A stretch of 64,000 bases of DNA from Parapedobacter luteus (GTDB lineage Bacteria > Bacteroidota > Bacteroidia > Sphingobacteriales > Sphingobacteriaceae), in NCBI RefSeq assembly GCF_900168055.1, contig NZ_FUYS01000001.1:310001-374000 (forward strand), read 5' to 3'. The translations under genes and the position numbers were made by a program. Below the pieces are notes generated by a model, which worked only from the letters and a program-made list of their open reading frames with translations, ran no database searches and was not told where the DNA came from. This document shows positions 1-64,000 of this stretch, one piece after another. Position 1 is the stretch's first letter, and every line of letters starts with the position of its first letter.

Positions 1-520
1 CGCCGATGATGCTGTTGGGGTCATCTTTAGCCGCTGCAAGCGATGAGATTAACTGCTTTTTGAGCTTATCGAGTTCTGATTGCGGGAATGCCGGGTTAAA
101 CAGTACATCGGCAAACAGTTCGAGCAGTTGGTCGTTGTACTTTTTTAACGACGAGGCACTTGCTGAGGTGGATGACACGCTGATGCGTGCGCCGATACGG
201 TCGATGGCCTCGTCGAGCTCGTCTTTGGCACGTGTCGTGGTGCCCCCCGTGAGCATGTCGCCGGCGAGGGAAGTAAGCCCCGCTTTGTCACCTTCGAGGA
301 TGGCATCGCGGTCCAGCACGAGCGAATAGGTGACCCGTGGTAACTTGTGGTTTTCCACGACAAACACTTTCAGGCCGTTATCCAGTGTGAAGGTGACCGG
401 ATCGCCGATGTTGATTTGCGGGGCGGGGCCAGGTTCGGGATACTTGCTGCGGTCTACCTGAGCGAAGGCTGTGGTACAGGCGCCTACCAAAGCCAATAGA
501 TATATGCTGATTTTCTTCAT
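1..520 (-). CDS. M16 family peptidase subunit lacking the zinc motif (partial)
   Basis: This gene runs off the left edge; the first 173 residues are visible. It begins MKKISIYLLALVGACTTAFAQ, a signal peptide, so the product is exported to the periplasm. The domain then reads like an M16 (insulinase/pitrilysin) N-terminal domain (FTLDNGLKVFVVENHKLPRV), but where the catalytic subunit has HxxEH this one has LAGDM, so it should be the non-catalytic partner. M16 peptidases of this type commonly work as heterodimers of a zinc-binding and a non-zinc subunit. It lies 25 bases downstream of the catalytic subunit on the same strand, which fits an operon. The C-terminal part is not visible. Confidence 0.9.
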   Translation of the reverse strand, partial: MKKISIYLLALVGACTTAFAQVDRSKYPEPGPAPQINIGDPVTFTLDNGLKVFVVENHKLPRVTYSLVLDRDAILEGDKAGLTSLAGDMLTGGTTTRAKDELDEAIDRIGARISVSSTSASASSLKKYNDQLLELFADVLFNPAFPQSELDKLKKQLISSLAAAKDDPNSIIG

Positions 521-545
521 ATTGTTGATTCGTTGAAATAAGCGG

Positions 546-1883
546 TTATTGTTTTGGTTCTTCAGATTTCGGCAGGTAATACAATACAACGCGGCCAGAT
601 TTGGCCAAGTACTGTTGCGCTACCCGTTGGATATCTTCACGAGTCACCTTATTGTATTTTGCCATCTCGTGGTTTATCTCATCGGCGTTGCCGAAAAAGG
701 TCTTCGCTTCGGCAAGGCTTTCCGCAATGCCGGCAACGGACGCATGACGGCTTACTACGGAGTTTTCCACTTGTGCTTGCAACTTCTGGAAGTCGCGTTC
801 GGATATGCCATTGGCGATGACTTTTTCAATCTGCTCATCCAGTGCATGCTGCAACGAGTCTGCCGATACGCCCATATTGGCTATGGCATAGGTGAGAAAC
901 ACGCCACCGTCTTCCAGGTCGAGCGGAAATGCGGCTACGCCCACAGCCTTCTGTTGTTTATCCACGACCTCCTTGGTCAGCAGCGAGCTGTTACCTCCGG
1001 TGAGGTAGGTCGAGAGCATACTCAGCGCATAAGAATCCTGGTGTTTCTTGGGCGGTAGGTTATAGGCCAGGATGACCGCAGGTAATTGGATATTGTCGTA
1101 TACAATGTCGCGTATTTCTTGCGTGCGTTTGGGTTCGGTCACATTGGGTCGGTTGATGGTGCCGGTACCGGCCGGTATTTCGGAGAAGTACTTCCGCACC
1201 CAAGCTTCGGTTTGCGCATAGTCGATGTCGCCAGCGATAGAAAGCACCGCATTGTTGGGTACATAATAAGTCCGGTAAAACTGCATGAATTCGTCCAATG
1301 TAGCGGCATTCAGGTGATCAAGTGAGCCGATGACCGGCCAATTATAGGGGTGCACCTGGTGCGAACGTTTGAAGGTTTCGCGCAGGATGGTGCCATATGG
1401 CTGGTTGTCATAACGTTGCCGCATCTCTTCTTTCACCACGCTACGCTGGGTTTCCACGCCGACGGTATCGATTTTGGCGTGTAGCATGCGCTCACTTTCC
1501 ATGTAGAGTGCAGTTTCGAGGTAGTTCGCCGGTACAACTTCATGATAATACGTGATGTCGTTTGAGGTATAGGCGTTGAGTGTACCACCAATGGACTCGA
1601 TTTTTTTCATGTATTCGCCGCGTCCGATGTTTTCCGTGCCTTCAAAGAGCAGATGCTCAAAGAAGTGCGCAAATCCGGTCCGTTGGGGGTCTTCATTTTT
1701 GGAACCCACATGGTACATGACTGAGACTGCTACAATTGGTGTGGTATTGTCCCGGTGCATGAGCACGGTGAGGCCGTTGTCAAGCTTGAATTCCTTGAAT
1801 TCAATGCGGTTTTGCGCATCTGCTACAACTCCGTTGCACAGCAACAGGCCGACAAGTGCGGTGATTGATAGAGCTTTCTTCAT
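546..1883 (-). CDS. M16 family zinc metallopeptidase (catalytic subunit)
   Basis: A 445-residue exported zinc peptidase. Residues 1-24 form a signal peptide ending in ADAQ. The inverted zinc motif HFFEH lies at residues 73-77 (H73, E76, H77), followed by the expected downstream acidic region (VKEEMRQRYDN). The PF00675 and PF05193 domains account for the full length, which is normal for the small-subunit type. The gene that follows on the same strand encodes the non-zinc partner, so the pair probably forms a periplasmic or outer-membrane-associated processing peptidase. The substrate cannot be told from sequence. Confidence 0.93.
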   Translation of the reverse strand: MKKALSITALVGLLLCNGVVADAQNRIEFKEFKLDNGLTVLMHRDNTTPIVAVSVMYHVGSKNEDPQRTGFAHFFEHLLFEGTENIGRGEYMKKIESIGGTLNAYTSNDITYYHEVVPANYLETALYMESERMLHAKIDTVGVETQRSVVKEEMRQRYDNQPYGTILRETFKRSHQVHPYNWPVIGSLDHLNAATLDEFMQFYRTYYVPNNAVLSIAGDIDYAQTEAWVRKYFSEIPAGTGTINRPNVTEPKRTQEIRDIVYDNIQLPAVILAYNLPPKKHQDSYALSMLSTYLTGGNSSLLTKEVVDKQQKAVGVAAFPLDLEDGGVFLTYAIANMGVSADSLQHALDEQIEKVIANGISERDFQKLQAQVENSVVSRHASVAGIAESLAEAKTFFGNADEINHEMAKYNKVTREDIQRVAQQYLAKSGRVVLYYLPKSEEPKQ

Positions 1884-2044
1884 ATGTGATTATGTGGTTA
1901 AAGAACTTATTGCGTCGACTAACGTCATGCAAGTTTACCATTCTTGGATGAAAAAAGCAGGCTTGTTGTTACATTTTTTGTATAACTACAGGTTTTAAGT
2001 ACTGGGGTCAATAGGCTGCTTACTGCTGTCTTAGCAACGATACG

Positions 2045-2120
2045 GATGAATCCGGGTTTAGCCACCTATGATCCACGTATAAGCCACGTATAATCCACCT
2101 ATCTGCCACGTTTCTCAAGG
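2045..2120. repeat. 11-bp phased tandem array with conserved head (copy 1)
   Basis: The head GATGAATCCGGGTT (from 2045) is followed by the motif CCAC starting at 2062, 2073, 2084, 2095 and 2106, exactly 11 bases apart. Written from 2066 the units are N-TA-N8: CTATGATCCAC, GTATAAGCCAC, GTATAATCCAC, CTATCTGCCAC, then a decayed GTTTCTCAAGG. The period is close to one turn of B-DNA and is not a multiple of three, so it is not coding. A second array with the same head and period lies at 36148-36302. Confidence 0.85.
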
Positions 2121-2617
2121 CTTCGTCGCTTGGAGCATGGTCGGGTTATCCTTACCCAAAAGGCGGCTGATTAGGGGTGTGAGGTGTTGCTGTCACGGGC
2201 AGTTGCCCTGTTTGTCCGTTTGGTGTACCACCATTGGCGAATGCGATGTACCAACGGTGCGAGAGATGGCACAGATTGGCGGCGGAGATAACAAGCTAAT
2301 TTACAACCTTAGTTTTTATTTATTTGCTATTGGTTATTATCTTCGAGTACTTCTGACCCTCAGATTGACACGTTGAACCATTTCATACATCTATTTCGCT
2401 CCAACGCTTAAAATGCTTTAAAGCAGCGTTCGTCCACTGGAAGTTTGTTGTTGTGCAGGTTTTGCTTGTTATTTTTACATCATCATTCCCTTAATAAATT
2501 GTAATCTATTGGTGTGCCTTTTTTCAGGAAAAGTGCTGAAAGGGCAATCAGCAGGCAGCGCAGCTTACTATGTGGGGAAGCGCAGGAAACCATGGCCCCA
2601 CCCTACCGGAAGTAGAA

Positions 2618-2648
2618 TTGAAAATTAACATCTTTTGAACTAAGTTTG
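2618..2648 (+). promoter_or_regulatory. Bacteroidota-type promoter of the FecI-like sigma gene
   Basis: TTG at 2618-2620, a 20-base spacer, then TAAGTTTG at 2641-2648 match the housekeeping promoter consensus of this phylum. Transcription would begin near 2654. This rules out a TTG start at 2646 and supports the ATG at 2673. Confidence 0.7.
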
Positions 2649-2672
2649 TCAACAATAACGCTTCAACCAAAG

Positions 2673-3269
2673 ATGTCCAAATTTTCGCGATATACGGAAG
2701 AGCAGCTGGTTAACCTAATAAGAGATGGCGATGAGGCTGCATTTACGGCGATGTATGACAAATACAAGGAGCGGTTAGCGGCCAGGTTATTGCAGTTGGT
2801 TTGCAACGAGGCCTATGCCGAGGAGCTGCTGCAAGATGTGTTCCTGAAAATTTGGGAAGGACGTGCGCAACTTAATCCCGGCCTGTCGTTCAAGGCTTAC
2901 CTCTACCGCATCACGACCAATACGGCCTTCAACTTCATGAAACGGGCCAGTAAGGAGCGGGACATTCTGGCGCAGATTATCCAGTCGTCTACTGAATTAT
3001 ACAATCACATAGAGGCTGATTTATTCCGGAAGGAAAATCAACGTCTGATCGATCGGATCCTAACTGGGTTATCTGCCCAATGTAGACAGGTGTTTGTCGC
3101 CGTCAAACTGGATGGGCTAAGTCACAACGAAGCCGCCGAGCGCTTTGGGATATCAACGCATACCGTAAATAATCACCTGCAGAAAGGCACACGCTACCTG
3201 AAGGGTTATCTCAAATCATCCGGTGGCTTACCGCTGCTGCTGGTGTTGTATTTATTTTCATCTGTCTAA
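2673..3269 (+). CDS. FecI-type ECF RNA polymerase sigma factor
   Basis: A 198-residue ECF sigma-70 factor. Region 2 (LIRDGDEAAFTAMYDKYKERL through YRITTNTAFNFMK) and region 4 (LTGLSAQCRQVFVAVKLDG and the helix-turn-helix SHNEAAERFGISTHTVNNHL) are both clear. The C-terminus ends in a hydrophobic tail (LPLLLVLYLFSSV), common in PUL-linked Bacteroidota sigma factors. It is followed by a FecR-type anti-sigma gene and an STN-domain SusC, the classic cell-surface signalling arrangement, so it most likely activates PUL 1. The ATG at 2673 was chosen because the alternative TTG at 2646 lies inside the promoter. Confidence 0.92.
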   Translation: MSKFSRYTEEQLVNLIRDGDEAAFTAMYDKYKERLAARLLQLVCNEAYAEELLQDVFLKIWEGRAQLNPGLSFKAYLYRITTNTAFNFMKRASKERDILAQIIQSSTELYNHIEADLFRKENQRLIDRILTGLSAQCRQVFVAVKLDGLSHNEAAERFGISTHTVNNHLQKGTRYLKGYLKSSGGLPLLLVLYLFSSV

Positions 3270-3294
3270 ATTTTTCTTCAATGGCGATGAAGCT

Positions 3295-3339
3295 GTCATG
3301 GTTTAATCATACCATCGTGTGATTTTTGAAAACCATGAC
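3295..3339. terminator. Inverted repeat between sigma and anti-sigma genes
   Basis: GTCATGGTTT at 3295-3304 is perfectly complementary to AAACCATGAC at 3330-3339, with a 25-base loop. A smaller hairpin, ATGGT/ACCAT (3298-3315), competes with it. There is no strong T tract, so it may be an attenuator, an mRNA stabiliser or a protein-binding site rather than a simple terminator. Confidence 0.45.
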
Positions 3340-3421
3340 GGTTTCATAAAAAATATTTGGGTTCGAGTAGCTGTTTTTTCCGTGCCACTTGTATTAGGAC
3401 AAAACAAAGAGGGCGTTGGCG

Positions 3422-4609
3422 ATGGAACAAGATATCAAGCACCTATTCGAACGGTACCTTAAGGGCGAGTGCAGCGCGGACGAAATTGCGCGTCTATATG
3501 CATATTTTGGCTTAGAAGCCAATGAGATGCTGCTGAAAGCGTACATTACACGTATGCTCGACAGCGACGACGATACCCCGCGGGCCTTGGCATACCAAGC
3601 CCGAAAAGTTGCCGATCGTGCGGGCATCCGGTTACAGGAACGGTTGGCCCGTCAATCAACCCCGACTTCCAACCGCAGTCGACGCGTGCGCCGGTGGCTC
3701 CCCTATGCCGCGGCTGTGGTAATCTTCTTTGTTGTCGGGTGGCTAATGATGAATAGCCGTTGGTCGTCAGACAGTGCTCACGTCATTGTTTCTAATGAAG
3801 ATATTCCGCCGGCAGCTAACCGTGCTATATTGACCCTTGCCGATGGCCGTTCGATTGATTTGAGCGAAGCGCAGTCGGGAATTGTTGTTGGAGACGGAAT
3901 TAGGTATTTAGATGGCTCTGCGGTCTCGGGTTTGGCGCAGGACACCGGCATGTCCCTATCCACTCCCAAAGGCGGAACGTATCAAATCACCTTGCCCGAC
4001 GGGTCCAACGTGTGGCTCAATTCAGCATCTACGTTAAAATATCCGAAGCGTTTTGATGACGACGAGCGTGTCGTGGAACTGGAAGGCGAAGCCTATTTCT
4101 CCGTGGCACAGCTAAAGGAAAAGACGGGTAAGCGAAACATACCCTTCAAGGTGTTGTCTGCAGGACAGGTCGTTGAAGTCTTGGGTACTGAGTTCAATAT
4201 TTCGTCATATAAGGATGAACCGATGATTGAGACCACGTTGGTAGAGGGGAGTGTCCGGGTAGTCACTACCCTTGGTAGGCGCACATCGTTGGTGCTTGCG
4301 CCGGGCGAACAGGCAAGTTTGTCGGGCACAGGCGTGCTAAACAGCGCTAAGGCAAACCTTAAAAAAGAGTTGGCGTGGCAGTCTGGCATATTTTATTTCG
4401 AGGAGACCAGTCTCGTCGAACTGATGCGACAAGTTAGCCGGTGGTATGATGTCGATATTCAGTACGTAGGTGACGTGCCGCAGGAATCGTATAGCGGGTT
4501 GATGAGCCGCTATGTTTCACTCAAGACATTACTCGAATTCTTAAATGAATCCTCGGCTCAGTTTACCTTACGTGGCCGTACAGTAATCATCCAATCTGAA
4601 ACTTATTAA
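3422..4609 (+). CDS. FecR-type anti-sigma factor with DUF4974 domain
   Basis: A 395-residue inner-membrane anti-sigma regulator. The cytoplasmic N-terminal helical part (about residues 1-88) should bind the sigma factor; one transmembrane helix follows (PYAAAVVIFFVVGWLMM, about 94-110). The periplasmic FecR domain contains the typical stretch TPKGGTYQITLPDGSNVWLN, and the C-terminal DUF4974 domain begins near GIFYFEETSLVELM. It would sense the signal relayed by the STN domain of the SusC encoded next. The upstream TTG at 3416 was rejected in favour of the ATG at 3422. Confidence 0.93.
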   Translation: MEQDIKHLFERYLKGECSADEIARLYAYFGLEANEMLLKAYITRMLDSDDDTPRALAYQARKVADRAGIRLQERLARQSTPTSNRSRRVRRWLPYAAAVVIFFVVGWLMMNSRWSSDSAHVIVSNEDIPPAANRAILTLADGRSIDLSEAQSGIVVGDGIRYLDGSAVSGLAQDTGMSLSTPKGGTYQITLPDGSNVWLNSASTLKYPKRFDDDERVVELEGEAYFSVAQLKEKTGKRNIPFKVLSAGQVVEVLGTEFNISSYKDEPMIETTLVEGSVRVVTTLGRRTSLVLAPGEQASLSGTGVLNSAKANLKKELAWQSGIFYFEETSLVELMRQVSRWYDVDIQYVGDVPQESYSGLMSRYVSLKTLLEFLNESSAQFTLRGRTVIIQSETY

Positions 4610-4828
4610 TTTTTATTTATACGTTAATCAGTAAACCAACAGCTATGAACAGAAAACCTACTTAGTCTTACGGACGAAAAAAACAAACAGGGAAGTGTCG
4701 GAACCACCCCCCTGTTGCGTTTGGATAAGTCATTTTAAACCGGAGTTAACAGTTTATTACAAACCTACCCGAACACAAACTTAAGAAAAGTTCTTTGGTT
4801 TGCGTGCGCGGTATAAAAAAAGAAGTTA

Positions 4829-7800
4829 ATGCGAGTCACGCCTCTTTCGCGTACCAAAGCGAACGAACAGCTAAGTCTTTTATTCTTGGTTATGAAAATA
4901 ACTACAGCTTTGTTACTTTTAGGAGCACTGCATGTCAGCGCTCATTCTGTGTCACAAACCATTACCCTCACCGCCAAAGACCAACCTATCAGGCAAATCT
5001 TTGAAGCGATCTATGAACAAACCCAATTTGGCGTTATCTATAACGACCAACAGATCAATGCCAACCAGAAAATTACGGTGGTTGCACATCAAATGCCATT
5101 GGAAGCGTTTCTGAACGAAATATTGGTCCCAAGGAACCTGTCTTATCGAATTAAGGAACAAACGATTTTCGTGCAGGAAGGTGTAGTGGATAAAATGCAG
5201 GGAAACGTCTCGGCGCCAGTGAAAATTGCGCAGCAAACGGTGGGAGGAATAGTCACAGACGAACAAGGGCAGCCGCTGGGCGGGGTCACCGTAAGTGTCA
5301 AGGGAACCGCTTCGGCCACTACCACCGATGAGGCTGGTAAATACCGTTTGACAGTCTCCGGCCCGGAAAGTGTGTTGGTATTTACGATTGTCGGCTACAA
5401 GCATATGGAGGTTGCGGTAGGAGCGAAGTCAACGATTGATGTTTCAATGGACGAGTCCGTCAGTGATTTGGATGAAGTGGTCATCGTCGGGTATGGTGCG
5501 CAGCGGAGAGCCAATGTCACGGGCTCAGTTGCTACGGTAAAGGGAGACGTGTTGAAACGTAATCCGTCAGCAAGCACCGTAAATACGCTTGCCGGGCGCT
5601 TGCCCGGGCTCGTCATGAAACAGACCAGCGGTCAGCCCGGGTTTGATGCATCACGATTCAATATCCGCAACTTTGGAGCGGCGTTGGTTATTGTCGACGG
5701 AGTTGAACAATCCTTTAATAACATCAATCCCGAAGAGATTGAGTCAATATCGGTGTTGAAAGATGCGTCTGCAGCGATATATGGTGCGCGTGCCGGCAAC
5801 GGTGTTATATTGGTGACTACTAAACGAGGCAGTACCCAAGCGCCCACTATATCCGTAAATTCATTGGTTACCGGGCAATCGTTTACGAATTTCCCTAAAC
5901 CGGTCAATGCCTGGCAATATGCCACGCTGTATCGCGAAGCGCAAATGAATGCGGGCATCCCTGAGCCGCAAGTAAAGTTCAGTGACGAGGATATTGAAAA
6001 GTACCGGGCCGGAACAGACCCACAATACCCCGATACGGATTGGATGAGCATCATCATGCGGTCGCTTGCCTTGCAACAACAGCATAATCTGTCCGTTTCC
6101 GGCGGGACGGATAAGACTAAATACTACGCCTTTTTGAATTACCTGGGGCAGGATGGAATGTTTAAGGGTGGAAACACAGGCTACTCCCGATACAACGTTC
6201 GGTCGAACCTGGATATCGAAGTCACCCCTTCGCTTACCGTATCATTAGATCTTTCGGGTATCAAAGAGATGGTCAGTCAGTCATCCCGCCCCGCGTCAGA
6301 AGTGTGGTTCTGGATGGACTTTTTTGACAGCAGACCAACAGCCCCCGCAGCTTATCCAGACCCGACGAAGGTGCCGAACATTTCCCCCGGCCCTTATAAT
6401 GCGATCATCAACACCCATGAAGATATCGGAGAGTATTCTAAGGGAGCAAAAAGCTATTATAACGGCGCGTTGACCCTCAATTATAACGTGAAACAGGTTG
6501 AAGGGCTGGATTTTAGGTTAAAGCTCAATTACTACAATGAGGGCATTGAACAAAAAATCTGGCGTAAGCAAGCAGAGATTTGGAACTATGATTACGAAAC
6601 CGATACCTATAGTTTGCACGGCACATCGGAGCCAACACAGCTTAATCAAACGTACGATGATAACCAAATCATCACGGGGCAGCTTTCGGCTAACTACCAC
6701 CGCACGTTCAACGAACGGCACGCAGTGGATGGTTTGTTGTTGTTTGAGGCCATAGACTATGCCGGACGAAATTTCTCTGCATTTCGCCAGCACTATATCT
6801 CAACGGCTATAGACCAGCTGTTTGCCGGAGGGACTGTGGATCAAAGGTCCAACGGATCGGCCAGCCAGTCGGGTCGCAAAAGTCTCGTCGGCCGGATCAA
6901 CTACGGTTTTCAAAACAAGTATTTAGCTGAAGCAACTGTACGGTATGACGGGTCTCCTAATTTCCCGGCAGACCGACGCTGGGGGTTCTTCCCCAGTTTA
7001 TCCCTGGGTTGGCGGATGTCTGAAGAGGCATTTATTAAAGACCATGTTTCGTGGATTGATCACCTCAAAGTGCGTGGTAGTATCAGTCAGATGGGGTACG
7101 ACAATGTCGCTGCCTACCAGTATTTGACGGGGTTCCGCTTCTCCGGTATTTACGTGGTAGATGGAGAGGAGGTGCCTGCTTTGGTCACTTCCGGCCTCCC
7201 CAATCCCAACATAACTTGGGAGACGATGACACTGTCAAACTTGGGTGTTGAACTGGCTGTGCTCGGCGGCAAAATTTATACCGAAGCAGACCTTTTCAGG
7301 CGTTTGCGGGAAGACATGCTGGGAAGCAGGGTCGCATCACTGCCCAATACTTTCGGGGCAAGCCTGCCGAGTGAAAATATAAACAGCCAGATCGCCCGAG
7401 GGTTTGAGCTCCAGTTGGGATCCAGGGGGACAAGTGGTCGTTTTCGATATGATATCAGCGCCAATATGTCGCTTGCCAGATCGTGGTGGAAACATTATGA
7501 CGAGGTCGTGTATACAGATGAGGATGAAATCCGTATCCGTAAACGGACCGGTCAACGCACCGATATCGGTTTCGGGTACAAAAGCGATGGGCTGTTTACC
7601 AGCCAGGAAGAGATCGATAATCTGCCGTATGATATGGATGGACAAGCGAATAGCACGTTGAGTCCCGGAGATATCAAATTAGTCGATCTCAACAACGATG
7701 GCAAAATCGATTGGCGAGATCAAACTATTATCAACAACGGGGGGACGCCGCACATCATGTATGGGCTCAATATGGATTTCCAGTATGGGAATTTTGACCT

Positions 7801-8230
7801 AAGCGTACTTTTTCAGGGTGCCGCAAATTACACGGTGACGCTCCAACCCGGCAATATCAATATTGATTCGGAAAGAACACCAATGATGGTCATCTGGAAC
7901 GAGCGGTGGACACCGGAAAACAACAATGCCAGTGCCATCATTCCGCGCCAGCGGTTAGGGCAGTCAACCAACAACTGGAATTCTGATTATTGGAACCGCG
8001 ATGCCTCCTATTTAAGGCTGAAGAACCTGTCGTTTGGCTATACCTTTGATTCGAAAGTTCTCCAGCCGATCGGGATAAAAGGCCTTCGTATTTACTTCAC
8101 CGGAGTAAACCTGTGGACGCTAAACCCGCTCCGTAGATATGGACTGGACCCTGAATCTCCCGACGCAACGAGGGGGTGGACGTATCCTATCCAGAAGACC
8201 TACTCATTGGGACTGAATCTAACCTTATAA
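4829..8230 (+). CDS. SusC-family TonB-dependent transporter with STN signalling domain (PUL 1)
   Basis: A 1133-residue outer-membrane transporter. After the signal sequence (core MKITTALLLLGALHVSA) come an STN domain (about residues 45-120), a CarboxypepD_reg-like domain (VGGIVTDEQGQPLGGVTVSV, about 137-222), the SusC hallmark DLDEVVIVGYGAQRRANVTG, the plug, and a 22-strand barrel ending in a C-terminal aromatic-containing strand. SusC proteins import oligosaccharides using TonB energy; the STN domain ties import to the FecR/FecI pair encoded upstream. SusD follows after 33 bases. The ATG at 4829 gives the charged leader usual for this group; the in-frame ATG at 4892 is an alternative start. 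Confidence 0.95.
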   Translation: MRVTPLSRTKANEQLSLLFLVMKITTALLLLGALHVSAHSVSQTITLTAKDQPIRQIFEAIYEQTQFGVIYNDQQINANQKITVVAHQMPLEAFLNEILVPRNLSYRIKEQTIFVQEGVVDKMQGNVSAPVKIAQQTVGGIVTDEQGQPLGGVTVSVKGTASATTTDEAGKYRLTVSGPESVLVFTIVGYKHMEVAVGAKSTIDVSMDESVSDLDEVVIVGYGAQRRANVTGSVATVKGDVLKRNPSASTVNTLAGRLPGLVMKQTSGQPGFDASRFNIRNFGAALVIVDGVEQSFNNINPEEIESISVLKDASAAIYGARAGNGVILVTTKRGSTQAPTISVNSLVTGQSFTNFPKPVNAWQYATLYREAQMNAGIPEPQVKFSDEDIEKYRAGTDPQYPDTDWMSIIMRSLALQQQHNLSVSGGTDKTKYYAFLNYLGQDGMFKGGNTGYSRYNVRSNLDIEVTPSLTVSLDLSGIKEMVSQSSRPASEVWFWMDFFDSRPTAPAAYPDPTKVPNISPGPYNAIINTHEDIGEYSKGAKSYYNGALTLNYNVKQVEGLDFRLKLNYYNEGIEQKIWRKQAEIWNYDYETDTYSLHGTSEPTQLNQTYDDNQIITGQLSANYHRTFNERHAVDGLLLFEAIDYAGRNFSAFRQHYISTAIDQLFAGGTVDQRSNGSASQSGRKSLVGRINYGFQNKYLAEATVRYDGSPNFPADRRWGFFPSLSLGWRMSEEAFIKDHVSWIDHLKVRGSISQMGYDNVAAYQYLTGFRFSGIYVVDGEEVPALVTSGLPNPNITWETMTLSNLGVELAVLGGKIYTEADLFRRLREDMLGSRVASLPNTFGASLPSENINSQIARGFELQLGSRGTSGRFRYDISANMSLARSWWKHYDEVVYTDEDEIRIRKRTGQRTDIGFGYKSDGLFTSQEEIDNLPYDMDGQANSTLSPGDIKLVDLNNDGKIDWRDQTIINNGGTPHIMYGLNMDFQYGNFDLSVLFQGAANYTVTLQPGNINIDSERTPMMVIWNERWTPENNNASAIIPRQRLGQSTNNWNSDYWNRDASYLRLKNLSFGYTFDSKVLQPIGIKGLRIYFTGVNLWTLNPLRRYGLDPESPDATRGWTYPIQKTYSLGLNLTL

Positions 8231-8263
8231 TCCACCTTAATCCAAAAGACATAAGAAGATATC

Positions 8264-10006
8264 ATGAGAACATACGTTTTATTATTTGCCTTTTTGTTCA
8301 CCGCCTGCGGCGATCTGTTGGACAAGGGACCGCTGGATATCATTTCGGAAGACGCGGTATATTCGGATCCCGTTTTGGCACAGGCATACGTCAACAATGT
8401 ATACAGCAGGCTGTCCTTTTTGAACCGTGAGGGTAGCGGCTTCGAAAATGTGGACCCCACCTCAGGGCTTGCCGATGAGGGACGGCAAGGCCGGAGCTGG
8501 CACGAATTGTATCACCACTGGAAAGCGGGAATGCTAAGGGAAAGCGGCGGGCTGATGGAGTTGTGGGATTATGGCAATATACGCAATATCAATGAGTTAC
8601 TTGAGAAAATTGAAGAGAAATCCGGCCTTCCTGACGATATGAAGAACCAGATGGTCGCTCAAATGAGGTTTGCGCGTGCGACTATCTATTTTTACATGGT
8701 CAAGCGTTATGGAGGCATTCCGATTATCGACAAGCCTCAGCCCATCGATGCCCCCGAAGAAGATCTGTTTGTGTCAAGGAATAAGGAAATCGAAGTTTAC
8801 GATTTCATCATCAATGAGCTGGACGCTATTGTGAATGAGCTACCCCGATCGGCTCCGGTCGGCTATCCCTCGAGGTTCGCCGCATTAGCCCTGAAAAGTC
8901 GCGCATCGATGTATGCTGCCAGCATCGCGACTTGGGGAGAAGTGGCATTGAACGGCTTGGTTGGGATTCCGGCCAGCGAAGCTGCCCGTTTTTGGCAATC
9001 ATCTTACGATGCCTCGCAGGAGATCATCAGCTCGGGCGTTTACAGTTTATACAATGCATTACCGAATGATAAAGCCGAGAATTTTAGAAGGCTTTTTGTT
9101 GATGAAAATAACAGTGAGGTGATATTCTCCTGGCAACTGACCGGCGAAAATGTTTCCAGCAACTATGACCTGTTTATGTCGCCTTTCCAATTTTGTCCGG
9201 GCTGGGGAGGTAGCAATACGTCTGTATACTTAGAAATGGTCGACGAGTTTGAAAACATCGATGGTTCTTCTGGGAAGCTGGACCATGCGCTGGCAACCAG
9301 CCAGCCGTGGGATTTAAGGGAATTGTTTAAAGATAAGGAACCGCGTTTTCATGCATCGATATACTACGAGGGAGTCGAATGGAAGGGTGAGCCCATCGAG
9401 AATTGGGGAGGAATCATCACCCCCGATGGTACCAGAATCACCAGTGGTTATTATGAAGGAAAGTCCGCACAAGGTCGCTCGTACACTGCCGGTGGTTACG
9501 CCGGTGGTGCCATCACCGGTTTTAACGTGCTTAAATACCTGGACGAAACCCTGGTCCCCGTGGATCAGAATCGCACAAAAATTGATTTTATCGTGTTCCG
9601 GCTTGGTGAAATCTTATTGAACAAAGCCGAGGCGGCAATAGCGCTTGGCAAAGAGCAGGAAGCATTGGAGGCGGTCAACCTGCTGCGGGACCGTGCGGGT
9701 ATCAAGCTGCTGGATGCAATCGACCGGGAGAAGGTGCGCCACGAGCGTAAGGTCGAGCTGGCTTTTGAAAATCACCGATGGTGGGACCTGAAGCGATGGC
9801 GGATTGCCGAAGAGGCAATAACGCGGACGTTTACCGGTATCTATACGTTCTACGATGTCAACTCGGGTAAGTATAAAATCGAAATCAACGACAATGTGCA
9901 TGAAGGTGCTCCCGCCCGCTTTTCGGCAAGGCACTACTATTTTCCGATAACTCCCGCACGCATTGCCAATAATCCAAATCTGGCCCCGGACAATCCCGGC
10001 TATTAA
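8264..10006 (+). CDS. SusD/RagB-family nutrient-binding lipoprotein (PUL 1)
   Basis: A 580-residue surface lipoprotein. The signal sequence ends in the lipobox LFTAC. The N-terminal SusD-like region (LLDKGPLDIISEDAVYSD) and the C-terminal RagB/SusD signature (LLNKAEAAIALGKEQEALEAVN, RDRAGI, then ERKVELAFENHRWWDLKRW) are both present, so the protein is full length. SusD proteins lid the SusC barrel and bind the glycan. The next gene begins 8 bases after its stop, so the two are almost certainly co-transcribed. The ligand is not readable from sequence; the fucosidase downstream suggests a fucosylated substrate. Confidence 0.94.
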   Translation: MRTYVLLFAFLFTACGDLLDKGPLDIISEDAVYSDPVLAQAYVNNVYSRLSFLNREGSGFENVDPTSGLADEGRQGRSWHELYHHWKAGMLRESGGLMELWDYGNIRNINELLEKIEEKSGLPDDMKNQMVAQMRFARATIYFYMVKRYGGIPIIDKPQPIDAPEEDLFVSRNKEIEVYDFIINELDAIVNELPRSAPVGYPSRFAALALKSRASMYAASIATWGEVALNGLVGIPASEAARFWQSSYDASQEIISSGVYSLYNALPNDKAENFRRLFVDENNSEVIFSWQLTGENVSSNYDLFMSPFQFCPGWGGSNTSVYLEMVDEFENIDGSSGKLDHALATSQPWDLRELFKDKEPRFHASIYYEGVEWKGEPIENWGGIITPDGTRITSGYYEGKSAQGRSYTAGGYAGGAITGFNVLKYLDETLVPVDQNRTKIDFIVFRLGEILLNKAEAAIALGKEQEALEAVNLLRDRAGIKLLDAIDREKVRHERKVELAFENHRWWDLKRWRIAEEAITRTFTGIYTFYDVNSGKYKIEINDNVHEGAPARFSARHYYFPITPARIANNPNLAPDNPGY

Positions 10007-10014
10007 GTTCAGTT

Positions 10015-11652
10015 ATGGTTAATTCGAATTTAATGTATTCATCACTATTGATATCGTTGCTCTTCTTTGCAGGATGCAAGAAAAGCGATCCGTCGCCCTC
10101 GGTTGACCTTCCCCAGCCTGTGACGATTGAACAGGGGACTATTTATCACATTGACATGGAAAGTAGGGATTTATATGATCTATTCATGGTGACCACCCTA
10201 CAGGGGAATGTCAATCGTGAAGCGCCGCATATATGGATTCAGAAAACTCCGATCGTCGAATACGATGGCCCTGGCGCGATGGTCGACCGGTCGTTTTGGC
10301 TCAACACGATCAACGATAAAAAGAAGACGGAGTTCAAGGACCCATACCTGCTCGTCAGGGATTTCCTAAGTGTCGGGATAGACGGGTGTGTCATTTACGA
10401 CGATGACCTGTTCGGCAATTATGTAAGTGGAGCAAGGTACCCCCAGCCCAACGACAACCTGGTGGCAAAGCTGAATGTTACGGCGATGTTATGTGCCTAT
10501 CATGGGGCTGTCGCGTTGACCATGCGTCAATATGAAATACTAAAGTCAACTTACGGTGTGGAATTGCCCATTCTCGAGAATACAACAACTCCTGAATTTG
10601 ATAGTTGGTTGGGATGCTATCGCTATGCGATAGAAGTGGCTTATCGCGAGCCGGTAATCGCATCCATAGCCAATAATTCTCATTATTGTTTAGGGATGTT
10701 CGACTTCCTGATAAAGAACAAGATGTTCATCATCAATATGAAAGGCGATCCGTCGATGCTGGAGCAACAGTTCACCGATGAAGTCTTCGACAGGGTTCTG
10801 GGACCGGCTCCCGTATACGGTATTTGGAACGTTACCGGAGGTGCGCCCTCAGAAGACACGTTTATGCGTTACCTAAACAGCAGGGGTAAATATTGTATTC
10901 CGAACTTTGAGGCGTTCAATATCAGCTACACCAGTGGATTTCCGCCCTATGTTCCCGAAGAAAGCGAGACCGTGCGTGACCTGACTTTCGATCCTGCTAA
11001 AAAGTACATCTGTTTTACCGAGACAGACGGCGATAACTATGAGTTTATTCAGCAGATCTTTCCGATTCGGTTTAACACTCCCCAGCGGGGTGATTTCCCC
11101 ATAGCCTGGGAAATCCCCAGTACGTTGTGGGAGCTGGATCCAGTCGCGGCTAAGTGGTTTTATGCCGAGAGAGGGCAAAATAGCTACGTAACTCCGGTTA
11201 CCGGCGTCGGTTATTATAAATACCCGCCGCCCGAACAATACCGCGAGGCGTATTTCCAGCTTACCGACGAGTATATGAAGAACGCAAGGTTCCGGACCAT
11301 CCGGACGATGGAGTACAGCTTTGAGTCGGGGCGGCCCTTGTCTACCATTCCCAGCGTGGAGGGTGTGTTTTGCGGGTACGGTCATGACGATCCGACGCGG
11401 CCTATCGTACAGGAAAATCATCGGTCGCATGAGCTGTATAATGGCAAAGCCATTTTTATCAATTACAGTTACAAGGATATGGATGATATATCCGCATACA
11501 GCGGACCCACCCCGGCCTTTTTCAGTGTCGCTTGTGTATACACGCATCCCAGCGATATTATTCAGACGATAAACGCCCTTCCGGCCGATTGGGTCGTTGT
11601 CTCGCCGGGCGAAATGGTTGACTTATACAAACAATACAGATCGCGTCATTAG
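10015..11652 (+). CDS. GxGYxYP-type putative glycoside hydrolase lipoprotein
   Basis: A 545-residue lipoprotein (lipobox FFAGC). The C-terminal half carries features of the GxGYxYP family: the strand YICFTETDGDNYEFIQ, matching the family's xxDGDN motif, and GVGYYKYP, which is the name-giving motif with one extra residue. The N-terminal half (IYHIDMESRDLYDLFMVTTLQGNVNREAPHIWIQ) matches the N-terminal domain usually found with it. The family is predicted, not proven, to act on carbohydrate. It sits between SusD and a GH29 fucosidase in a tight operon, so it probably works on the same glycan at the cell surface. An alternative start is the ATG at 10033. Confidence 0.8.
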   Translation: MVNSNLMYSSLLISLLFFAGCKKSDPSPSVDLPQPVTIEQGTIYHIDMESRDLYDLFMVTTLQGNVNREAPHIWIQKTPIVEYDGPGAMVDRSFWLNTINDKKKTEFKDPYLLVRDFLSVGIDGCVIYDDDLFGNYVSGARYPQPNDNLVAKLNVTAMLCAYHGAVALTMRQYEILKSTYGVELPILENTTTPEFDSWLGCYRYAIEVAYREPVIASIANNSHYCLGMFDFLIKNKMFIINMKGDPSMLEQQFTDEVFDRVLGPAPVYGIWNVTGGAPSEDTFMRYLNSRGKYCIPNFEAFNISYTSGFPPYVPEESETVRDLTFDPAKKYICFTETDGDNYEFIQQIFPIRFNTPQRGDFPIAWEIPSTLWELDPVAAKWFYAERGQNSYVTPVTGVGYYKYPPPEQYREAYFQLTDEYMKNARFRTIRTMEYSFESGRPLSTIPSVEGVFCGYGHDDPTRPIVQENHRSHELYNGKAIFINYSYKDMDDISAYSGPTPAFFSVACVYTHPSDIIQTINALPADWVVVSPGEMVDLYKQYRSRH

Positions 11653-11677
11653 CCATTAAAATATCAAAATCAAGTAA

Positions 11678-13183
11678 ATGAAAATCAAAAAGTTAAGGGT
11701 CTATCCCATATACATCGTATTGCTCTGCAGCATCACTGCAGGCGCCATCGCCCAACAGACGTATAAACCCACTTGGGAGTCACTGGATTCGCGAGAAGTG
11801 CCAGCGTGGTTCACCGATGCAAAGTTCGGCATATTCGTCCACTGGGGCGTATACAGCGTCCCAGCGTGGGCACCCAAAGGAAAGTATGCCGAGTGGTATT
11901 GGTCGCTCTTGCGCAATGACAAGCCGGACGGCCCATTCCGTAGTTTTCATCGCCAAGTCTATGGCGACGATTATCCTTATGAGCTTTTTGCACCGCATTT
12001 TACAGCTGAACTCTTTGACCCCGCCGACTGGGCGAACTTGTTCCAGCGGGCCGGAGCAAAGTACGTTGTGCTAACCAGTAAGCATCACGATGGCTTTTGC
12101 CTGTGGCCGGCGCCGTCCAGCAAGGGATGGAATAGTGTCGAGATTGGCGCGAAGCGCGATCTGTTGGGCGAACTTTCCCAGGCTGTCACCGCAACCGGTG
12201 TCAAGATGGGACACTATTATTCCCTGCATAATTGGTACGACAAGGATTATGCCCCTGCCGACCCCGAAGGAGGACGGGATATTGGAAAGTACGTTGATGA
12301 AGTCATGATGCCACAATTGAAAGACCTGGTCAAAAGGTACAACCCATCGCTTCTGTTTGCCGATGGGGAGTGGACAGCCTCGGCTGAAGCGTACAAGAGC
12401 AAAGAGTTTCTGGCGTGGCTGTATAATGAACCCGGTGTCCCAGCCGACATCGTTGTCAACGACCGGTGGGGTGAAGGCACCCGTAGCAAGCACGGCGGTT
12501 ATTATACCACCGAGTACGGTGAAGTGGATGTCAATGGCACCCCGCTTGCTGACCGGCATCCTTGGGAAGAATGCAGGGGCATCGGTGCGTCCTTCGGATT
12601 CAATAGAAACGAGAATATTGAAGATTACCTCACGCGTCAGCAGATTATCCATTTGCTGATAGATGTGGTCAGCCGGGGAGGAAACCTGTTGCTAAACGTG
12701 GGGCCTACGGCAGACGGGCGCATTCCTGCCATCATGGAAGATCGGTTGTTGGCACTGGGTGGTTGGCTGGATATCAACGGAGAGGCCATCTACCAAACCC
12801 GAAGGTGGCTGGTCGAAGGGGAAGGGCCCACACCCCGCGAAGCCAGTATAGCGATGGCTAAGTCCGCGAAAGAAGCCGTCAACTACACCGATAAAGACAT
12901 CCGGTATACCCTGTCCAAGGACAGCACAGCGTTATATGCCATGGTGATGGGGCAGCCGCACAAGGAGGTTCAGTTTCAGGCCGTTCGGGTAACTGGTAAA
13001 AAATCAGGCAGCATAACGCTTTTGGGACACCCCGGTAACATTGCATATACCGTAAAACGAGACGGGCAACTGATTATCAAAGTCCCTGATATCACACAAA
13101 CCGAGCTTGCCGGTGGACACGCGTTTGTTTTTAAGCTGGCGAGATTCGAAATGCATCCAGCTATCCAATCATCAAAAAAGTAA
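11678..13183 (+). CDS. GH29 alpha-L-fucosidase
   Basis: A 501-residue exported glycoside hydrolase with signal peptide (cleavage near AGAIAQ). GH29 hallmarks are WFTDAKFGIFVHWGVYSVPAW near the N-terminus, the substrate-site pair KHHDGF (H136, H137) and LLFADGEW, where D229 is the expected nucleophile. GH29 enzymes release terminal L-fucose with retention of configuration. The acid/base residue varies within the family and was not assigned. It lies 25 bases after the GxGYxYP gene and 19 bases before the PHP gene, within the PUL 1 operon. Confidence 0.92.
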   Translation: MKIKKLRVYPIYIVLLCSITAGAIAQQTYKPTWESLDSREVPAWFTDAKFGIFVHWGVYSVPAWAPKGKYAEWYWSLLRNDKPDGPFRSFHRQVYGDDYPYELFAPHFTAELFDPADWANLFQRAGAKYVVLTSKHHDGFCLWPAPSSKGWNSVEIGAKRDLLGELSQAVTATGVKMGHYYSLHNWYDKDYAPADPEGGRDIGKYVDEVMMPQLKDLVKRYNPSLLFADGEWTASAEAYKSKEFLAWLYNEPGVPADIVVNDRWGEGTRSKHGGYYTTEYGEVDVNGTPLADRHPWEECRGIGASFGFNRNENIEDYLTRQQIIHLLIDVVSRGGNLLLNVGPTADGRIPAIMEDRLLALGGWLDINGEAIYQTRRWLVEGEGPTPREASIAMAKSAKEAVNYTDKDIRYTLSKDSTALYAMVMGQPHKEVQFQAVRVTGKKSGSITLLGHPGNIAYTVKRDGQLIIKVPDITQTELAGGHAFVFKLARFEMHPAIQSSKK

Positions 13184-13202
13184 TTGATTTTAGCTCTATA
13201 AC

Positions 13203-14483
13203 ATGACTTATATAAAGATTTCTTTAGGAATAGCACTTGCGTTTTTATTCGTAAACTTCAAAGGAGTGGATAAAAAACCGACAAGCAAAGCAAGTACAGG
13301 CAAGAACCGCGTCGTTGTCAATCCATATGGCAACGTAAACTGGCAGACCTTTGAAAAGCACCATGCCGCATTGCACGTGCACTCGTTGCAGAGCGATGGT
13401 TTCCATAAAGTAAAGGATGTCATCGACACCTTCAGGCAGGCAGGTTTTACCATCCTTTCCATCACGGATCATGACTGGAACTGGCCCAATGAGCGGATTA
13501 GCTGGAAGCACCTGCCCGTGGAAGCAGCAACCCCTTATCCTATCGGAAGATTACCGAAAAATTTCCCTGCCAATCCGACTTGGCCGTGGACAAACTACGG
13601 CAGTTCCACACCTGAAGAGCTTGGCATGATCGGTATTCAGGGCAATGAGCTGACGTTCAGGCATCACATCAACAGTTACTTTTCCGATTACGGTGTTTAC
13701 TACGACAAAACGGGTCCCGAAGCACCGTATGGCGGAATTACCGACGATGAAGGAAGAGAAGTCTGGGAAGACGACATGATCCGGGGAGTCCGGGAAAAAG
13801 GAGGGCTGACTGTATTAAACCATCCCGGCGAGCTCGAAACGCACAGCTGGTGGCTGCGCAGACCAGTGGAATGGTATGTCGAGCGGTTTACCAGTAATCC
13901 GGCCGATGGTTTGGTAGGCATCGAAGTAACCAATAATGACGACGAGCGTGAGAAGTTTGATATCGGATTGTGGGACCAATTGCTGGCCAGACTTATGCCC
14001 GATCGCCCGGTTTGGGGCTTTGGAGGTAATGACATGCATGCGTTTGACCATGTCAATTATACGTTTACCGTTTTCCTCATCGACGAATTTACGACCGAAG
14101 CGGTCCGTGATGCCATGGAGCGGGGCCAATTCTATTTTTGCAAGGCTCCCGGGCGAACGGACGTCCGGCAATACGATTTTAATGCATTCCCGACCATCGA
14201 CAATATCGGTATCGACCAACGCAACAATACCATCACGATAACGGCTTCCAATTACGACAAGATCAACTGGATATCTGTCCCTGAAACCCTGGAGATGTTG
14301 GCAGATTATAAGACGAGTAACGAACCGTGGGCTTTGGGCAACATTGTCCATGAGGGCAGCACACTGGATCTAAACAGCAATCCGGGTATCCGAAACTACG
14401 TTAGGGCCGAGCTCATCCGGATAGATGGTGATAACGTTTACCGGACGTTTACCAATCCATTTGGAATCAGCTCATCAAATTGA
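13203..14483 (+). CDS. Exported PHP-domain protein (putative phosphoesterase)
   Basis: A 426-residue protein with an N-terminal hydrophobic segment that may be a signal peptide. The PHP metal-site motifs appear in order: HVHS (HxH), SITDHD, GNELTF (Glu), LNHPGE and GGNDMHAF near the end of the domain. PHP domains are metal-dependent phosphoesterases, but related proteins in glycan loci are uncharacterised. The position between a GH29 gene and genes for a phosphonate-type dehydrogenase and an organophosphate-type transporter makes phosphate-ester chemistry plausible. A C-terminal beta-rich part (about residues 330-426) follows the PHP domain. Confidence 0.82.
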   Translation: MTYIKISLGIALAFLFVNFKGVDKKPTSKASTGKNRVVVNPYGNVNWQTFEKHHAALHVHSLQSDGFHKVKDVIDTFRQAGFTILSITDHDWNWPNERISWKHLPVEAATPYPIGRLPKNFPANPTWPWTNYGSSTPEELGMIGIQGNELTFRHHINSYFSDYGVYYDKTGPEAPYGGITDDEGREVWEDDMIRGVREKGGLTVLNHPGELETHSWWLRRPVEWYVERFTSNPADGLVGIEVTNNDDEREKFDIGLWDQLLARLMPDRPVWGFGGNDMHAFDHVNYTFTVFLIDEFTTEAVRDAMERGQFYFCKAPGRTDVRQYDFNAFPTIDNIGIDQRNNTITITASNYDKINWISVPETLEMLADYKTSNEPWALGNIVHEGSTLDLNSNPGIRNYVRAELIRIDGDNVYRTFTNPFGISSSN

Positions 14484-14508
14484 GGCATTGGCCAGAAAGC
14501 GGAATAGG

Positions 14509-15592
14509 ATGAAAAAAAGCACACACCCCACCGGGGAAATCATGGTGTTTTCCGGAGCCGGACAGCCCCTGGAAGCGCGTTCGTATCAAGTCCCCCGCCT
14601 GAAGGCGGGGGAAGTGCTGGTGGCCAATCTTTATACGACACTTTGCGGTAGCGATTTACATAGTTTTTCCGGGGAAACGGAACGAAAAAACACCATCTGT
14701 ATTGGGCCATGAAATTGTGGGACGTGTCATTGCTATTGATGAGCAGCACGCTGGCAGGGACCATGCAGGCCTGCCTTTAGGCGTCGGAGACATCGTGACC
14801 TGGTCAATTTTCGCATCGGACGCAAATTGCCAGTTATCCCGGCAGGGCATGCCGCAAAAGGGGGATAACCTGTTCAAATACGGTCACGCGCTGTTGACCG
14901 AGGAGGACGCCTTTCATGGTGGTCTGGCGGAGTACTGCATACTGCGGCCTTATACTGTTATCTTAAAGGTTCCGGAAGGGATTCCCATACCGGTAGCGGC
15001 ACCGATCAACTGCGCCATCGCTACCGTGGCTGGGGCGTTGCGCATGGCTAGGGATATTCAGGGTAAGCGGGTATTGATCACCGGCATGGGACTCCTGGGG
15101 GTTGCTTGCGCTGCTATGTGCAAAGATGCGGGGGCTTGCCAGGTCATCGCTGCAGACGTCAGTGACCGGCGCTTATCGCAAGCCATGTTGTTTGGTGCAG
15201 ACGCAGTGGTCTACTTAAGTCGAGGTGAGCGCATACCTCCAGCTACGGTCGACATCGCCTTCGACATGAGCGGTTCGCCGCAGGCGATGGAAATGGGACT
15301 GGAAACGCTGTCCTACGGTGGAACGGCGATATGGGTCGGCGCGGTGTTTGGTGATCGTAAGTTAGCCATGGATGCTGAAAGCATCGTCAGGCGTTTGCTA
15401 ACGATCCGGGGGCTGCACAACTATAACTATGAAGATATTCAATATGCTCTCGATTTTATGACACGCAATACGCTGAAATACCCATTTTCAAGCGTGGTGG
15501 AAAAAGAGTTCCCGCTTTCGCAGGCCCAGCAGGCGTTTGAATATGCGATTTCTCATAAGCCACTACGTGTGGGTATTAGAATAGGGGAATGA
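14509..15592 (+). pseudogene. Zinc-binding alcohol dehydrogenase with an apparent frameshift
   Basis: Two adjoining frames together give one medium-chain dehydrogenase. The first (ATG at 14509) holds the catalytic-zinc motif CGSDLH; the second resumes with TPSVLGHEIVGRVI and continues to 15592. They join if one A is removed from the A6 run at 14685-14690. The sequence resembles the phosphonate-catabolism-associated dehydrogenase group (QGMPQKGDNLFKYGHA), but the structural-zinc cysteines are lost: only one cysteine remains in SDANCQLSRQGMPQ. It overlaps the transporter gene by ATGA (15589-15592). The break could be a real mutation or a homopolymer error; if the error reading is right this is an intact gene of about 360 residues. 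Confidence 0.75.
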
Positions 15593-16842
15593 TGGCGGGG
15601 AATTTCCGAAAAGAACAATGGAAGATGTTGTTCGTCACCATGTTCTGCTACCTGTTTTTTTATACGGGCAGACATAACTTTGGGTGGGCGGCACAGGGGA
15701 TGGCCACGGCACTGGACATCCCTTACGCCATGATCGGATGGATTAGCTTTTCGATGCTTATCGGATACGGCATCGGTCAGTTTATCAACGGAAACCTTGC
15801 CGACCGCTTCAGCCCACGAATGATGATTCCTTTAGGCGCCATCCTGTCGGTATTCGCCAATTTTGCGGTCAGCTATGCTCAGTCACCCACCACCGTGATC
15901 CTGCTATGGGCGCTGAATGGGTACTTCCAATCCATGGCTTGGGCACCTGGGGGTAAACTGATTACCAATTGGTGGTCAGAAGCCGAGCACGGCAAGGCGT
16001 TCGGCTTCTATACCATGGCTGCCGGCTCCTCTTCCGCTGTTACGTATCTGCTGTCCATCTACCTCCTGCAAGCAGGCATGGAATGGCAGATGCTTTTCCG
16101 CATACCTGTACTTTTGTTGCTTGTTGCATCGGTGGTCTTTTTTTTTATTGCGCGCGACAAGCCGTCAGACAAAGGGTACGGCAGTGTCCAAAAAAAAGAC
16201 GATGGCTCTCCCGCGCCGGCGCCACGCGGCACGTTGAAGTCAAGGTACGCAGCTGTTTTCTCCAACCGTAGTTTTTTGACTGCTTGTGTAGCCATCGGCT
16301 TTCAGAGTATGGCCCGCTACGGCCTGATTTTTTGGGTGCCTATCCATTACCTTGGGCATAGCTGGAAAGAAGACTCAACCAATCTGTGGGTCACTTTTTT
16401 GATGCCGGTGGGAATGGCATTCGGGGCATTGGCATTCGGCATTATATCCGATACGCTGTTTAAGCACAATAAATTAGCGTCTATACGCTTCGGAATGGTA
16501 GCCAGCGCTTTGCTCGCGATGCTGATCTATTGGGCACCTATTGAAAACGTTGTGCTCAGTGGCGTGCTGATGTTGCTCACGGGCTTCTTTGTCTATGGTC
16601 CGCAAGCGAATTTCTGGGCGTTGTGCCCGGAACTGCTGGGGAGCACGAACACCGGCACCGGTATCGGGGTAATGAACACTACGGCTTATTTTTTTGCCGC
16701 AGTTGGCGAACCGATGCTGGGTTATATCGTGGACTGGAGCCAAAGTACGTCTTCCATCTTTGCGGCTATTGCAGTAATCGCGGCTTTATCGGCCATTTCC
16801 ATTTCGCTTGTCCGTGCCGATAATCGTCAAGTATCCGGTTGA
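15589..16842 (+). CDS. MFS transporter, organophosphate:phosphate antiporter (OPA) type
   Basis: A 417-residue inner-membrane protein with about 12 transmembrane segments. The motifs FYTGRHNFGWAAQGM and NGYFQSMAWAPGGKLITNWW match the OPA family (GlpT, UhpT), whose members exchange organic phosphates for inorganic phosphate. The start overlaps the dehydrogenase stop by ATGA, implying translational coupling, and it closes the PUL 1 operon. I infer that it imports a phosphorylated or phosphonate product made in the periplasm. A non-phosphate substrate cannot be excluded. Confidence 0.88.
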   Translation: MMAGNFRKEQWKMLFVTMFCYLFFYTGRHNFGWAAQGMATALDIPYAMIGWISFSMLIGYGIGQFINGNLADRFSPRMMIPLGAILSVFANFAVSYAQSPTTVILLWALNGYFQSMAWAPGGKLITNWWSEAEHGKAFGFYTMAAGSSSAVTYLLSIYLLQAGMEWQMLFRIPVLLLLVASVVFFFIARDKPSDKGYGSVQKKDDGSPAPAPRGTLKSRYAAVFSNRSFLTACVAIGFQSMARYGLIFWVPIHYLGHSWKEDSTNLWVTFLMPVGMAFGALAFGIISDTLFKHNKLASIRFGMVASALLAMLIYWAPIENVVLSGVLMLLTGFFVYGPQANFWALCPELLGSTNTGTGIGVMNTTAYFFAAVGEPMLGYIVDWSQSTSSIFAAIAVIAALSAISISLVRADNRQVSG

Positions 16843-16903
16843 CCGTGCTGATATAAGCGATAAGTGCAATTGTTCTAGCTATCACATAATCGATAGAAAA
16901 ATG

Positions 16904-16911
16904 TACCTTTG
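16904..16911 (+). promoter_or_regulatory. Candidate -7 element (TACCTTTG)
   Basis: TACCTTTG matches the TANNTTTG consensus and lies 35 bases before the ATG of the 44-codon gene at 16946. No TTG sits at the usual distance upstream (the nearest is at 16870-16872, 31 bases away), so confidence is limited. Confidence 0.4.
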
Positions 16912-16945
16912 TAAAGATACTAGGATTGTTTTAAGTAAACTTGTG

Positions 16946-17080
16946 ATGATAGACATACGAAAAAGTAGCCGCCTGCTGGAAAACAAAGTGGTACGAATCG
17001 GTCTGTTTGCCCTTTCTGCTTATGCCATTTATGCATTTGGTAAAAGTATGGGCGAGTTTATCTACTACCTTCTGCATTAG
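16946..17080 (+). CDS. Small single-span membrane protein, unknown function
   Basis: A 44-codon frame beginning MIDIRKSSRLLENKVVRIG, with a positively charged N-terminus followed by one hydrophobic helix (LFALSAYAIYAFG) and a short amphipathic tail. The positive-inside layout looks like a genuine small membrane protein rather than noise. A -7-like element lies upstream. It sits alone between the PUL 1 operon and the convergent oxidoreductase gene. I do not recognise a family. Confidence 0.5.
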   Translation: MIDIRKSSRLLENKVVRIGLFALSAYAIYAFGKSMGEFIYYLLH

Positions 17081-17124
17081 TACTCCCCATACAGAAGGAG
17101 TGCGACGTCTTGCCAACAAGGTGG

Positions 17125-18033
17125 TCACAGTCCTTCACTGATCAGCTCATGGTTGACAAACGCACCGGCGGTGGTTCCTGCTGCGACTGCTGACGCTACA
17201 CTGCGCATCTTTACGGCGTTGTCACCTGCTGCGTATATGCCCGGCACTGTGGTTCGCTGAAAGCCATCCACCTTGACGTGCCCCGAATCCAGTAATTCGC
17301 ATCCCAACTGCTCCAGCAATGTGCTGTGCTGCACAAAGGGTAGCGCGGCGTACAGCGCTTTTAGCGCGTATGTGCTGCCGTCTGCCAATACGATGTGTTC
17401 AATGTGGCCTGATGTATGTACGAGCCGTTGCACCGGGGTAGGCACCACGGCAATTCCCAGAGCTGTGAGTTGCCTGACCTGATCGTCGGCAATTGTCGGC
17501 TCACCATTGGTAAATACGGTGAGCTGCTTAGTCCAGTTGTGTATCAACCTGCTTTTTTCGAAAGCCATCTCGCCATTGACCAATAGGCCGGTGGACAGAT
17601 TGCGGTATTCGTAGCCGTGGCAATAGGGGCAATGTATTGCAGATATGCCCCAGCATGCGGAAAACCCGTCGATTGCTGGCAACTGATCCTTGATGCCGGT
17701 TGCAAACACGATTTTTCTGGCCGCGATCTGCTTTCCCGTGGCTGTTTTTAGTTGGAAACTTAGGTTTTCGCCGGAGACATCAATGACCTCGTCATGCACA
17801 ATTTGTACCGTAGGGTAGGCAAGTACTTGCTCACGTCCGATCGCCGCAATGGCAGCAGGGGTGTTGCCGTCCTGCGTAAGGAAATTATGCGAATGAGGGG
17901 TTTGCGCGTTGCAGGGTTTACCGCTGTCAACGATGAGTACTCGGCGTATAGACCGGCCCAGTGCCATACCGGCAGCGAGGCCTGCATAGCTGCCACCGAC
18001 GATTACGGCGTCAAAACTTGATTGTTGTTGCAT
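17125..18033 (-). CDS. Thioredoxin reductase-like NAD(P)/FAD-dependent oxidoreductase
   Basis: A 302-residue cytoplasmic flavoprotein. The FAD-binding Rossmann motif VIVGGSYAGLAAG is at residues 10-22, a CPYCHGYE redox motif at 135-142 (C135, C138), and the second FAD motif GIYAAGDNAVK near the C-terminus. The length and CPYC motif place it in the thioredoxin-reductase-like group common in Bacteroidota, whose partner is usually unknown. It follows a TetR gene on the same strand with a 50-base gap and is probably controlled by that regulator. Confidence 0.9.
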   Translation of the reverse strand: MQQQSSFDAVIVGGSYAGLAAGMALGRSIRRVLIVDSGKPCNAQTPHSHNFLTQDGNTPAAIAAIGREQVLAYPTVQIVHDEVIDVSGENLSFQLKTATGKQIAARKIVFATGIKDQLPAIDGFSACWGISAIHCPYCHGYEYRNLSTGLLVNGEMAFEKSRLIHNWTKQLTVFTNGEPTIADDQVRQLTALGIAVVPTPVQRLVHTSGHIEHIVLADGSTYALKALYAALPFVQHSTLLEQLGCELLDSGHVKVDGFQRTTVPGIYAAGDNAVKMRSVASAVAAGTTAGAFVNHELISEGL

Positions 18034-18083
18034 ACGAAGAGGGTTAAATGTCTCAAAGATGGGACATGGTGGTACAAAAAAAT

Positions 18084-18641
18084 TTAAATTCCGATTCCTT
18101 TGCTAAATGAAAACCACGCAAATTGCTTCTGGCTTAACCGGGCTACTGCACCCGTGCTGTCAGCGCTCACTGCCGTGTTCACTACGCCGCTGAAAAAGCA
18201 GTATATCCATTCGGCAGTAAGGTGCTTGGTGATGATTGCCTGTTCCTGTAAGTGTACAATGAATTGAAGAAAGCGTCGGTGCATGGCTTCATAGGCCGCA
18301 CAATCATCATTGGCGCTGCGGTGGTCGTGATCTTCGCTATGATGCAATTTATGGAAAAAAGCGTATTTCACCCCGCAATCTATCGCGGCATATAATAGCT
18401 GCTCCAACTGCCATGCGGGATCGCCCGGATTATCAAGCGCGGCCGTTATCGCCTCGCTACAGCGCTTACGGATGTCTTTGCTACAGGCAGCCAGCAGTTC
18501 GCGGCGATCTTTAAAATAACGATGGAGTGTCCGCCGCGTCACGGACGCTTTTTCGGCTACCCTTTCCAATGAGGCCGACTGGTCGTCGTTGAAAATAGCG
18601 ATAGCCGTATCTACGATTCGTTGTTTGGTGTCTACTAACAT
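18084..18641 (-). CDS. TetR/AcrR-family transcriptional regulator
   Basis: A 185-residue repressor-type protein. The N-terminal DNA-binding domain has the TetR helix-turn-helix (SLERVAEKASVTRRTLHRYFKDRRELL). The rest is an all-helical ligand domain. It is transcribed toward the flavin oxidoreductase gene and probably controls both. The ATG at 18641 was chosen over an upstream TTG (18653). A symmetrical site at 18679-18694 lies about 40 bases upstream of the start and is the best operator candidate. Confidence 0.9.
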   Translation of the reverse strand: MLVDTKQRIVDTAIAIFNDDQSASLERVAEKASVTRRTLHRYFKDRRELLAACSKDIRKRCSEAITAALDNPGDPAWQLEQLLYAAIDCGVKYAFFHKLHHSEDHDHRSANDDCAAYEAMHRRFLQFIVHLQEQAIITKHLTAEWIYCFFSGVVNTAVSADSTGAVARLSQKQFAWFSFSKGIGI

Positions 18642-18678
18642 ATGATGACACAATTATAGGATTAATTTCTCGTTTGTG

Positions 18679-18694
18679 TGACATTTTAATGTCA
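18679..18694. promoter_or_regulatory. Candidate TetR operator palindrome
   Basis: TGACATT-TT-AATGTCA is an inverted repeat with 7-bp arms, upstream of the TetR gene. The size and position fit an autoregulatory operator. This is inference from symmetry only. Confidence 0.45.
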
Positions 18695-18827
18695 AAAGCG
18701 TGGAAATCCGGCGGTCATGGTATCAACGATTTCGCATAAACGGAAAAATTGGTTATCCTTGGCAGCGGTTAGATGCTTGCGGATTAACCATGCACCAGGT
18801 ATACCGTCACCGAAAGTTGAACGAACC

Positions 18828-19244
18828 ATGTACCAATCACGCCGGGAGGATTATATTGAGCGACTGATTAAGCGTTTCTTCGAAGCGCTTGAACGGATCA
18901 AAAGCAAGGGCAGTCCAGCCCTGGATGACGCTTTGCCCGAGATGCAGGATGATCTCGCGTTGCTTTACGAGGAATACTTTGACATCAGGCGCGTGGATAT
19001 GCTCCGGTTACCGGACAAGACGCTGCTTGACACGGTTGACCGATTGCATGAACTGCAGCTGCGTCCGCTGGCGTTATTGTTGTATCACGATGCCCTGCAG
19101 CAGTCGTCCAATGTAGCGAAGTGCACGCTTTTAGGGCGATCGAAGTGGCTTTTGGAGCGTAGCCACGAAATAACCGGTCAAATCGACTTTGAAGATGTTC
19201 AAGTATTGAATCATATCGAGCAGGAACTTGCTGACGAGGCGTGA
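18828..19244 (+). CDS. Hypothetical helical protein
   Basis: A 138-residue protein beginning MYQSRREDYIERLIKRFFEAL. It is rich in charged and leucine residues and predicted to be mostly helical, with no signal peptide or membrane span. I do not recognise a named family. It starts 186 bases from the divergent TetR gene; the in-frame upstream extension to 18717 would be basic, non-helical and overlaps the promoter region, so the later ATG was chosen. It is followed after 97 bases by a dipeptidase gene. Confidence 0.65.
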   Translation: MYQSRREDYIERLIKRFFEALERIKSKGSPALDDALPEMQDDLALLYEEYFDIRRVDMLRLPDKTLLDTVDRLHELQLRPLALLLYHDALQQSSNVAKCTLLGRSKWLLERSHEITGQIDFEDVQVLNHIEQELADEA

Positions 19245-19341
19245 TTTTGCAACATTTTTATAAAAAGATGGGCGTAAGTGCTGATCTTTGTTTAGTTTTA
19301 GAAGCAGAAACACAAATAATACCACTATCGACACGTTTTTT

Positions 19342-20586
19342 ATGAATAAAATTGTTACGCCTATCACATTGGGCAGCATCGTGCTGTCAACCGTTGCCGT
19401 TTTCGGTCAAACGTACAATGATCCACAAATCAAAGCCAAGGCCGATGCTATCCATGCTTCTGCCTTGACGCTCGATACGCATTGTGACTTGCCGATGCTT
19501 TTGCACGCACGGCCGGACTTTGATGTGACCAAGGAACACAACCCCCGCACGACTGGCTCTAAGGTAGATTTTCCGCGGATCAAAAAAGGTGGTATGGATG
19601 CCATGTTCTTTGCGGTATACCTCGGGCAGGGACCCCGTACACCGGCGGGCAATGCGGATGCCAAGAGACGTGCGCTGGAGCTTTTTGACATTGTTCATCA
19701 GATCGCGGATGACCATCCTGACTTCGCTGGATTTGCAACGACCCCCGAGGAGGCGATGGCACTGGAAAAAGCGGGCAAGTTCGCGGTATTTACCGCGGTG
19801 GAAAACGGATGGGCTATTGGCAACGATTTGTCTCTGCTGAAGACCTATTATGATCTGGGTGCCCGGTATATGACGCTCTGCCATACCAGCAATAATGATA
19901 TTTGTGACTCGTCAACCGATCCCAAAGGGCCCGAACATGGCGGACTTAGTCCGTTCGGCGTTGAAGTGGTGAAGGAAATGAACCGTCTGGGCATGATTGT
20001 GGACGTGTCGCATACGTCTGACAGCACCGTGTGGGATTGTTTGGAGCTTTCCGCTGCACCCATTGTGGCTACCCATAGCTCGGCGCGAGCGCTGTTTAAT
20101 CATCCACGCAATCTTACGGACGACCAGATTAAAGCAATAGCGGCCAAAGGCGGCGTGGTCCAGATGAATATGCTTAGCGGCTACCTGAAAGCGGGCAACG
20201 CTGGGCGTGCTAAAGCCTTGCAGGCCCTCCGCGAAAAGTATCCGAGGGGCGCTGAACTATCCGAGGCGCAGCAGCAGGCGAGGGCTGCGGAAATGCAGGA
20301 GATCAATAAAAGATTTCCCGAAGAACTTGCTACGCTACAGACTGTGGTGGACCATATCGACCACATCGTCAAGCTTGTAGGTGTCGATTACGTAGGCATT
20401 GGCCCTGACTTGGATGGCGGCGGCGGTGTTACGGGTATGTTTGATGTGAGCGAGATGGGCAACATTACCTATGAGTTGGTCAAGCGCGGTTATAGTGAGG
20501 AAGACATCAAAAAAATCTGGAGCGGAAACTTTTTCCGAGTGATGAAGGAGGCCCAGCGTGTTGCCGCCGAACTGAACAAGGGGTGA
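19342..20586 (+). CDS. Membrane dipeptidase family (M19) peptidase
   Basis: A 414-residue exported zinc dipeptidase with signal peptide (MNKIVTPITLGSIVLSTVAV). Metal-site features of renal-dipeptidase-like enzymes are LDTHCDLPM (HxD) near the N-terminus, DVSHTSD, ATHSSAR and GPDLDGG near the C-terminus. M19 enzymes hydrolyse dipeptides, often containing D- or beta-amino acids. The ATG at 19342 places the signal peptide at the N-terminus; the frame remains open upstream to 19288 but the added residues are polar. The next gene is convergent. Confidence 0.92.
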   Translation: MNKIVTPITLGSIVLSTVAVFGQTYNDPQIKAKADAIHASALTLDTHCDLPMLLHARPDFDVTKEHNPRTTGSKVDFPRIKKGGMDAMFFAVYLGQGPRTPAGNADAKRRALELFDIVHQIADDHPDFAGFATTPEEAMALEKAGKFAVFTAVENGWAIGNDLSLLKTYYDLGARYMTLCHTSNNDICDSSTDPKGPEHGGLSPFGVEVVKEMNRLGMIVDVSHTSDSTVWDCLELSAAPIVATHSSARALFNHPRNLTDDQIKAIAAKGGVVQMNMLSGYLKAGNAGRAKALQALREKYPRGAELSEAQQQARAAEMQEINKRFPEELATLQTVVDHIDHIVKLVGVDYVGIGPDLDGGGGVTGMFDVSEMGNITYELVKRGYSEEDIKKIWSGNFFRVMKEAQRVAAELNKG

Positions 20587-20618
20587 TGGCATGGCATTGC
20601 GGCGGCTCCTGGGGGGCA

Positions 20619-21788
20619 TCAGGTTGCCCGGGGACGTTGTGCGGTGACCGATTGATAGATATCGAGCAGGCGCGCTTTGTTCCGCTCGGCTGTATAGTGC
20701 TGTTCGTACGTCAGCCTGGCACCGTTGCCGATCCGCCGCCTGGATGCCTCATCCAGGTCAAGCCATTGCTGGAGCTTCTGGCGCAGGATGGTTGCATCAC
20801 CGGCAGGGAAACGCCATCCGTTTTGCTTTTCGGTAATCATCGACCGCATGGCGCCTAAATCGCTGGCAATGACCGGCGTGCCCGCGGCGAACGCTTCCAG
20901 CAACGTGATGGGCATACCCTCGTACCAAATTGACGGAAAAACGAGTGCCGTGCAGCTGGCCAACTCGGCGTCGATTGCTGCTGGCCGCAGCGCGCCCAGG
21001 TAGGTGATATGGGGTTGCTTTTTTGTCGCTTCCTTGACCAGCTCCCGCAGTGGGCCATCGCCCGCAATCCGCAATCGGAGACCGGTAGTGCTAAACGCAT
21101 CCAGCAATACCTTTACGCCCTTTTCTTCCGTAAGGCGCCCGACGAACAGGAAGTGTTTTTCCCGTGGTTGCCCGGATTGCCGGCTTCGGGTCACAAAATT
21201 CGGCTTAACTACAAATTTTTCCGCCGGGACATTGAACGATGAAACAATAAATAGTTGCCTGGCGAAGTCCGTCAGCGTAATGTACCGATCGACCTGTTGC
21301 CAGGTGCCTAATTTTTTATGTAGCCAAGTGGTGCTGGCCAGCCAGCACGTCTTGAATATGGAATGACTATGTACGCCTAACCGGATAGCCTTCCAAGGGT
21401 ACTGCGCACGCAGGCTTGATGTAAACAGCTTTCCATGATGGAACAATGTGGCCGATGGGCATAACAGCCGATAATTATGCAGCGTCATCACGACGGGGAT
21501 ACCCATCCGTTTGGCAATAACAACCGCAATGGGCCCGATGGCATAGTGCAGGTTATGGATGTGGATAAGGTCGGGCTGATGGCGCTGGATGGCTTGTTTT
21601 ATCCGTTGGGCAGCCCACACATTCCATGGCGACCATAGTGTCTGCCACACTCCCCGCCACCCCTTTCGGTTCTTGAACGTGAGGGATGACACCGTTTCCG
21701 TGGTGGAGAGTAAGATCCGTTCCTGCTCGAAAACCGCATCTTCGCCCCCGGGGTCCTGATAGTGGTTGTGTAGAATGAGTATACGCAT
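20619..21788 (-). CDS. GT4-family glycosyltransferase
   Basis: A 389-residue GT-B-fold retaining glycosyltransferase. The N-terminal domain begins MRILILHNHYQDPGGEDAVF, typical of GT4 enzymes in surface polysaccharide synthesis. The C-terminal domain has FVGRLTEEKGVKVLLDAF, the loop IAGDGPL and the EX7E-type motif in FPSIWYEGMPITLLEAFA. The acceptor and sugar are not predictable. It stands alone here, with no polysaccharide cluster visible around it. Confidence 0.92.
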   Translation of the reverse strand: MRILILHNHYQDPGGEDAVFEQERILLSTTETVSSLTFKNRKGWRGVWQTLWSPWNVWAAQRIKQAIQRHQPDLIHIHNLHYAIGPIAVVIAKRMGIPVVMTLHNYRLLCPSATLFHHGKLFTSSLRAQYPWKAIRLGVHSHSIFKTCWLASTTWLHKKLGTWQQVDRYITLTDFARQLFIVSSFNVPAEKFVVKPNFVTRSRQSGQPREKHFLFVGRLTEEKGVKVLLDAFSTTGLRLRIAGDGPLRELVKEATKKQPHITYLGALRPAAIDAELASCTALVFPSIWYEGMPITLLEAFAAGTPVIASDLGAMRSMITEKQNGWRFPAGDATILRQKLQQWLDLDEASRRRIGNGARLTYEQHYTAERNKARLLDIYQSVTAQRPRAT

Positions 21789-21891
21789 AGCGTGAATGTA
21801 GGCAAAGCTACGAAATGTAAGGCGTTATCGGGGGGCGCACGGCAAATTTCGGATTTTGAGCAATCTGCAAACAGCGGTCGTGCACCCGTTA

Positions 21892-21921
21892 TTGCGCCTT
21901 GGGGAAAAAACCTTATCTTTA
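21892..21921 (+). promoter_or_regulatory. Bacteroidota-type promoter of the zinc-ribbon gene
   Basis: TTG at 21892-21894, a 19-base spacer and TATCTTTA at 21914-21921 (one mismatch to TANNTTTG). The start of transcription would fall near 21927, 35 bases before the ATG at 21962. Confidence 0.65.
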
Positions 21922-21961
21922 AGCCATCATCTAAGCATATTGTCAAACGTAACCCTCGCCT

Positions 21962-22312
21962 ATGAAAAAAAAATGTTTAGATTGCGGTGAGCCGTTGGCT
22001 GGCCGTGCTGACAAGAAATTCTGCGATGACGCCTGCCGTAGCAACTACAACAACAGGCGGAATGCCGAAGAAAACGGCTACCTCCGTCGAGTAAATAGTA
22101 TCCTGAAACGGAATCGGAAGATTCTCGAAACCCTTAATCCTGAAGGCAAGGTAAAAGTAAGGTGGAAAACGCTTGTCAGTGCCGGTTTTAATTTTGACTA
22201 CATCACCGACATGTATGAAACCAACAACGGCAGCCAATACCGCTTTTGTTATGAATACGGCTATTTGCTGCTGGATAATGATGAAGTACTGTTGGTGAAA
22301 CGAAAGAACTAA
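21962..22312 (+). CDS. Small zinc-ribbon protein, uncharacterised
   Basis: A 116-residue protein opening with CLDCGEPLAGRADKKFCDDAC, a CxxC...CxxxC arrangement that should bind one zinc, followed by a basic helical stretch (NNRRNAEENGYLRRVNSILKRNRKIL). The C-terminal half is a small beta-rich domain (YRFCYEYGYLLLDNDEVLLVKRK). Similar proteins are common in Bacteroidota, without known function. The zinc ribbon plus basic helix suggests nucleic-acid binding. It ends 31 bases before the helicase gene. Confidence 0.8.
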   Translation: MKKKCLDCGEPLAGRADKKFCDDACRSNYNNRRNAEENGYLRRVNSILKRNRKILETLNPEGKVKVRWKTLVSAGFNFDYITDMYETNNGSQYRFCYEYGYLLLDNDEVLLVKRKN

Positions 22313-22331
22313 GCAATACCTTCATTTTTGC

Positions 22332-22339
22332 TATCTTTG
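22332..22339 (+). promoter_or_regulatory. Candidate -7 element 4 bases before the helicase ATG
   Basis: TATCTTTG, a perfect TANNTTTG match, ends at 22339 and the helicase ATG is at 22344. If used, transcription would start at or next to the ATG and the mRNA would be leaderless. No TTG at the ideal distance. Confidence 0.45.
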
Positions 22340-22343
22340 CGGG

Positions 22344-23684
22344 ATGGAGCGGAATACCTTTTCGGATTTCAAATTCAACAGACAAATCCTGAATGCCATC
22401 GAGGATGCGGGGTATTCGGCACCAACGCCCATCCAGCGGAAAGCCATTCCGCCGATCTTGTCGGGCCAGGATGTCATGGGCATAGCACAGACAGGCACGG
22501 GTAAAACTGCGGCTTTCGTGTTGCCGATTTTGATGAAACTCAATTATGCCCAAGGCAATGATGCGCGGGCACTTATCCTCTCGCCGACACGCGAACTGGC
22601 CATGCAAATCGAAGAAAACATCCGTTTGTTTGCTAAATACACAGACTTGCGAACGGTCGTACTCTACGGCGGCCTTGGCCCTAAAACGCAAATTACGGCG
22701 CTTGAACAGGGCGTGGATATCATCGTGGCTACGCCGGGTCGGTTTCTCGACTTGTACCTCGCGGGGCATATTGCCACCAAATCCCTGAAAGTGCTCGTGA
22801 TGGATGAGGCAGATAAAATGATGGATATGGGATTCATCGGTAAACTGCACAGGATATTGGAGGTGGTGCCCCGAAAGCGGCAGAATCTGCTCTTCTCCGC
22901 CACCATGAGCGAACTGGTGCACAAAATTGCGGGGGACTTCCTGGCGTTCCCAACCATCGTAGAAGTGACCGAACAGGCCACGCCGGCTCAAACAGTAAGA
23001 CAAACATTGTATTACGTTCCCAACCTTAAAACTAAAATCAATTTGCTGCAGCACTTGCTTAAGGACGATGAAACACTGCACCGGCTCATCGTGTTCTGCA
23101 AGACCAGGGCGGTGGCAGACAACGTATTCAGTTTTGTCGAACGTAGATACGGTGCGGAAAACGTCCGCGTGATCCACGCCAATAAAGGACAAAACACGCG
23201 GATAAATTCCATCAACGCATTTAAGGAAGGCGATATCCGGATACTGGTGGCCACGGATGTCGCGGCACGTGGCCTGGATGTAAGCAACGTGAGCCATGTA
23301 ATCAATTTCAATGTGCCCATCGTCATCGAGGATTATGTGCACCGTATAGGCCGTACGGGCCGTGCATTCCAGACGGGCGATGCCATCACCTTCTGCAATC
23401 CGGCAGAGGAATATTACATCCGTAAAATCGAAAAGCTAATCCGCCAACAGATTCCGGTGGCTGATATCCCCGAAGGGGTGGAAATAGCCGAAACCGGATT
23501 TGAAGAACGGCAGGCCATAGCACGGGAAATAGACGCACAGAAACGGAAGGATAATCCGGAATTTAAAGGTGCGTTCCATGAAAAGAAGGTAGCCAATCAA
23601 AAAAAGAACGGCCGGTCCCCGCAAAAAACTAAGCGGAATACAGCCTATGCAGGCAAACCAAAGTCGATCCGGAAGAAGCGATGA
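22344..23684 (+). CDS. rhlE: DEAD-box ATP-dependent RNA helicase, RhlE-like
   Basis: A 446-residue RNA helicase. The Q motif (F..F with SAPTPIQ), motif I AQTGTGKT, Ia PTREL, II DEAD, III SAT, V ATDVAARGLD and VI HRIGRTGR are all intact. The C-terminal extension is lysine-rich (KKNGRSPQKTKRNTAY), typical of RhlE-type cold-shock and ribosome-assembly helicases. The start is fixed because the Q-motif phenylalanine is only a few residues in. The stop overlaps the next start (ATGA at 23681-23684). Confidence 0.93.
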   Translation: MERNTFSDFKFNRQILNAIEDAGYSAPTPIQRKAIPPILSGQDVMGIAQTGTGKTAAFVLPILMKLNYAQGNDARALILSPTRELAMQIEENIRLFAKYTDLRTVVLYGGLGPKTQITALEQGVDIIVATPGRFLDLYLAGHIATKSLKVLVMDEADKMMDMGFIGKLHRILEVVPRKRQNLLFSATMSELVHKIAGDFLAFPTIVEVTEQATPAQTVRQTLYYVPNLKTKINLLQHLLKDDETLHRLIVFCKTRAVADNVFSFVERRYGAENVRVIHANKGQNTRINSINAFKEGDIRILVATDVAARGLDVSNVSHVINFNVPIVIEDYVHRIGRTGRAFQTGDAITFCNPAEEYYIRKIEKLIRQQIPVADIPEGVEIAETGFEERQAIAREIDAQKRKDNPEFKGAFHEKKVANQKKNGRSPQKTKRNTAYAGKPKSIRKKR

Positions 23685-23929
23685 GACAGCTGAGGATTAC
23701 TCCACTGAATATCGCATCGGCGTTGCTCATGACTTGGTTGCTGTGGCAAATTGTCGCCGAAGGAATCGGAATGGGTACAGCCGGGTGGTTTTTGTTACTT
23801 TTGTTGGTATTGGTTGCCGCCGACCAGTTCTTCAGGTTGATGCTCCGCAACCTGAAACGCGTGTGGATGGCCGAAGGCGTATTCGTGCTGCTGGTAGTGG
23901 TGTTGGTTTGGATTTTAAGGGCGTGGTAG
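23681..23929 (+). CDS. Small two-to-three-span membrane protein
   Basis: An 82-residue hydrophobic protein, MRQLRITPLNIASALLMTWLL..., with about three membrane segments separated by short charged turns (RLMLRNLKRVW). The start overlaps the helicase stop by four bases, so it is translationally coupled. No family recognised. Its conservation beside the helicase would be the best test of a shared role. Confidence 0.7.
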   Translation: MRQLRITPLNIASALLMTWLLWQIVAEGIGMGTAGWFLLLLLVLVAADQFFRLMLRNLKRVWMAEGVFVLLVVVLVWILRAW

Positions 23930-23980
23930 CGCCTTACAATGGCGAGCCGATTATGGATTAACAAATTATTCTAAACGATA

Positions 23981-24331
23981 ATGAAAAAAGCAGAAATAAA
24001 ACTAACTATCGAACTGGACGACAATAACGTTCCGGATAATATTACCTGGGAATCGACAGATGGCGAAAGCACGGAGGCCTTGCCGGCTAAGGCTATGTTT
24101 CTGGCCTTGTGGGACCACCACTATAAAAATTCTTTGCGCATCGACCTATGGACCAAAGATATGCCGTTGGATGAGATGAAGCGTTTTTTCTATGAAACGT
24201 TGCAAACCTTGGGAGATACCTTTATCCGTGCCTCGGGAGATGACGCCATGGCGAAAGCCGTCATCGGCGACCTGCGCGATTATTGCGAGCATTTTGCGGA
24301 GAAAATGGAAGTAACGCAGAAGCAGAATTAA
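23981..24331 (+). CDS. gldC: Gliding motility protein GldC
   Basis: A 116-residue cytoplasmic protein. The sequence MKKAEIKLTIELDDNNVPDN, then WDHHYKNSLRIDLWTKDM, and DEMKRFFYETLQTLGDTFIR is characteristic of GldC. GldC is linked to Flavobacterium gliding and type IX secretion but is widely kept in non-gliding Bacteroidota, so it does not prove motility. Full length for the family. Confidence 0.9.
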   Translation: MKKAEIKLTIELDDNNVPDNITWESTDGESTEALPAKAMFLALWDHHYKNSLRIDLWTKDMPLDEMKRFFYETLQTLGDTFIRASGDDAMAKAVIGDLRDYCEHFAEKMEVTQKQN

Positions 24332-24380
24332 CCGATAAGCCTAAAGCCCAGACCCCAAAGCAAGCAAAAGCACAACAGTT

Positions 24381-24788
24381 ATGAACTACTTTTTAGTAAA
24401 ATCAGAGCCGTTCAAATACAGCTGGCAGCAGTTTCTTAAGGACAAGCAAACCTTTTGGGACGGTGTGCGCAATTATCAGGCGCGCAACAGTTTGCAGGCG
24501 ATGAAAACAGGCGATTTGGTTTTGTTTTACCATAGCAATGAAGGCAAGGAAGTGGTGGGCATTGCTAAGGTGGTGAAGGAGTACTATCAGGATCCGACCA
24601 CGACTGACGAACGTTGGGTTGTCGTAGATTTGGCTCCCGTGGAAACGCTCAAAAAACCTGTCACGTTGGAAACAATTAAAGCCGATCCCCTACTTCAAAA
24701 TATAGCCTTGGTACGCCAAGGTCGACTTTCTGTGATGCCTCTTACGAGGGAAGAATTCGACCGTATTGTGGCGTTGGGCGCGGGTTGA
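24381..24788 (+). CDS. EVE domain-containing protein
   Basis: A 135-residue single-domain protein of the EVE family (relatives of thymocyte nuclear protein 1). Marks are MNYFLVKSEPFKYSWQQF, the motif FWDGVRNYQARNSLQAMKTGDLVLFYHS and VVGIAKVVKEYYQDPT. EVE domains are PUA-like folds thought to bind modified bases in DNA or RNA. It lies between gldC (49 bases upstream) and a histidine kinase gene. No restriction or defence genes flank it, so a housekeeping role is as likely as defence. Confidence 0.9.
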   Translation: MNYFLVKSEPFKYSWQQFLKDKQTFWDGVRNYQARNSLQAMKTGDLVLFYHSNEGKEVVGIAKVVKEYYQDPTTTDERWVVVDLAPVETLKKPVTLETIKADPLLQNIALVRQGRLSVMPLTREEFDRIVALGAG

Positions 24789-24845
24789 CAAATTGCGGCT
24801 GACGGTATCGGCGGCAGGTATGGGTTCAAATTCAAAGCGAGAACG

Positions 24846-26786
24846 ATGAGTCGGATACAGCTTGTTTTGATCCTGTTGTTCCTGGGCTCGGGACTGCCGG
24901 GGCAAGGACAGGTAAAGGAAATAACGGCATTAAGGGGACAAGCTGACGCGGCGACGGACAGTGTCCAACGAATGAAGACGTTCGTGCGTTTGGGCAAGAT
25001 GTATGTCAATCGCTCGTTGGATTCCTGCTATTACTTCAGTGCAAGCGCCCTGGAGTTGGCCAAGCGCATAGACGATAAGCGAGGCGAAGCGGAAGCGTTG
25101 AATATCCTGGCCTTTTACTACATCGAAAAGGGCAACCCGTATCTTGCCTATAAGTATGCCAACGAGTCCTTGGCCATTTTCGAGAAATTGGGCATCGAAG
25201 AGAAGGTCTGCGAAGTAACGATGAACATCGGTGTGCTGCTCGGCCGCGAAGGCAAGCCGGATCAGGCACTGTCGCAGTTTGAAAAGGCTTATCAGATGAG
25301 CCTGCAGTTGAAGCAGGACTCCATCCAGCCCTCGATCATCCTCAATATGGCGTTTCCCAAATCTTTCCACGCCACACTTCCCGAACTCAACCAATTGTAT
25401 GACAAAGCGCATGCCATTGCGGCGAAGAATAAGGACGAGCGTGTCATGCTTTCCATCAAGCAAGCGCGTACCGCCATGAAATTCTTCAAGGGGATGGATG
25501 TCAGGCAGGTCATAGCCGAACAGCACGAGGTGATCCGGGAAACGCAGGAGAAAGGATATGAGTACCTCACGGCAATGTCCTACATGGAAATGGGCAACAT
25601 GTTTCTGCAATTGGATGTCGATAGCGCACTGCATTATTATGAAGCCGCGATAGCGCTTGCGAAAAACACGGGGTACGATGTGCTGCACTACCATACGCTG
25701 ACACAGGCTTATGAAGCGTTGAAACGCCAACGGCCCATGCCCGCCAAAGCCAACGAATATGGGAATATCCTATTGGAAATGTCCAGGCAGAAACAGTTGG
25801 ACAACCAAGAGGAAGGCATTAGCTTCCTCGAATTGGCCATCAAGGAAAAGGAAGTCGAAATCGCAACTGCAAAGCACCAATTGCGCCGCACATGGCTGAT
25901 GCTCCTCCTGGCAATATGTGTGCTGGCGGTGGCGTTTATCGTGGCGGTGTATAGGCAATACCGGCTGAAACGTAAGCTGGCGGCGAGCCTCGCAATCACC
26001 AATAAACAACTGGAGGAGAAAAACAGGTTGTTGGAGACAAACAATGAATTCCACCAAAAGCTCATTTCCATGCTGTCGCATGACCTTCGTCAGCCCTTTT
26101 CATCCATCCTGATGATGAGGGGAGAAGGCATCACGGAATATATGAGCAAGGAAGATTTGCTGTATGTGTTTGACCAAATCTACCAATCGGCCAATACGGG
26201 GCTGCAAGCATTGGATGGCCTGCTACACTGGATGAAGCTGCAGGTGATCGGGTTGGCTTATTCCCCTTCGGTTGTGAACCTTAAGAACAACATCGACGAG
26301 GCATTGGCATTCAACAGCGGTGTGATAGCGAAGAAACAGCTTGAGGTCATGCTGTTCGTTCCGGAAATGTATGAAGTAAAAGCGCAGCGGGAAATGCTAC
26401 TCTTTGTCAACCGCAATATCATCCACAATGCCGTCAAACATGCGCCTGAAAAAGGGCAGTTGGCCATCACCGCCACACTGCGCGATGCGGACCATCAGAT
26501 CACGGTGTGTATTGCCGACAACGGCGGGGGTATTCCTGCAGATGTACTGCCTTATTTGTTCCAGAAAGATAAGCCCGCTGGCCAGCAGGCTTCCGAATCG
26601 CGCGGTTCGGGCTTGGCGCTGATAATCTGCCACGAAATGGTTTCAACAATGGACGGTGACCTGTGGGCGGCGAACAACGACGATGCAGGCGCCAGCTTTT
26701 ACTACAGCCTTCCTCTTGCCTTGGTGGATGGGCATGATGCAGACTTGCCGGCGTCGGCCACGGACGGTAGCGTTACGCAGCCGTAA
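24846..26786 (+). CDS. TPR-containing sensor histidine kinase
   Basis: A 646-residue membrane kinase. A signal peptide (to about residue 22) is followed by a periplasmic TPR region (about 40-320), one transmembrane helix (about 350-369), a coiled linker (LEEKNRLLETNNEF), the phospho-acceptor box SMLSHDLRQPF (H412), and an ATPase domain with NRNIIHNAVKHAP, IADNGGGIP and SRGSGLALIICHEM. No response regulator gene is adjacent, so its partner is elsewhere. The ligand sensed by the TPR region is unknown. Confidence 0.92.
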   Translation: MSRIQLVLILLFLGSGLPGQGQVKEITALRGQADAATDSVQRMKTFVRLGKMYVNRSLDSCYYFSASALELAKRIDDKRGEAEALNILAFYYIEKGNPYLAYKYANESLAIFEKLGIEEKVCEVTMNIGVLLGREGKPDQALSQFEKAYQMSLQLKQDSIQPSIILNMAFPKSFHATLPELNQLYDKAHAIAAKNKDERVMLSIKQARTAMKFFKGMDVRQVIAEQHEVIRETQEKGYEYLTAMSYMEMGNMFLQLDVDSALHYYEAAIALAKNTGYDVLHYHTLTQAYEALKRQRPMPAKANEYGNILLEMSRQKQLDNQEEGISFLELAIKEKEVEIATAKHQLRRTWLMLLLAICVLAVAFIVAVYRQYRLKRKLAASLAITNKQLEEKNRLLETNNEFHQKLISMLSHDLRQPFSSILMMRGEGITEYMSKEDLLYVFDQIYQSANTGLQALDGLLHWMKLQVIGLAYSPSVVNLKNNIDEALAFNSGVIAKKQLEVMLFVPEMYEVKAQREMLLFVNRNIIHNAVKHAPEKGQLAITATLRDADHQITVCIADNGGGIPADVLPYLFQKDKPAGQQASESRGSGLALIICHEMVSTMDGDLWAANNDDAGASFYYSLPLALVDGHDADLPASATDGSVTQP

Positions 26787-26885
26787 CGAGGTTTGGCGAT
26801 GGATTACCGTGGTATGCAAGCCGGGATTCGGTAAAATAAAAACATTTTCCCGCAGACTTTGTTGGTTACTTCAAAAAGCAACCAT

Positions 26886-27098
26886 ATGGCAAGGACCGTA
26901 GGAATTATTTTAGTTGTCGTTGGCGCAATCATGCTGGCCTGGACCGGCTTCTCGTTTACGCGCAAAGAAAAAGTCGTTGATATCGGTTCAGTGGAAATTT
27001 CCGCTGACAAGAAAGAACGGGTCAACTGGTCGCCTTACGTTGGCGGGATAATATTGGTAGCCGGTGTGGTCCTGCTGGTTATTCCGCGAAGGAGATAA
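26886..27098 (+). CDS. Small two-span membrane protein (DUF3185-like)
   Basis: A 70-residue protein with two hydrophobic helices (VGIILVVVGAIMLAWTGF and YVGGIILVAGVVLLVIP) separated by a charged loop (RKEKVVDIGSVEISADKKERV). The arrangement resembles small DUF3185-type inner-membrane proteins. The ATG at 26886 gives a positive N-terminus before the first helix; the frame is open further upstream to 26859. Function unknown. Confidence 0.72.
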   Translation: MARTVGIILVVVGAIMLAWTGFSFTRKEKVVDIGSVEISADKKERVNWSPYVGGIILVAGVVLLVIPRRR

Positions 27099-27120
27099 TG
27101 ATAGATGTCGCGCCGGCGAC

Positions 27121-27645
27121 CTATTCTTTTACCACTTCACGAAACAGGTTCTGAAGTTCTTTCGCGTCTTTCGGTTTGAGCTTACCCGCCAGAATCAACC
27201 GGAGCTCTCGCCGCTGCAGTGCCTCATTGTACAATTTTTTCTCCTCATCGGTTTCGGGTATCAGCTGCGGGACAGTAATTGTACGGCCATTCTGATCAAT
27301 TGCAACGAACGTATAAAAGGCTTCGTTTGACCGAATCTTGGTACCCGAGGGAATGTTCTGCGCCGACACCACGAGGCGTACTTCCACGGAAGTGTTGAAC
27401 GCGCGGGTGACCTTCGCCTCAATGCTGATGACGTCGCCCAGCTTTACCGGATGTTTGAAGGACACATTATCTACAGAAGCAGTTACTACGATACGGTTGC
27501 AATGCTTTTGGGCGGAGATCGCAGCGGCAATATCCATCCAATGGAGCAGGCGTCCTCCCATTAAGTTGTTGAGTGTATTGGTATCATTGGGGAGTACCAA
27601 TTCGTTCATGATGGTATAGGATTCGCGGGCAAACTTCTGGGTCAT
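27121..27645 (-). CDS. Acyl-CoA thioesterase, hotdog fold (YciA/BACH type)
   Basis: A 174-residue cytoplasmic hotdog-fold enzyme. The family motif NDTNTLNNLMGGRLLHWMDIAAAISAQKHC includes the helix and catalytic-region asparagine/aspartate expected for BACH-type acyl-CoA thioesterases, and VDNVSFKHPVKLGDVI matches the conserved following strand. These enzymes hydrolyse acyl-CoAs, regulating free CoA and fatty acid levels. It follows the RmlD-like gene by 15 bases on the same strand. Confidence 0.9.
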   Translation of the reverse strand: MTQKFARESYTIMNELVLPNDTNTLNNLMGGRLLHWMDIAAAISAQKHCNRIVVTASVDNVSFKHPVKLGDVISIEAKVTRAFNTSVEVRLVVSAQNIPSGTKIRSNEAFYTFVAIDQNGRTITVPQLIPETDEEKKLYNEALQRRELRLILAGKLKPKDAKELQNLFREVVKE

Positions 27646-27660
27646 GTTGTAAAGATGAAA

Positions 27661-28593
27661 TTATTTTTCCGCTTTCAGTTGACGGTCTACCACTGCCAGC
27701 CCTTCCGAAAAACTGTGCGGCTCATATCCAAGCACGGTACGTGCCTTATCCAATAGGAAACCTGTACGTTTGGGCCTGGGTGCCGCCTGGTTCAGCGTAG
27801 CGGAGCTTACCTGGCTAATCAGGGACTTGTCTAACCCCCAGAAATCGGCAACAGCCGCTACCAGTTCATCGATTGAAAACATGTCCTTGCCTGAAATGTG
27901 ATAGAGGCCTTCCGCCTCTTTGGTGGCGGCAAGGAGGCAGGCTTGCGCCAAATCCTCGGCTAAGGTGGGCATGCGCCATTGGTCGTTGACGACCTTGAGC
28001 GGTTGCCCTTTTTCCAGTGCACCCTTGGCCCACAGCACAATATTGCTGCGGCTCATATCGGCTACCACACCATATACCAGTATGGTGCGAAGGATGGCCC
28101 ACTTGCTATGTGACTGCTGGATGATACGCTCAGCATCCAGCTTGCTTTGACCGTAAAGGCTTAAGGGATTGGGGATAGCGTCCTCTGCATAAGGTCCTTC
28201 CTCGCCATCGAAAATAAAATCTGTGGACAGGTGGATGAGGTGGATGCCAAACGCTTCGCTTAAGGATGCCAGTTCGGCGACTGCGCCGACATTCAGCTTC
28301 CGGCAGCCTTCAGGATCCTGTTCGCAGGCATCCACATTGGTCATTGCAGCGGTGTTTATGATGGCATCCGGCCGATATTCAGCAACGACTTCTCGAAGCC
28401 GTTGCTCATTGAGGATGTCCAGATCAATGTATGAATAGCCTTCTTTCACAGGATGGCGGTTTTCCCCCTTGGAAGTGGCTATCAGGTCAATGGCTGGGTC
28501 AGCAAGCGCCAAATCCGTAATTTTTTGGCCTAAAAGGCCGTTACTTCCCGTGACAAGGATTTTTTTTGTGTTTAATGATATGCCATTAGTCAT
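27661..28593 (-). CDS. RmlD-like sugar nucleotide reductase (SDR family)
   Basis: A 310-residue extended short-chain dehydrogenase of the RmlD_sub_bind family. Features are the NAD(P) motif TGSNGLLGQ, the segment IINTAAMTNVDACEQDP, STDFIFDG and the catalytic YGQSK. RmlD makes dTDP-L-rhamnose, but no rmlA/B/C genes are nearby, and stand-alone RmlD-like proteins are common in this phylum, so I do not assign rhamnose synthesis. It is upstream of the thioesterase gene in the same operon. Confidence 0.85.
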   Translation of the reverse strand: MTNGISLNTKKILVTGSNGLLGQKITDLALADPAIDLIATSKGENRHPVKEGYSYIDLDILNEQRLREVVAEYRPDAIINTAAMTNVDACEQDPEGCRKLNVGAVAELASLSEAFGIHLIHLSTDFIFDGEEGPYAEDAIPNPLSLYGQSKLDAERIIQQSHSKWAILRTILVYGVVADMSRSNIVLWAKGALEKGQPLKVVNDQWRMPTLAEDLAQACLLAATKEAEGLYHISGKDMFSIDELVAAVADFWGLDKSLISQVSSATLNQAAPRPKRTGFLLDKARTVLGYEPHSFSEGLAVVDRQLKAEK

Positions 28594-28642
28594 CTGCTGA
28601 GTTCTTTATGTAATGGTGATCCGTGTGTCGAAACGTTTTGCC

Positions 28643-28650
28643 CAAAGATA
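28643..28650 (-). promoter_or_regulatory. Candidate -7 element (TATCTTTG) of the RmlD-like gene
   Basis: On the minus strand TATCTTTG matches TANNTTTG perfectly, 49 bases before the ATG (28593). No TTG lies at the best spacing. Confidence 0.5.
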
Positions 28651-28670
28651 GCAATACTTTTGTGCAGCCA

Positions 28671-29654
28671 CTACTGTTGATTGCCTAAGGGATGTCGTAC
28701 GCCAGTGTGCGTCATCTTGACCGGCAGGATATAGCCCTCTTCATCGAAGTGCATTTCATCGATACAGGTAACCCGCTCGTTTGCACCTTTTTTATCCAAC
28801 GGACGGCGATGGTATACGATGTACCACTGGTCTTGGCCGGGGACTTGGATGACCGAGTGGTGCCCCGCGCCCGTAGCGATTTCGGGATCTTGTTCTAAGA
28901 TGGTGGCTACCCGTTCAAATGGGCCAAAGGGGGAGTCCGCGATTGCATAAGCTACCTTGTAATGCGGACCGCCCCATCCGCCTTCGGACCACATGAAGTA
29001 GTACTTGCCGTCTCGCATAAACATAAACGGCCCTTCTACGTACCCCTCGGGGGTGACTTCTTTATAAAGTTCACCGTCTTCGAAAGGTACCAAGCCGGTG
29101 AAGTCGTCGTTCAGTTTAACGATGTTGCAGTGCTTCCAGCCACCGTAGTACATGTAGTATGAACCGTCTTTATCTTTAAATACAAATTGGTCAATCGGTT
29201 GTGCACCATTGACAATTTCGTTGATCAGTGGTTTCCCCAATAAATCTTTGAACGGACCTTCGGGTTTGTCGGCTACAGCAACCCCGATGCCGCCCACCTC
29301 ACCTTCGTGGACGTCGTTGGCCGCGAAAAAGAAGTAATACCGGGCATCTTTCTCCAGCACGCCGGGAGCCCACATGGCCCGTTTGGCCCATTTGACTTCG
29401 GCTGTATCGATGATGCGTGGATGTTTGGTCCAGTTGACAAGGTCCGGAGAAGAAAAGGCATCGAAAAACACCTGCTCCTCGTAAGGAGCCGAATACGTAG
29501 GATATACCCAAAAACGGTCGCCGTAGACAATGCCCTCCGGATCAGCGTACCAACCGGGGAAAACAGGGTTTTGCTGGGCCGATAGGCGTTGTGAAAGACC
29601 AAGCATGAAAAGCGACGTAAACGATAGGATGCAACAAGTACGAAAAATATTCAT
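28671..29654 (-). CDS. Exported GH43-type glycoside hydrolase
   Basis: A 327-residue five-bladed beta-propeller enzyme with a signal peptide (to about residue 26, ending RLSAQ). Candidate catalytic residues are the Asp in FPGWYADPEG, the Asp in QPIDQFVFKD and the Glu in YVEGPFMF, in GH43 order; RAMWAPGVLEKDARYYFFFAAN is also typical. GH43 members cleave arabinosides or xylosides; specificity is not readable here. It is single, with no SusCD beside it. The other half of the neighbourhood is central metabolism (gnd). Confidence 0.88.
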   Translation of the reverse strand: MNIFRTCCILSFTSLFMLGLSQRLSAQQNPVFPGWYADPEGIVYGDRFWVYPTYSAPYEEQVFFDAFSSPDLVNWTKHPRIIDTAEVKWAKRAMWAPGVLEKDARYYFFFAANDVHEGEVGGIGVAVADKPEGPFKDLLGKPLINEIVNGAQPIDQFVFKDKDGSYYMYYGGWKHCNIVKLNDDFTGLVPFEDGELYKEVTPEGYVEGPFMFMRDGKYYFMWSEGGWGGPHYKVAYAIADSPFGPFERVATILEQDPEIATGAGHHSVIQVPGQDQWYIVYHRRPLDKKGANERVTCIDEMHFDEEGYILPVKMTHTGVRHPLGNQQ

Positions 29655-29795
29655 CAGCTATAAGGGTTTGTTTGCGCTAAAATACACTTTGATTTGCAAT
29701 TTTGGGTAGAAAATTAGGGAAAATACATCATCCTTGGCGCGCTGCCGGCCGGGAATGCCCCGGCACGGTATCATAATAAAAACATTTTTCTTTTT

Positions 29796-29830
29796 TTGTC
29801 TTTTTTCGTAGTGCTTAAAGTATAACTTTG
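29796..29830 (+). promoter_or_regulatory. Candidate promoter of the 6-phosphogluconate dehydrogenase gene
   Basis: TAACTTTG at 29823-29830 is a perfect TANNTTTG match. The nearest TTG (29796-29798) is 24 bases upstream, longer than ideal. Transcription near 29836 would exclude a start upstream of that point. Confidence 0.5.
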
Positions 29831-29854
29831 GGAGCAAACTAATTGGAGATGCGT

Positions 29855-31309
29855 ATGCAAGAAAAATCTGATATAGGCGTCATTGGTATCGCCGTGATGG
29901 GGGAAAACCTCATCCTGAATATGGAGAGCAAAGGCTTTCATGTAACGGCCTACAACCGTACCGTGGATAAAGTAGAACGCTTCGTCAATGGCCGGGCAAA
30001 AGGCAAAAACATTTATGGGGCCACTTCCATCGAGGATTTGATCCGTTCGCTTAAAAGGCCCCGGAAAATCATGCTGATGGTCAAGGCGGGTAAGCCTGTG
30101 GACGACTTTATCGACCTGCTGATTCCGCATTTGGAACCTGGCGACATCATCATTGATGGTGGAAACTCGCATTTCCCCGACACGGAGCGCCGCACCAAAT
30201 ACGTGGAGAGTAAAGGATTGCTGTATATCGGTACCGGCGTCTCCGGAGGTGAAGAAGGCGCGCTTTTGGGACCATCGATCATGCCGGGTGGGTCAGCTGC
30301 CGCGTGGCCGGCCATCAAGCCGATTTTCCAAGCCATAGCTGCCAAAGTAGCTGACGGCACGCCCTGCTGCGATTGGGTGGGCGAAGGCGGTGCAGGGCAT
30401 TTCGTGAAGATGGTGCACAATGGTATCGAATATGGCGACATGCAGCTCATCAACGAAACATACCACATGATGAAAGATGTGTTGGGCATGACGCCGGATG
30501 AGATGCATGAGGTATTTAAGGAATGGAATGAAGGGGAGCTTGACAGCTACCTCATTGAAATTACACGCGATATTTTGGCGTTTAAGGACGAGGACGGCCT
30601 GCCGTTGGTCGACAAAATTCTGGATACCGCAGGCCAAAAGGGTACAGGCAAATGGACAGGCACGGTGGCCCTGGAGCTGGGGGTGCCGCTGACGCTTATT
30701 GCTGAATCCGTTTTTGCCCGGTGCCTATCAGCGTTGAAGGATGAACGTGTGGCGGCTTCCAAAGTGCTACAGGGGCCTTTACCATCGTTTGACGGCGATA
30801 GACAGGCCTTTATTGACGACCTTCGCGACGCGTTGTATGCCGCAAAAGTAATCTCCTATGCACAGGGCTTTCAGATGATGGCCGTGGCAGCCAAAGAGTA
30901 TGGTTGGAAGCTCAACTACGGTAGCATCGCTTTAATGTGGCGCGAGGGGTGTATCATCCGTTCGGCATTCCTGGGGAAAATCAAGGAAGCGTTTGATAAA
31001 AATCCTGACTTGCGGAATTTGATACTGGATGATTTCTTTAAAGAGAAAATACAAGCCGCCCAAAGCGGATGGCGTAAAGTCGTGGCAGCCGCGATTACCA
31101 ACGGCATACCCGTACCGTGTCTCAGTGCGGGGTTGATTTACTATGATGGGTACCGGTGTGAGCGGTTGCCCGCCAACTTGTTGCAGGCACAACGTGATTA
31201 TTTTGGCGCCCATACTTATGAGCGGCTGGATAGACCCCGTGGCGAATTTTTCCATACCAATTGGACGGGAAGGGGCGGAGAAACCTCCTCCACCACCTAT
31301 GATGTGTAA
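29855..31309 (+). CDS. gnd: 6-phosphogluconate dehydrogenase, decarboxylating
   Basis: A 484-residue cytoplasmic enzyme of the oxidative pentose phosphate pathway: 6-phosphogluconate to ribulose 5-phosphate plus CO2 and NADPH. The Rossmann motif IGVIGIAVMGENL, the segment LMVKAGKPVDDFID, DGGNSHFPDTERR, GTGVSGGEEGALLGPSIMPGG and the catalytic KMVHNGIEYGDMQLI are all present. The ATG at 29855 has GGAG six bases upstream, a rare SD-like signal here; an ATG at 29849 is also possible. A strong terminator follows at 31337. Confidence 0.95.
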   Translation: MQEKSDIGVIGIAVMGENLILNMESKGFHVTAYNRTVDKVERFVNGRAKGKNIYGATSIEDLIRSLKRPRKIMLMVKAGKPVDDFIDLLIPHLEPGDIIIDGGNSHFPDTERRTKYVESKGLLYIGTGVSGGEEGALLGPSIMPGGSAAAWPAIKPIFQAIAAKVADGTPCCDWVGEGGAGHFVKMVHNGIEYGDMQLINETYHMMKDVLGMTPDEMHEVFKEWNEGELDSYLIEITRDILAFKDEDGLPLVDKILDTAGQKGTGKWTGTVALELGVPLTLIAESVFARCLSALKDERVAASKVLQGPLPSFDGDRQAFIDDLRDALYAAKVISYAQGFQMMAVAAKEYGWKLNYGSIALMWREGCIIRSAFLGKIKEAFDKNPDLRNLILDDFFKEKIQAAQSGWRKVVAAAITNGIPVPCLSAGLIYYDGYRCERLPANLLQAQRDYFGAHTYERLDRPRGEFFHTNWTGRGGETSSTTYDV

Positions 31310-31336
31310 GGTGTCGGGTATTAATAAATACCCCCG

Positions 31337-31383
31337 ATAACAAAACAGCAGCGCCAAGTCACTTGACGCTGCTGTTTTGTTAT
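31337..31383. terminator. Strong bidirectional terminator between gnd and lspA
   Basis: The arms at 31337-31353 and 31367-31383 are a perfect 17-bp inverted repeat, and the loop itself pairs again (CAAGT/ACTTG around a C). Both strands have T-rich ends (GTTTTGTTAT). It sits exactly between two convergent genes and should stop transcription from both sides. Confidence 0.9.
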
Positions 31384-31450
31384 ATCGGCTTGTTTGTCCT
31401 TACGCGTTATGATCCCTTATTGGCTAGTCTTCCACGTTCTCTCCCCTTGA

Positions 31451-32101
31451 TCAATCTTCCACCACTTCGCTATTATAGCTTTCTGGTTCGACGATTTCTT
31501 CCTTGAAATACCGTTTTTGATACAGTAGGATAAGCGCTACACCCACGGTAATGGCGGAGTCCGCAATGTTGAATACCGGACGGAAAAATAGAAAATCTTC
31601 GCCGCCCCAAATCGGCAGCCAGGAGGGAAACGTTCCCTTGATGATGGGGAAATAGAGCATGTCTACCACTTTGCCATGCAGCAAACTGGAATAGCCGCCT
31701 TCGGGCGGGAAAAGCCTTGCTTTTTCAAACCAGGTGCTCTCGCTGAAGATAAGGCCATAAAAGGTTGAATCAATGATATTGCCCATTGCCCCCGCAAATA
31801 TCAGCGCCACATTCAGGATAAACCCGCGATGGTATTTGTGCTTGATCATGTAATGCAGGCCATAACCGATACCGGCCACTGCCGCGATGCGGAATAGGGA
31901 CAGCGCCAACTTACCGGATTCGCCACCGAATTCAAGGCCGAACGCCATGCCATTATTCTCGGTAAAGTGAATGATAAACCAGTCGCCTAATATATTATAT
32001 TCCTGTCCAAGCGTCATGTTGAGCTTTATCCATAGCTTGGAGAGCTGGTCTACCAGAAGCACTGATACAATTAGTATAAGGGGTTTAGTATAACCTTTCA
32101 T
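31451..32101 (-). CDS. lspA: Lipoprotein signal peptidase (signal peptidase II)
   Basis: A 216-residue inner-membrane aspartyl protease that cleaves lipoprotein signal peptides before the lipid-modified cysteine. About four transmembrane helices. Conserved boxes are VDQLSKLW, FTENNGMAFG, GAMGNIIDS (first catalytic Asp) and VFNIADSAITVG (second catalytic Asp). Bacteroidota versions are longer than E. coli LspA because of an inserted loop, as here. It is downstream of ileS and a DksA-like gene, the common ileS-lspA neighbourhood. The many lipoproteins in this window are its expected clients. Confidence 0.95.
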   Translation of the reverse strand: MKGYTKPLILIVSVLLVDQLSKLWIKLNMTLGQEYNILGDWFIIHFTENNGMAFGLEFGGESGKLALSLFRIAAVAGIGYGLHYMIKHKYHRGFILNVALIFAGAMGNIIDSTFYGLIFSESTWFEKARLFPPEGGYSSLLHGKVVDMLYFPIIKGTFPSWLPIWGGEDFLFFRPVFNIADSAITVGVALILLYQKRYFKEEIVEPESYNSEVVED

Positions 32102-32161
32102 GCTGTTAGTTGTCCGGCCGTCGGCTTGCCAGCTGTCGACTTCTCACCGGCGTAAAAAGCC

Positions 32162-32189
32162 GATTTCCGATAGCTGATTTCCGATAGCT
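32162..32189. repeat. Tandem 14-bp direct repeat
   Basis: GATTTCCGATAGCT occurs twice back to back in the 92-base gap between the DksA-like gene and lspA. It may be a duplication slip or part of a regulatory leader. Confidence 0.6.
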
Positions 32190-32193
32190 GGTT

Positions 32194-32580
32194 CTAATAT
32201 TGTTTCAATTTGGCTTCCATGCTCAAGGTCGTATGCGGTACTGCACGAAGACGCTCTTTCTGGATAAGTTTTCCTGTCTCGCGGCAAATACCGTACGTCT
32301 TGTTTTCGATACGCACCAATGCGGCCTCTAAGTTGTCTATGAATTTCTTTTGCCGGGCTGCCAATTGGTTGGTCTGTTCCTTTTCCAATGTGGCAGAGCC
32401 ATCTTCCAAGGTTTTGAAAGTTCCTGCCGTATCGTCAGTTCCGTTGGCATTGCTTGCATTCAACGATTTGGTCAGGGCCGACAGCTCCTCCTTGGCTACA
32501 CGGAGCTTTTCCAAGATAATTTCCTTGAATTCTTGCAATTCTGCGTCACTATACCGTGTTTTTTCGCTGTTGTTTGCCAT
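32194..32580 (-). CDS. DksA/TraR-family protein with degenerate zinc finger
   Basis: A 128-residue protein with a long N-terminal coiled-coil (ELQEFKEIILEKLRVAKEEL, then LAARQKKFIDNLEAALVRIENKTYG) and a short C-terminal finger region. In classical DksA the finger has four cysteines; here only one remains (GICRETGK), so zinc binding is doubtful. This form is usual in Bacteroidota. DksA-type proteins bind the secondary channel of RNA polymerase. It starts 4 bases after the ileS stop, so it is co-transcribed with ileS. Confidence 0.88.
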   Translation of the reverse strand: MANNSEKTRYSDAELQEFKEIILEKLRVAKEELSALTKSLNASNANGTDDTAGTFKTLEDGSATLEKEQTNQLAARQKKFIDNLEAALVRIENKTYGICRETGKLIQKERLRAVPHTTLSMEAKLKQY

Positions 32581-32584
32581 ATTT

Positions 32585-35500
32585 TTATACTTTTTCGATT
32601 AATACGTTCAACTCCCTTTCCGCAATTTCTATGGTATCACCGTTGGCAAGGGTATCCTCAAACATCAAAGAGTCTGCCAATATCTCGGTGCGAATATAAG
32701 ATAAATTAATCTTTGCTGCTTCGGTAATATCGGGGATATCGGTCAGGCGCACGCTAATCCGGTCGGTGACCTCGAACCCGCGTTCTTTACGGAGATTCTG
32801 GATGCGATTGATCAGCTCACGGGCGATACCTTCGTTTCTCAGCTCCGGCGTGATATGGACGTCCAAAGCTACCGTAAGTTTACCCAAATTGGATACCTGC
32901 CATCCGGCGACATCCTCGGCAATAATCTCCACATCGGCTAACAGCACGACATAGGGTGTGCCGGGTATTGCGATTGCTCCTTCACGCTCCAACGTTGCAA
33001 TTTCTTCTGCAGTGAACGCCTGGATGGTAGCAGCCACGGACTTCATGTCTTTGCCTACTTTGGGGCCGAGGGCCTTGAAATTCGGCTTGATTCTTTTTTT
33101 GATGATGCCCGAAGTATCCGTAATAAATTCAATTTCCTTGATATTGGTTTCAGAAAGGACAAGGTCCTTTACTTTTTCGACCTGCCTGCGGAAGTCATCG
33201 TCCAACACGGGAAGCAGGATTTTGTTAAGCGGTTGCCGGACGTTGATGCCGGTTTTTTTGCGTAATGAAAGGGTAAGTGACGATATGTCCTGCGCCAGGG
33301 TCATGCGTTCCTCCAGTGCTTTATCTACCAAGTCTTCGTGGTATGCCGGGAAATCAGCTAAATGTACGGATTCGGCCTGTTCTTTGCCTGTGGCATCGTT
33401 CAGGTCCAGGTACAGCCGATCACTGAAGAATGGCGCGATGGGCGACATCAGCTTCGCAATCGTATCAAGGCACGTGTAGAGTGTTTGATATGCTGAAATC
33501 TTGTCTTCAGTATATTCCCCTTTCCAGAAGCGCCTGCGGCAGAGGCGAACGTACCAATTGCTTAGGTGCTCATCTACAAACGTCTGTATGGCGCGGGCGG
33601 CTTTTGTTGGCTCGAAATCCGCATAGTAGCCATCTACTTCCTGTGTCAGGCTGTTGAGCAACGAGATAATCCAGCGGTCTATCTCCGGCCTGCTGGCAAT
33701 GGGCAGGTCAGGCTCTTGGTAGGCAAATTTGTCGATATTGGCATATAGGGCAAAAAACGCATAGGTATTGTACAACGTGCCGAAAAACTTGCGCCGTACC
33801 TCGTCCAGCCCTTCCTCATTGAACTTAAGGTTGTCCCAAGGGGATGCATTGCTAATCATATACCAACGCGTGGCATCGGCGCTGTATTTTTCGATGGTAG
33901 CGAAGGGGTCAACGGCATTGCCCAGCCGCTTGGACATTTTATTGCCGTTTTTGTCCAATACCAGGCCGTTGGATACCACGTTTTTGAACGCTACGGAATG
34001 CCTGAGCATCGTGGAAATGGCATGCAGGGTAAAAAACCAGCCGCGCGTTTGATCGACACCCTCGGCAATGAAGTCTGCCGGGTATGCCCCCTCAAAACCA
34101 GTTTTGAAAGGCGCATCGTCGCCTTCAGCAAGCTTCTCCTGATCCAACCCCCACTGCGCAAAGGGCATCGCTCCGCTGTCAAACCAGACGTCGATGAGAT
34201 CGGGTTCGCGGTAGAGTTTCTGCCCAGCGTCAGAGACGAGCACGATATCATCCACATACGGCCGGTGGAGGTCCAGCTCATCGGTGCCGAATTTGTGCAA
34301 GTATTCCTGTAGCGTTGTTTTTTCAGCGTCGTTGAGCACGCCCGACGCGAGGCTCTTTTCGATATGGGCCTTCAGTTCGCTTATGGAGCCGATGCAGATC
34401 TCTTCGTTCTCGTCTTCACTGCGCCAAATGGGTAGGGGAGTCCCCCAGAACCGCGAACGCGAAAGGTTCCAGTCAACAAGGTTCTCCAGCCAGTTGCCGA
34501 AGCGGCCCGTGCCCGTGGCTTCAGGCTTCCAATTGATGGTTTTGTTGAGCGCCACCAGCTCATCTTTCGCCGCTGTCGTGCGGATAAACCAGCTATCCAG
34601 TGGGTAGTAAAGTACCGGCTTGTCCGTACGCCAACAATGCGGATAGCTGTGTTCGTATCGTTTGACTTCGAAAGCTTTGTTTTCTTCTTTGAGTTTGATG
34701 GCGATGAGCACATCGGTGGGCTTGAAGCCCTCGGCTGCGCGCTCTTCATCGCTGTAATATTCTTCTTTGACGAAGCGTCCGCCAAATTCGCCGATTTCTT
34801 TGACAAAGCGGCCCCGCTTGTCTACGATGGGGACATCCTTGCCGTTCTCGTCTTTCACAAAAACCCCCGGTACATCGTTTTCTTTGCTTACACGGAAGTC
34901 GTCTGCGCCAAATGTCGCAGATGAGTGTACGATGCCCGTGCCGTCTTCGATGGTCACGAAATCACCTGCGATGACCCGAAAGGCCTTTTGCTCCAATTCT
35001 TCGCTGGAGACATAGGGCAGCAGCTGATGGTACCGGAGATTAAGCAGTTCGGCTCCTAAAAACTCGGCCCTGACTTCCCAAGGAATGATTTTGTCTCCTT
35101 GATTGTAGTCTTTCAATGAAATCGCCTGCCCTTCAGGCTTGAAATACCGGCTTAGCAGTTCCTTCGCCAATACAACGCTCACCGGCTCAAACGTATAGGG
35201 GTTGAAGGTGCGCACTTTGACGTAGCGGATATCCTTGCCCACAACCAGTGCACTGTTGGCAGGCAACGTCCACGGTGTGGTGGTCCAAGCCAGGATGGCG
35301 GTATCCTCGTTTTCATCCTCAAAGAGCATGGCCATGGCCGGGTGTACTTGATCTCTTTTGACCCGAAATTCGGCTACAATGGTTGTGTCCTTCACTGGTC
35401 TGTATGTGCCGGGTTGATTGAGCTCATGCGAGCTAAGGCCCGAACCGGCAGCGGGTGAGTAGGGTTGTATGGTATAACCCTTGTAAAGTAGCCCTTTTTT

Positions 35501-35998
35501 ATACAGCTCTTTTAGTATCCACCACAGCGTCTCGATGTACTCGTTCTTGTAGGTGATGTATGGATTTTGCAAATCCACCCAATAGCCCATTTTTTCGGTA
35601 AGGTCATTCCACACATCGGTATATTTCATGACTTCCCGACGGCAGGCCGCGTTGTAATCGGCTACGGATATGGTCTTGCCGATATCTTCTTTGGTAATGC
35701 CAAGGGTCTTTTCCACAGCCAGCTCGATGGGCAGGCCATGCGTATCCCAGCCTCCTTTGCGCTTTACCTGATAACCCTTGAGGGTCTTGTAGCGGCAAAA
35801 AATATCCTTGATGGCCCTTGCCATGACATGGTGGATGCCCGGCATGCCATTCGCTGAAGGCGGGCCTTCGTAAAAGGTATAGGGCTTGTTGGCCGGACGC
35901 TGCGTGATGCTTTTTTCAAAGATGTGTTCCGTCCGCCAACGATCCAATATTTCCTTGCCGATTTCGGGTAAATTGAGCTGCTTATATTCCTTGTACAT
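32585..35998 (-). CDS. ileS: Isoleucine--tRNA ligase
   Basis: An 1137-residue class I aminoacyl-tRNA synthetase that charges tRNA-Ile. The HIGH-type motif appears as GIHHVMAR after PSANGMPG, and KMSKR lies in GNKMSKRLGN. The editing domain (TWTLPANSALVV region with the threonine-rich TTTPWT) is present. The tail contains a VLLADVEIIAEDVAG-type C-terminal domain, and length is normal for the IleS form lacking the bacterial zinc-binding tail. The ATG at 35998 was chosen over a TTG three bases upstream. It leads an operon with the DksA-like gene and lspA. Confidence 0.96.
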   Translation of the reverse strand: MYKEYKQLNLPEIGKEILDRWRTEHIFEKSITQRPANKPYTFYEGPPSANGMPGIHHVMARAIKDIFCRYKTLKGYQVKRKGGWDTHGLPIELAVEKTLGITKEDIGKTISVADYNAACRREVMKYTDVWNDLTEKMGYWVDLQNPYITYKNEYIETLWWILKELYKKGLLYKGYTIQPYSPAAGSGLSSHELNQPGTYRPVKDTTIVAEFRVKRDQVHPAMAMLFEDENEDTAILAWTTTPWTLPANSALVVGKDIRYVKVRTFNPYTFEPVSVVLAKELLSRYFKPEGQAISLKDYNQGDKIIPWEVRAEFLGAELLNLRYHQLLPYVSSEELEQKAFRVIAGDFVTIEDGTGIVHSSATFGADDFRVSKENDVPGVFVKDENGKDVPIVDKRGRFVKEIGEFGGRFVKEEYYSDEERAAEGFKPTDVLIAIKLKEENKAFEVKRYEHSYPHCWRTDKPVLYYPLDSWFIRTTAAKDELVALNKTINWKPEATGTGRFGNWLENLVDWNLSRSRFWGTPLPIWRSEDENEEICIGSISELKAHIEKSLASGVLNDAEKTTLQEYLHKFGTDELDLHRPYVDDIVLVSDAGQKLYREPDLIDVWFDSGAMPFAQWGLDQEKLAEGDDAPFKTGFEGAYPADFIAEGVDQTRGWFFTLHAISTMLRHSVAFKNVVSNGLVLDKNGNKMSKRLGNAVDPFATIEKYSADATRWYMISNASPWDNLKFNEEGLDEVRRKFFGTLYNTYAFFALYANIDKFAYQEPDLPIASRPEIDRWIISLLNSLTQEVDGYYADFEPTKAARAIQTFVDEHLSNWYVRLCRRRFWKGEYTEDKISAYQTLYTCLDTIAKLMSPIAPFFSDRLYLDLNDATGKEQAESVHLADFPAYHEDLVDKALEERMTLAQDISSLTLSLRKKTGINVRQPLNKILLPVLDDDFRRQVEKVKDLVLSETNIKEIEFITDTSGIIKKRIKPNFKALGPKVGKDMKSVAATIQAFTAEEIATLEREGAIAIPGTPYVVLLADVEIIAEDVAGWQVSNLGKLTVALDVHITPELRNEGIARELINRIQNLRKERGFEVTDRISVRLTDIPDITEAAKINLSYIRTEILADSLMFEDTLANGDTIEIAERELNVLIEKV

Positions 35999-36027
35999 CA
36001 ATTGTTTGTATTCGAAAAATGAGGATG

Positions 36028-36035
36028 CAAAGATA
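36028..36035 (-). promoter_or_regulatory. Candidate -7 element (TATCTTTG) of ileS
   Basis: On the minus strand TATCTTTG is a perfect TANNTTTG match 29 bases before the ileS ATG; the upstream element is TTT instead of TTG at the 19-base distance. Confidence 0.55.
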
Positions 36036-36147
36036 GCGAATTAGTATGAAAGGAAAAAGAAAGGTTTGATTCGCGCGGTTGCTCCCCAGCTGGAATCGTT
36101 CGCTTTATTCTCTTTCTTAACGTTTGTCTGTGCTAGCCTGGATAACC

Positions 36148-36302
36148 GATGGATCCGGGTTACCGTTGGGTTACCGCAGCGCTACCTTTCCGTTACCCTG
36201 TTGGTAAGGAAAAGGTAAGGAAAAGGTAAGGAAAAGGTAAGGAAAGGGTAAGGAAGAAATAAACAAGAGGTAAGGAACCGGTAAAAGATGGGTAAAAAAA
36301 AA
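36148..36302. repeat. 11-bp phased TA-step array, inverted halves (copy 2)
   Basis: After the head GATGGATCCGGGTT come 13 consecutive 11-bp units (36160-36302), each with TA at positions 2-3. The first four are TTACC-type (TTACCGTTGGG, TTACCGCAGCG, CTACCTTTCCG, TTACCCTGTTG); from 36204 they switch to GTAAGG-type (GTAAGGAAAAG three times in a row, then variants). GGTAA is the complement of TTACC, so the two halves are inverted with no break in the 11-bp phase. Not coding; a phased bendable or protein-binding array is the simplest reading. Confidence 0.88.
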
Positions 36303-36397
36303 CTAACGATCGTGTAGCCCGTTATATGACAAAACCGCCAAAAGGTGCTATGCAAGCTGTATTGGCGGTGGTAGTTTCAATGGTTAAAGCGGCGGTA

Positions 36398-36751
36398 TTA
36401 CGCCGAAAAAGACGACCCGCAGCCACAGGTGCTTGAAGCATTCGGATTGTTGAAGGTAAAGCCACGGGCATCCAAGCCACTCCGGAAGTCAATCTCCATG
36501 CCCGCGAGGTAGAGGCCATGTGCTTTATTCATGAAAATACGTATCCCTTCGATATTGTATTCCGAATCGCCTTCTTTCTTTTGGTCAAATCCCAATATAT
36601 AATTCATTCCGGCACATCCACCGCCTTCAACGCCTACTCGCAATCCGAAATCATCCGAGATTTCCTGTTGTTCTTTCAACTTTTTAAGCTCCTTGATAGC
36701 GCCTGGTGTCAAGGTCAATGGTGCCGTCGGTGAAAGTGTTGCTGTGCTCAT
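36398..36751 (-). CDS. HesB/IscA-family iron-sulfur cluster assembly protein
   Basis: A 117-residue A-type carrier protein. It has the three conserved cysteines: one in GGGCAGMNYI and two in the C-terminal CGCG (ASSTCGCGSSF). A-type carriers pass Fe-S clusters to target proteins. It is single, with no isc or suf genes next to it. Divergent from the gene at 36854, with a -7-like element at 36782. Confidence 0.93.
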   Translation of the reverse strand: MSTATLSPTAPLTLTPGAIKELKKLKEQQEISDDFGLRVGVEGGGCAGMNYILGFDQKKEGDSEYNIEGIRIFMNKAHGLYLAGMEIDFRSGLDARGFTFNNPNASSTCGCGSSFSA

Positions 36752-36781
36752 CTTCGTTGCAATTAATTAAATTCAAACACA

Positions 36782-36789
36782 CAAAAATA
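36782..36789 (-). promoter_or_regulatory. Candidate -7 element (TATTTTTG) of the HesB/IscA gene
   Basis: On the minus strand TATTTTTG matches TANNTTTG, 30 bases before the ATG (36751). No TTG at 19 bases. Confidence 0.45.
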
Positions 36790-36853
36790 CATAAAATTCT
36801 ACACTTTTGCAGGATGATGTGGATTTTGACGTTCCATAAACAAACGACAACTC

Positions 36854-37381
36854 ATGGATATTGCACTATTCTTAACTGATCTCACCAAATACGTCTTGGC
36901 CGGATGCTTGGTGATGGGCGTAGCAAACTGGATGTTTTGGACGAAATACAACAGTCATGTTTTTCGGCTTAAAATGTTGGAGGCAGGGCATGCGGCGAGG
37001 AAGGAACTACAGCCTTTGCGGCTGCAGGCCTATGAGCGGCTGGTGCTGTTTGTCGAACGCATCGCGCCGGCGAATATGTTGCTGCGGCTGCACGAACCCG
37101 GGCTGGATGCCGAAGCTTTTCAGCACCTGTTGGTCAGCGAAATACGTGCTGAATATCAGCACAATATCACCCAACAGTTGTATGTGAGCACTGCAGCATG
37201 GGCGGTCACCAAGCAACTCAAGCAGCGCACCGTGGCACTCATCCGCAATGCGGCAGCGGGACTGCCAGCTAACGCGGACGCAAAAGAACTCAGCACGGTA
37301 ATCCTTGAACACATCAACACCCTGGACGAAAATCCGTATGACCTGGCACTTAAAGCCATCAAAAGTGAGCTCGAACGTTGA
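36854..37381 (+). CDS. Uncharacterised single-span protein (conserved in Bacteroidota)
   Basis: A 175-residue protein with one N-terminal membrane helix (TKYVLAGCLVMGVANWMFW) and a long helical cytoplasmic domain (EAGHAARKELQPLRLQAYERLVLFVERI). The motif of a helix followed by LQAYERLVLFVERI is familiar from a DUF-type Bacteroidota family of unknown function. It ends 60 bases before glyA; the glyA promoter overlaps its last codons, so the two are probably transcribed separately. Confidence 0.75.
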   Translation: MDIALFLTDLTKYVLAGCLVMGVANWMFWTKYNSHVFRLKMLEAGHAARKELQPLRLQAYERLVLFVERIAPANMLLRLHEPGLDAEAFQHLLVSEIRAEYQHNITQQLYVSTAAWAVTKQLKQRTVALIRNAAAGLPANADAKELSTVILEHINTLDENPYDLALKAIKSELER

Positions 37382-37407
37382 ATATTGGATGCAAGTTTAT
37401 ATCTTTG
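37378..37407 (+). promoter_or_regulatory. Textbook Bacteroidota promoter of glyA
   Basis: TTG at 37378-37380, exactly 19 bases, then TATCTTTG at 37400-37407. This is the best consensus promoter in the window. Transcription should begin near 37413, giving a leader of about 30 bases before the ATG at 37442. The TTG overlaps the stop of the preceding gene. Confidence 0.8.
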
Positions 37408-37441
37408 CGCAACTTTTTAACATTCAATTCTTTGTATCATA

Positions 37442-38713
37442 ATGAGAAGGGACGAAACCATTTTTAATTTAATCAACCGGGAGCTTACACGCCAGGAAGA
37501 GGGTATTGAACTTATCGCTTCGGAGAACTTTGTAAGCAAGCAGGTGATGGAGGCAGCCGGTTCGGTGCTGACCAATAAATACGCCGAAGGCTTGCCTGGA
37601 AAGCGTTACTATGGCGGTTGCGAGGTAGTCGATGAGGTCGAGACTATTGCCATCGAGCGTGCGAAGCAGCTTTTTAATGCCGAATGGGTAAATGTGCAGC
37701 CACATTCCGGCGCCCAGGCCAACGCTGCCGTATTTTTGGCACTGTTGCAGCCTGGAGACAAGATTTTGGGTTTCGATCTATCCCATGGAGGGCACCTTAC
37801 GCACGGCTCTCCGGTCAATTTTTCGGGCAAGCTCTACCAACCGTTGTTCTATGGGGTGGATAAAGAGACCGGCTTGATTGACTATAAACAACTCGAAGAA
37901 GTCGCACTGCAAGAAAGACCGAAAGTAATTATTTGCGGAGCTTCTGCTTATTCGCGCGATTGGGACTACGCCTTCATCCGCCGGGTGGCTGATGAAATCG
38001 GCGCGCTGGTTGTAGCTGATATTTCCCATCCGGCAGGGCTGATCGCTCGTGGGCTGCTTAGTGATCCGCTTCCGCATTGTCATGTGGTAACGACCACCAC
38101 GCACAAAACCCTGCGCGGGCCTCGTGGAGGTCTCATTATGGTAGGTAAGGATTTTGAAAACCCCTGGGGCATTAAGACACCAAAAGGGGAAGTTCGTAGC
38201 ATCACATCCTTGCTGGATTTGGCGGTGTTCCCCGGCACCCAGGGTGGGCCTTTGGAGCACATCATTGCAGCTAAGGCTATTGCATTCGGTGAAGCGCTTA
38301 GCGAAGAATACATGGAGTACGTCATCCAAGTGAAGAAAAATGCGGCCGCTTTAGCGAAGGTATTTGTAGATAAAGGTTACAGCATCATTTCCGGTGGCAC
38401 AGACAATCACCTCATGCTGATTGATCTCCGCAACAAAGGTATCAGCGGAAAGGCCGCTGAAGCAGCACTGGGCAAGGCAGGCATCACTATCAACAAAAAC
38501 ATGGTGCCCTTCGACGATAAGTCGCCATTTGTAACCTCCGGCATCCGCTTGGGTACCGCAGCTATCACCAGCCGGGGCCTTAAAGAAGAACAAATGCTGG
38601 AAATTGCCGAAATGATTGACGTGGCGCTGATCAAACATGACGACGATACGGCGTTAGGCAAGATTCACAATAAGGTCAAGCTGTTGATGGCTGAGTACCC
38701 GCTATACAAGTAA
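37442..38713 (+). CDS. glyA: Serine hydroxymethyltransferase
   Basis: A 423-residue PLP enzyme interconverting serine and glycine with transfer of a one-carbon unit to tetrahydrofolate. Marks are [40 protein letters not shown] and the PLP-lysine box [16 protein letters not shown] (K222). Length and motifs are fully normal. A consensus promoter precedes it and a stem-loop with T tract follows. Confidence 0.97.
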
Positions 38714-38733
38714 GCCATTCTGCAGGCATTCGA

Positions 38734-38764
38734 AAGGTCTCGGTCTTAAACGGGGTCTTTTTTT
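38734..38764 (+). terminator. Rho-independent terminator of glyA
   Basis: AAGGTCTCG (38734-38742) pairs with CGGGGTCTT (38751-38759) through nine pairs, three of them G-T, with an eight-base loop and a run of Ts to 38764. Confidence 0.7.
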
Positions 38765-38804
38765 GTGCAAAGCTGTCTTTGATAAACAGGAAGGAGGCAA
38801 AACC

Positions 38805-38847
38805 TGCATGAATTGTCCTTCACGGACATGTGTCGGCAATTCATGCA
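38805..38847. repeat. Perfect 11-bp inverted repeat
   Basis: TGCATGAATTG (38805-38815) and CAATTCATGCA (38837-38847) are exact complements with a 21-base loop; further partial pairing follows (TTCATTGCC against GGCAGCATGAA). It could form a structured RNA or be a regulator site. Confidence 0.5.
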
Positions 38848-39082
38848 AGCTTCATTGCCGATAAAACCGCCGAAGGCAGCATGAATGCCTTTAAAAACAA
38901 ACAAGTAATGAATAAACAAATTATTCTCATGAAAAATCAACAAAGGCTTTGAAATACTGAAAATTTTGCTTTTTTTTGGCTTGATTAACGAAACCATTGA
39001 TAGGAGAACGGCTATAGGAGATACGACTACAAAAAGAGAATTACTTATTTGTTGAAAATAGTAAAAGTGAGCGTAGCGTATT

Positions 39083-39670
39083 ATGAAGCTTGAACAACGA
39101 ACAGACCAAGAACTCATCCGTCTGTATGTGTCCGGTGATGAGCGGGGTCTGGAAACCTTGATAGACCGGTATAAATCTAAAATATACACATCCATTTACT
39201 TGCTGGTGAAGGATGAATACCTGGCAGAAGATATTTTTCAGGACACGTTTATCAAAGTAATCAATACCCTTAGGGGCGGCCGTTATAACGAAGAAGGTAA
39301 ATTTTTGCCTTGGGTGATGCGTATCGCGCACAACCTGGTAATTGATTATTATCGGAAAGAACGCCGTACACCTGTGGTGGTCAACAGCGAGGGATTTGAT
39401 ATTTTTGATGTGCTGCATTTTGCGGACGAAAGCGTTGAAACGCGAATGATCCGCGAGCAGACCTACAAGGACCTGAGGAAAATGATTCAGCTGCTTCCGG
39501 ATGACCAAAAGGAAGTGCTTATCATGCGTCATTATGGCGAAATGAGCTTTAAGGAGATAGCTGATGTAACACAGGTAAGCATCAATACCGCGTTGGGCAG
39601 AATGCGCTATGCACTGAATAACTTGCGCAAGATGATGTATGGCAAGGAGCTCGCGCTGAAAATCGGATAG
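39083..39670 (+). CDS. ECF-type RNA polymerase sigma factor
   Basis: A 195-residue sigma-70 factor with region 2 (VSGDERGLETLIDRYKSKIYT, DEYLAEDIFQDTFIKV, FLPWVMRIAHNLVIDYYRK) and region 4 (LLPDDQKEVLIMRHYGEMSFKEIADVTQVSINTALGRM). It belongs to a widely conserved Bacteroidota group not tied to SusCD. No anti-sigma gene follows: the next gene is convergent two bases after its stop. Its trigger is therefore not evident. Confidence 0.92.
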   Translation: MKLEQRTDQELIRLYVSGDERGLETLIDRYKSKIYTSIYLLVKDEYLAEDIFQDTFIKVINTLRGGRYNEEGKFLPWVMRIAHNLVIDYYRKERRTPVVVNSEGFDIFDVLHFADESVETRMIREQTYKDLRKMIQLLPDDQKEVLIMRHYGEMSFKEIADVTQVSINTALGRMRYALNNLRKMMYGKELALKIG

Positions 39671-39672
39671 CC

Positions 39673-40281
39673 TCAGGCGAATAGTTTCCCTTGGACAACC
39701 GCAGGTAGTAAGCCCAGGAAATCGAATTTCCGGACGATGGTATAGGGAGACCGGATGCCGGCGATGCGCTTCAATAACACCATGTTCTTGGCGCTGAATG
39801 TTTCGTTGTAGCGTGTCCTTTCCCAGATAGGCCATATCGCCTCATTTTGGGACGGAGTGAGATTTCGCGCGATGGTAATGTGTGGCTTCGTTGCAAAATA
39901 AGGGGCAACATGCTTAGGTCCGTTTATCAAGGGGCGAAGTTCGTGCCTATGCATGGCAACGACCTGAAGGATGGGATCCGCCGATTTGATATCAATAAAT
40001 AGCGTGTGACCAAAACTGCCGAAATTCTGTAATTCGACCTGGAAAGGTTGCGTGCAATCCGCAAGTTGCTGGAGCTTTTGGACTATGCGCTGCTCACGGT
40101 GTTCGTATTGAAGGAATCTCGCCAGGGTGATGTGGCCTTTTGAAACGATGGCATTCTGATAACGGTGGCATTTTATAAAATACTGCTTGAACGCTTGTAT
40201 CTGCTTCTTCGCCTGGTCCGTGGGCTCAATGATGAGCAAATACTCACACAGCCGGTACCCTCTTGGAATGGATGCTTTCAT
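39673..40281 (-). CDS. 2'-5' RNA ligase/LigT-like phosphoesterase
   Basis: A 202-residue member of the 2H phosphoesterase superfamily. The two HxT motifs are GHITLARF and KPHITIARN, spaced as expected for LigT-type proteins. Members act on 2',3'-cyclic or 2',5' phosphodiester bonds in RNA or nucleotides. The gene is convergent with the sigma gene (two-base gap). Physiological substrate unknown. Confidence 0.88.
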   Translation of the reverse strand: MKASIPRGYRLCEYLLIIEPTDQAKKQIQAFKQYFIKCHRYQNAIVSKGHITLARFLQYEHREQRIVQKLQQLADCTQPFQVELQNFGSFGHTLFIDIKSADPILQVVAMHRHELRPLINGPKHVAPYFATKPHITIARNLTPSQNEAIWPIWERTRYNETFSAKNMVLLKRIAGIRSPYTIVRKFDFLGLLPAVVQGKLFA

Positions 40282-40421
40282 TGCGACTAATTCTTTTAGT
40301 AAAAATAAAACAACATTTGGGGGTTTCCAAATTTAATTGAATTTTTTACTAAAATTATTAACATTCATATAATGCCTGCGGCGGCGTGGTGGAAGGTTTA
40401 ACGCATTGCGAGCAGCTTCGG

Positions 40422-40883
40422 CTATCGCGACAATGGAAAAGGAAGGTTGCCGCCTGCGTAATGTTCCTTTACAAAGCGTGCAATTATCGAAAAGGCGGTG
40501 GTCATGATGCCCTGATGCTGGTATGCCGGGATAAGGGAGCCTTCAAATGCCAGCTCGTTATTGCTGGTCTTGTCGCGATAACGTATAGCGCAGTCGCCGA
40601 TAATTGTATCGGGGTAGTTTTCCGGGCGGATTGTCCATACCATCTCATAGGTGGAAACAATACGTTGTGCAAAGGTTTCCGATGTGTCGTCGTTGCGAAT
40701 CAGCTGGCGCCGGCAGCCGGTATCATCAGCTGAGCGAACATGCAAGTTGAAGAATGCGTCTGCATCGGCACTTGTCAGGACCTTTAGCATGATGCCGCTG
40801 CCCCTGAGTTGGTGACCGTCATCGCTGCCTTCGGTGTCGGCAGTCGCCCTATGCGGCATTAACCTGTCAATGATAAATAACAT
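40422..40883 (-). CDS. GNAT-family acetyltransferase, short at the C-terminus
   Basis: A 153-residue frame. The GNAT core is clear: LTSADADAFFNLHVRSA, then ENYPDTIIGDCAIRYRDKTSNNELAFEGSLIPAYQHQGIMTTAF, which includes the acetyl-CoA loop. The frame stops after ARFVKEHYAGG, whereas RimJ/RimL-type proteins continue about 50-60 residues with the N-x-S helix. No other frame downstream supplies that part, so the gene looks truncated, and may not be functional. It starts 3 bases after the DUF1801 gene ends. Confidence 0.65.
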   Translation of the reverse strand: MLFIIDRLMPHRATADTEGSDDGHQLRGSGIMLKVLTSADADAFFNLHVRSADDTGCRRQLIRNDDTSETFAQRIVSTYEMVWTIRPENYPDTIIGDCAIRYRDKTSNNELAFEGSLIPAYQHQGIMTTAFSIIARFVKEHYAGGNLPFPLSR

Positions 40884-40886
40884 GGA

Positions 40887-41285
40887 TCATTCAGAAGATG
40901 TGGCCTCCGGCCGTGTTGCTTGGATGTTTTCCTCCACACGTTTTTTAATGAGCTGCGTGATCAGCGTTTCGGAAAGTGGCTCTTCCCAAGGAAATTGGAT
41001 GGCGCCTTTTGTCTGTTTGTAGTCAGCCAGCTTATCCTTGAATGCCTGCTGGATCGTCGCGCTGGCGGGATACAACCCCCAATGGTTTTTCCATGCGGCA
41101 AAGTAGACGAGCGTACCGTGATATTTGTAAGTCGGCATTTGATAGCTGATGGTTTCCTCGGCGTCGGGAGCTGCCTGTCTAATGAGGGATCGTACGCGTG
41201 CCAACGTCGCTTTTTGTTTGTCGTCAGTAATGGTGGCAAGGTATGCATCCACAGAATTGAAACTCGATGTTTTTTTTCGTTCCAT
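40887..41285 (-). CDS. DUF1801/YdhG-like protein
   Basis: A 132-residue protein with the family pattern VDAYLATITDDKQKATLARVRSLIRQAAPDAEETISYQMPTYKYHGTLVYFAAWKNHWGLYP. Related to the frataxin-like-fold YdhG group, of mostly unknown function. The start at 41285 fits the family's N-terminus; the frame continues upstream to 41405 but those residues are unlike the family. It is upstream of the GNAT gene in a two-gene unit. Confidence 0.85.
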   Translation of the reverse strand: MERKKTSSFNSVDAYLATITDDKQKATLARVRSLIRQAAPDAEETISYQMPTYKYHGTLVYFAAWKNHWGLYPASATIQQAFKDKLADYKQTKGAIQFPWEEPLSETLITQLIKKRVEENIQATRPEATSSE

Positions 41286-41387
41286 GTCACTTGCATATTT
41301 TAATGCAAACATAATCCATGGCCATGGACGAGCAAATGGGAAAGTATGACAATGTAAGGGGGGAGATGCGACAAGTTGAGGTATACA

Positions 41388-41418
41388 TTGTTTTTGCCAC
41401 GGCATCTCCTTACCTTAG
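41388..41418 (+). promoter_or_regulatory. Candidate promoter of the Cys/Met PLP-enzyme gene
   Basis: TTG at 41388-41390, 20 bases, TACCTTAG at 41411-41418 (one mismatch). The ATG follows at 41440. Confidence 0.55.
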
Positions 41419-41439
41419 CCGGATATAATCACACACACT

Positions 41440-42624
41440 ATGAGCCATATCGAAACGGATTTAATCCATTCGGGGAAAGCTTTCAACGAAACTCGTTCAG
41501 TTATTCCCCCAATATACCAAACGGCGACCTATTTTGCTGATACCAATCCGGAGGAATACCTGAAGGCGGCCACGGAAGCCCGCCATCCCTATTTTTACCA
41601 CCGGCACGGCAATCCGGTAAGCAGTCAGACGGCGGAGTTGGTGGCCAGACTGGAAGGTACCGAAGCCGCGCTTCTGACGGCTACGGGGATGGCCGCAGTC
41701 AGTACCGCGGTGCTATCCATCGTAAAGGCCGGCGACCATGTGGTTGCGCAGCGATCACATTATTCGGCGGCAAGCGTGTTGCTGAAAGAGGTATTGCCGC
41801 AATTCGGCGTTGAAGTGTCTTATTTTGACCAAAGCGATAATTCTTCGCTTGATGCCGAAATAAGGCCCAACACGGCATTAATTTATGTCGAAACACCTTC
41901 GAACCCTAATCTCGCTATCACGGATTTGGCCTACGTGGGCGCATTAGCGAGGGAAAAAGGCATTACCACGGTTTGTGATAATACATTCGCCAGCCCCATC
42001 AATCAGCGGCCCGGGGATTTCGGCATTGATATTATTGTGCACAGTGCCACCAAATACCTGGGCGGCCACAGCGATTTGACCGCAGGTGTCATCTGTGGTA
42101 CGTCGGCGGCGGTGAATAAAGCATGGAAAAAAATGCTTTCATTGGGCGGGGCCTTAGCCCCATTTGATGCTTGGCTGCTGCTGCGTGGACTACGTACACT
42201 GTCTCTCCGCGTCAAGCAAATAAACGCAAATGCCTTGGCGCTTGCCCAATGGTTTGAAACCCATCCGCTCATCAAGCGTGTGCTTTATTGCGGTTTGCCC
42301 TCGCATCCGCAGCATGAGCTGGCCCGGCGGCAAATGAATGGTTTCACGGGCATGCTTTGCGTGGAGATAGCCGGTAAAGATGAGCAAGAGCAGTTTACGC
42401 GTGCCCAAACAGTATTGAATAGCTTACAGCTCTTTGCCAATGCGGCGAGCTTGGGTGGTGTAGAGTCCTTGGTCGTCCATCCGGCAAGCATGTGGGGGCT
42501 ACACCACTCGCCAGAGCAGAAGCTGAAAGCGGGCATCAATGATGGCATGTTGCGCATCTCCGTGGGCATTGAGCATGAGGAAGATTTGATCGGAGATTTT
42601 GAGCAGGCCCTGGGGCGGATTTGA
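41440..42624 (+). CDS. Trans-sulfuration-family PLP enzyme (Cys/Met metabolism)
   Basis: A 394-residue PLP-dependent enzyme of the cystathionine gamma-synthase/beta-lyase/methionine gamma-lyase family. Motifs: YFYHRHGNPVSSQTAELVARLEG, ATGMAAVSTAVL, YVETPSNPNL and the PLP-lysine box SATKYLGGHSDLTAGV (K205). The exact reaction (lyase or synthase) cannot be decided from sequence. A kinase gene follows after 26 bases, probably coincidental to its role. Confidence 0.9.
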   Translation: MSHIETDLIHSGKAFNETRSVIPPIYQTATYFADTNPEEYLKAATEARHPYFYHRHGNPVSSQTAELVARLEGTEAALLTATGMAAVSTAVLSIVKAGDHVVAQRSHYSAASVLLKEVLPQFGVEVSYFDQSDNSSLDAEIRPNTALIYVETPSNPNLAITDLAYVGALAREKGITTVCDNTFASPINQRPGDFGIDIIVHSATKYLGGHSDLTAGVICGTSAAVNKAWKKMLSLGGALAPFDAWLLLRGLRTLSLRVKQINANALALAQWFETHPLIKRVLYCGLPSHPQHELARRQMNGFTGMLCVEIAGKDEQEQFTRAQTVLNSLQLFANAASLGGVESLVVHPASMWGLHHSPEQKLKAGINDGMLRISVGIEHEEDLIGDFEQALGRI

Positions 42625-42650
42625 GACAAAATTCTTAACTTAGCGCAGCC

Positions 42651-43643
42651 ATGATTAAACACAAGATACTTTCATTTGGAGAATTGCTGTTAAGGCTGAG
42701 CTCCTCGGGCGAGTCGTTTTTGGGGGCGGACGGACAGGTGGTGGTTTTTCCGGGCGGCTCGGAAGCGAATGTGGCGGCATCGCTGGGGCAGCTGGGAATC
42801 GCATGCAGCTACCTCAGCCGTGTGCCTGGCAACGAGCTGGCCCTGCAAGCTCTTTCTACCTTGAAAACGCTTGGTGTGGACGTTTCGCCTACCTTACTCG
42901 AAGGCGATCGGATGGGCCTGTACTTTCTCTTGTCGGCCAATGGCCTTAGCAAAGGCGAGGTTGTGTATGACAGGAACTATTCGGCTTTCAGCGAACTTAA
43001 GCCCGGCACAATCAATTGGGATGCCATACTGGAAGACTTTACGTGGTTGCATTGGAGTGCGCTCACACCTGCCTTGAGTGCGCCGCTGGCAGACGTTTGC
43101 CTGGAAGCACTGGAGGTGGCGCACCGCAAGGGGTTGACGGTATCCGTCGATCTCAACTACCGCAACAAGCTGTGGAATTATGGTAAACAGCCCATTGAGG
43201 TCATGCCGGCATTGCTGCAGTATTGCGACGTTGTCATGGGCAATATTTGGGCCGCAAACAAAATGGTTGGCAGTTCTGTATTGGAAACATTGACGAGGGA
43301 TACCCCCCCTGAAGTGTATTTCGAACACGCCAAGGAATCTGCGGGGGAAGTATTCGGCTTATTACCCCGATGCAAGCACATTGCCTATACCTTCCGTTTC
43401 ATGGACTCGGCTACTCACAACCTGCTGTATGGTACATACCATACACGTGAAGCGGACTTTATCTCCCCTGTTAATGAAACAAACGGGGTGATCGATCGTA
43501 TTGGCAGCGGTGACGCCTTTATGGCGGGATTAATTTATGCCCTCGTGAATGAGAAGGGCGGGCAGGACATCATTGATGCGGCCACGGCCGCAGGATTTAA
43601 GAAATTGTTTGTCAAAGGCGACTTTGGCAATGGAGCGATTTGA
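42651..43643 (+). CDS. kdgK: 2-keto-3-deoxygluconate kinase (PfkB family)
   Basis: A 330-residue ribokinase-type sugar kinase. The N-terminal signature is LSFGELLLRLSS with FPGGSEANVAASLGQLG, and the C-terminal one is DRIGSGDAFMAGLIYALV with the catalytic Asp. The aldolase gene that follows starts 4 bases after its stop, so KDG kinase is the best assignment: it makes KDPG for the aldolase. This is the uronate or Entner-Doudoroff-type branch. Confidence 0.85.
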   Translation: MIKHKILSFGELLLRLSSSGESFLGADGQVVVFPGGSEANVAASLGQLGIACSYLSRVPGNELALQALSTLKTLGVDVSPTLLEGDRMGLYFLLSANGLSKGEVVYDRNYSAFSELKPGTINWDAILEDFTWLHWSALTPALSAPLADVCLEALEVAHRKGLTVSVDLNYRNKLWNYGKQPIEVMPALLQYCDVVMGNIWAANKMVGSSVLETLTRDTPPEVYFEHAKESAGEVFGLLPRCKHIAYTFRFMDSATHNLLYGTYHTREADFISPVNETNGVIDRIGSGDAFMAGLIYALVNEKGGQDIIDAATAAGFKKLFVKGDFGNGAI

Positions 43644-43647
43644 GTAT

Positions 43648-44295
43648 ATGAAAAGCACACTTGACCATATCCTGAGGTATCCGGTACTGCCGGTATATTA
43701 TAATGAGGATATTCATACCTGCACGGAAGTGGTAAACGCCTGCTACCAGGGCGGCATCCGAGTGTTTGAATTTGTAAACCGCGGCGAGAAGGCGCCGGAG
43801 AATTTTTCTAAGCTTCTCACCTATCAGCGGGCGCATTGGCCGGATCTGTTGCTTGGCATCGGTACCATCAAAACCGCAGCCATGGCTACCGCCTATATCG
43901 AAATGGGCGCGACGTTTATCGTTAGTCCGGTTGTCAAGGCCGAAATCGCGGCGGTCACGCTTGAACAAGGTGTCCTCTGGGTGCCGGGCTGCATGACGCC
44001 GACAGAGATTAGCCATGCTGAAGATCTTGGGGCGCCATTAGTTAAACTTTTTCCTGGTGATACATTGGGTACTGGTTTTTTGAAGGCCATTAAACCGTTA
44101 TTCCCCGCCATGCGGTTCATGCCGACAGGCGGCGTAAATCCAACGGCCGATAGTATCGCCGGATGGTTCGGTGCCGGCGTGAGTGCGGTAGGCTTAGGGT
44201 CGAAGTTGTTTGCTAAACCCGAGGGAGCGATAGGGTACGATTGGTTGGTGCAACGAAGCCGCGAAATGATGGATTGGGTAGGTAGGTATCGCTAA
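43648..44295 (+). CDS. eda: KDPG/KHG aldolase
   Basis: A 215-residue class I aldolase of the 2-keto-3-deoxy-6-phosphogluconate family, splitting KDPG into pyruvate and glyceraldehyde 3-phosphate. The Schiff-base lysine is in VKLFPGDTLG (K133); GIRVFEFVNRG, IGTIKTAAMATAY and RFMPTGGVNP are other family blocks. The ATG at 43648 was chosen: an ATG at 43630 would overlap the kinase by 14 bases. Coupled to kdgK. Confidence 0.93.
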   Translation: MKSTLDHILRYPVLPVYYNEDIHTCTEVVNACYQGGIRVFEFVNRGEKAPENFSKLLTYQRAHWPDLLLGIGTIKTAAMATAYIEMGATFIVSPVVKAEIAAVTLEQGVLWVPGCMTPTEISHAEDLGAPLVKLFPGDTLGTGFLKAIKPLFPAMRFMPTGGVNPTADSIAGWFGAGVSAVGLGSKLFAKPEGAIGYDWLVQRSREMMDWVGRYR

Positions 44296-44540
44296 CTATA
44301 GGCCAGCAGCAACAAATAATAGCCCATCGAACACCATAGCAAACGCTGATTCTTTAGCAGGACTGCACTGCCCAATGCCGCGAAAGCGATCGTCAGCGCA
44401 ACCAGATGCCACAGGCGATCCCAGCTGCCATTGAAATATGCATAGATGATATGTATAAGATTGATGTTGAGCAAAAAGAGCGCAGCGGGCACAAGATAGT
44501 GCTCGATAAGTGCGTGATAGTGCTTTTTCGTATGTTTCAT
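44292..44540 (-). CDS. Small membrane protein of the iron-uptake operon
   Basis: An 82-residue protein with two or three membrane segments (YLVPAALFLLNINLIHIIYAYF and WHLVALTIAFAALGSAVLL). It lies 6 bases after the PepSY gene on the same strand, so it belongs to the receptor-PepSY operon. Family not recognised. Its end overlaps the convergent eda gene by 4 bases. Confidence 0.7.
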   Translation of the reverse strand: MKHTKKHYHALIEHYLVPAALFLLNINLIHIIYAYFNGSWDRLWHLVALTIAFAALGSAVLLKNQRLLWCSMGYYLLLLAYS

Positions 44541-44546
44541 TTTTAA

Positions 44547-45905
44547 CTAATGTATACCCGCCTGTCGCTTTCCCCGGCATCGCACAATAACATAGCGTAC
44601 CAAGGAATAAGCGATTAGCGTGATTAACAATACATTGATGACAATGCCTGCCACCAAGGCTGCTTGTGTATAGCCAATGAACAAGCTAATCAGTGCGATC
44701 ACAATCAAAAACAGCAGCACCAGCATGCTGTAGACAAACGTGGTTTTCCAGGGGCTGGTTGGAGCGGTCGAATTGCCTTTTTTCTTGTTGCGCCGAAAAA
44801 GAAAAATGACGAAGCCGCTGATGGATAGAAAGCCGCTGGTAAGGCCAAGTATGGCGTAGACCGCTTTGAGCAGTAACCCGCCAAAATCGCCAAAGTGCAC
44901 GGCTTCCTGAATAAAGTAGAACTTGTGGCCAAAAGACTGTTCGCGGACATCATATTTGAAAATAGGCGTGTAACCACTTTTTGAAATAACCAACGTATTG
45001 ATATTCCGCTCGTAGATTTGTCCAGCTATATTACCCCGGACTGTGATGGATGCCGAGCCATTGGTCGAGGGGGCCAGATGCCGGGGAATCAATTCGGGGA
45101 ATTCCGTTTTTGTTGCGGCTAAGACCGCTTGCCAATCGATATACTGCGTTTTGTCCGCATCGGCTTCCATGACGATCGGAGCTTTAAACGTGTTGGGGGT
45201 TTCGATCTCCAGCCACCGCATCAACCAAGGTTGTAGCCCCAGCCACGCACCCGTGAGCGCTATGACGAGGTTGAATGCCATTGCGCTGATACCTAATAAT
45301 TTATGCCAATCAGCCATGATGATGCGCATGTCGAGCGTCTTCCGCAGGTTAGGCCATGCCTGTTTTTTCATAAAGTTGCCGTAGATGAGCAGCCCGGTGA
45401 TGGCGACCACGGCTAAGGCTATCCCGCCGAGGCCTACTAATTGCCTGCCCCAGTAGCCTTCATAAAGCCGTACATGCATCTGCCTTAAGTAGTTGGCCAG
45501 CGAATTCTGTTGGTTGCGTTGTCCGACGATACGGTCCATGCCAGCGTCGATAAAAAAGTCATAGCGTACCAATCCGTCTTGGTCAGGCGGACGGATGGTC
45601 ATGTCGGCCTTTGCGGTTTGACCGTCTTGGTCGGGCAGGTTGATCGTCAATGAGCTGTAATCGGGATACCGTTTGATAAGCGAATCGATGGATTTGCCAA
45701 ATTGCGGTATCCCGGAGGGTGAAGGCACTGATGCCGCATGATAGTAATGTTTGACAATCAGCTCGTCAATTTCCGGAATGAATACAGCGATTGCCCCCGT
45801 AAGGCTCAGCACACCGATGAGTATCCCGGTATACAATCCCACCCAGTGGTGGAGACGCCAAAATAGCTTTTTGTTGCTTTCTGCCTTGCCAGCGCGCTTG
45901 GACAT
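44547..45905 (-). CDS. PepSY-associated transmembrane protein (iron-regulated)
   Basis: A 452-residue inner-membrane protein. PepSY_TM pattern: KKLFWRLHHWVGLYTGILIGVLSLTGAIAVF at the start, a large periplasmic part, helix WHKLLGISAMAFNLVIALTGAWLG, and FYFIQEAVHFGDFGGLLLKAVYAILGLTSGFLSISGFVIFL near the end. About four transmembrane helices. Such proteins in siderophore operons are thought to reduce or process ferric siderophores in the periplasm; this is inferred. It is 13 bases after the receptor gene. Confidence 0.9.
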   Translation of the reverse strand: MSKRAGKAESNKKLFWRLHHWVGLYTGILIGVLSLTGAIAVFIPEIDELIVKHYYHAASVPSPSGIPQFGKSIDSLIKRYPDYSSLTINLPDQDGQTAKADMTIRPPDQDGLVRYDFFIDAGMDRIVGQRNQQNSLANYLRQMHVRLYEGYWGRQLVGLGGIALAVVAITGLLIYGNFMKKQAWPNLRKTLDMRIIMADWHKLLGISAMAFNLVIALTGAWLGLQPWLMRWLEIETPNTFKAPIVMEADADKTQYIDWQAVLAATKTEFPELIPRHLAPSTNGSASITVRGNIAGQIYERNINTLVISKSGYTPIFKYDVREQSFGHKFYFIQEAVHFGDFGGLLLKAVYAILGLTSGFLSISGFVIFLFRRNKKKGNSTAPTSPWKTTFVYSMLVLLFLIVIALISLFIGYTQAALVAGIVINVLLITLIAYSLVRYVIVRCRGKRQAGIH

Positions 45906-45918
45906 CTTAGTTGGATAA

Positions 45919-48375
45919 TTAGAAGGTGTAACCTACGCCAATCAGGAAATTCCTGGGCGTACCTGGAAACAACCGGTTGAAATCGTAACCGCCTACCCAG
46001 TGTGTTTTGTTGAATACGTTATTGAAGTTGGCCGAAAGCTTGAACTTGTCGATGGTATAATAGAGCGCCGCGTCGGCAACGACATATGATGGCAATGTGA
46101 GGATATCGCTGAGCGTAGCCCGGGAACTCACGTAGTTCGCTCCGGCGCCCACGCCTATGCCATCCAGGGCGGGGATGGTAAAGGTGTATTTAGCCCATAT
46201 GCCGCCTTGATGCTTAGGTGCGTTGGGTAGCGTATTGCCTATTTCATCCGGATCATCGCTTTCGGTGATAATGGTTTCGTTGATGGTGAAGTTGGCTGTG
46301 ATGCTGAGGTTGGGCCTGATCTGGCCGTAGGCATCTAACTCTATCCCCCTTGACCGTTGCTGGCCGAGCTGCCTAAGCAGATCCGGATTGCCGGGGTCAT
46401 TGGCATTGATGAGGATGTTATTTTGCTCGATATGGTAGATGGCAGCATTGATGCTTAATTGCTTGTTGATAAATTCCATCTTTGCTCCACCTTCGTACAT
46501 CGTGCTGGTAAGCGGGTCAAACGGCCCGCCGAACCGTCCAGGGTCACCAATGGTGCCTGCGCCCTGAGGTTGATAACCCTGCGCGTAAGTTACATATACG
46601 CTGACGGGCTCGGCAGGCGTGTATACAAGGCCAAACCGAGGAATGAACTTTTGCTGTTCCACGGTTTCTTCGTTATCCCGCTGGTAGTTCAGGATATCTG
46701 TATAATATTCTTGCCTGAAGGCCACCAAAGCCTGTATCGGTCCCCATGTAATCTGGTCTTGGAGGTAAAACCCATTGACATAGTATTTGGTGACGGCTTG
46801 AGGGCTGGAGACGTTGAAATATCCCGATATCTCGGATATGGAATAATCGGGATTTGTCAAATCGAAGTGGGGTACATTCGGTACCGGACGGCCATTGCGA
46901 ATCAGGTAGTCGTCGCGATTTTCGGGCTCATACGTATTAATAGCCCCATTATTGGCAGCGTTGCGATAGCCGAGCGCATTATAGTTTGAACCGCCTACAG
47001 GCGAAACATTCTGGATATAATCATATCCTACCAGTAGCTTATGCACCAAGGGGCCGGTATGGAAGTCGTTGACAAGATACAGCGTAATGTTGTCGTTATA
47101 GTTTTTGCGCTTACGGCGAATGGTTTGCATTTCCATCAATGTTGGAATCTGCTGTCCGTTGGCATCCACGGCATAGCGGTTAGATGTACGATGCTCGAGC
47201 AGGTCCTCGTCATACAGAAATTTCATGTAGGAAGCATTGAACGAAATGTGGTCGGTAAGTTTGTGCTGCAGCGATGCCGTGGTATACAAATTCAGCTCGT
47301 TCTCATAGTCGTTTTCCTTACCGATGGCAAATGATACCGGCGTGGAGTATAAGTCCGTCCCGGCTGAGGCGCCAAAGATGGGTTGGCCGCGGTCCAGCCG
47401 TGAATTGGTTTTGGAGTAAACAAAATCGACGTTTACTTGCGTACGGTCGGTAGGAACGAAGGAGATGGAGGGAGCAATTACCATGTCTTCGCCCCCCTGC
47501 AATACGCGGAAGGACTGCGCATTTTGATATGCCAGGTTCAGCCGGTAAAGTAAGGTCTTTTCTTTGTTCATCGGGCCGGTAAAGTCGCTCGTTATCCGGT
47601 ATGTATTGTAGCTGCCCGTGGCGAAACTCACTGATTTACGGTCTACATCCAACGGTTTTTTCGTCACCGTATTTACCGTGCCGCCCGGATCCGTATTGGC
47701 AAACAACGCGGAGGCCGGCCCCTTTATTACCTCAATACGTTCTACGTTTGGAAGCAGTGACTGAGCCCAACTGTTGGTGGCGTCGCGCAGGCCATTGATT
47801 AATGCGTTGCTGGCCCGGAAGCCGCGTAGCGTAAAGTCATTATTGTAATAGGAAAAGACATTGACGCCGCTTATGTTTTTCAGCACATCGCTGGTTTTGA
47901 ATGCTTGTTGGTCTTCGATGACTTCCTTGGTCACATAGCTGATAGCTTGCGGGACAAACTTGATAGGCGTCTCGGTCTTGGTGCCGGCAAATGAGGACGT
48001 GTTTTTATAGGTTTGCTCTTTTCGTCCCAAGATCTCCACCGCTTGCAGCTGATTTTCGATGGGACTCAAGGCGACCGTTAAGTTGCCGCTATTTGGAGAA
48101 GGGAGCGAAATACTGACGCGGGCGGCCTCATACCCAAGGTATGAAAATGTCAAGGTGTATTGGCCATTAGCAAGCCCTTCAAAAGAAAAGACGCCGCGCT
48201 CATCCGTGACCCGGCCATTCGGAATGCCAGATAAACGAACGGTAACACCTGCGAGCGGCTGCCGGTCGGCAACCGAAACGACTTGTCCAGCCAACGATAA
48301 GCTTTGGCTGAAACCACTTTGATGCACGCCGGCAAGCAAAAGTGATATGAATAGATAGGTTAATTTATTAGCCAT
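45919..48375 (-). CDS. TonB-dependent siderophore receptor with N-terminal carboxypeptidase-like domain
   Basis: An 818-residue outer-membrane receptor with signal peptide (to HQSGFSQ). A CarboxypepD_reg domain (SLAGQVVSVADRQPLAGVTVRLSG) precedes the plug (SYVTKEVIEDQQAFKTSDVLKNISGVNVF, then RGFRASNALINGLRD) and barrel ending in NFLIGVGYTF. The plug and barrel match the siderophore-receptor type, not SusC. No STN domain, so it does not signal to a FecI. It leads the operon with PepSY and a small membrane protein and has a palindrome (48377-48399) directly before its ATG. Confidence 0.93.
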   Translation of the reverse strand: MANKLTYLFISLLLAGVHQSGFSQSLSLAGQVVSVADRQPLAGVTVRLSGIPNGRVTDERGVFSFEGLANGQYTLTFSYLGYEAARVSISLPSPNSGNLTVALSPIENQLQAVEILGRKEQTYKNTSSFAGTKTETPIKFVPQAISYVTKEVIEDQQAFKTSDVLKNISGVNVFSYYNNDFTLRGFRASNALINGLRDATNSWAQSLLPNVERIEVIKGPASALFANTDPGGTVNTVTKKPLDVDRKSVSFATGSYNTYRITSDFTGPMNKEKTLLYRLNLAYQNAQSFRVLQGGEDMVIAPSISFVPTDRTQVNVDFVYSKTNSRLDRGQPIFGASAGTDLYSTPVSFAIGKENDYENELNLYTTASLQHKLTDHISFNASYMKFLYDEDLLEHRTSNRYAVDANGQQIPTLMEMQTIRRKRKNYNDNITLYLVNDFHTGPLVHKLLVGYDYIQNVSPVGGSNYNALGYRNAANNGAINTYEPENRDDYLIRNGRPVPNVPHFDLTNPDYSISEISGYFNVSSPQAVTKYYVNGFYLQDQITWGPIQALVAFRQEYYTDILNYQRDNEETVEQQKFIPRFGLVYTPAEPVSVYVTYAQGYQPQGAGTIGDPGRFGGPFDPLTSTMYEGGAKMEFINKQLSINAAIYHIEQNNILINANDPGNPDLLRQLGQQRSRGIELDAYGQIRPNLSITANFTINETIITESDDPDEIGNTLPNAPKHQGGIWAKYTFTIPALDGIGVGAGANYVSSRATLSDILTLPSYVVADAALYYTIDKFKLSANFNNVFNKTHWVGGYDFNRLFPGTPRNFLIGVGYTF

Positions 48376-48376
48376 G

Positions 48377-48399
48377 TTATTTGGACTTAATTTAAATAA
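48377..48399. promoter_or_regulatory. Candidate iron-box palindrome before the siderophore receptor
   Basis: A 23-base imperfect palindrome of the form TTATTT...AAATAA, with 8 of 11 base pairs symmetric. It lies immediately upstream of the receptor ATG. Position and shape fit an iron-dependent repressor site (Fur or DtxR type) that would block transcription when iron is plentiful. No direct proof. Confidence 0.6.
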
Positions 48400-48512
48400 A
48401 GTGCAATGTTAAAGCAAATAATCATCAAAATCAAAACTCACTAAAAAAAGAAGGTGCATTTTTTCTGAAAATTGCTCAATCGATTGCGCGGGATATTATG
48501 CGCTTGGTTCGC

Positions 48513-48520
48513 TATGTTTG
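48513..48520 (+). promoter_or_regulatory. Candidate -7 element (TATGTTTG) of the GH20 gene
   Basis: TATGTTTG fits TANNTTTG and lies 19 bases before the ATG at 48540. It overlaps an upstream in-frame ATG (48498), supporting the later start. The nearest TTG is 26 bases away. Confidence 0.45.
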
Positions 48521-48539
48521 TAGGATAGATATACCGATT

Positions 48540-50384
48540 ATGAATAGCATTGCCAAAATTTCCATTGTCTTCGCATTGTTGACCTCAGCGAGATTGTGTG
48601 CCCAGGAACAGCTTTCCATTATTCCGAAACCGCTGGCGCTGGAACAGAAACAGGGCACATTTGTATTCACTGAAAAAACAGTAATTCAAGTGGACGGCAG
48701 CCAACCCGAATTGAGGGCGCTGGGCGAATTACTGCTACAGGGGCTGTTTGAGCGTACGGGAATACGTGCCTCCTTATCTTCGCCGCATGCGGAGCGTGCA
48801 GAAACTGCCATAAGGCTGCAATTAACTGCTGATACGCTTGGCGACGAGGGCTATCGCCTGTTTATAGATAACGATAACATTACGGTGCGTGCCGAAAAAA
48901 CCAATGGCCTGTTTTATGCCATACAATCTATCTATCAATTGCTGCCGGTCGGGCAAACCGCTAACCAGGCCGTATTGATCCCTGCCGTGGAAATTGTTGA
49001 TAAGCCTCGGTTCGGCTGGCGAGGGCTGATGCTTGACGTAGGTCGCTACTTTTATTCGGTAGACTACATCAAGAAATACATCGACTACCTGGCTATGCAT
49101 AAAATGAATGTTTTCCACTGGCATCTGGTGGAAGACCATGGATGGCGCATTGAGATAAAAAAGTATCCCCGGCTTACCGATGTGAGTGCTTGGCGGCCCA
49201 GTACCAATTTTCAACGCGGGCCGTATATCAATCATCATCCACATGGCGGATTTTATACACACGAAGACGTCAAGGAAGTGGTAGCCTATGCACAGGAAAG
49301 GTACGTTACGGTGATTCCTGAAATCGAACTTCCCGGCCATGTGCTTTCGGCGCTGGTAGCCTACCCAGAGCTTTCGTGTACAGGAGGGCCTTTCGAAATC
49401 CCCGAACAGTGGGCTATCCAAAAAGATATTTATTGTGCAGGTAAGGAAGAAGTTTTTGTTTTCCTGGCGGGCGTACTCGCTGAAGTTGCTGAACTTTTTC
49501 CCAGCCAAATCATCCATATCGGTGGTGACGAGGCCCCGAAAGACCGTTGGAAAGCCTGCCCGCATTGCCAACAACGCATAAAGGACGAAGGGTTGAAGGA
49601 CGAACATGAGCTACAAAGCTATTTCATTACACGTATCGAAAAATTCCTCAATAGTAAGGGCAAACGCATCATCGGATGGGATGAAATCCTGGAAGGTGGC
49701 TTGGCGCCCAATGCTGCCGTCATGTCGTGGCGGGGTACGAAAGGAGGGATTGAAGCAGCCCGGATGCACCATCCCGTAGTAATGACCCCCACCACCCACA
49801 TGTATCTTGACTATTTTCAAGGCGAGCCTTATCTGGAGCCCAATGCTATCGGAGGGCACTTGCCCCTGCGCAAGGTGTACTCGTTTGAGCCGATACCGGA
49901 AGAGCTGGAAGGTAAGGAACGCGAATTTATCCTGGGTGTACAAGGTAACGTGTGGGGTGAATATATCCATTCGCCGGACAAGGCGGATTATATGACCTAT
50001 CCCCGGGGTGCGGCGGTAGCGGAAATTGGCTGGAGCAGCCCCGAAAACAAGAATTGGGAAGATTTTATCCGGCGGATGGAGACCCAGTACGTACGCTATG
50101 AACGCGCGGGTATCAACTATGCAAAAAGTGCCTATCAGGTCTATTTTGAGGTAGAAGACAACGTTGCAAGCAATACTTCGACCGTAACACTGAAAACCGA
50201 TAGCTACCGGCCGCTGATACATTACACCACGGACGGTACAGAACCATCGGCCAATTCACCGCGCTATGAGGGACCGTTTGAAGTCGCTGAATATACGACC
50301 GTGCGCGCTGCAACATTCAGGGATGGTCAGCGGATTAGTCCGGTAAGCATACGTTCGATGGTACATTTCGAGCAAGTAGATTGA
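48540..50384 (+). CDS. GH20 beta-N-acetylhexosaminidase
   Basis: A 614-residue exported enzyme releasing terminal GlcNAc or GalNAc by substrate-assisted catalysis. Signal peptide MNSIAKISIVFALLTSARLCAQ. A GH20b domain comes first, then the catalytic barrel (RFGWRGLMLDVGRYF, NVFHWHLVEDHGWR) with the catalytic Asp-Glu pair in IGGDEAPKDRW (D330, E331). A C-terminal chitobiase-type domain follows (YTTDGTEPSANSPRYEGPF). The start at 48540 was chosen because the longer form overlaps the promoter. Confidence 0.94.
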   Translation: MNSIAKISIVFALLTSARLCAQEQLSIIPKPLALEQKQGTFVFTEKTVIQVDGSQPELRALGELLLQGLFERTGIRASLSSPHAERAETAIRLQLTADTLGDEGYRLFIDNDNITVRAEKTNGLFYAIQSIYQLLPVGQTANQAVLIPAVEIVDKPRFGWRGLMLDVGRYFYSVDYIKKYIDYLAMHKMNVFHWHLVEDHGWRIEIKKYPRLTDVSAWRPSTNFQRGPYINHHPHGGFYTHEDVKEVVAYAQERYVTVIPEIELPGHVLSALVAYPELSCTGGPFEIPEQWAIQKDIYCAGKEEVFVFLAGVLAEVAELFPSQIIHIGGDEAPKDRWKACPHCQQRIKDEGLKDEHELQSYFITRIEKFLNSKGKRIIGWDEILEGGLAPNAAVMSWRGTKGGIEAARMHHPVVMTPTTHMYLDYFQGEPYLEPNAIGGHLPLRKVYSFEPIPEELEGKEREFILGVQGNVWGEYIHSPDKADYMTYPRGAAVAEIGWSSPENKNWEDFIRRMETQYVRYERAGINYAKSAYQVYFEVEDNVASNTSTVTLKTDSYRPLIHYTTDGTEPSANSPRYEGPFEVAEYTTVRAATFRDGQRISPVSIRSMVHFEQVD

Positions 50385-50386
50385 TT

Positions 50387-50406
50387 TAAGCCCGATACCG
50401 GGCTTA
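50387..50406. terminator. Bidirectional terminator-like hairpin after GH20
   Basis: TAAGCCCG and CGGGCTTA form a perfect 8-bp stem with a 4-base loop, three bases after the GH20 stop and close to the convergent gene end at 50411. T tracts are weak. Confidence 0.55.
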
Positions 50407-50410
50407 CCGG

Positions 50411-51139
50411 CTAAACGTGAGCAATCAATCTCCGGTAATCTGTGTTGACGATTTTGACGAACGACGCCACATAAATCAACGCAACGGTTATCAGTACGGA
50501 CATCCCCGGATGGCCCAAAAAATGGACGAACCCTTTCGTCAGCTGTGTACCAGTTTCTGAGTCGCTGGTAAACAGCGTAAGCAGTTGGGGTATGCTGAAA
50601 AATCCGGCATAAAAGCCCAACGCTGCGGGTTGTGTGAGCCGTATCATCAGCGTATTGACCAACGATGTTTTTCGCTTATGGGTGATCGTCCGGAAGTATC
50701 CATTTTTCGTGCCGACAACCAGCAGATAGCAAAACGGAAGTGCCAATACCCCGGCCAATACGATTAAATGCCAGCGCAAATCAAGCTGCAGGGATTGCAT
50801 TGCCGTAAAATATGCGACGTATGCAGCGCACGCCCAGAGTATTTTTGCCGAATCAAAGTAACTTTTAAATTCCTGTTTAAGTGCCGTCAACAGATGTTCC
50901 TTCAATAGCGCTTCACGTTCTTCCGTCATCCATGCAATGCCCTTGTGGCTGCCGATATCCTGATCCATCGCCTCCTGGAAAAGCGAAAGAATTGGACGAT
51001 TGTCGCCCGATTGGCGTTTGTGTTCGCACGCTGATACCATATGATCGTATACTTCGTTGTATATTTCAGCATACTTTATGCTGTAAATTTTCAATCGTTT
51101 TGCAATCCATCGCTTTTCATAGGGCATCAACGTCTTCAT
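50411..51139 (-). CDS. Membrane protein encoded with PadR regulator
   Basis: A 242-residue protein with a helical cytoplasmic N-terminal domain (YEKRWIAKRLKIYSIKYAEIYNEVYDHMVSACEH) and four predicted membrane helices. The pairing with PadR is a known arrangement for HAAS-type membrane proteins, but I do not recognise this family for certain. The start overlaps the PadR stop (ATGA at 51136-51139), so the two are translationally coupled. Role is inferred to be membrane stress or permease-like. Confidence 0.7.
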   Translation of the reverse strand: MKTLMPYEKRWIAKRLKIYSIKYAEIYNEVYDHMVSACEHKRQSGDNRPILSLFQEAMDQDIGSHKGIAWMTEEREALLKEHLLTALKQEFKSYFDSAKILWACAAYVAYFTAMQSLQLDLRWHLIVLAGVLALPFCYLLVVGTKNGYFRTITHKRKTSLVNTLMIRLTQPAALGFYAGFFSIPQLLTLFTSDSETGTQLTKGFVHFLGHPGMSVLITVALIYVASFVKIVNTDYRRLIAHV

Positions 51140-51474
51140 GATACGGTTGGTTTAAGGTTCAACACCAGTTGCAGTTTTTCGATAAACGTGGCGGCTTCGC
51201 CCATTTTTTCCTTTACTTCGCTCTTTCCTTCCCGCGATAGTGAATAGTACTTACGTATGCGTCCGTCCACCAGCTCGGTACTGGTTTCCAGTAAGCCATC
51301 AGCCTCCAACTTGTGCAGTGCCGGATACAACGCACCTTCGGTAAGTTTGAATTCACCGCCGCTCAATTCCTTCACCTTCTGGGTGATTTCATAACCGTAC
51401 ATTTTTTCGTGGTCATCCAGCAGTTTCAGGATGATGGTCTGAAGTGTACCTTTTAATAATTTTGCCGAGCTCAT
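51136..51474 (-). CDS. PadR-family transcriptional regulator
   Basis: A 112-residue winged-helix regulator. The family opening LKGTLQTIILKLLDDHEKMYGYEITQKVKEL is followed by the wing LTEGALYPALHKLEADGLLETSTE. The start at 51474 matches where PadR proteins begin; the ORF continues upstream but would run into the inverted repeat. It controls itself and the membrane protein encoded next, most likely through the perfect palindrome directly upstream. Confidence 0.92.
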   Translation of the reverse strand: MSSAKLLKGTLQTIILKLLDDHEKMYGYEITQKVKELSGGEFKLTEGALYPALHKLEADGLLETSTELVDGRIRKYYSLSREGKSEVKEKMGEAATFIEKLQLVLNLKPTVS

Positions 51475-51478
51475 GGTG

Positions 51479-51486
51479 CAAATATA
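51479..51486 (-). promoter_or_regulatory. -7 element (TATATTTG) 4 bases before the PadR ATG
   Basis: On the minus strand TATATTTG matches TANNTTTG and ends four bases before the ATG, as at the helicase gene. If used, the mRNA is leaderless. It abuts the 20-bp inverted repeat, so a bound repressor would cover the -33 region. Confidence 0.5.
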
Positions 51487-51531
51487 TAACTTTTCGATAT
51501 ACATAAGTAAATTATGTATATCGAAAAGTTA
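51487..51531. promoter_or_regulatory. Perfect 20-bp inverted repeat upstream of PadR
   Basis: The arms are 51487-51506 and 51512-51531, exact complements over 20 bp with a 5-base spacer. It begins one base before the PadR -7 element and spans about two helical turns per arm, as expected of a tandem or extended operator for a dimeric repressor. The length and perfection exceed a normal PadR site. Confidence 0.75.
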
Positions 51532-51587
51532 CCAATCACCGTATTATGTCGTTACAACGTTCGTTCCGTGCTCCCGTCCTTAGGCTA

Positions 51588-52856
51588 TCACCGGGTACTT
51601 TCGCGTATTACCCATCGATTAGCGGTATGGTCGGCAGACTCCAACACCACCTTGTAAAAATCAGACGGATACTCACTGATGTCTATGATAGCTCTGCCAG
51701 CAGCTACGGGTACTTCCATCAACGACGTGTATACGTCGGTTCCACCCGAAGCATGGTTGTTGGTTGTGGCCAGCCATACGGTGAGATTTCCCTCGGTATT
51801 CAATGCTTCCCATGCCAATGATAAGCTATCGCCCTGCAATGTTGCTGTTTTGAAAACATGTGAAACATTTCCCGAAAGCGGAATGCCATCCCACTCAAAT
51901 TGGTACTCCCGTGGTGCTTTCACATCCAAGAACCGCAAAATCGTTGGAAGCACATCCACCGATGCAGGCTTACGTTCGTGGAAATAAGTATTTAGGTTTT
52001 TATCATTGGTGGCCAACCAGATGCCCCGTTCGCGGGGTGTTTGCCCACCATGATGGTAGCCCTTGTCATCGCGGCCATGGTCAGTGACGATGTACACCAG
52101 CCAATCCTCATTGAAGTTATCCTTACGGTATTGGACTGCTTGCCACAATCGCCCCACCTGATGGTCAGCGATGACCACCGCGCTGTCCATCTGCGGGCTG
52201 TCGCCAAACTGGTGGCCGATATCATCTGTGTATTGCAAATACACCCATGAGAGGTCCGGCGCATCATTCCGGATGGCTTGTGCGGCCTCTTCCGATACGC
52301 GTTCGTCAATCAGGTGGATATAATGGCTTGCTGGATCATGTGGGAATGCCGCCGTGTCCAACTCATACCCATCTACATGAACGTCCATTTTGATGCCCCC
52401 TGTTTCGGACTTGCCTTCTCCGACAAGCTTCGTGCGGTTATCCTCCCATGTGGAAAATATTCCGATTTTCTTTTCCGGATACTGCTGCTTGAGGTACCAA
52501 AAAAAGGTGGGGTAGTGGTAGTTGATGGCGGCAATGCCATTATCCCATACGTTGTGCTTATTCGTCCACGTGCCGGTCACAAAATGGGTGTAACATACCG
52601 CCGAAATGGTGGGCGACTCCGAATAGCTCCCTTTTTCGCCACCGGTGTATGCGCGGGTATACCCGCCTTGGGCCGCCACGCTATCTATCCACGGTGTATT
52701 TACCCGCTCGATAACATCTGCGGGGATTCCATCGACAATCGCGAACAAAACTTTCCGAACTGGCGGAGTCTTCGCTTCAGGCGATTGGCAGGCGGCGACC
52801 CAAAGTGCCGCCAGCGCCAATGTCAGTAATTTTGCTGTTTTTTTCATTGTTTTCAA
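51588..52856 (-). CDS. Phosphodiesterase/alkaline-phosphatase-superfamily lipoprotein (PUL 2)
   Basis: A 422-residue lipoprotein (lipobox WVAAC). It is a type I phosphodiesterase/nucleotide-pyrophosphatase-like enzyme: metal Asp in FAIVDGIPADVI, nucleophile region SESPTISAVCYTHFVTGTW (Thr or Ser), DDIGHQFGDSPQM, and VTDHGRDDKGYHHGG for metal binding. It cleaves phosphodiester or phosphonate bonds in its family. It lies 6 bases after SusD, so PUL 2 includes phosphate-ester chemistry. The N-terminal ATG pair (52856, 52847) leaves the start slightly uncertain. Confidence 0.88.
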   Translation of the reverse strand: MKTMKKTAKLLTLALAALWVAACQSPEAKTPPVRKVLFAIVDGIPADVIERVNTPWIDSVAAQGGYTRAYTGGEKGSYSESPTISAVCYTHFVTGTWTNKHNVWDNGIAAINYHYPTFFWYLKQQYPEKKIGIFSTWEDNRTKLVGEGKSETGGIKMDVHVDGYELDTAAFPHDPASHYIHLIDERVSEEAAQAIRNDAPDLSWVYLQYTDDIGHQFGDSPQMDSAVVIADHQVGRLWQAVQYRKDNFNEDWLVYIVTDHGRDDKGYHHGGQTPRERGIWLATNDKNLNTYFHERKPASVDVLPTILRFLDVKAPREYQFEWDGIPLSGNVSHVFKTATLQGDSLSLAWEALNTEGNLTVWLATTNNHASGGTDVYTSLMEVPVAAGRAIIDISEYPSDFYKVVLESADHTANRWVIRESTR

Positions 52857-52862
52857 AGTTAC

Positions 52863-54680
52863 TTACCAACCGAATAGTTGGTCCCCTAAATTAGGATTTA
52901 GCTGGATCTGGGATTGGGGTATCGGCCTGTAATAGTATTTCGGTGTTTCAAAAGTTCCTGCATTTTCCACTACCTGCACATTGCCGGACGTGGGGCTGCT
53001 CAAAAATACAGAAACATCCGGATTGGCAAACGTGCCCACGCGATAATAGATAAACGGCACGCCCAGGCTGTTGGTTTCGCGTTGCGCGGGAATGGATTCG
53101 GATGCCGGCAGCAGGATGATGTCGGGTACGCCATCGCCGTTGAGGTCGTGCTGCCCTAAACGGGAAAAGTAAATGCCCTGAGGCTCTTTTTCAAGCAGTT
53201 TCCCGACTTCCCACCGCATCAGATCATCATGCCGGAATCCTTCGAAAGCCAATTCGATTCTTCTTTCTCTGCGGATTTCCAGAATCTCCGCCCGCTGTGG
53301 GGAACTCACGTTCGGGAATTTAGCGGCCTGTACCGGATCTACCGGCGGGTTGAGCGTCATGCCGGGCATTCCCGCCCGGGCCCGCAACATGTTCACCGAG
53401 ATATCCAGATCTCCCTGGGTAAGCTGCCCGAGCTCGGCCTTTGCCTCCGCATAGATGAGCAGGGTTTCCGCAAACCGGTACAATGGCAAATCGATGTTGT
53501 TTCGTTCCTGCAAATTTGTCGTGTTGTACAGGCCTTTGATTTGGTGGTATCCCGAAAAGTTTTTGGCTAATTGCTGTACATACAACCCGGATCCTTGCAA
53601 ATAGGTGCCTGAGCGCACCAATTCCCAGCCCGGGTAGGCAAGGGTTTGGTACATCCTTGGGTCACGGTTTTTAAACTCGTCTACAAACTCATTCTGCGCA
53701 TAGTTCGGTTGCGCACTATAGAAGCTGCCGTCCTCCATCAGGTAAGCCTGTACCAGGTCTTTCACCGGGAAAACCTCGTAGTTGCCAAATACGCCGTCGC
53801 TGGTATCCCATACATCACCGTTCAACAGTTCATGGGCGTAGTCACGGGCAAAGATGATTTCGCCAACGGCAAAGAGGTTGGTGTTGAAAAACAAGCTGCC
53901 GTAATCTTCCCGGGGATTACCGGTGTTATGGATGAAAAATCCGCCGTTCGTGATGACATCCTGCGCTACTTCCACTGCGCGCTGCAACAGCGCATCTGCC
54001 GATGAAGTCAGGTTCAGTTCGGGATGGTACTTGCGGAACGTGCCTTCGTACAACAGGAAACGGGCATAGTCGGCTTTGGCTACCCAACGGTTGACCGCGC
54101 CGTTTGGCGCTGTCTCGTCGATGTTGTTAATCGCAAAATCGTAATCCTCCAATATCTTACCGACGACCAGCTCGCGGGGGTCGCGCGCCGCAAAGAGGAT
54201 GCCTTCATTATCCGTGGATACGGTTTGTTCAATCCAGGGTACGTCAGAATAGCGTTTTACTTTCTCCACGTATGCCCTGGCTCTGAAGAAACGGCCTAAA
54301 CCTTCATAATGGTTCAACCGCTGTTCGCTTACGGCCGCTCTGCGGAAATTCTCCAGAAAGAAATTGCAGTTGCGTACCTTTTCCCAATCCCATCCGCTGG
54401 TTAGTGATTCCGCACTTGGCGTGGAAACCATCATGTTCTTCAATTCGGCACTGCCGGTTGTCCAGGCATTGTCGGTAACGGCGTCCGAAATATAATAGCC
54501 TCCTACTGACGGAAAGTCATAAAGCCTTAAAGACGCCAGATTCAAATCCTGCTCATTATTGAAAAAGCTTTCCTGCCCGATCTCCGTTTCAGGGTATTTC
54601 TCAAGGAAGCCGTCATTGCAGGACGAGAGGAACAGCAGTGCTGCTGCGGCAAAGGTATGATAGTTTGAAATTCGTTTCAT
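52863..54680 (-). CDS. SusD/RagB-family lipoprotein (PUL 2)
   Basis: A 605-residue surface lipoprotein (lipobox FLSSC). N-terminal SusD-like helices (FLEKYPETEIGQESFFNNEQDLNLASLRLYDF) and the C-terminal RagB/SusD domain (LLIYAEAKAELGQLTQGDLDISVNMLRARAGM and RRERRIELAFEGFRHDDLMRWEVG) are complete. It should bind the glycan at the outer surface with the SusC encoded 18 bases upstream. Substrate is not readable from sequence. Confidence 0.95.
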   Translation of the reverse strand: MKRISNYHTFAAAALLFLSSCNDGFLEKYPETEIGQESFFNNEQDLNLASLRLYDFPSVGGYYISDAVTDNAWTTGSAELKNMMVSTPSAESLTSGWDWEKVRNCNFFLENFRRAAVSEQRLNHYEGLGRFFRARAYVEKVKRYSDVPWIEQTVSTDNEGILFAARDPRELVVGKILEDYDFAINNIDETAPNGAVNRWVAKADYARFLLYEGTFRKYHPELNLTSSADALLQRAVEVAQDVITNGGFFIHNTGNPREDYGSLFFNTNLFAVGEIIFARDYAHELLNGDVWDTSDGVFGNYEVFPVKDLVQAYLMEDGSFYSAQPNYAQNEFVDEFKNRDPRMYQTLAYPGWELVRSGTYLQGSGLYVQQLAKNFSGYHQIKGLYNTTNLQERNNIDLPLYRFAETLLIYAEAKAELGQLTQGDLDISVNMLRARAGMPGMTLNPPVDPVQAAKFPNVSSPQRAEILEIRRERRIELAFEGFRHDDLMRWEVGKLLEKEPQGIYFSRLGQHDLNGDGVPDIILLPASESIPAQRETNSLGVPFIYYRVGTFANPDVSVFLSSPTSGNVQVVENAGTFETPKYYYRPIPQSQIQLNPNLGDQLFGW

Positions 54681-54698
54681 GGCTTGTATATGCTGGGA

Positions 54699-57600
54699 TT
54701 AAAAAATAAGGTTGAGGCCAAATGAATAACTGCGCTGGAAGGGGTATGTCATCCCGTTGCCCCTACGGCCGATATCTTGGGTGGGGTCCGTATTGATGTT
54801 GGCATTGGTCGTTTCAGGGTCAAAATATTTTTTTACCTCTGAAAACTCGAATACGTTTTCGCCGGTTGCGAACACCCGGATCCGCGAGATACCCGCTTTG
54901 CTTGTCCACCGCGCAGGAAGGGTGTAGCCGATGGTGAGGTTCTTCAGGCGCAGATAAGCGGCGTTTAGCAAGTAATTGGTCTGTGGAATGGCCAGCCCCC
55001 GTGCGCCGTCAATGCGGGTGCCGAGGTTGGCATCGGCCAGCCAGCTCTGCAGGTGGGGAAAACGTGCGTTCAAGTTTTGATCAGCTAGGCCCAGGTCCAG
55101 ATAGGCCTGCGAATGCCGTGCCCGCTCGGCCTCAGTTTCGTTTTCGGCCCGGTAAAAGTCAAGCAGGTGTTCGAACGTATTGCCGTAAGGCTGCTGGTAA
55201 TGCCCCCAGTACAGGTAATCCAGCGGGTAATAGTCGCGCTTGCTGACGCCCTGCCAGAACATGCGGAAATCGATGTTTTTCCAATTCATGTTGAGGTCCA
55301 GCCCGAACTGGTAGCGCGGTGTGGTGTTGCCGATAACGGACAGGTCTCCCGTGTCGCCCAATGTCAGGTTTCCTTTATTGATGACGTTGTCGCCATTCAG
55401 GTCTTTGTACTTGGGCCAGCCGGGCACGATGGCCAGGGCATCCCACGGGATGATTGACGATTGGTCAAGCCGGGCGATCTCTTCCGCGTTGGTAAAGAAG
55501 CCGTCGCTCTGCAGGCCCCAGATTTCACCCAGTTGCATGCCTTCGTAGTACTGCAGGATGTCGTTCGAAGGGTTGGTGAAACGGGTAATCTCGCTCTTTG
55601 AGTCGGAAAGGACAAAACGGGCTTCCAGATTAAACGGGCTTCCACCGACGGTGTAGTTGTCGCGGTAGCCTAAGGAGAGCTCCCAGCCCCGTGTCTTCAG
55701 GTCGGCCGCATTCTCAAGGGGTTCAGCGGCACCCAGTACGCCAGGCAGTCGTTTACCCAGCGTCAGCATGTTCAGCGTATTCCGCGTATACATATCAAAT
55801 GTGGCCGTAAGCTTTTCCTTCATTACTCCAAAATCAACACCGAAGTTCAGCGTATTGACCTTTTCCCAGGTGTAGTTCGGTGAGACCAGTAAAGGCGGTG
55901 AGATGTGGTTGGGGCGGGCACCGCCGATCAGGTAGTCCGATTGCGCTGTTGCCATCGACGGAATATAACCATAATTGGATACGTTTTGGTTACCCAACGA
56001 GCCGTAAGAGGCGCGCAGCTTCAGGTTGCTCACGGTGCCGCGGATGGACTCCATGAAAGGCTCCTGATCCAGGCGCCAGGCCACCGATCCCGAAGGGAAA
56101 AAACCGAAGCGCTTATCTTTGGGAAAACGCGAGGAGCCGTCATACCGGCCATTGAACTCCACGATATAGCGGTTGTCAAATATATAGTTGAGACGGAAAA
56201 ATGCACCCCGTAGCGCATAGGTATCGATGCGTTCCGTACCGTTGGCTTGGCCCGTGGCAAGTTCAAGTGTGGGAAATGCGCTGGAAATAAGTCCTGTACG
56301 GCTGACTCTGAAGAGTTCACCGCGGTAGCTCTCCTGGTTGTAACCGAGGATAGCCGAAAGGTGATGTTCTCCGATTTCCTTGTTTAGCGTGCCATAGATG
56401 TTTAATGCTTGGTATGTGTCGAACAGACCTTCTCTTGTGGCTTCATTGTCGCCTTCTTCCCTGACATCATCAGGGCCGAATCCGATAAGGTAGCTTGTCT
56501 TGTAGGCATTGTAGTTTTCATTTGTGCGGCGGTAGGTGTAGTCCGCATTGACTCTCAACAGCCGATCCCAAAAGGAAAGTTCGGTGGTAAACTGGGTTTG
56601 GAAAGCCTCTGTAGCCCGGGTTGATTCACCGCCATCGGTGATGGCGGCCGCTTGGCGGCCGACGGACGTATTTGCCCATGTACCATCTGGATTGATATCC
56701 CAAGCCGTGGGGAAAAAGTTGTAGATTTCAAAAATATCCAGCTGCGTTGGGGTTTTACGCTTGGCATTGGTCATCGATGTATTGTTGCCCAGCGTAAACC
56801 AGTCCGTCAACGCATAGTCTACCTTTGTCCGCAGGCTGAACCGGTCATAATAATCATCGGCAAGGGTGAGCGGGCTATTCTGCCGGTTGTAACCGCCGGA
56901 GAGGTAATAGCGGGCTTTCCGGTTTTCGCTCATGCCGCTGATGGCCAGGTCATGGTTGGTCGTGAAATTGAAATCATCCAGAAAGTAGCGGGCCCAGTCG
57001 CGGTTGCCCATATACTCCCATTCGCCGGTGGCGGAGGGATTGATCCGCACGCCGGGGATCGATGGATCATTTGAACGATCGCGGGCATAGGTGTAAAACT
57101 GGTCGTTGTAGTTGACGTTGTTCCAGGGCGTGTTGTCCGTAGAGGTTTGCAATAACCGGGAAAATACATAAGGATCGGTGATCTTCCTGGCCATTACCGT
57201 CGGTGTATTAAACGTTAGGTTATTGGAATAGCTCACCGTTGTTCCGGCGACCGATCCGTTCTTTGTGGTGATCAGGATGACACCAAAAGCAGCCCGTGCG
57301 CCATAAATCGCTGCCGCGGATGCATCCTTAATGACTGAAATGCTCTCGATATCCTGTGGTGCGATGAGGTTCAGCTCGGCCGAACTCACCTGAACGCCAT
57401 CAACCATGATAAGCGGCCCGCCCCCGTTGATGGACGTGATTCCCCTGATATTGATATCTGCGGCGGCTCCCGGCGCTCCCGAATCAAACCGGATGTTTAA
57501 ATTGGGCACTAAGCCTTGTAAGCCCTGTGCGGTATTGGAAATGGGGCGATTTTCCAATACTTTCGCGTCCACCTGGTCAACAGCACCCGACAGATTCACT

Positions 57601-57983
57601 TTCCGTTGCGTGCCGTATCCGACCACGATAACTTCATCTAAGTCACTGGCATCTGCTTCCAATACGACATCCAATTGATTTTGACCTGTATACTGCAATT
57701 CCAGCGTTTTGTACCCTACCATACGGAATACCAATATCGCGCCTTGCTCAATATTGTCGAGTGCATACTGGCCAACATCGTCAGTTGCTGTGCCTGAGGT
57801 AGTGCCTTGCACAACTACGCTAACGCCAGTCAACGGCTGGCCGGACGGATCCGTTGCCTTACCGACCAGGCGGCTTTGCGCCAATACATCGAAAGGCTTC
57901 AATAATACCAGCGCCAAAAAGATGGTGCCCCAGCTTTGGGAAACCAGCCTCCAAGCGTTGTCCCAATGTCGTTGTTTTTTCAT
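54699..57983 (-). CDS. SusC-family TonB-dependent transporter (PUL 2)
   Basis: A 1094-residue outer-membrane transporter. After the signal peptide come a CarboxypepD_reg domain (LVGKATDPSGQPLTGVSVVVQG), the SusC hallmark DLDEVIVVGYGTQRKVNLSGAV, the plug with GVILITTK, and a barrel ending in a SusC C-terminal strand (YSFGLNLIF). No STN domain, so unlike PUL 1 this transporter does not signal through FecR/FecI; control is probably through another regulator, perhaps the divergent TetR. Confidence 0.95.
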   Translation of the reverse strand: MKKQRHWDNAWRLVSQSWGTIFLALVLLKPFDVLAQSRLVGKATDPSGQPLTGVSVVVQGTTSGTATDDVGQYALDNIEQGAILVFRMVGYKTLELQYTGQNQLDVVLEADASDLDEVIVVGYGTQRKVNLSGAVDQVDAKVLENRPISNTAQGLQGLVPNLNIRFDSGAPGAAADINIRGITSINGGGPLIMVDGVQVSSAELNLIAPQDIESISVIKDASAAAIYGARAAFGVILITTKNGSVAGTTVSYSNNLTFNTPTVMARKITDPYVFSRLLQTSTDNTPWNNVNYNDQFYTYARDRSNDPSIPGVRINPSATGEWEYMGNRDWARYFLDDFNFTTNHDLAISGMSENRKARYYLSGGYNRQNSPLTLADDYYDRFSLRTKVDYALTDWFTLGNNTSMTNAKRKTPTQLDIFEIYNFFPTAWDINPDGTWANTSVGRQAAAITDGGESTRATEAFQTQFTTELSFWDRLLRVNADYTYRRTNENYNAYKTSYLIGFGPDDVREEGDNEATREGLFDTYQALNIYGTLNKEIGEHHLSAILGYNQESYRGELFRVSRTGLISSAFPTLELATGQANGTERIDTYALRGAFFRLNYIFDNRYIVEFNGRYDGSSRFPKDKRFGFFPSGSVAWRLDQEPFMESIRGTVSNLKLRASYGSLGNQNVSNYGYIPSMATAQSDYLIGGARPNHISPPLLVSPNYTWEKVNTLNFGVDFGVMKEKLTATFDMYTRNTLNMLTLGKRLPGVLGAAEPLENAADLKTRGWELSLGYRDNYTVGGSPFNLEARFVLSDSKSEITRFTNPSNDILQYYEGMQLGEIWGLQSDGFFTNAEEIARLDQSSIIPWDALAIVPGWPKYKDLNGDNVINKGNLTLGDTGDLSVIGNTTPRYQFGLDLNMNWKNIDFRMFWQGVSKRDYYPLDYLYWGHYQQPYGNTFEHLLDFYRAENETEAERARHSQAYLDLGLADQNLNARFPHLQSWLADANLGTRIDGARGLAIPQTNYLLNAAYLRLKNLTIGYTLPARWTSKAGISRIRVFATGENVFEFSEVKKYFDPETTNANINTDPTQDIGRRGNGMTYPFQRSYSFGLNLIF

Positions 57984-58013
57984 AATTTACCTTTTTGAAT
58001 CTTGTATATATTA

Positions 58014-58031
58014 ATTGAACATTTAGTCAAT
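58014..58031. promoter_or_regulatory. Imperfect palindrome in the SusC/TetR intergenic region
   Basis: ATTGA...TCAAT (5-bp arms, 8-base middle) lies 31 bases before SusC. It could be an operator of the divergent TetR. Weak evidence. Confidence 0.3.
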
Positions 58032-58272
58032 AAACAAAAGTGATTTTGTGCTATGAACTGGCTTTAATCGAAATGTTATCTATTCGTTAAATGAATTGAT
58101 TGGAAACGGAAAACGCTTGTTAGCCGTGGCCAAAGTTCGTTGTACAGGAACACTGGCTGATGGCTGGTTGAAATTTTGTGGTTTAAATATTGAATGAATA
58201 TGCAATTAATAAAAAATAAAAGTAGGGTAAGTCCAAATTTTGTATTTTCGTAACGGCTATTAACACCGTTTT

Positions 58273-58887
58273 ATGGGAAGGAAAAGCTTAAAGGAGATTC
58301 GACAGTTAGAAATCATCAAGGTATTCTATAAGGTTGCCAAAAAAGAAGGGCTGGAAAATACATCGATTGCCAAAATTGCGGCGGTGATGGAAATCAATCC
58401 AAGCTTGATCATTCACTATTTTAAGACCAAGGACGAATTGACCTATGCGTTAATCGACTACACGCTGGAGAAATACCTGACCATTTATCGGGCTGAGAAG
58501 GGTACGAACCCGCCTTCGGCAGATACCCTGGCTGTGGTTATCGATGATCTTTTTTCCAGAAAATGGAACAAGCTGTTCGACGATGGCTTATTTTACAGTT
58601 GTTATGCACTCACCTTCCGGGAGAAAAAGGTGAAAGAAATGTACCGAAAGCTCACCGATTCGCTGCGGTTGCGGCTTACCGCGCTTATTCAACGCTGCAA
58701 CGACGCCGGATTGATTGAAGTGGACAATCCCCGCCTCACGGCCGACTTGATCTTCGCCCTGGTCGATGGTGCCTATTTTTATCTGAGTGTGTCGGCAAAT
58801 GCCAAAGCGTTCGATGAAAAAATCAAAGATTATAAAGCCGAAGCGTACCGGCTTTTAGGCATTCCTGACGTGATCTTTTCGTCGTGA
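58273..58887 (+). CDS. TetR-family transcriptional regulator
   Basis: A 204-residue regulator with the N-terminal helix-turn-helix IRQLEIIKVFYKVAKKEGLENTSIAKIAAVMEINPSLIIHYFKTKDELTYAL. It is divergent from PUL 2 SusC with a 289-base gap. The ligand-binding C-terminal domain is full length. Whether it controls PUL 2 is inference from position. It overlaps the convergent small gene by 33 bases. Confidence 0.9.
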   Translation: MGRKSLKEIRQLEIIKVFYKVAKKEGLENTSIAKIAAVMEINPSLIIHYFKTKDELTYALIDYTLEKYLTIYRAEKGTNPPSADTLAVVIDDLFSRKWNKLFDDGLFYSCYALTFREKKVKEMYRKLTDSLRLRLTALIQRCNDAGLIEVDNPRLTADLIFALVDGAYFYLSVSANAKAFDEKIKDYKAEAYRLLGIPDVIFSS

Positions 58888-59136
58888 CCTGGATAGCGCC
58901 TTCGAATAACGAGCGACGCCGAACAATGCGATGAGTACCCATACGCCGTTGGCCGCAAGATTGGGAGTGTCGTCAAAATAAAATGCACTAATGACCAAAC
59001 CCACACCGCCTATCACGTTCAGCGATTGATAAATGGGATGGTCAAACCGGAGCACTTTTAGGTTGAGGAGTAGGTAGGCTACCGTACAGAAAATAAATCC
59101 AAGCCATCCAATGATGGTAACCGTTGATTCTGTCAT
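58855..59136 (-). CDS. CBU_0592-family small membrane protein
   Basis: A 93-residue protein with three membrane helices (VTIIGWLGFIFCTVAYLLLNLKVL, YQSLNVIGGVGLVISAFYF, ANGVWVLIALFGVARYS). The pattern IIGWLG...AYLLLNLKVL...Y...NVIGGVGLVISAFYF...NGVW matches the CBU_0592 group. Function unknown. The ATG at 59136 was chosen; a longer open frame continues to 59580 across the next gene's promoter and start. Confidence 0.8.
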   Translation of the reverse strand: MTESTVTIIGWLGFIFCTVAYLLLNLKVLRFDHPIYQSLNVIGGVGLVISAFYFDDTPNLAANGVWVLIALFGVARYSKALSRSRRKDHVRNA

Positions 59137-59326
59137 TGCTCTTAATAAATTGATGAAGGCTAATGTACCGAAACCTTTACCTCCCTCCAAAACAAAAACT
59201 CCACATCGGGGAGGCGATACTATTTTAACGTCAAACTTTAGTGTTATCTTTACCAAGCTTGACAAATAAGCGTTTGTTTTGCAGCGGATACGATTAACCA
59301 TTTGATAAACGTTAGAAACCACAACA

Positions 59327-60607
59327 ATGAAAAGGAAAGCATTTATTAAAAACATGGCTTTGGGGACGGCAGCTTTTACGGTGCTGCCAAGGCATGTGCT
59401 TGGCGGTAAGGGATTTTTGGCGCCAAGCGATCGGATTACGCTGGGGTATATCGGCGTTGGCAAACAGGCCATGAGTTTGTTGGGCGATATCAATCGTTGC
59501 CCCGAAACGCTTGTGTTGGCCGCCAGTGATGTGGATACCAAAAAGCTTGCCCGTTTTGTCGAGCGTGCAACCGGGGCCAATGCGGAAAAGGTGGCGACAT
59601 CAGTAACGGGCTATGCCCAATACCGGGAGTTACTGGAGCGAAAGGACATTGATGCCGTGGTCGTGGCGGCGCCAGACCACTGGCACGCGCAAATGTGTGT
59701 TGATGCAGCAAAAATGGGCAAAGATATTTATTGCGAGAAGCCGCTGGCACTGACCATCGCCGAAGGGCGGGCGATGGTTGATGCCGTCAGAAAATATAAA
59801 CGGGTGCTGCAGACCGGCAGCATGCAGCGTTCATGGAAGCCTTTCCGTCAGGCGTGTGAATTGATCACAAATGGTTACATCGGCGATATTAAGGAGATAA
59901 ACGTATCCGTCGGCGGGCCAGTGCGGCAATGTGATTTGCCTTCCCAATTGATACCGGATTACTTGGATTGGAACGCTTGGATCGGGCCGTCGCTCTATCG
60001 CGGATATCACCCCTTCTTGGCCCCGCCTATTGAAAACGACAAAGATTGGGCTGGCTGGCGGAACTACCGTAATTTCGGTGGGGGATATGTGACCGATTGG
60101 GGTGCTCACATGTTTGACATCGTGCAGTGGGCTTTGGGTATGGATGAATCCGGCCCGGTGTCTTTCCGTGCACCGCAGGATCCCCTGGCGCAAGAGGGTG
60201 CGTCATTTCAATATGCCAACGGCGTGACGGTATACCACCGGCAGTGGGGGCCGGGTAATGCTGTGCAATTTATCGGTACTGAGGGAACCATCGAGGTATC
60301 CCGGGAGTTTCTGCGATCAACACCAACCGCATTAGTAGCGCAAACACTTAAGCCTACAGATAAGCCACTCTACCAAAGTGACAACCATTACCAGGATTGG
60401 GTAGACGCCATGAAAAAAAGAAGCCGCCCGATTGCTGATGTTGAGATAGGCCACCGCACGGCATCGGTATGCAATGCGGTGAATATTGTGTATGAATTGC
60501 AGGCCGATGTAAAGTGGGATCCGAAGAACGAAGTGTTTGACCATGCTTCGGCAAACCAATTGATATCACGACCCTATCGGACACCATGGAATTTCTCGGA
60601 TTTTTAG
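59327..60607 (+). CDS. Gfo/Idh/MocA-family oxidoreductase, exported
   Basis: A 426-residue NAD(P)-dependent oxidoreductase. An N-terminal signal-like segment (MKRKAFIKNMALGTAAFTVLP) precedes the Rossmann domain (YIGVGKQAM) and the catalytic-region motif YCEKPLALT. The C-terminal domain is of GFO_IDH_MocA type (NFGGGYVTDWGAHMFDIVQWALG). In PULs such enzymes often oxidise or epimerise sugars, sometimes acting on glycosides by NAD-dependent chemistry. It is followed by a GH95 fucosidase on the same strand. Confidence 0.92.
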   Translation: MKRKAFIKNMALGTAAFTVLPRHVLGGKGFLAPSDRITLGYIGVGKQAMSLLGDINRCPETLVLAASDVDTKKLARFVERATGANAEKVATSVTGYAQYRELLERKDIDAVVVAAPDHWHAQMCVDAAKMGKDIYCEKPLALTIAEGRAMVDAVRKYKRVLQTGSMQRSWKPFRQACELITNGYIGDIKEINVSVGGPVRQCDLPSQLIPDYLDWNAWIGPSLYRGYHPFLAPPIENDKDWAGWRNYRNFGGGYVTDWGAHMFDIVQWALGMDESGPVSFRAPQDPLAQEGASFQYANGVTVYHRQWGPGNAVQFIGTEGTIEVSREFLRSTPTALVAQTLKPTDKPLYQSDNHYQDWVDAMKKRSRPIADVEIGHRTASVCNAVNIVYELQADVKWDPKNEVFDHASANQLISRPYRTPWNFSDF

Positions 60608-60748
60608 GGGGTAGAATGCCCCAGTTAATTCTTTGTTAAGCTTTTTTTAATGGGAGCGCCTATTTTAGCAGCAGTTAACGCCTGTTAAATTTATATGGCA
60701 AAAATTGGTAGATGAATTTTAAACAGGCTCTTCATTATAAACACAGCT

Positions 60749-63238
60749 ATGGTTATCCTATTGAAATTAAAAGCGTATCTTTTTATTGGCTTGTTTTGCC
60801 TCAGCGGTTTAGGTGTAATGGCGCAGGTGGCCCCTGCCAGTTCACGCATGGGTGATATCCGCGCTGAATGGCTGGACAGGGCTTCCTTTTCCGGTGCAGG
60901 CGAGCGCCCATCCGGCCGCAACGTGCTATGGTATAAACAATCGGCGAAGGTGTGGGAAGAGGCATTACCCATTGGTAACGGTCGATTGGGAGGCATGGTG
61001 TTCGGTGGAGTAGCCGATGAACGGATTCAGCTCAATGAAAGCACGTTGTGGGATGGCTATGCACTGGATCCAAATAATCCGGAATCGCTGGAAACACTAC
61101 CTGAAGTGCGCCGCTTATTATTCGCAGACAAAAACAATGAGGCTGTGAAGTTGGCGGAGCAAACGATGATGGGGCGCCCTCGGGGAGTCAAACCTTATCA
61201 ATCGCTTGCAGAGTTGTGGTTCGACACGCGGCACCTTTCGGCAGACGCTTATACGCGGAGCCTGGATTTGGCCACAGGTGTTGTGACTGTACGCTACAAA
61301 CATAATGGCATTTGGTATACCCGCGAAAGCTTTGCTTCGGCTGAGCTCAATGCCATCATTGTCCGGTTTACTGCGAGCGGCGGCGGAAAAATCAGCAATT
61401 CGTTCACCTTGCGGCGCCAGCAAGATGCCGAGACGACGCCTCATCCAACAGATGCAGCATCGTTGCTGTTAAAAGGTCGATTGCCGGTGAAAGATAGCGA
61501 TGGCAATGCCCGCGGTCTTCGTTTTGCGGCACAGGTGAAAGCGGTGGTCAGTGGTGGGCACACCCGGTTTCATGACCACGTACTGTCGGTGGAAGGCGCC
61601 GACACGCTGACTTTGTATATTGCCGGTGCAACCAATTATCCCGGCTTGGAACATGTCTATGACGGCGGGCTCGATTTTCCCGGTATTCCGGAAGATACAT
61701 GCGCTGCCATCATATCCAACGCGACGAGGCAATCGTATGAAGCCGTAAAAGCGGCTCATATTCGCGAACATCAGCGTTACTATAGTCGTGTGGAGCTTGA
61801 ACTGGGCGCACAGGACGGGAAGAATTGGCATTTGGCGACAGACGAATTACTGGAAGAGGCAAGAACAACGGGTCAACCCGATCCACTGCTGGTGGAGACA
61901 TTTTTCCAGTATGGACGCTACTTGTTGATAGCCAGCTCGCGGCCGGGCACGATGCCTGCCAACCTGCAAGGGCTGTGGGCGTGGCAGATGAACCCGCCGT
62001 GGAACGCGGATTACCATACCAATATTAACCTCCAGATGAACTATTGGCCTGCGGAGATTACGAATCTTTCGGAAATGCATTTGCCGCTGGTTGACCTGAT
62101 GGCGTCGCTGGTCAAGCCCGGACAGCGTACCGCTAAGGTGTTGTACGGTGCCGATGGCTGGGTGGTGCACCACCTAACAGACGCTTGGGGATTTACTGCA
62201 CCGGCAGATGGGCCACAGGGGATTTGGCCTATGGGAGCCGCATGGTTGGCACAGCATCCTTGGGAGCACTATTGCTATACACTGGATACGGCTTTTTTGC
62301 GGCAACGGGCGTACCCTTTGATGAAAGGAGCGGCTGCATTCATTCTCGATTTTCTGGTGGAAGCCCCGTCCGGAACACCTGTAGCGGGAAAATTGGTGAC
62401 AAGTCCTTCCTATTCACCGGAGAATGCTTTTATATTGCCAAATGGTGAACATTCAGTCTTTACATACGGTGCTACGATGGACTTTGAGATTATCCATGAT
62501 TTGCTGACCAACTGTGTTGCTGCCACGAAGATTCTGAATATCGACAAAGATTTCCGAAATACTTGCTTGAAAACACTTTCCCGCTTGGCGCCCATCCGCA
62601 TCAGCGAGACCACCGGGCGGGTTATGGAATGGGTAGAAGACTATGACGAAGTGGAGCCCCACCACCGACATACTTCCCACTTGTTTGCCCTCCATCCGGG
62701 CAACCAGATATCGGTGACAGGTACGCCCGAACTTGCGGCGGCTGCCAAAAAGACGCTGATAGCGCGGGGAGACGACGGTACGGGCTGGGGCTTGGCATGG
62801 AAAATCAACATGTGGAACCGCTTGCACGATGCCGACCATGCTTTCAAGCTGCTAGGGGTACTCCTGTGCGAGAAGACGTTGCCCAACCTGTTTGACAACC
62901 ACCCGCCGTTTCAAATTGATGGCAACTTCGGCGCTACCGCAGCTATCGCCGAGATGTTGGTGCAGAGTCATGTGCCGCTAAAAGGCACTCGCTTTGAGGT
63001 GCACTTGCTGCCGTCGTTGCCCACGGCGCTCATTCAGGGCTCCGTCAAGGGATTGCGTGCGCGCGGTGGCTTTGTCATTGACCTGACTTGGGAGGACGGT
63101 ATCTTGCAGGATGCACGCATTGTAGCCGAAAAAGGTGGCCGCTTAACATTGAGACTTGGCGATCGAACCGCAAATTTCAAAACAAAGGGGGGTGAGATAT
63201 TGCAATTAGACAGTCACTTGAAGCGGAAACGTACTTAA
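60749..63238 (+). CDS. GH95 alpha-L-fucosidase/galactosidase-type glycoside hydrolase
   Basis: An 829-residue exported enzyme with signal peptide (to VMAQ). GH95 hallmarks: [76 protein letters not shown] and [20 protein letters not shown] near the (alpha/alpha)6 barrel catalytic region. GH95 enzymes invert alpha-1,2-L-fucosides or galactosides. It is the second fucosidase in the window (the first is GH29). It follows the Gfo/Idh gene. Confidence 0.93.
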
Positions 63239-63298
63239 TTTCGGAAAACGCAGCCCCGAAGGGTATCCATAATATTATACCGCATATTGGTTGAAATT

Positions 63299-63336
63299 GC
63301 CTATTTTTGGATGCAATTTATAAATCTATAATAGGC
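63299..63336. promoter_or_regulatory. Inverted repeat overlapping a -7 element (TATTTTTG)
   Basis: TATTTTTG (63302-63309) fits TANNTTTG and is overlapped by one arm of an inverted repeat GCCTATT (63299-63305) / AATAGGC (63330-63336). The gene start at 63359 is 49 bases downstream of the -7 element. Confidence 0.4.
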
Positions 63337-63358
63337 GTTGAGATCGTGGACTCTTCAT

Positions 63359-64000
63359 ATGATTTTGTGGTGCGTTGTGGGGTGTACAGGTATATTCCCG
63401 CTGCGTCTCAATGCGCAATATGGATTAGGTTTTGCGAGCCATGAGACCGTACTGGATCAACGGACGGGACTGGACCTAAGTGACGGAGGGCAAATCTGCT
63501 TCGAAGATGATGTCGAATTGTCATTTGACCTCTCCTTCGTGCCAAACCGCTCAGATTACTTCGGTTATGTCGTACGAATCATCGTCAATGATCAGACGAA
63601 TATCGATTTGTTATATGATCGGCTTGACAACGTAGAGAAACATTTTAAAATCGTAAGGGGCGAGAAATTCTCCAACATCGCATTTAATATCGACTCTAAC
63701 ACATTGTTCAACAAATGGGTGCCAATAACGGTCAAGTTAGACGCGGTTTCGAAACAACTCACACTGACCTGTGGCGGCAAAGTGTTCAGCGAACAGCTGG
63801 CAATTGAGGCACGTGGTTGCCTAAAAATACTATTTGGATACAACAACTATAAGGAGTTTAAGACCACTGACGTGCCAGCCATGAAAATCCGGGATGTTCA
63901 AGTCTGCCAGGGCGATCGTCTTACCCATCATTGGCCGTTGGATGAAGAAGAGGGTACCGAGATTAAAGATGTCGTGAAGGGTATGACCGCAATAGTCAGA
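63359..64000 (+). CDS. Exported LamG/concanavalin-like protein (partial)
   Basis: An open frame of 214 codons runs to the right edge without a stop. It begins MILWCVVGCTGIFPLRLNAQ, a plausible signal peptide. The first domain (GGQICFEDDVELSFDLSFVPNRSDYFGYVVRI, then VQVCQGDRLTHHWPLDEEEGTEIKDVVKG) looks like a concanavalin A-like/LamG jelly-roll; the WPLDE..GT..KD part is typical of the start of a second such domain. It probably binds or processes glycan next to the GH95 gene. What follows the cut cannot be seen. Confidence 0.75.
   Translation, partial: MILWCVVGCTGIFPLRLNAQYGLGFASHETVLDQRTGLDLSDGGQICFEDDVELSFDLSFVPNRSDYFGYVVRIIVNDQTNIDLLYDRLDNVEKHFKIVRGEKFSNIAFNIDSNTLFNKWVPITVKLDAVSKQLTLTCGGKVFSEQLAIEARGCLKILFGYNNYKEFKTTDVPAMKIRDVQVCQGDRLTHHWPLDEEEGTEIKDVVKGMTAIVR

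Follow-up and report, generated by a model that had tools for sequence, protein, structure and literature searches.

The ileS–iscA gap

The window, by which we mean the whole 64,000-nucleotide stretch of the Parapedobacter luteus genome analysed here, carries genes for an isoleucyl-tRNA synthetase (ileS) and an A-type Fe-S carrier (iscA-like), and the gap of about 400 bp between them holds the array that is the subject of this report (Table 1). The ileS ORF as listed starts from a TTG at 36001; here and below, gene names come from Pfam for nine proteins and were otherwise read by eye. A lag scan of the window finds TA at every eleventh base pair through 15 units in a row (36161–36315), the array as a whole spanning about 36157–36321. 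A 15-fold run of this kind is expected about 1.6×10−15 times per 64 kb (TA frequency 0.0496, independent letters), and for every other lag between 7 and 24 the longest TA run in the 64 kb is at most four, save at lag 22, which recovers the same array.

The first four units are of the TTACC or CTACC type and the 11 that follow are mostly GGTAAGG, the reverse-complement type, with degeneracy growing toward the distal end of the long arm; TRF picks up only the homogeneous part (36203–36277). The step across the switch, from the TA at 36194 to that at 36205, is again 11 bp, so that the inversion leaves the register intact. A first-pass annotation had read both the order of the two unit types and the constancy of the TA phase correctly. 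Its symmetric, unbroken run of 11 bp units also stands, although the units number 15 and not 13, the limits given above replace 36148–36302, and the centre lies at about 36200, between the two TAs that flank the switch, rather than at 36203. Elsewhere in the window (2060–2111), TRF reports a further 11 bp array of about 4.7 units with a CCACSTAT core and a lag-11 similarity of 0.61, which appears to be intergenic as far as it has been read.

Table 1. Features of the ileS–iscA gap (window coordinates) and arrays of the same type in the genome (units in short arm + long arm; C, contig handle)
Feature	Location	Strand	Basis or remarks
ileS, isoleucyl-tRNA synthetase, on short-arm side	32585–35998	−	PF00133, PF08264; ATG at 35998
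TATCTTTG box, candidate −7 element of ileS	36028–36035	−	Sequence; also in sister loci
Short arm, 4 units × 11 bp, TTACC/CTACC type	36157–36200		TA at 36161, 36172, 36183, 36194
Dyad, centre ~36200	36196–36204		Units change orientation; TA steps remain at 11 bp
Long arm, 11 units × 11 bp, GGTAAGGAA type	36201–36321		TA from 36205 to 36315
Hairpin then TTTTG, terminator-like, downstream of iscA-like gene	36334–36369	−	RNA fold
A-type Fe-S carrier (iscA-like), on long-arm side	36398–36751	−	PF01521
Array 4+11	Window		ileS/iscA gap
Array 4+18	C7		Upstream of gene read by eye as glmS
Array 4+18	C10		Site with HTH_17/MerR gene
Array 4+25	C16:4 kb		
Array 3+21	C15		Upstream of gene with six S1 domains, taken as rpsA
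Array 3+18	C17		Flanked by ribD and prmC (genes named by eye)

The array had been described as lying directly upstream of the ileS promoter. It is 158 bp from the ATG and about 120 bp from the TATCTTTG box, which matches what we take to be the −7 consensus of the Bacteroidota, so the description is only roughly true. A special link with ileS is doubtful: among nine congeners, three (G002, G007 and G008) have no array in the ileS/iscA gap and yet a readable box, so that the array is not a required part of the ileS promoter, and the other copies adjoin other genes. By eye, sister species have a segment of some 85 nt (GATTC..GCAGACGAAACCTAGGAATCGG..) between the array and ileS, in locus L157 and similarly in L155; it is degenerate near 36066–36110 of the window, is present in two copies in G005, and resembles a separate repeat or structured element.

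As RNA, the window element folds in an ordinary way (z-score −0.65), and a search of Rfam with 35900–36900 gave two matches only, both far under the gathering score. The hairpin beside the iscA-like gene has a z-score of −1.70, with 14 of 200 shuffles folding equally well or better. It is extremely improbable that the array works at the RNA level, as a bidirectional terminator or as a Rho-loading site with a G-poor TTACC strand. The short-arm units do contain only about 10 % G, terminator-like hairpins adjoin some arrays (partly by eye), and one element of the second motif type described below (L203, in G001) folds well (z −2.95); against these stand the fold of the window element itself, the G in the pyrimidine arm of the second family and the exact 11 bp phasing, which is unexpected for an RNA signal.

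Copies, arms and core

A search of the genome for three GGTAA motifs in register gave 13 matches in four elements and none in the reversed control. R1, a sequence-only model built from those four arrays, finds six elements, each of 15–29 units in two orientations, all with the 11 bp register running through the switch and a short arm of three or four units (Table 1). In a draw of nearest relatives R1 matches 7 of 41 genomes, these being its own, five congeners and one of another genus, and none of the 16 genomes from other families; in a draw from the family it matches 25 of 201 genomes in 4 of 25 genera, both draws having used stricter filters under which weak matches are lost. Six of nine members of the genus have the GGTAA type by R1 and three do not, and G007 has neither this type nor the second one (models R1 and R2); the array system is thus not required in the genus. 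The first-pass annotation, which would have taken a lack of other copies as a sign of slippage, is borne out in this respect by the six copies in the genome and by more in related species.

In a pattern scan of GTDB (55 stretches), arrays with two arms turned up in Parapedobacter, Olivibacter, Niastella and a Pedobacter MAG, and many other taxa gave satellites in a single orientation or short matches. Several Pedobacter loci (L088, L089, L095, L105 and L120) have TTTACC arrays broken by a common block like CTGTACACCAAGTTAACCC. In the last 900 bp upstream of ileS and rpsA (30 loci for each gene, 30 of 39 matches, three in each set of 30 being from Parapedobacter), a lag-11 similarity of at least 0.56 occurs in other genera at 1 of 27 ileS loci (L245, weak) and at 0 of 27 rpsA loci. 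Searches of viral contigs matched 9 and 82 stretches (80 of the 82 listed), with no two-armed array among the four longest of the TA type and the 14 longest of the CG type. Searches of the open-licence literature brought up no paper that seems to describe two-armed 11 bp arrays of this sort.

Flanking proteins place an array at the ileS/iscA site in G000, G003, G004 and G006, and by the iscA side in G005; three species have one at the ribD/prmC site, and four at the site of the HTH gene. Wherever it can be read (four species at ileS, three at ribD/prmC and four at the HTH-gene site), the arrays are oriented alike with respect to their neighbours, the G005 ileS array being too symmetric for a call. 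Neighbours of the arrays include ileS and rpsA and, by eye, dnaK, glmS and clpC. The number of units differs between orthologous sites. In G004 two recently duplicated arrays lie within a 1.6 kb duplication of 93 % identity; the difference between them amounts to one whole unit plus letters outside GGTA, their short arms being identical.

In L124, L130, L135–L137 and L149 the array has a small HTH_17/MerR-like gene at its distal end, and DUF6266 genes, and a LytTR regulator with a histidine kinase, lie near some of these genes; in G004 the array and the HTH gene are present in three copies. The product of this adjacent gene (C10 site) is not supported as the binder of the array: five of the nine genus genomes match the gene, G002 and G006 have arrays and no gene match, and G007 has the gene and no array in the 3.3 kb examined. 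Nor is a constant orientation to replication supported. The long arm is on the negative 20 kb GC-skew strand in 20 of 28 GGTAA loci (31 examined, orthologues counted separately, with L133, L134 and L150 dropped as too degenerate), and the 20 loci of G001 divide 11 to 8 with one tie, which is not consistent.

Arm sizes and core conservation were counted in 25 of 31 loci, orthologues again being treated as separate; the other six (L133, L134, L149, L150, L152 and L153) are short, degenerate or register-shifted. The short arm has four units in 11 arrays, three in six, five in five, and two, six and seven in the others, so that 22 of the 25 fall between three and five; the long arm has 9–25 units in 24 arrays and five in the nearly symmetric L148. 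Several long arms carry a variant block near the distal end (AGTAAG..A G.ACTAAG). Across 381 long-arm units G is found at position −2 in 85 % and at −1 in 92 %. Unit pairs within an array mismatch at these two positions in 0.26 and 0.15 of cases, compared with 0.46–0.67 at positions −4, −3, 3, 4 and 5, 37 % at position 2 and 29 % at position 6; variation is therefore not spread evenly over the unit (0.29–0.67 outside GGTA, 0.15–0.26 at GG). TA was the selection criterion for units and takes no part in this evidence. Alignment of the copies, which the first-pass annotation had proposed, thus shows the GG before TA to be far more conserved than most spacer letters, and this is a poor fit to plain slippage.

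The same annotation had held that a period varying freely between strains would favour slippage, and here the outcome differs inside and outside the genus. The 25 loci of the genus have 506 TA steps, of which 471 measure 11 bp and 17 measure 10 or 12; 12 loci have at least one step of 10, 12, 21 or 23. Outside it (the 15 of 18 loci, L290–L307, that are long enough), 11 bp accounts for 110 of 161 steps and 10 or 12 for 39, with at least one step of 10, 12, 21 or 23 in 13 of the 15 loci; in L299 steps of 10 and 12 alternate. A strict register therefore marks Parapedobacter more than it does the family as a whole. A lag scan of stretches picked mostly around arrays gave 33 matches at lag 11 and 0–3 at each other lag from 5 to 21, and outside the picked arrays about five lag-11 matches are left, a slight excess only. 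Other 11 bp periodic stretches, with CTGAC/CAGAC-like cores, are seen at about 8034–8140 of L144 and 10057–10140 of L133.

We consider a plain 11 bp slippage minisatellite with one accidental inversion to be already disfavoured, and very improbable. It would explain the differing unit numbers at orthologous sites, higher-order duplications of units such as those in L145, and the one-orientation 11 bp arrays of unrelated bacteria and viral contigs, but not the recurrence of the same inverted layout many times over, the contrast between core and spacer, or the steps held at 11 bp in the genus. That the array is a DNA-binding one and not a microsatellite, as had been proposed from the window, gains indirect support from the six copies, the steps that stay at 11 bp in the genus as unit number varies, the conservation of GG and the shared sites; the looser steps outside the genus count against it.

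A second core in the same design

The ileS/iscA gap of G001 contains TTCG units, a palindromic centre and then CGAA units at 11 bp steps, and this genome holds about 20 such elements. The 20 that have flanks show, by counts of TTCG/CGAA matches, arms of 3–7 and 9–14 units, with one of 6+6. A common core is present in 19 (all except L221), and the alignment of these shows no variation in the C and G of CGAA at each eleventh long-arm position, nor in GCAA and TTGC at the centre; the centre is irregular, with CG steps spaced 10, 22 and 10 in the clearest cases. At five of the 20 loci (L203, L206, L207, L213 and L217) a long ORF, which we take to be spurious or to have a later start, overlaps the array.

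A model of this type (R2) matches 17 of 121 genomes in 7 of 25 genera of the family. These include G002, G004, G005, G006 and G022, all of which also have the GGTAA type; G000, G003 and G007 give no R2 match. Among 18 R2 loci examined the switch measures 11 bp in nine (e.g. L312, with 10+10 units, and L327), 10 in three and 22 in two, and the other four lack a clear two-armed layout. In the genome of the window, one element (L038, on C7) has TACC units that run into CGG units with the register unchanged, and in G193 (L306) a third core, CTATC/GATAG, forms a regular inverted array of 4+4 units of 11 bp. Contigs C8 and C9 of G193 also give model matches.

When the ORFs of the 20 G001 loci were compared with those of 31 GGTAA-type loci, with dnaK read by eye, three G001 elements proved to occupy gaps that hold GGTAA arrays elsewhere: those at ileS/iscA, upstream of dnaK (G002) and upstream of rpsA (G000 and G003). 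About 0.1 shared sites are expected by chance, a rough estimate that takes some 15 GGTAA sites and the 20 of G001 and assumes 3,500 intergenic spaces. Two further pairs (L220/L147 and L210/L138) have neighbouring genes in common but not the gap. Between the two motif families the gene on the long-arm side is the same at rpsA and different at ileS and dnaK, so polarity toward a gene is not a conserved feature. There is a hint, with contig ends and the intergenic constraint handled roughly, that the G001 copies are more even than random. The spacing of 21 copies has a coefficient of variation of 0.57, where simulations average 0.88 and give so low a value in 2.0 % of cases, the smallest gap of 41.8 kb is reached in 0.2 % of simulations, and inclusion of a 22nd copy (C16:530 kb) gives 0.55 (1.0 %).

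Because the G001 copies are alike and have a common core, the main rival to a protein-binding array is a non-autonomous dispersed repeat (MITE-like or REP-like), in which the layout would be a relic of the founder and no host protein would be needed. A precedent is BrickBuilt, which is intergenic and multicopy, with 23 nt tandem units, a leader and a tail (PMC4596501); the roughly 20 similar copies in G001 and the element duplicated within the 1.6 kb segment of G004 fit this as well. We nevertheless think it unlikely. In the 50 bp flanks of the 20 G001 copies, to which the flank statistics apply (termini of the GGTAA family were judged by eye only), the longest inverted match averages 5.70, against 5.39 between different copies, and the longest direct match 5.15 against 5.46, with no excess. 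Orthologous sites and orientation are moreover kept across species, the core is conserved above the spacer, and two motifs are found at the same three sites.

A putative binding protein and known systems

The first-pass annotation had also suggested DNA bending, which is not borne out. In 25 arrays, compared with 150 window stretches and with 150 column permutations each (roll, twist and bendability scales), intrinsic curvature has a mean percentile against the 11-column-permuted arrays of 0.17 by roll periodicity and 0.35 by curvature; on one bendability scale the arrays stand higher, at 0.79 relative to the permuted arrays and 0.99 relative to the window. These results bear on the idea that the arrays are strong topoisomerase (gyrase) sites, whose phased arms round a dyad would aid wrapping near highly expressed genes. 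In E. coli the gyrase motif has dyad symmetry and arms with a GC period of 10.75 bp (PMC6379681), and the neighbours named above, ileS and rpsA and by eye dnaK, glmS and clpC, would suit such a role. Two of the three bend models, however, give the real column order no advantage, the conservation of the GG and CGAA letters seems too sharp to be explained by wrapping alone, and the motif, at 130 bp with a 36 bp centre between its periodic arms, contrasts with arrays of up to 319 bp whose register crosses the centre. A gyrase site is accordingly quite improbable.

We favour the reading, with a probability of about one in two, that the array is a series of sites, set out as two opposed runs about the dyad, which a putative sequence-specific, oligomerizing DNA-binding protein would contact once per turn. 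A core of 4–5 bp per turn followed by a loose spacer is as one recognition helix per turn would leave it, and two opposed blocks of units suggest two opposed runs of subunits that meet at the dyad. The predicted protein would make one base-specific contact, with GGTA(A) or about 4–5 bp, in each helical turn; successive subunits would stack on one face of the DNA, and the dyad would set their orientation such that they point away along both arms, the short one nearly fixed at 3–5 sites and the long one variable at about 9–25. Array length would change by whole 11 bp units, while selection would hold the core letters, the register and the short arm. The CGAA core in the same design suggests that the recognized letters can be exchanged while the geometry stays. 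With copies between genes round the chromosome, the role would probably be architectural, in a nucleoid or supercoil domain or in something akin to segregation, and not that of a single-gene switch. The looser spacing outside the genus (110 of 161 steps) lowers our confidence in the protein-array reading, and the near-identical G001 cores would also suit the recent spread of a repeat family.

A special case of this putative protein array would be a set of centromere-like or partition iterons (ParR/parC or RHH-ParB/parS) acting in chromosome segregation. R1 ParR binds 11 bp repeats and needs at least two of them (PMC9426499), pSM19035 parS requires a minimum of four contiguous heptads and works in spite of changes of orientation (PMC9499535), and the pSM19035 RHH protein binds direct and inverted repeats equally and wraps DNA (PMC5016525); four units is also the commonest size of the short arm (11 of 25). 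The arrays, though, are dispersed in six to about 20 copies instead of at a single locus, their orientation is two-block and not mixed, no par gene was read by eye among the nearest ORFs, and two arrays queried against a plasmid collection gave no match, a weak result since simple, low-complexity repeats were filtered. We regard a partition role as distinctly unlikely. More tentatively, and as a possibility only, the oligomerizing-protein reading may extend to an undescribed class of Bacteroidota chromosomal architectural sites, polar and dyad-centred, in which a filament would nucleate at the dyad and extend outward. Such sites would be spaced along the chromosome, as the evenness of the G001 copies hints, and would have kept their places and geometry as the core was exchanged between lineages (GGTA, CGAA, perhaps GATAGG).

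The DNA-binding domains of CarH and of OmpR/SARP-type regulators are winged helices. CarH binds tandem 11 bp repeats on one face of the DNA (PMC9304148) and AfsR binds two 11 bp repeats (PMC10936776), and operators of the CarH/CarA and OmpR/SARP kinds resemble the Parapedobacter arrays in their 11 bp period and in a short conserved core per unit. The CarH and AfsR operators described there have two to five repeats in one orientation and lie at a promoter, whereas the arrays are multicopy, have 15–29 units in two opposed blocks and overlap no recognized promoter. The pSM19035 parS and R1 parC sites likewise consist of contiguous repeats in register within which orientation may change; they serve plasmid partition, with a period of 7 or 11 and mixed or single orientation, while the arrays are two-block and number 6–20 per chromosome. 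BrickBuilt of Porphyromonas gingivalis shares with the arrays a host in the Bacteroidota as well as its intergenic, multicopy, tandem nature, but its tandem unit is about twice as long, its leader and tail have small inverted ends, and no two-armed 11 bp register is described in the available part of the paper (PMC4596501); the G001 flanks have no terminal repeats. In the E. coli gyrase motif and the Mu SGS the dyad with helically phased arms is as in the arrays, although there the 36 bp centre lies between two 47 bp arms with a degenerate GC wave (PMC6379681).

One phage locus also shows an 11 bp spacing. In L388 (419–496) CCGAAC repeats, which resemble replication iterons and presumably form a replication origin, recur in one orientation inside a gene that matches a DnaD-like helicase loader (phrog_1701), that is, at one locus and within a gene, in contrast to the arrays.

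The array is thus like an iteron or tandem-operator array, yet it lacks a defining feature of most of the named families tested, namely repeat number and promoter position for CarH/OmpR, the centre for gyrase, and termini and unit length for BrickBuilt. Its geometry is clean, with one core per turn, a nearly fixed short arm, a variable long arm and an exchangeable core. If it is only a repeat family, a helical register kept through an inversion would still be unusual. If a protein reads these strips, the Sphingobacteriaceae would have a dispersed site system unlike the partition, operator and gyrase systems compared here, and the different cores at the same intergenic positions in sister species would make protein–DNA co-evolution directly testable.
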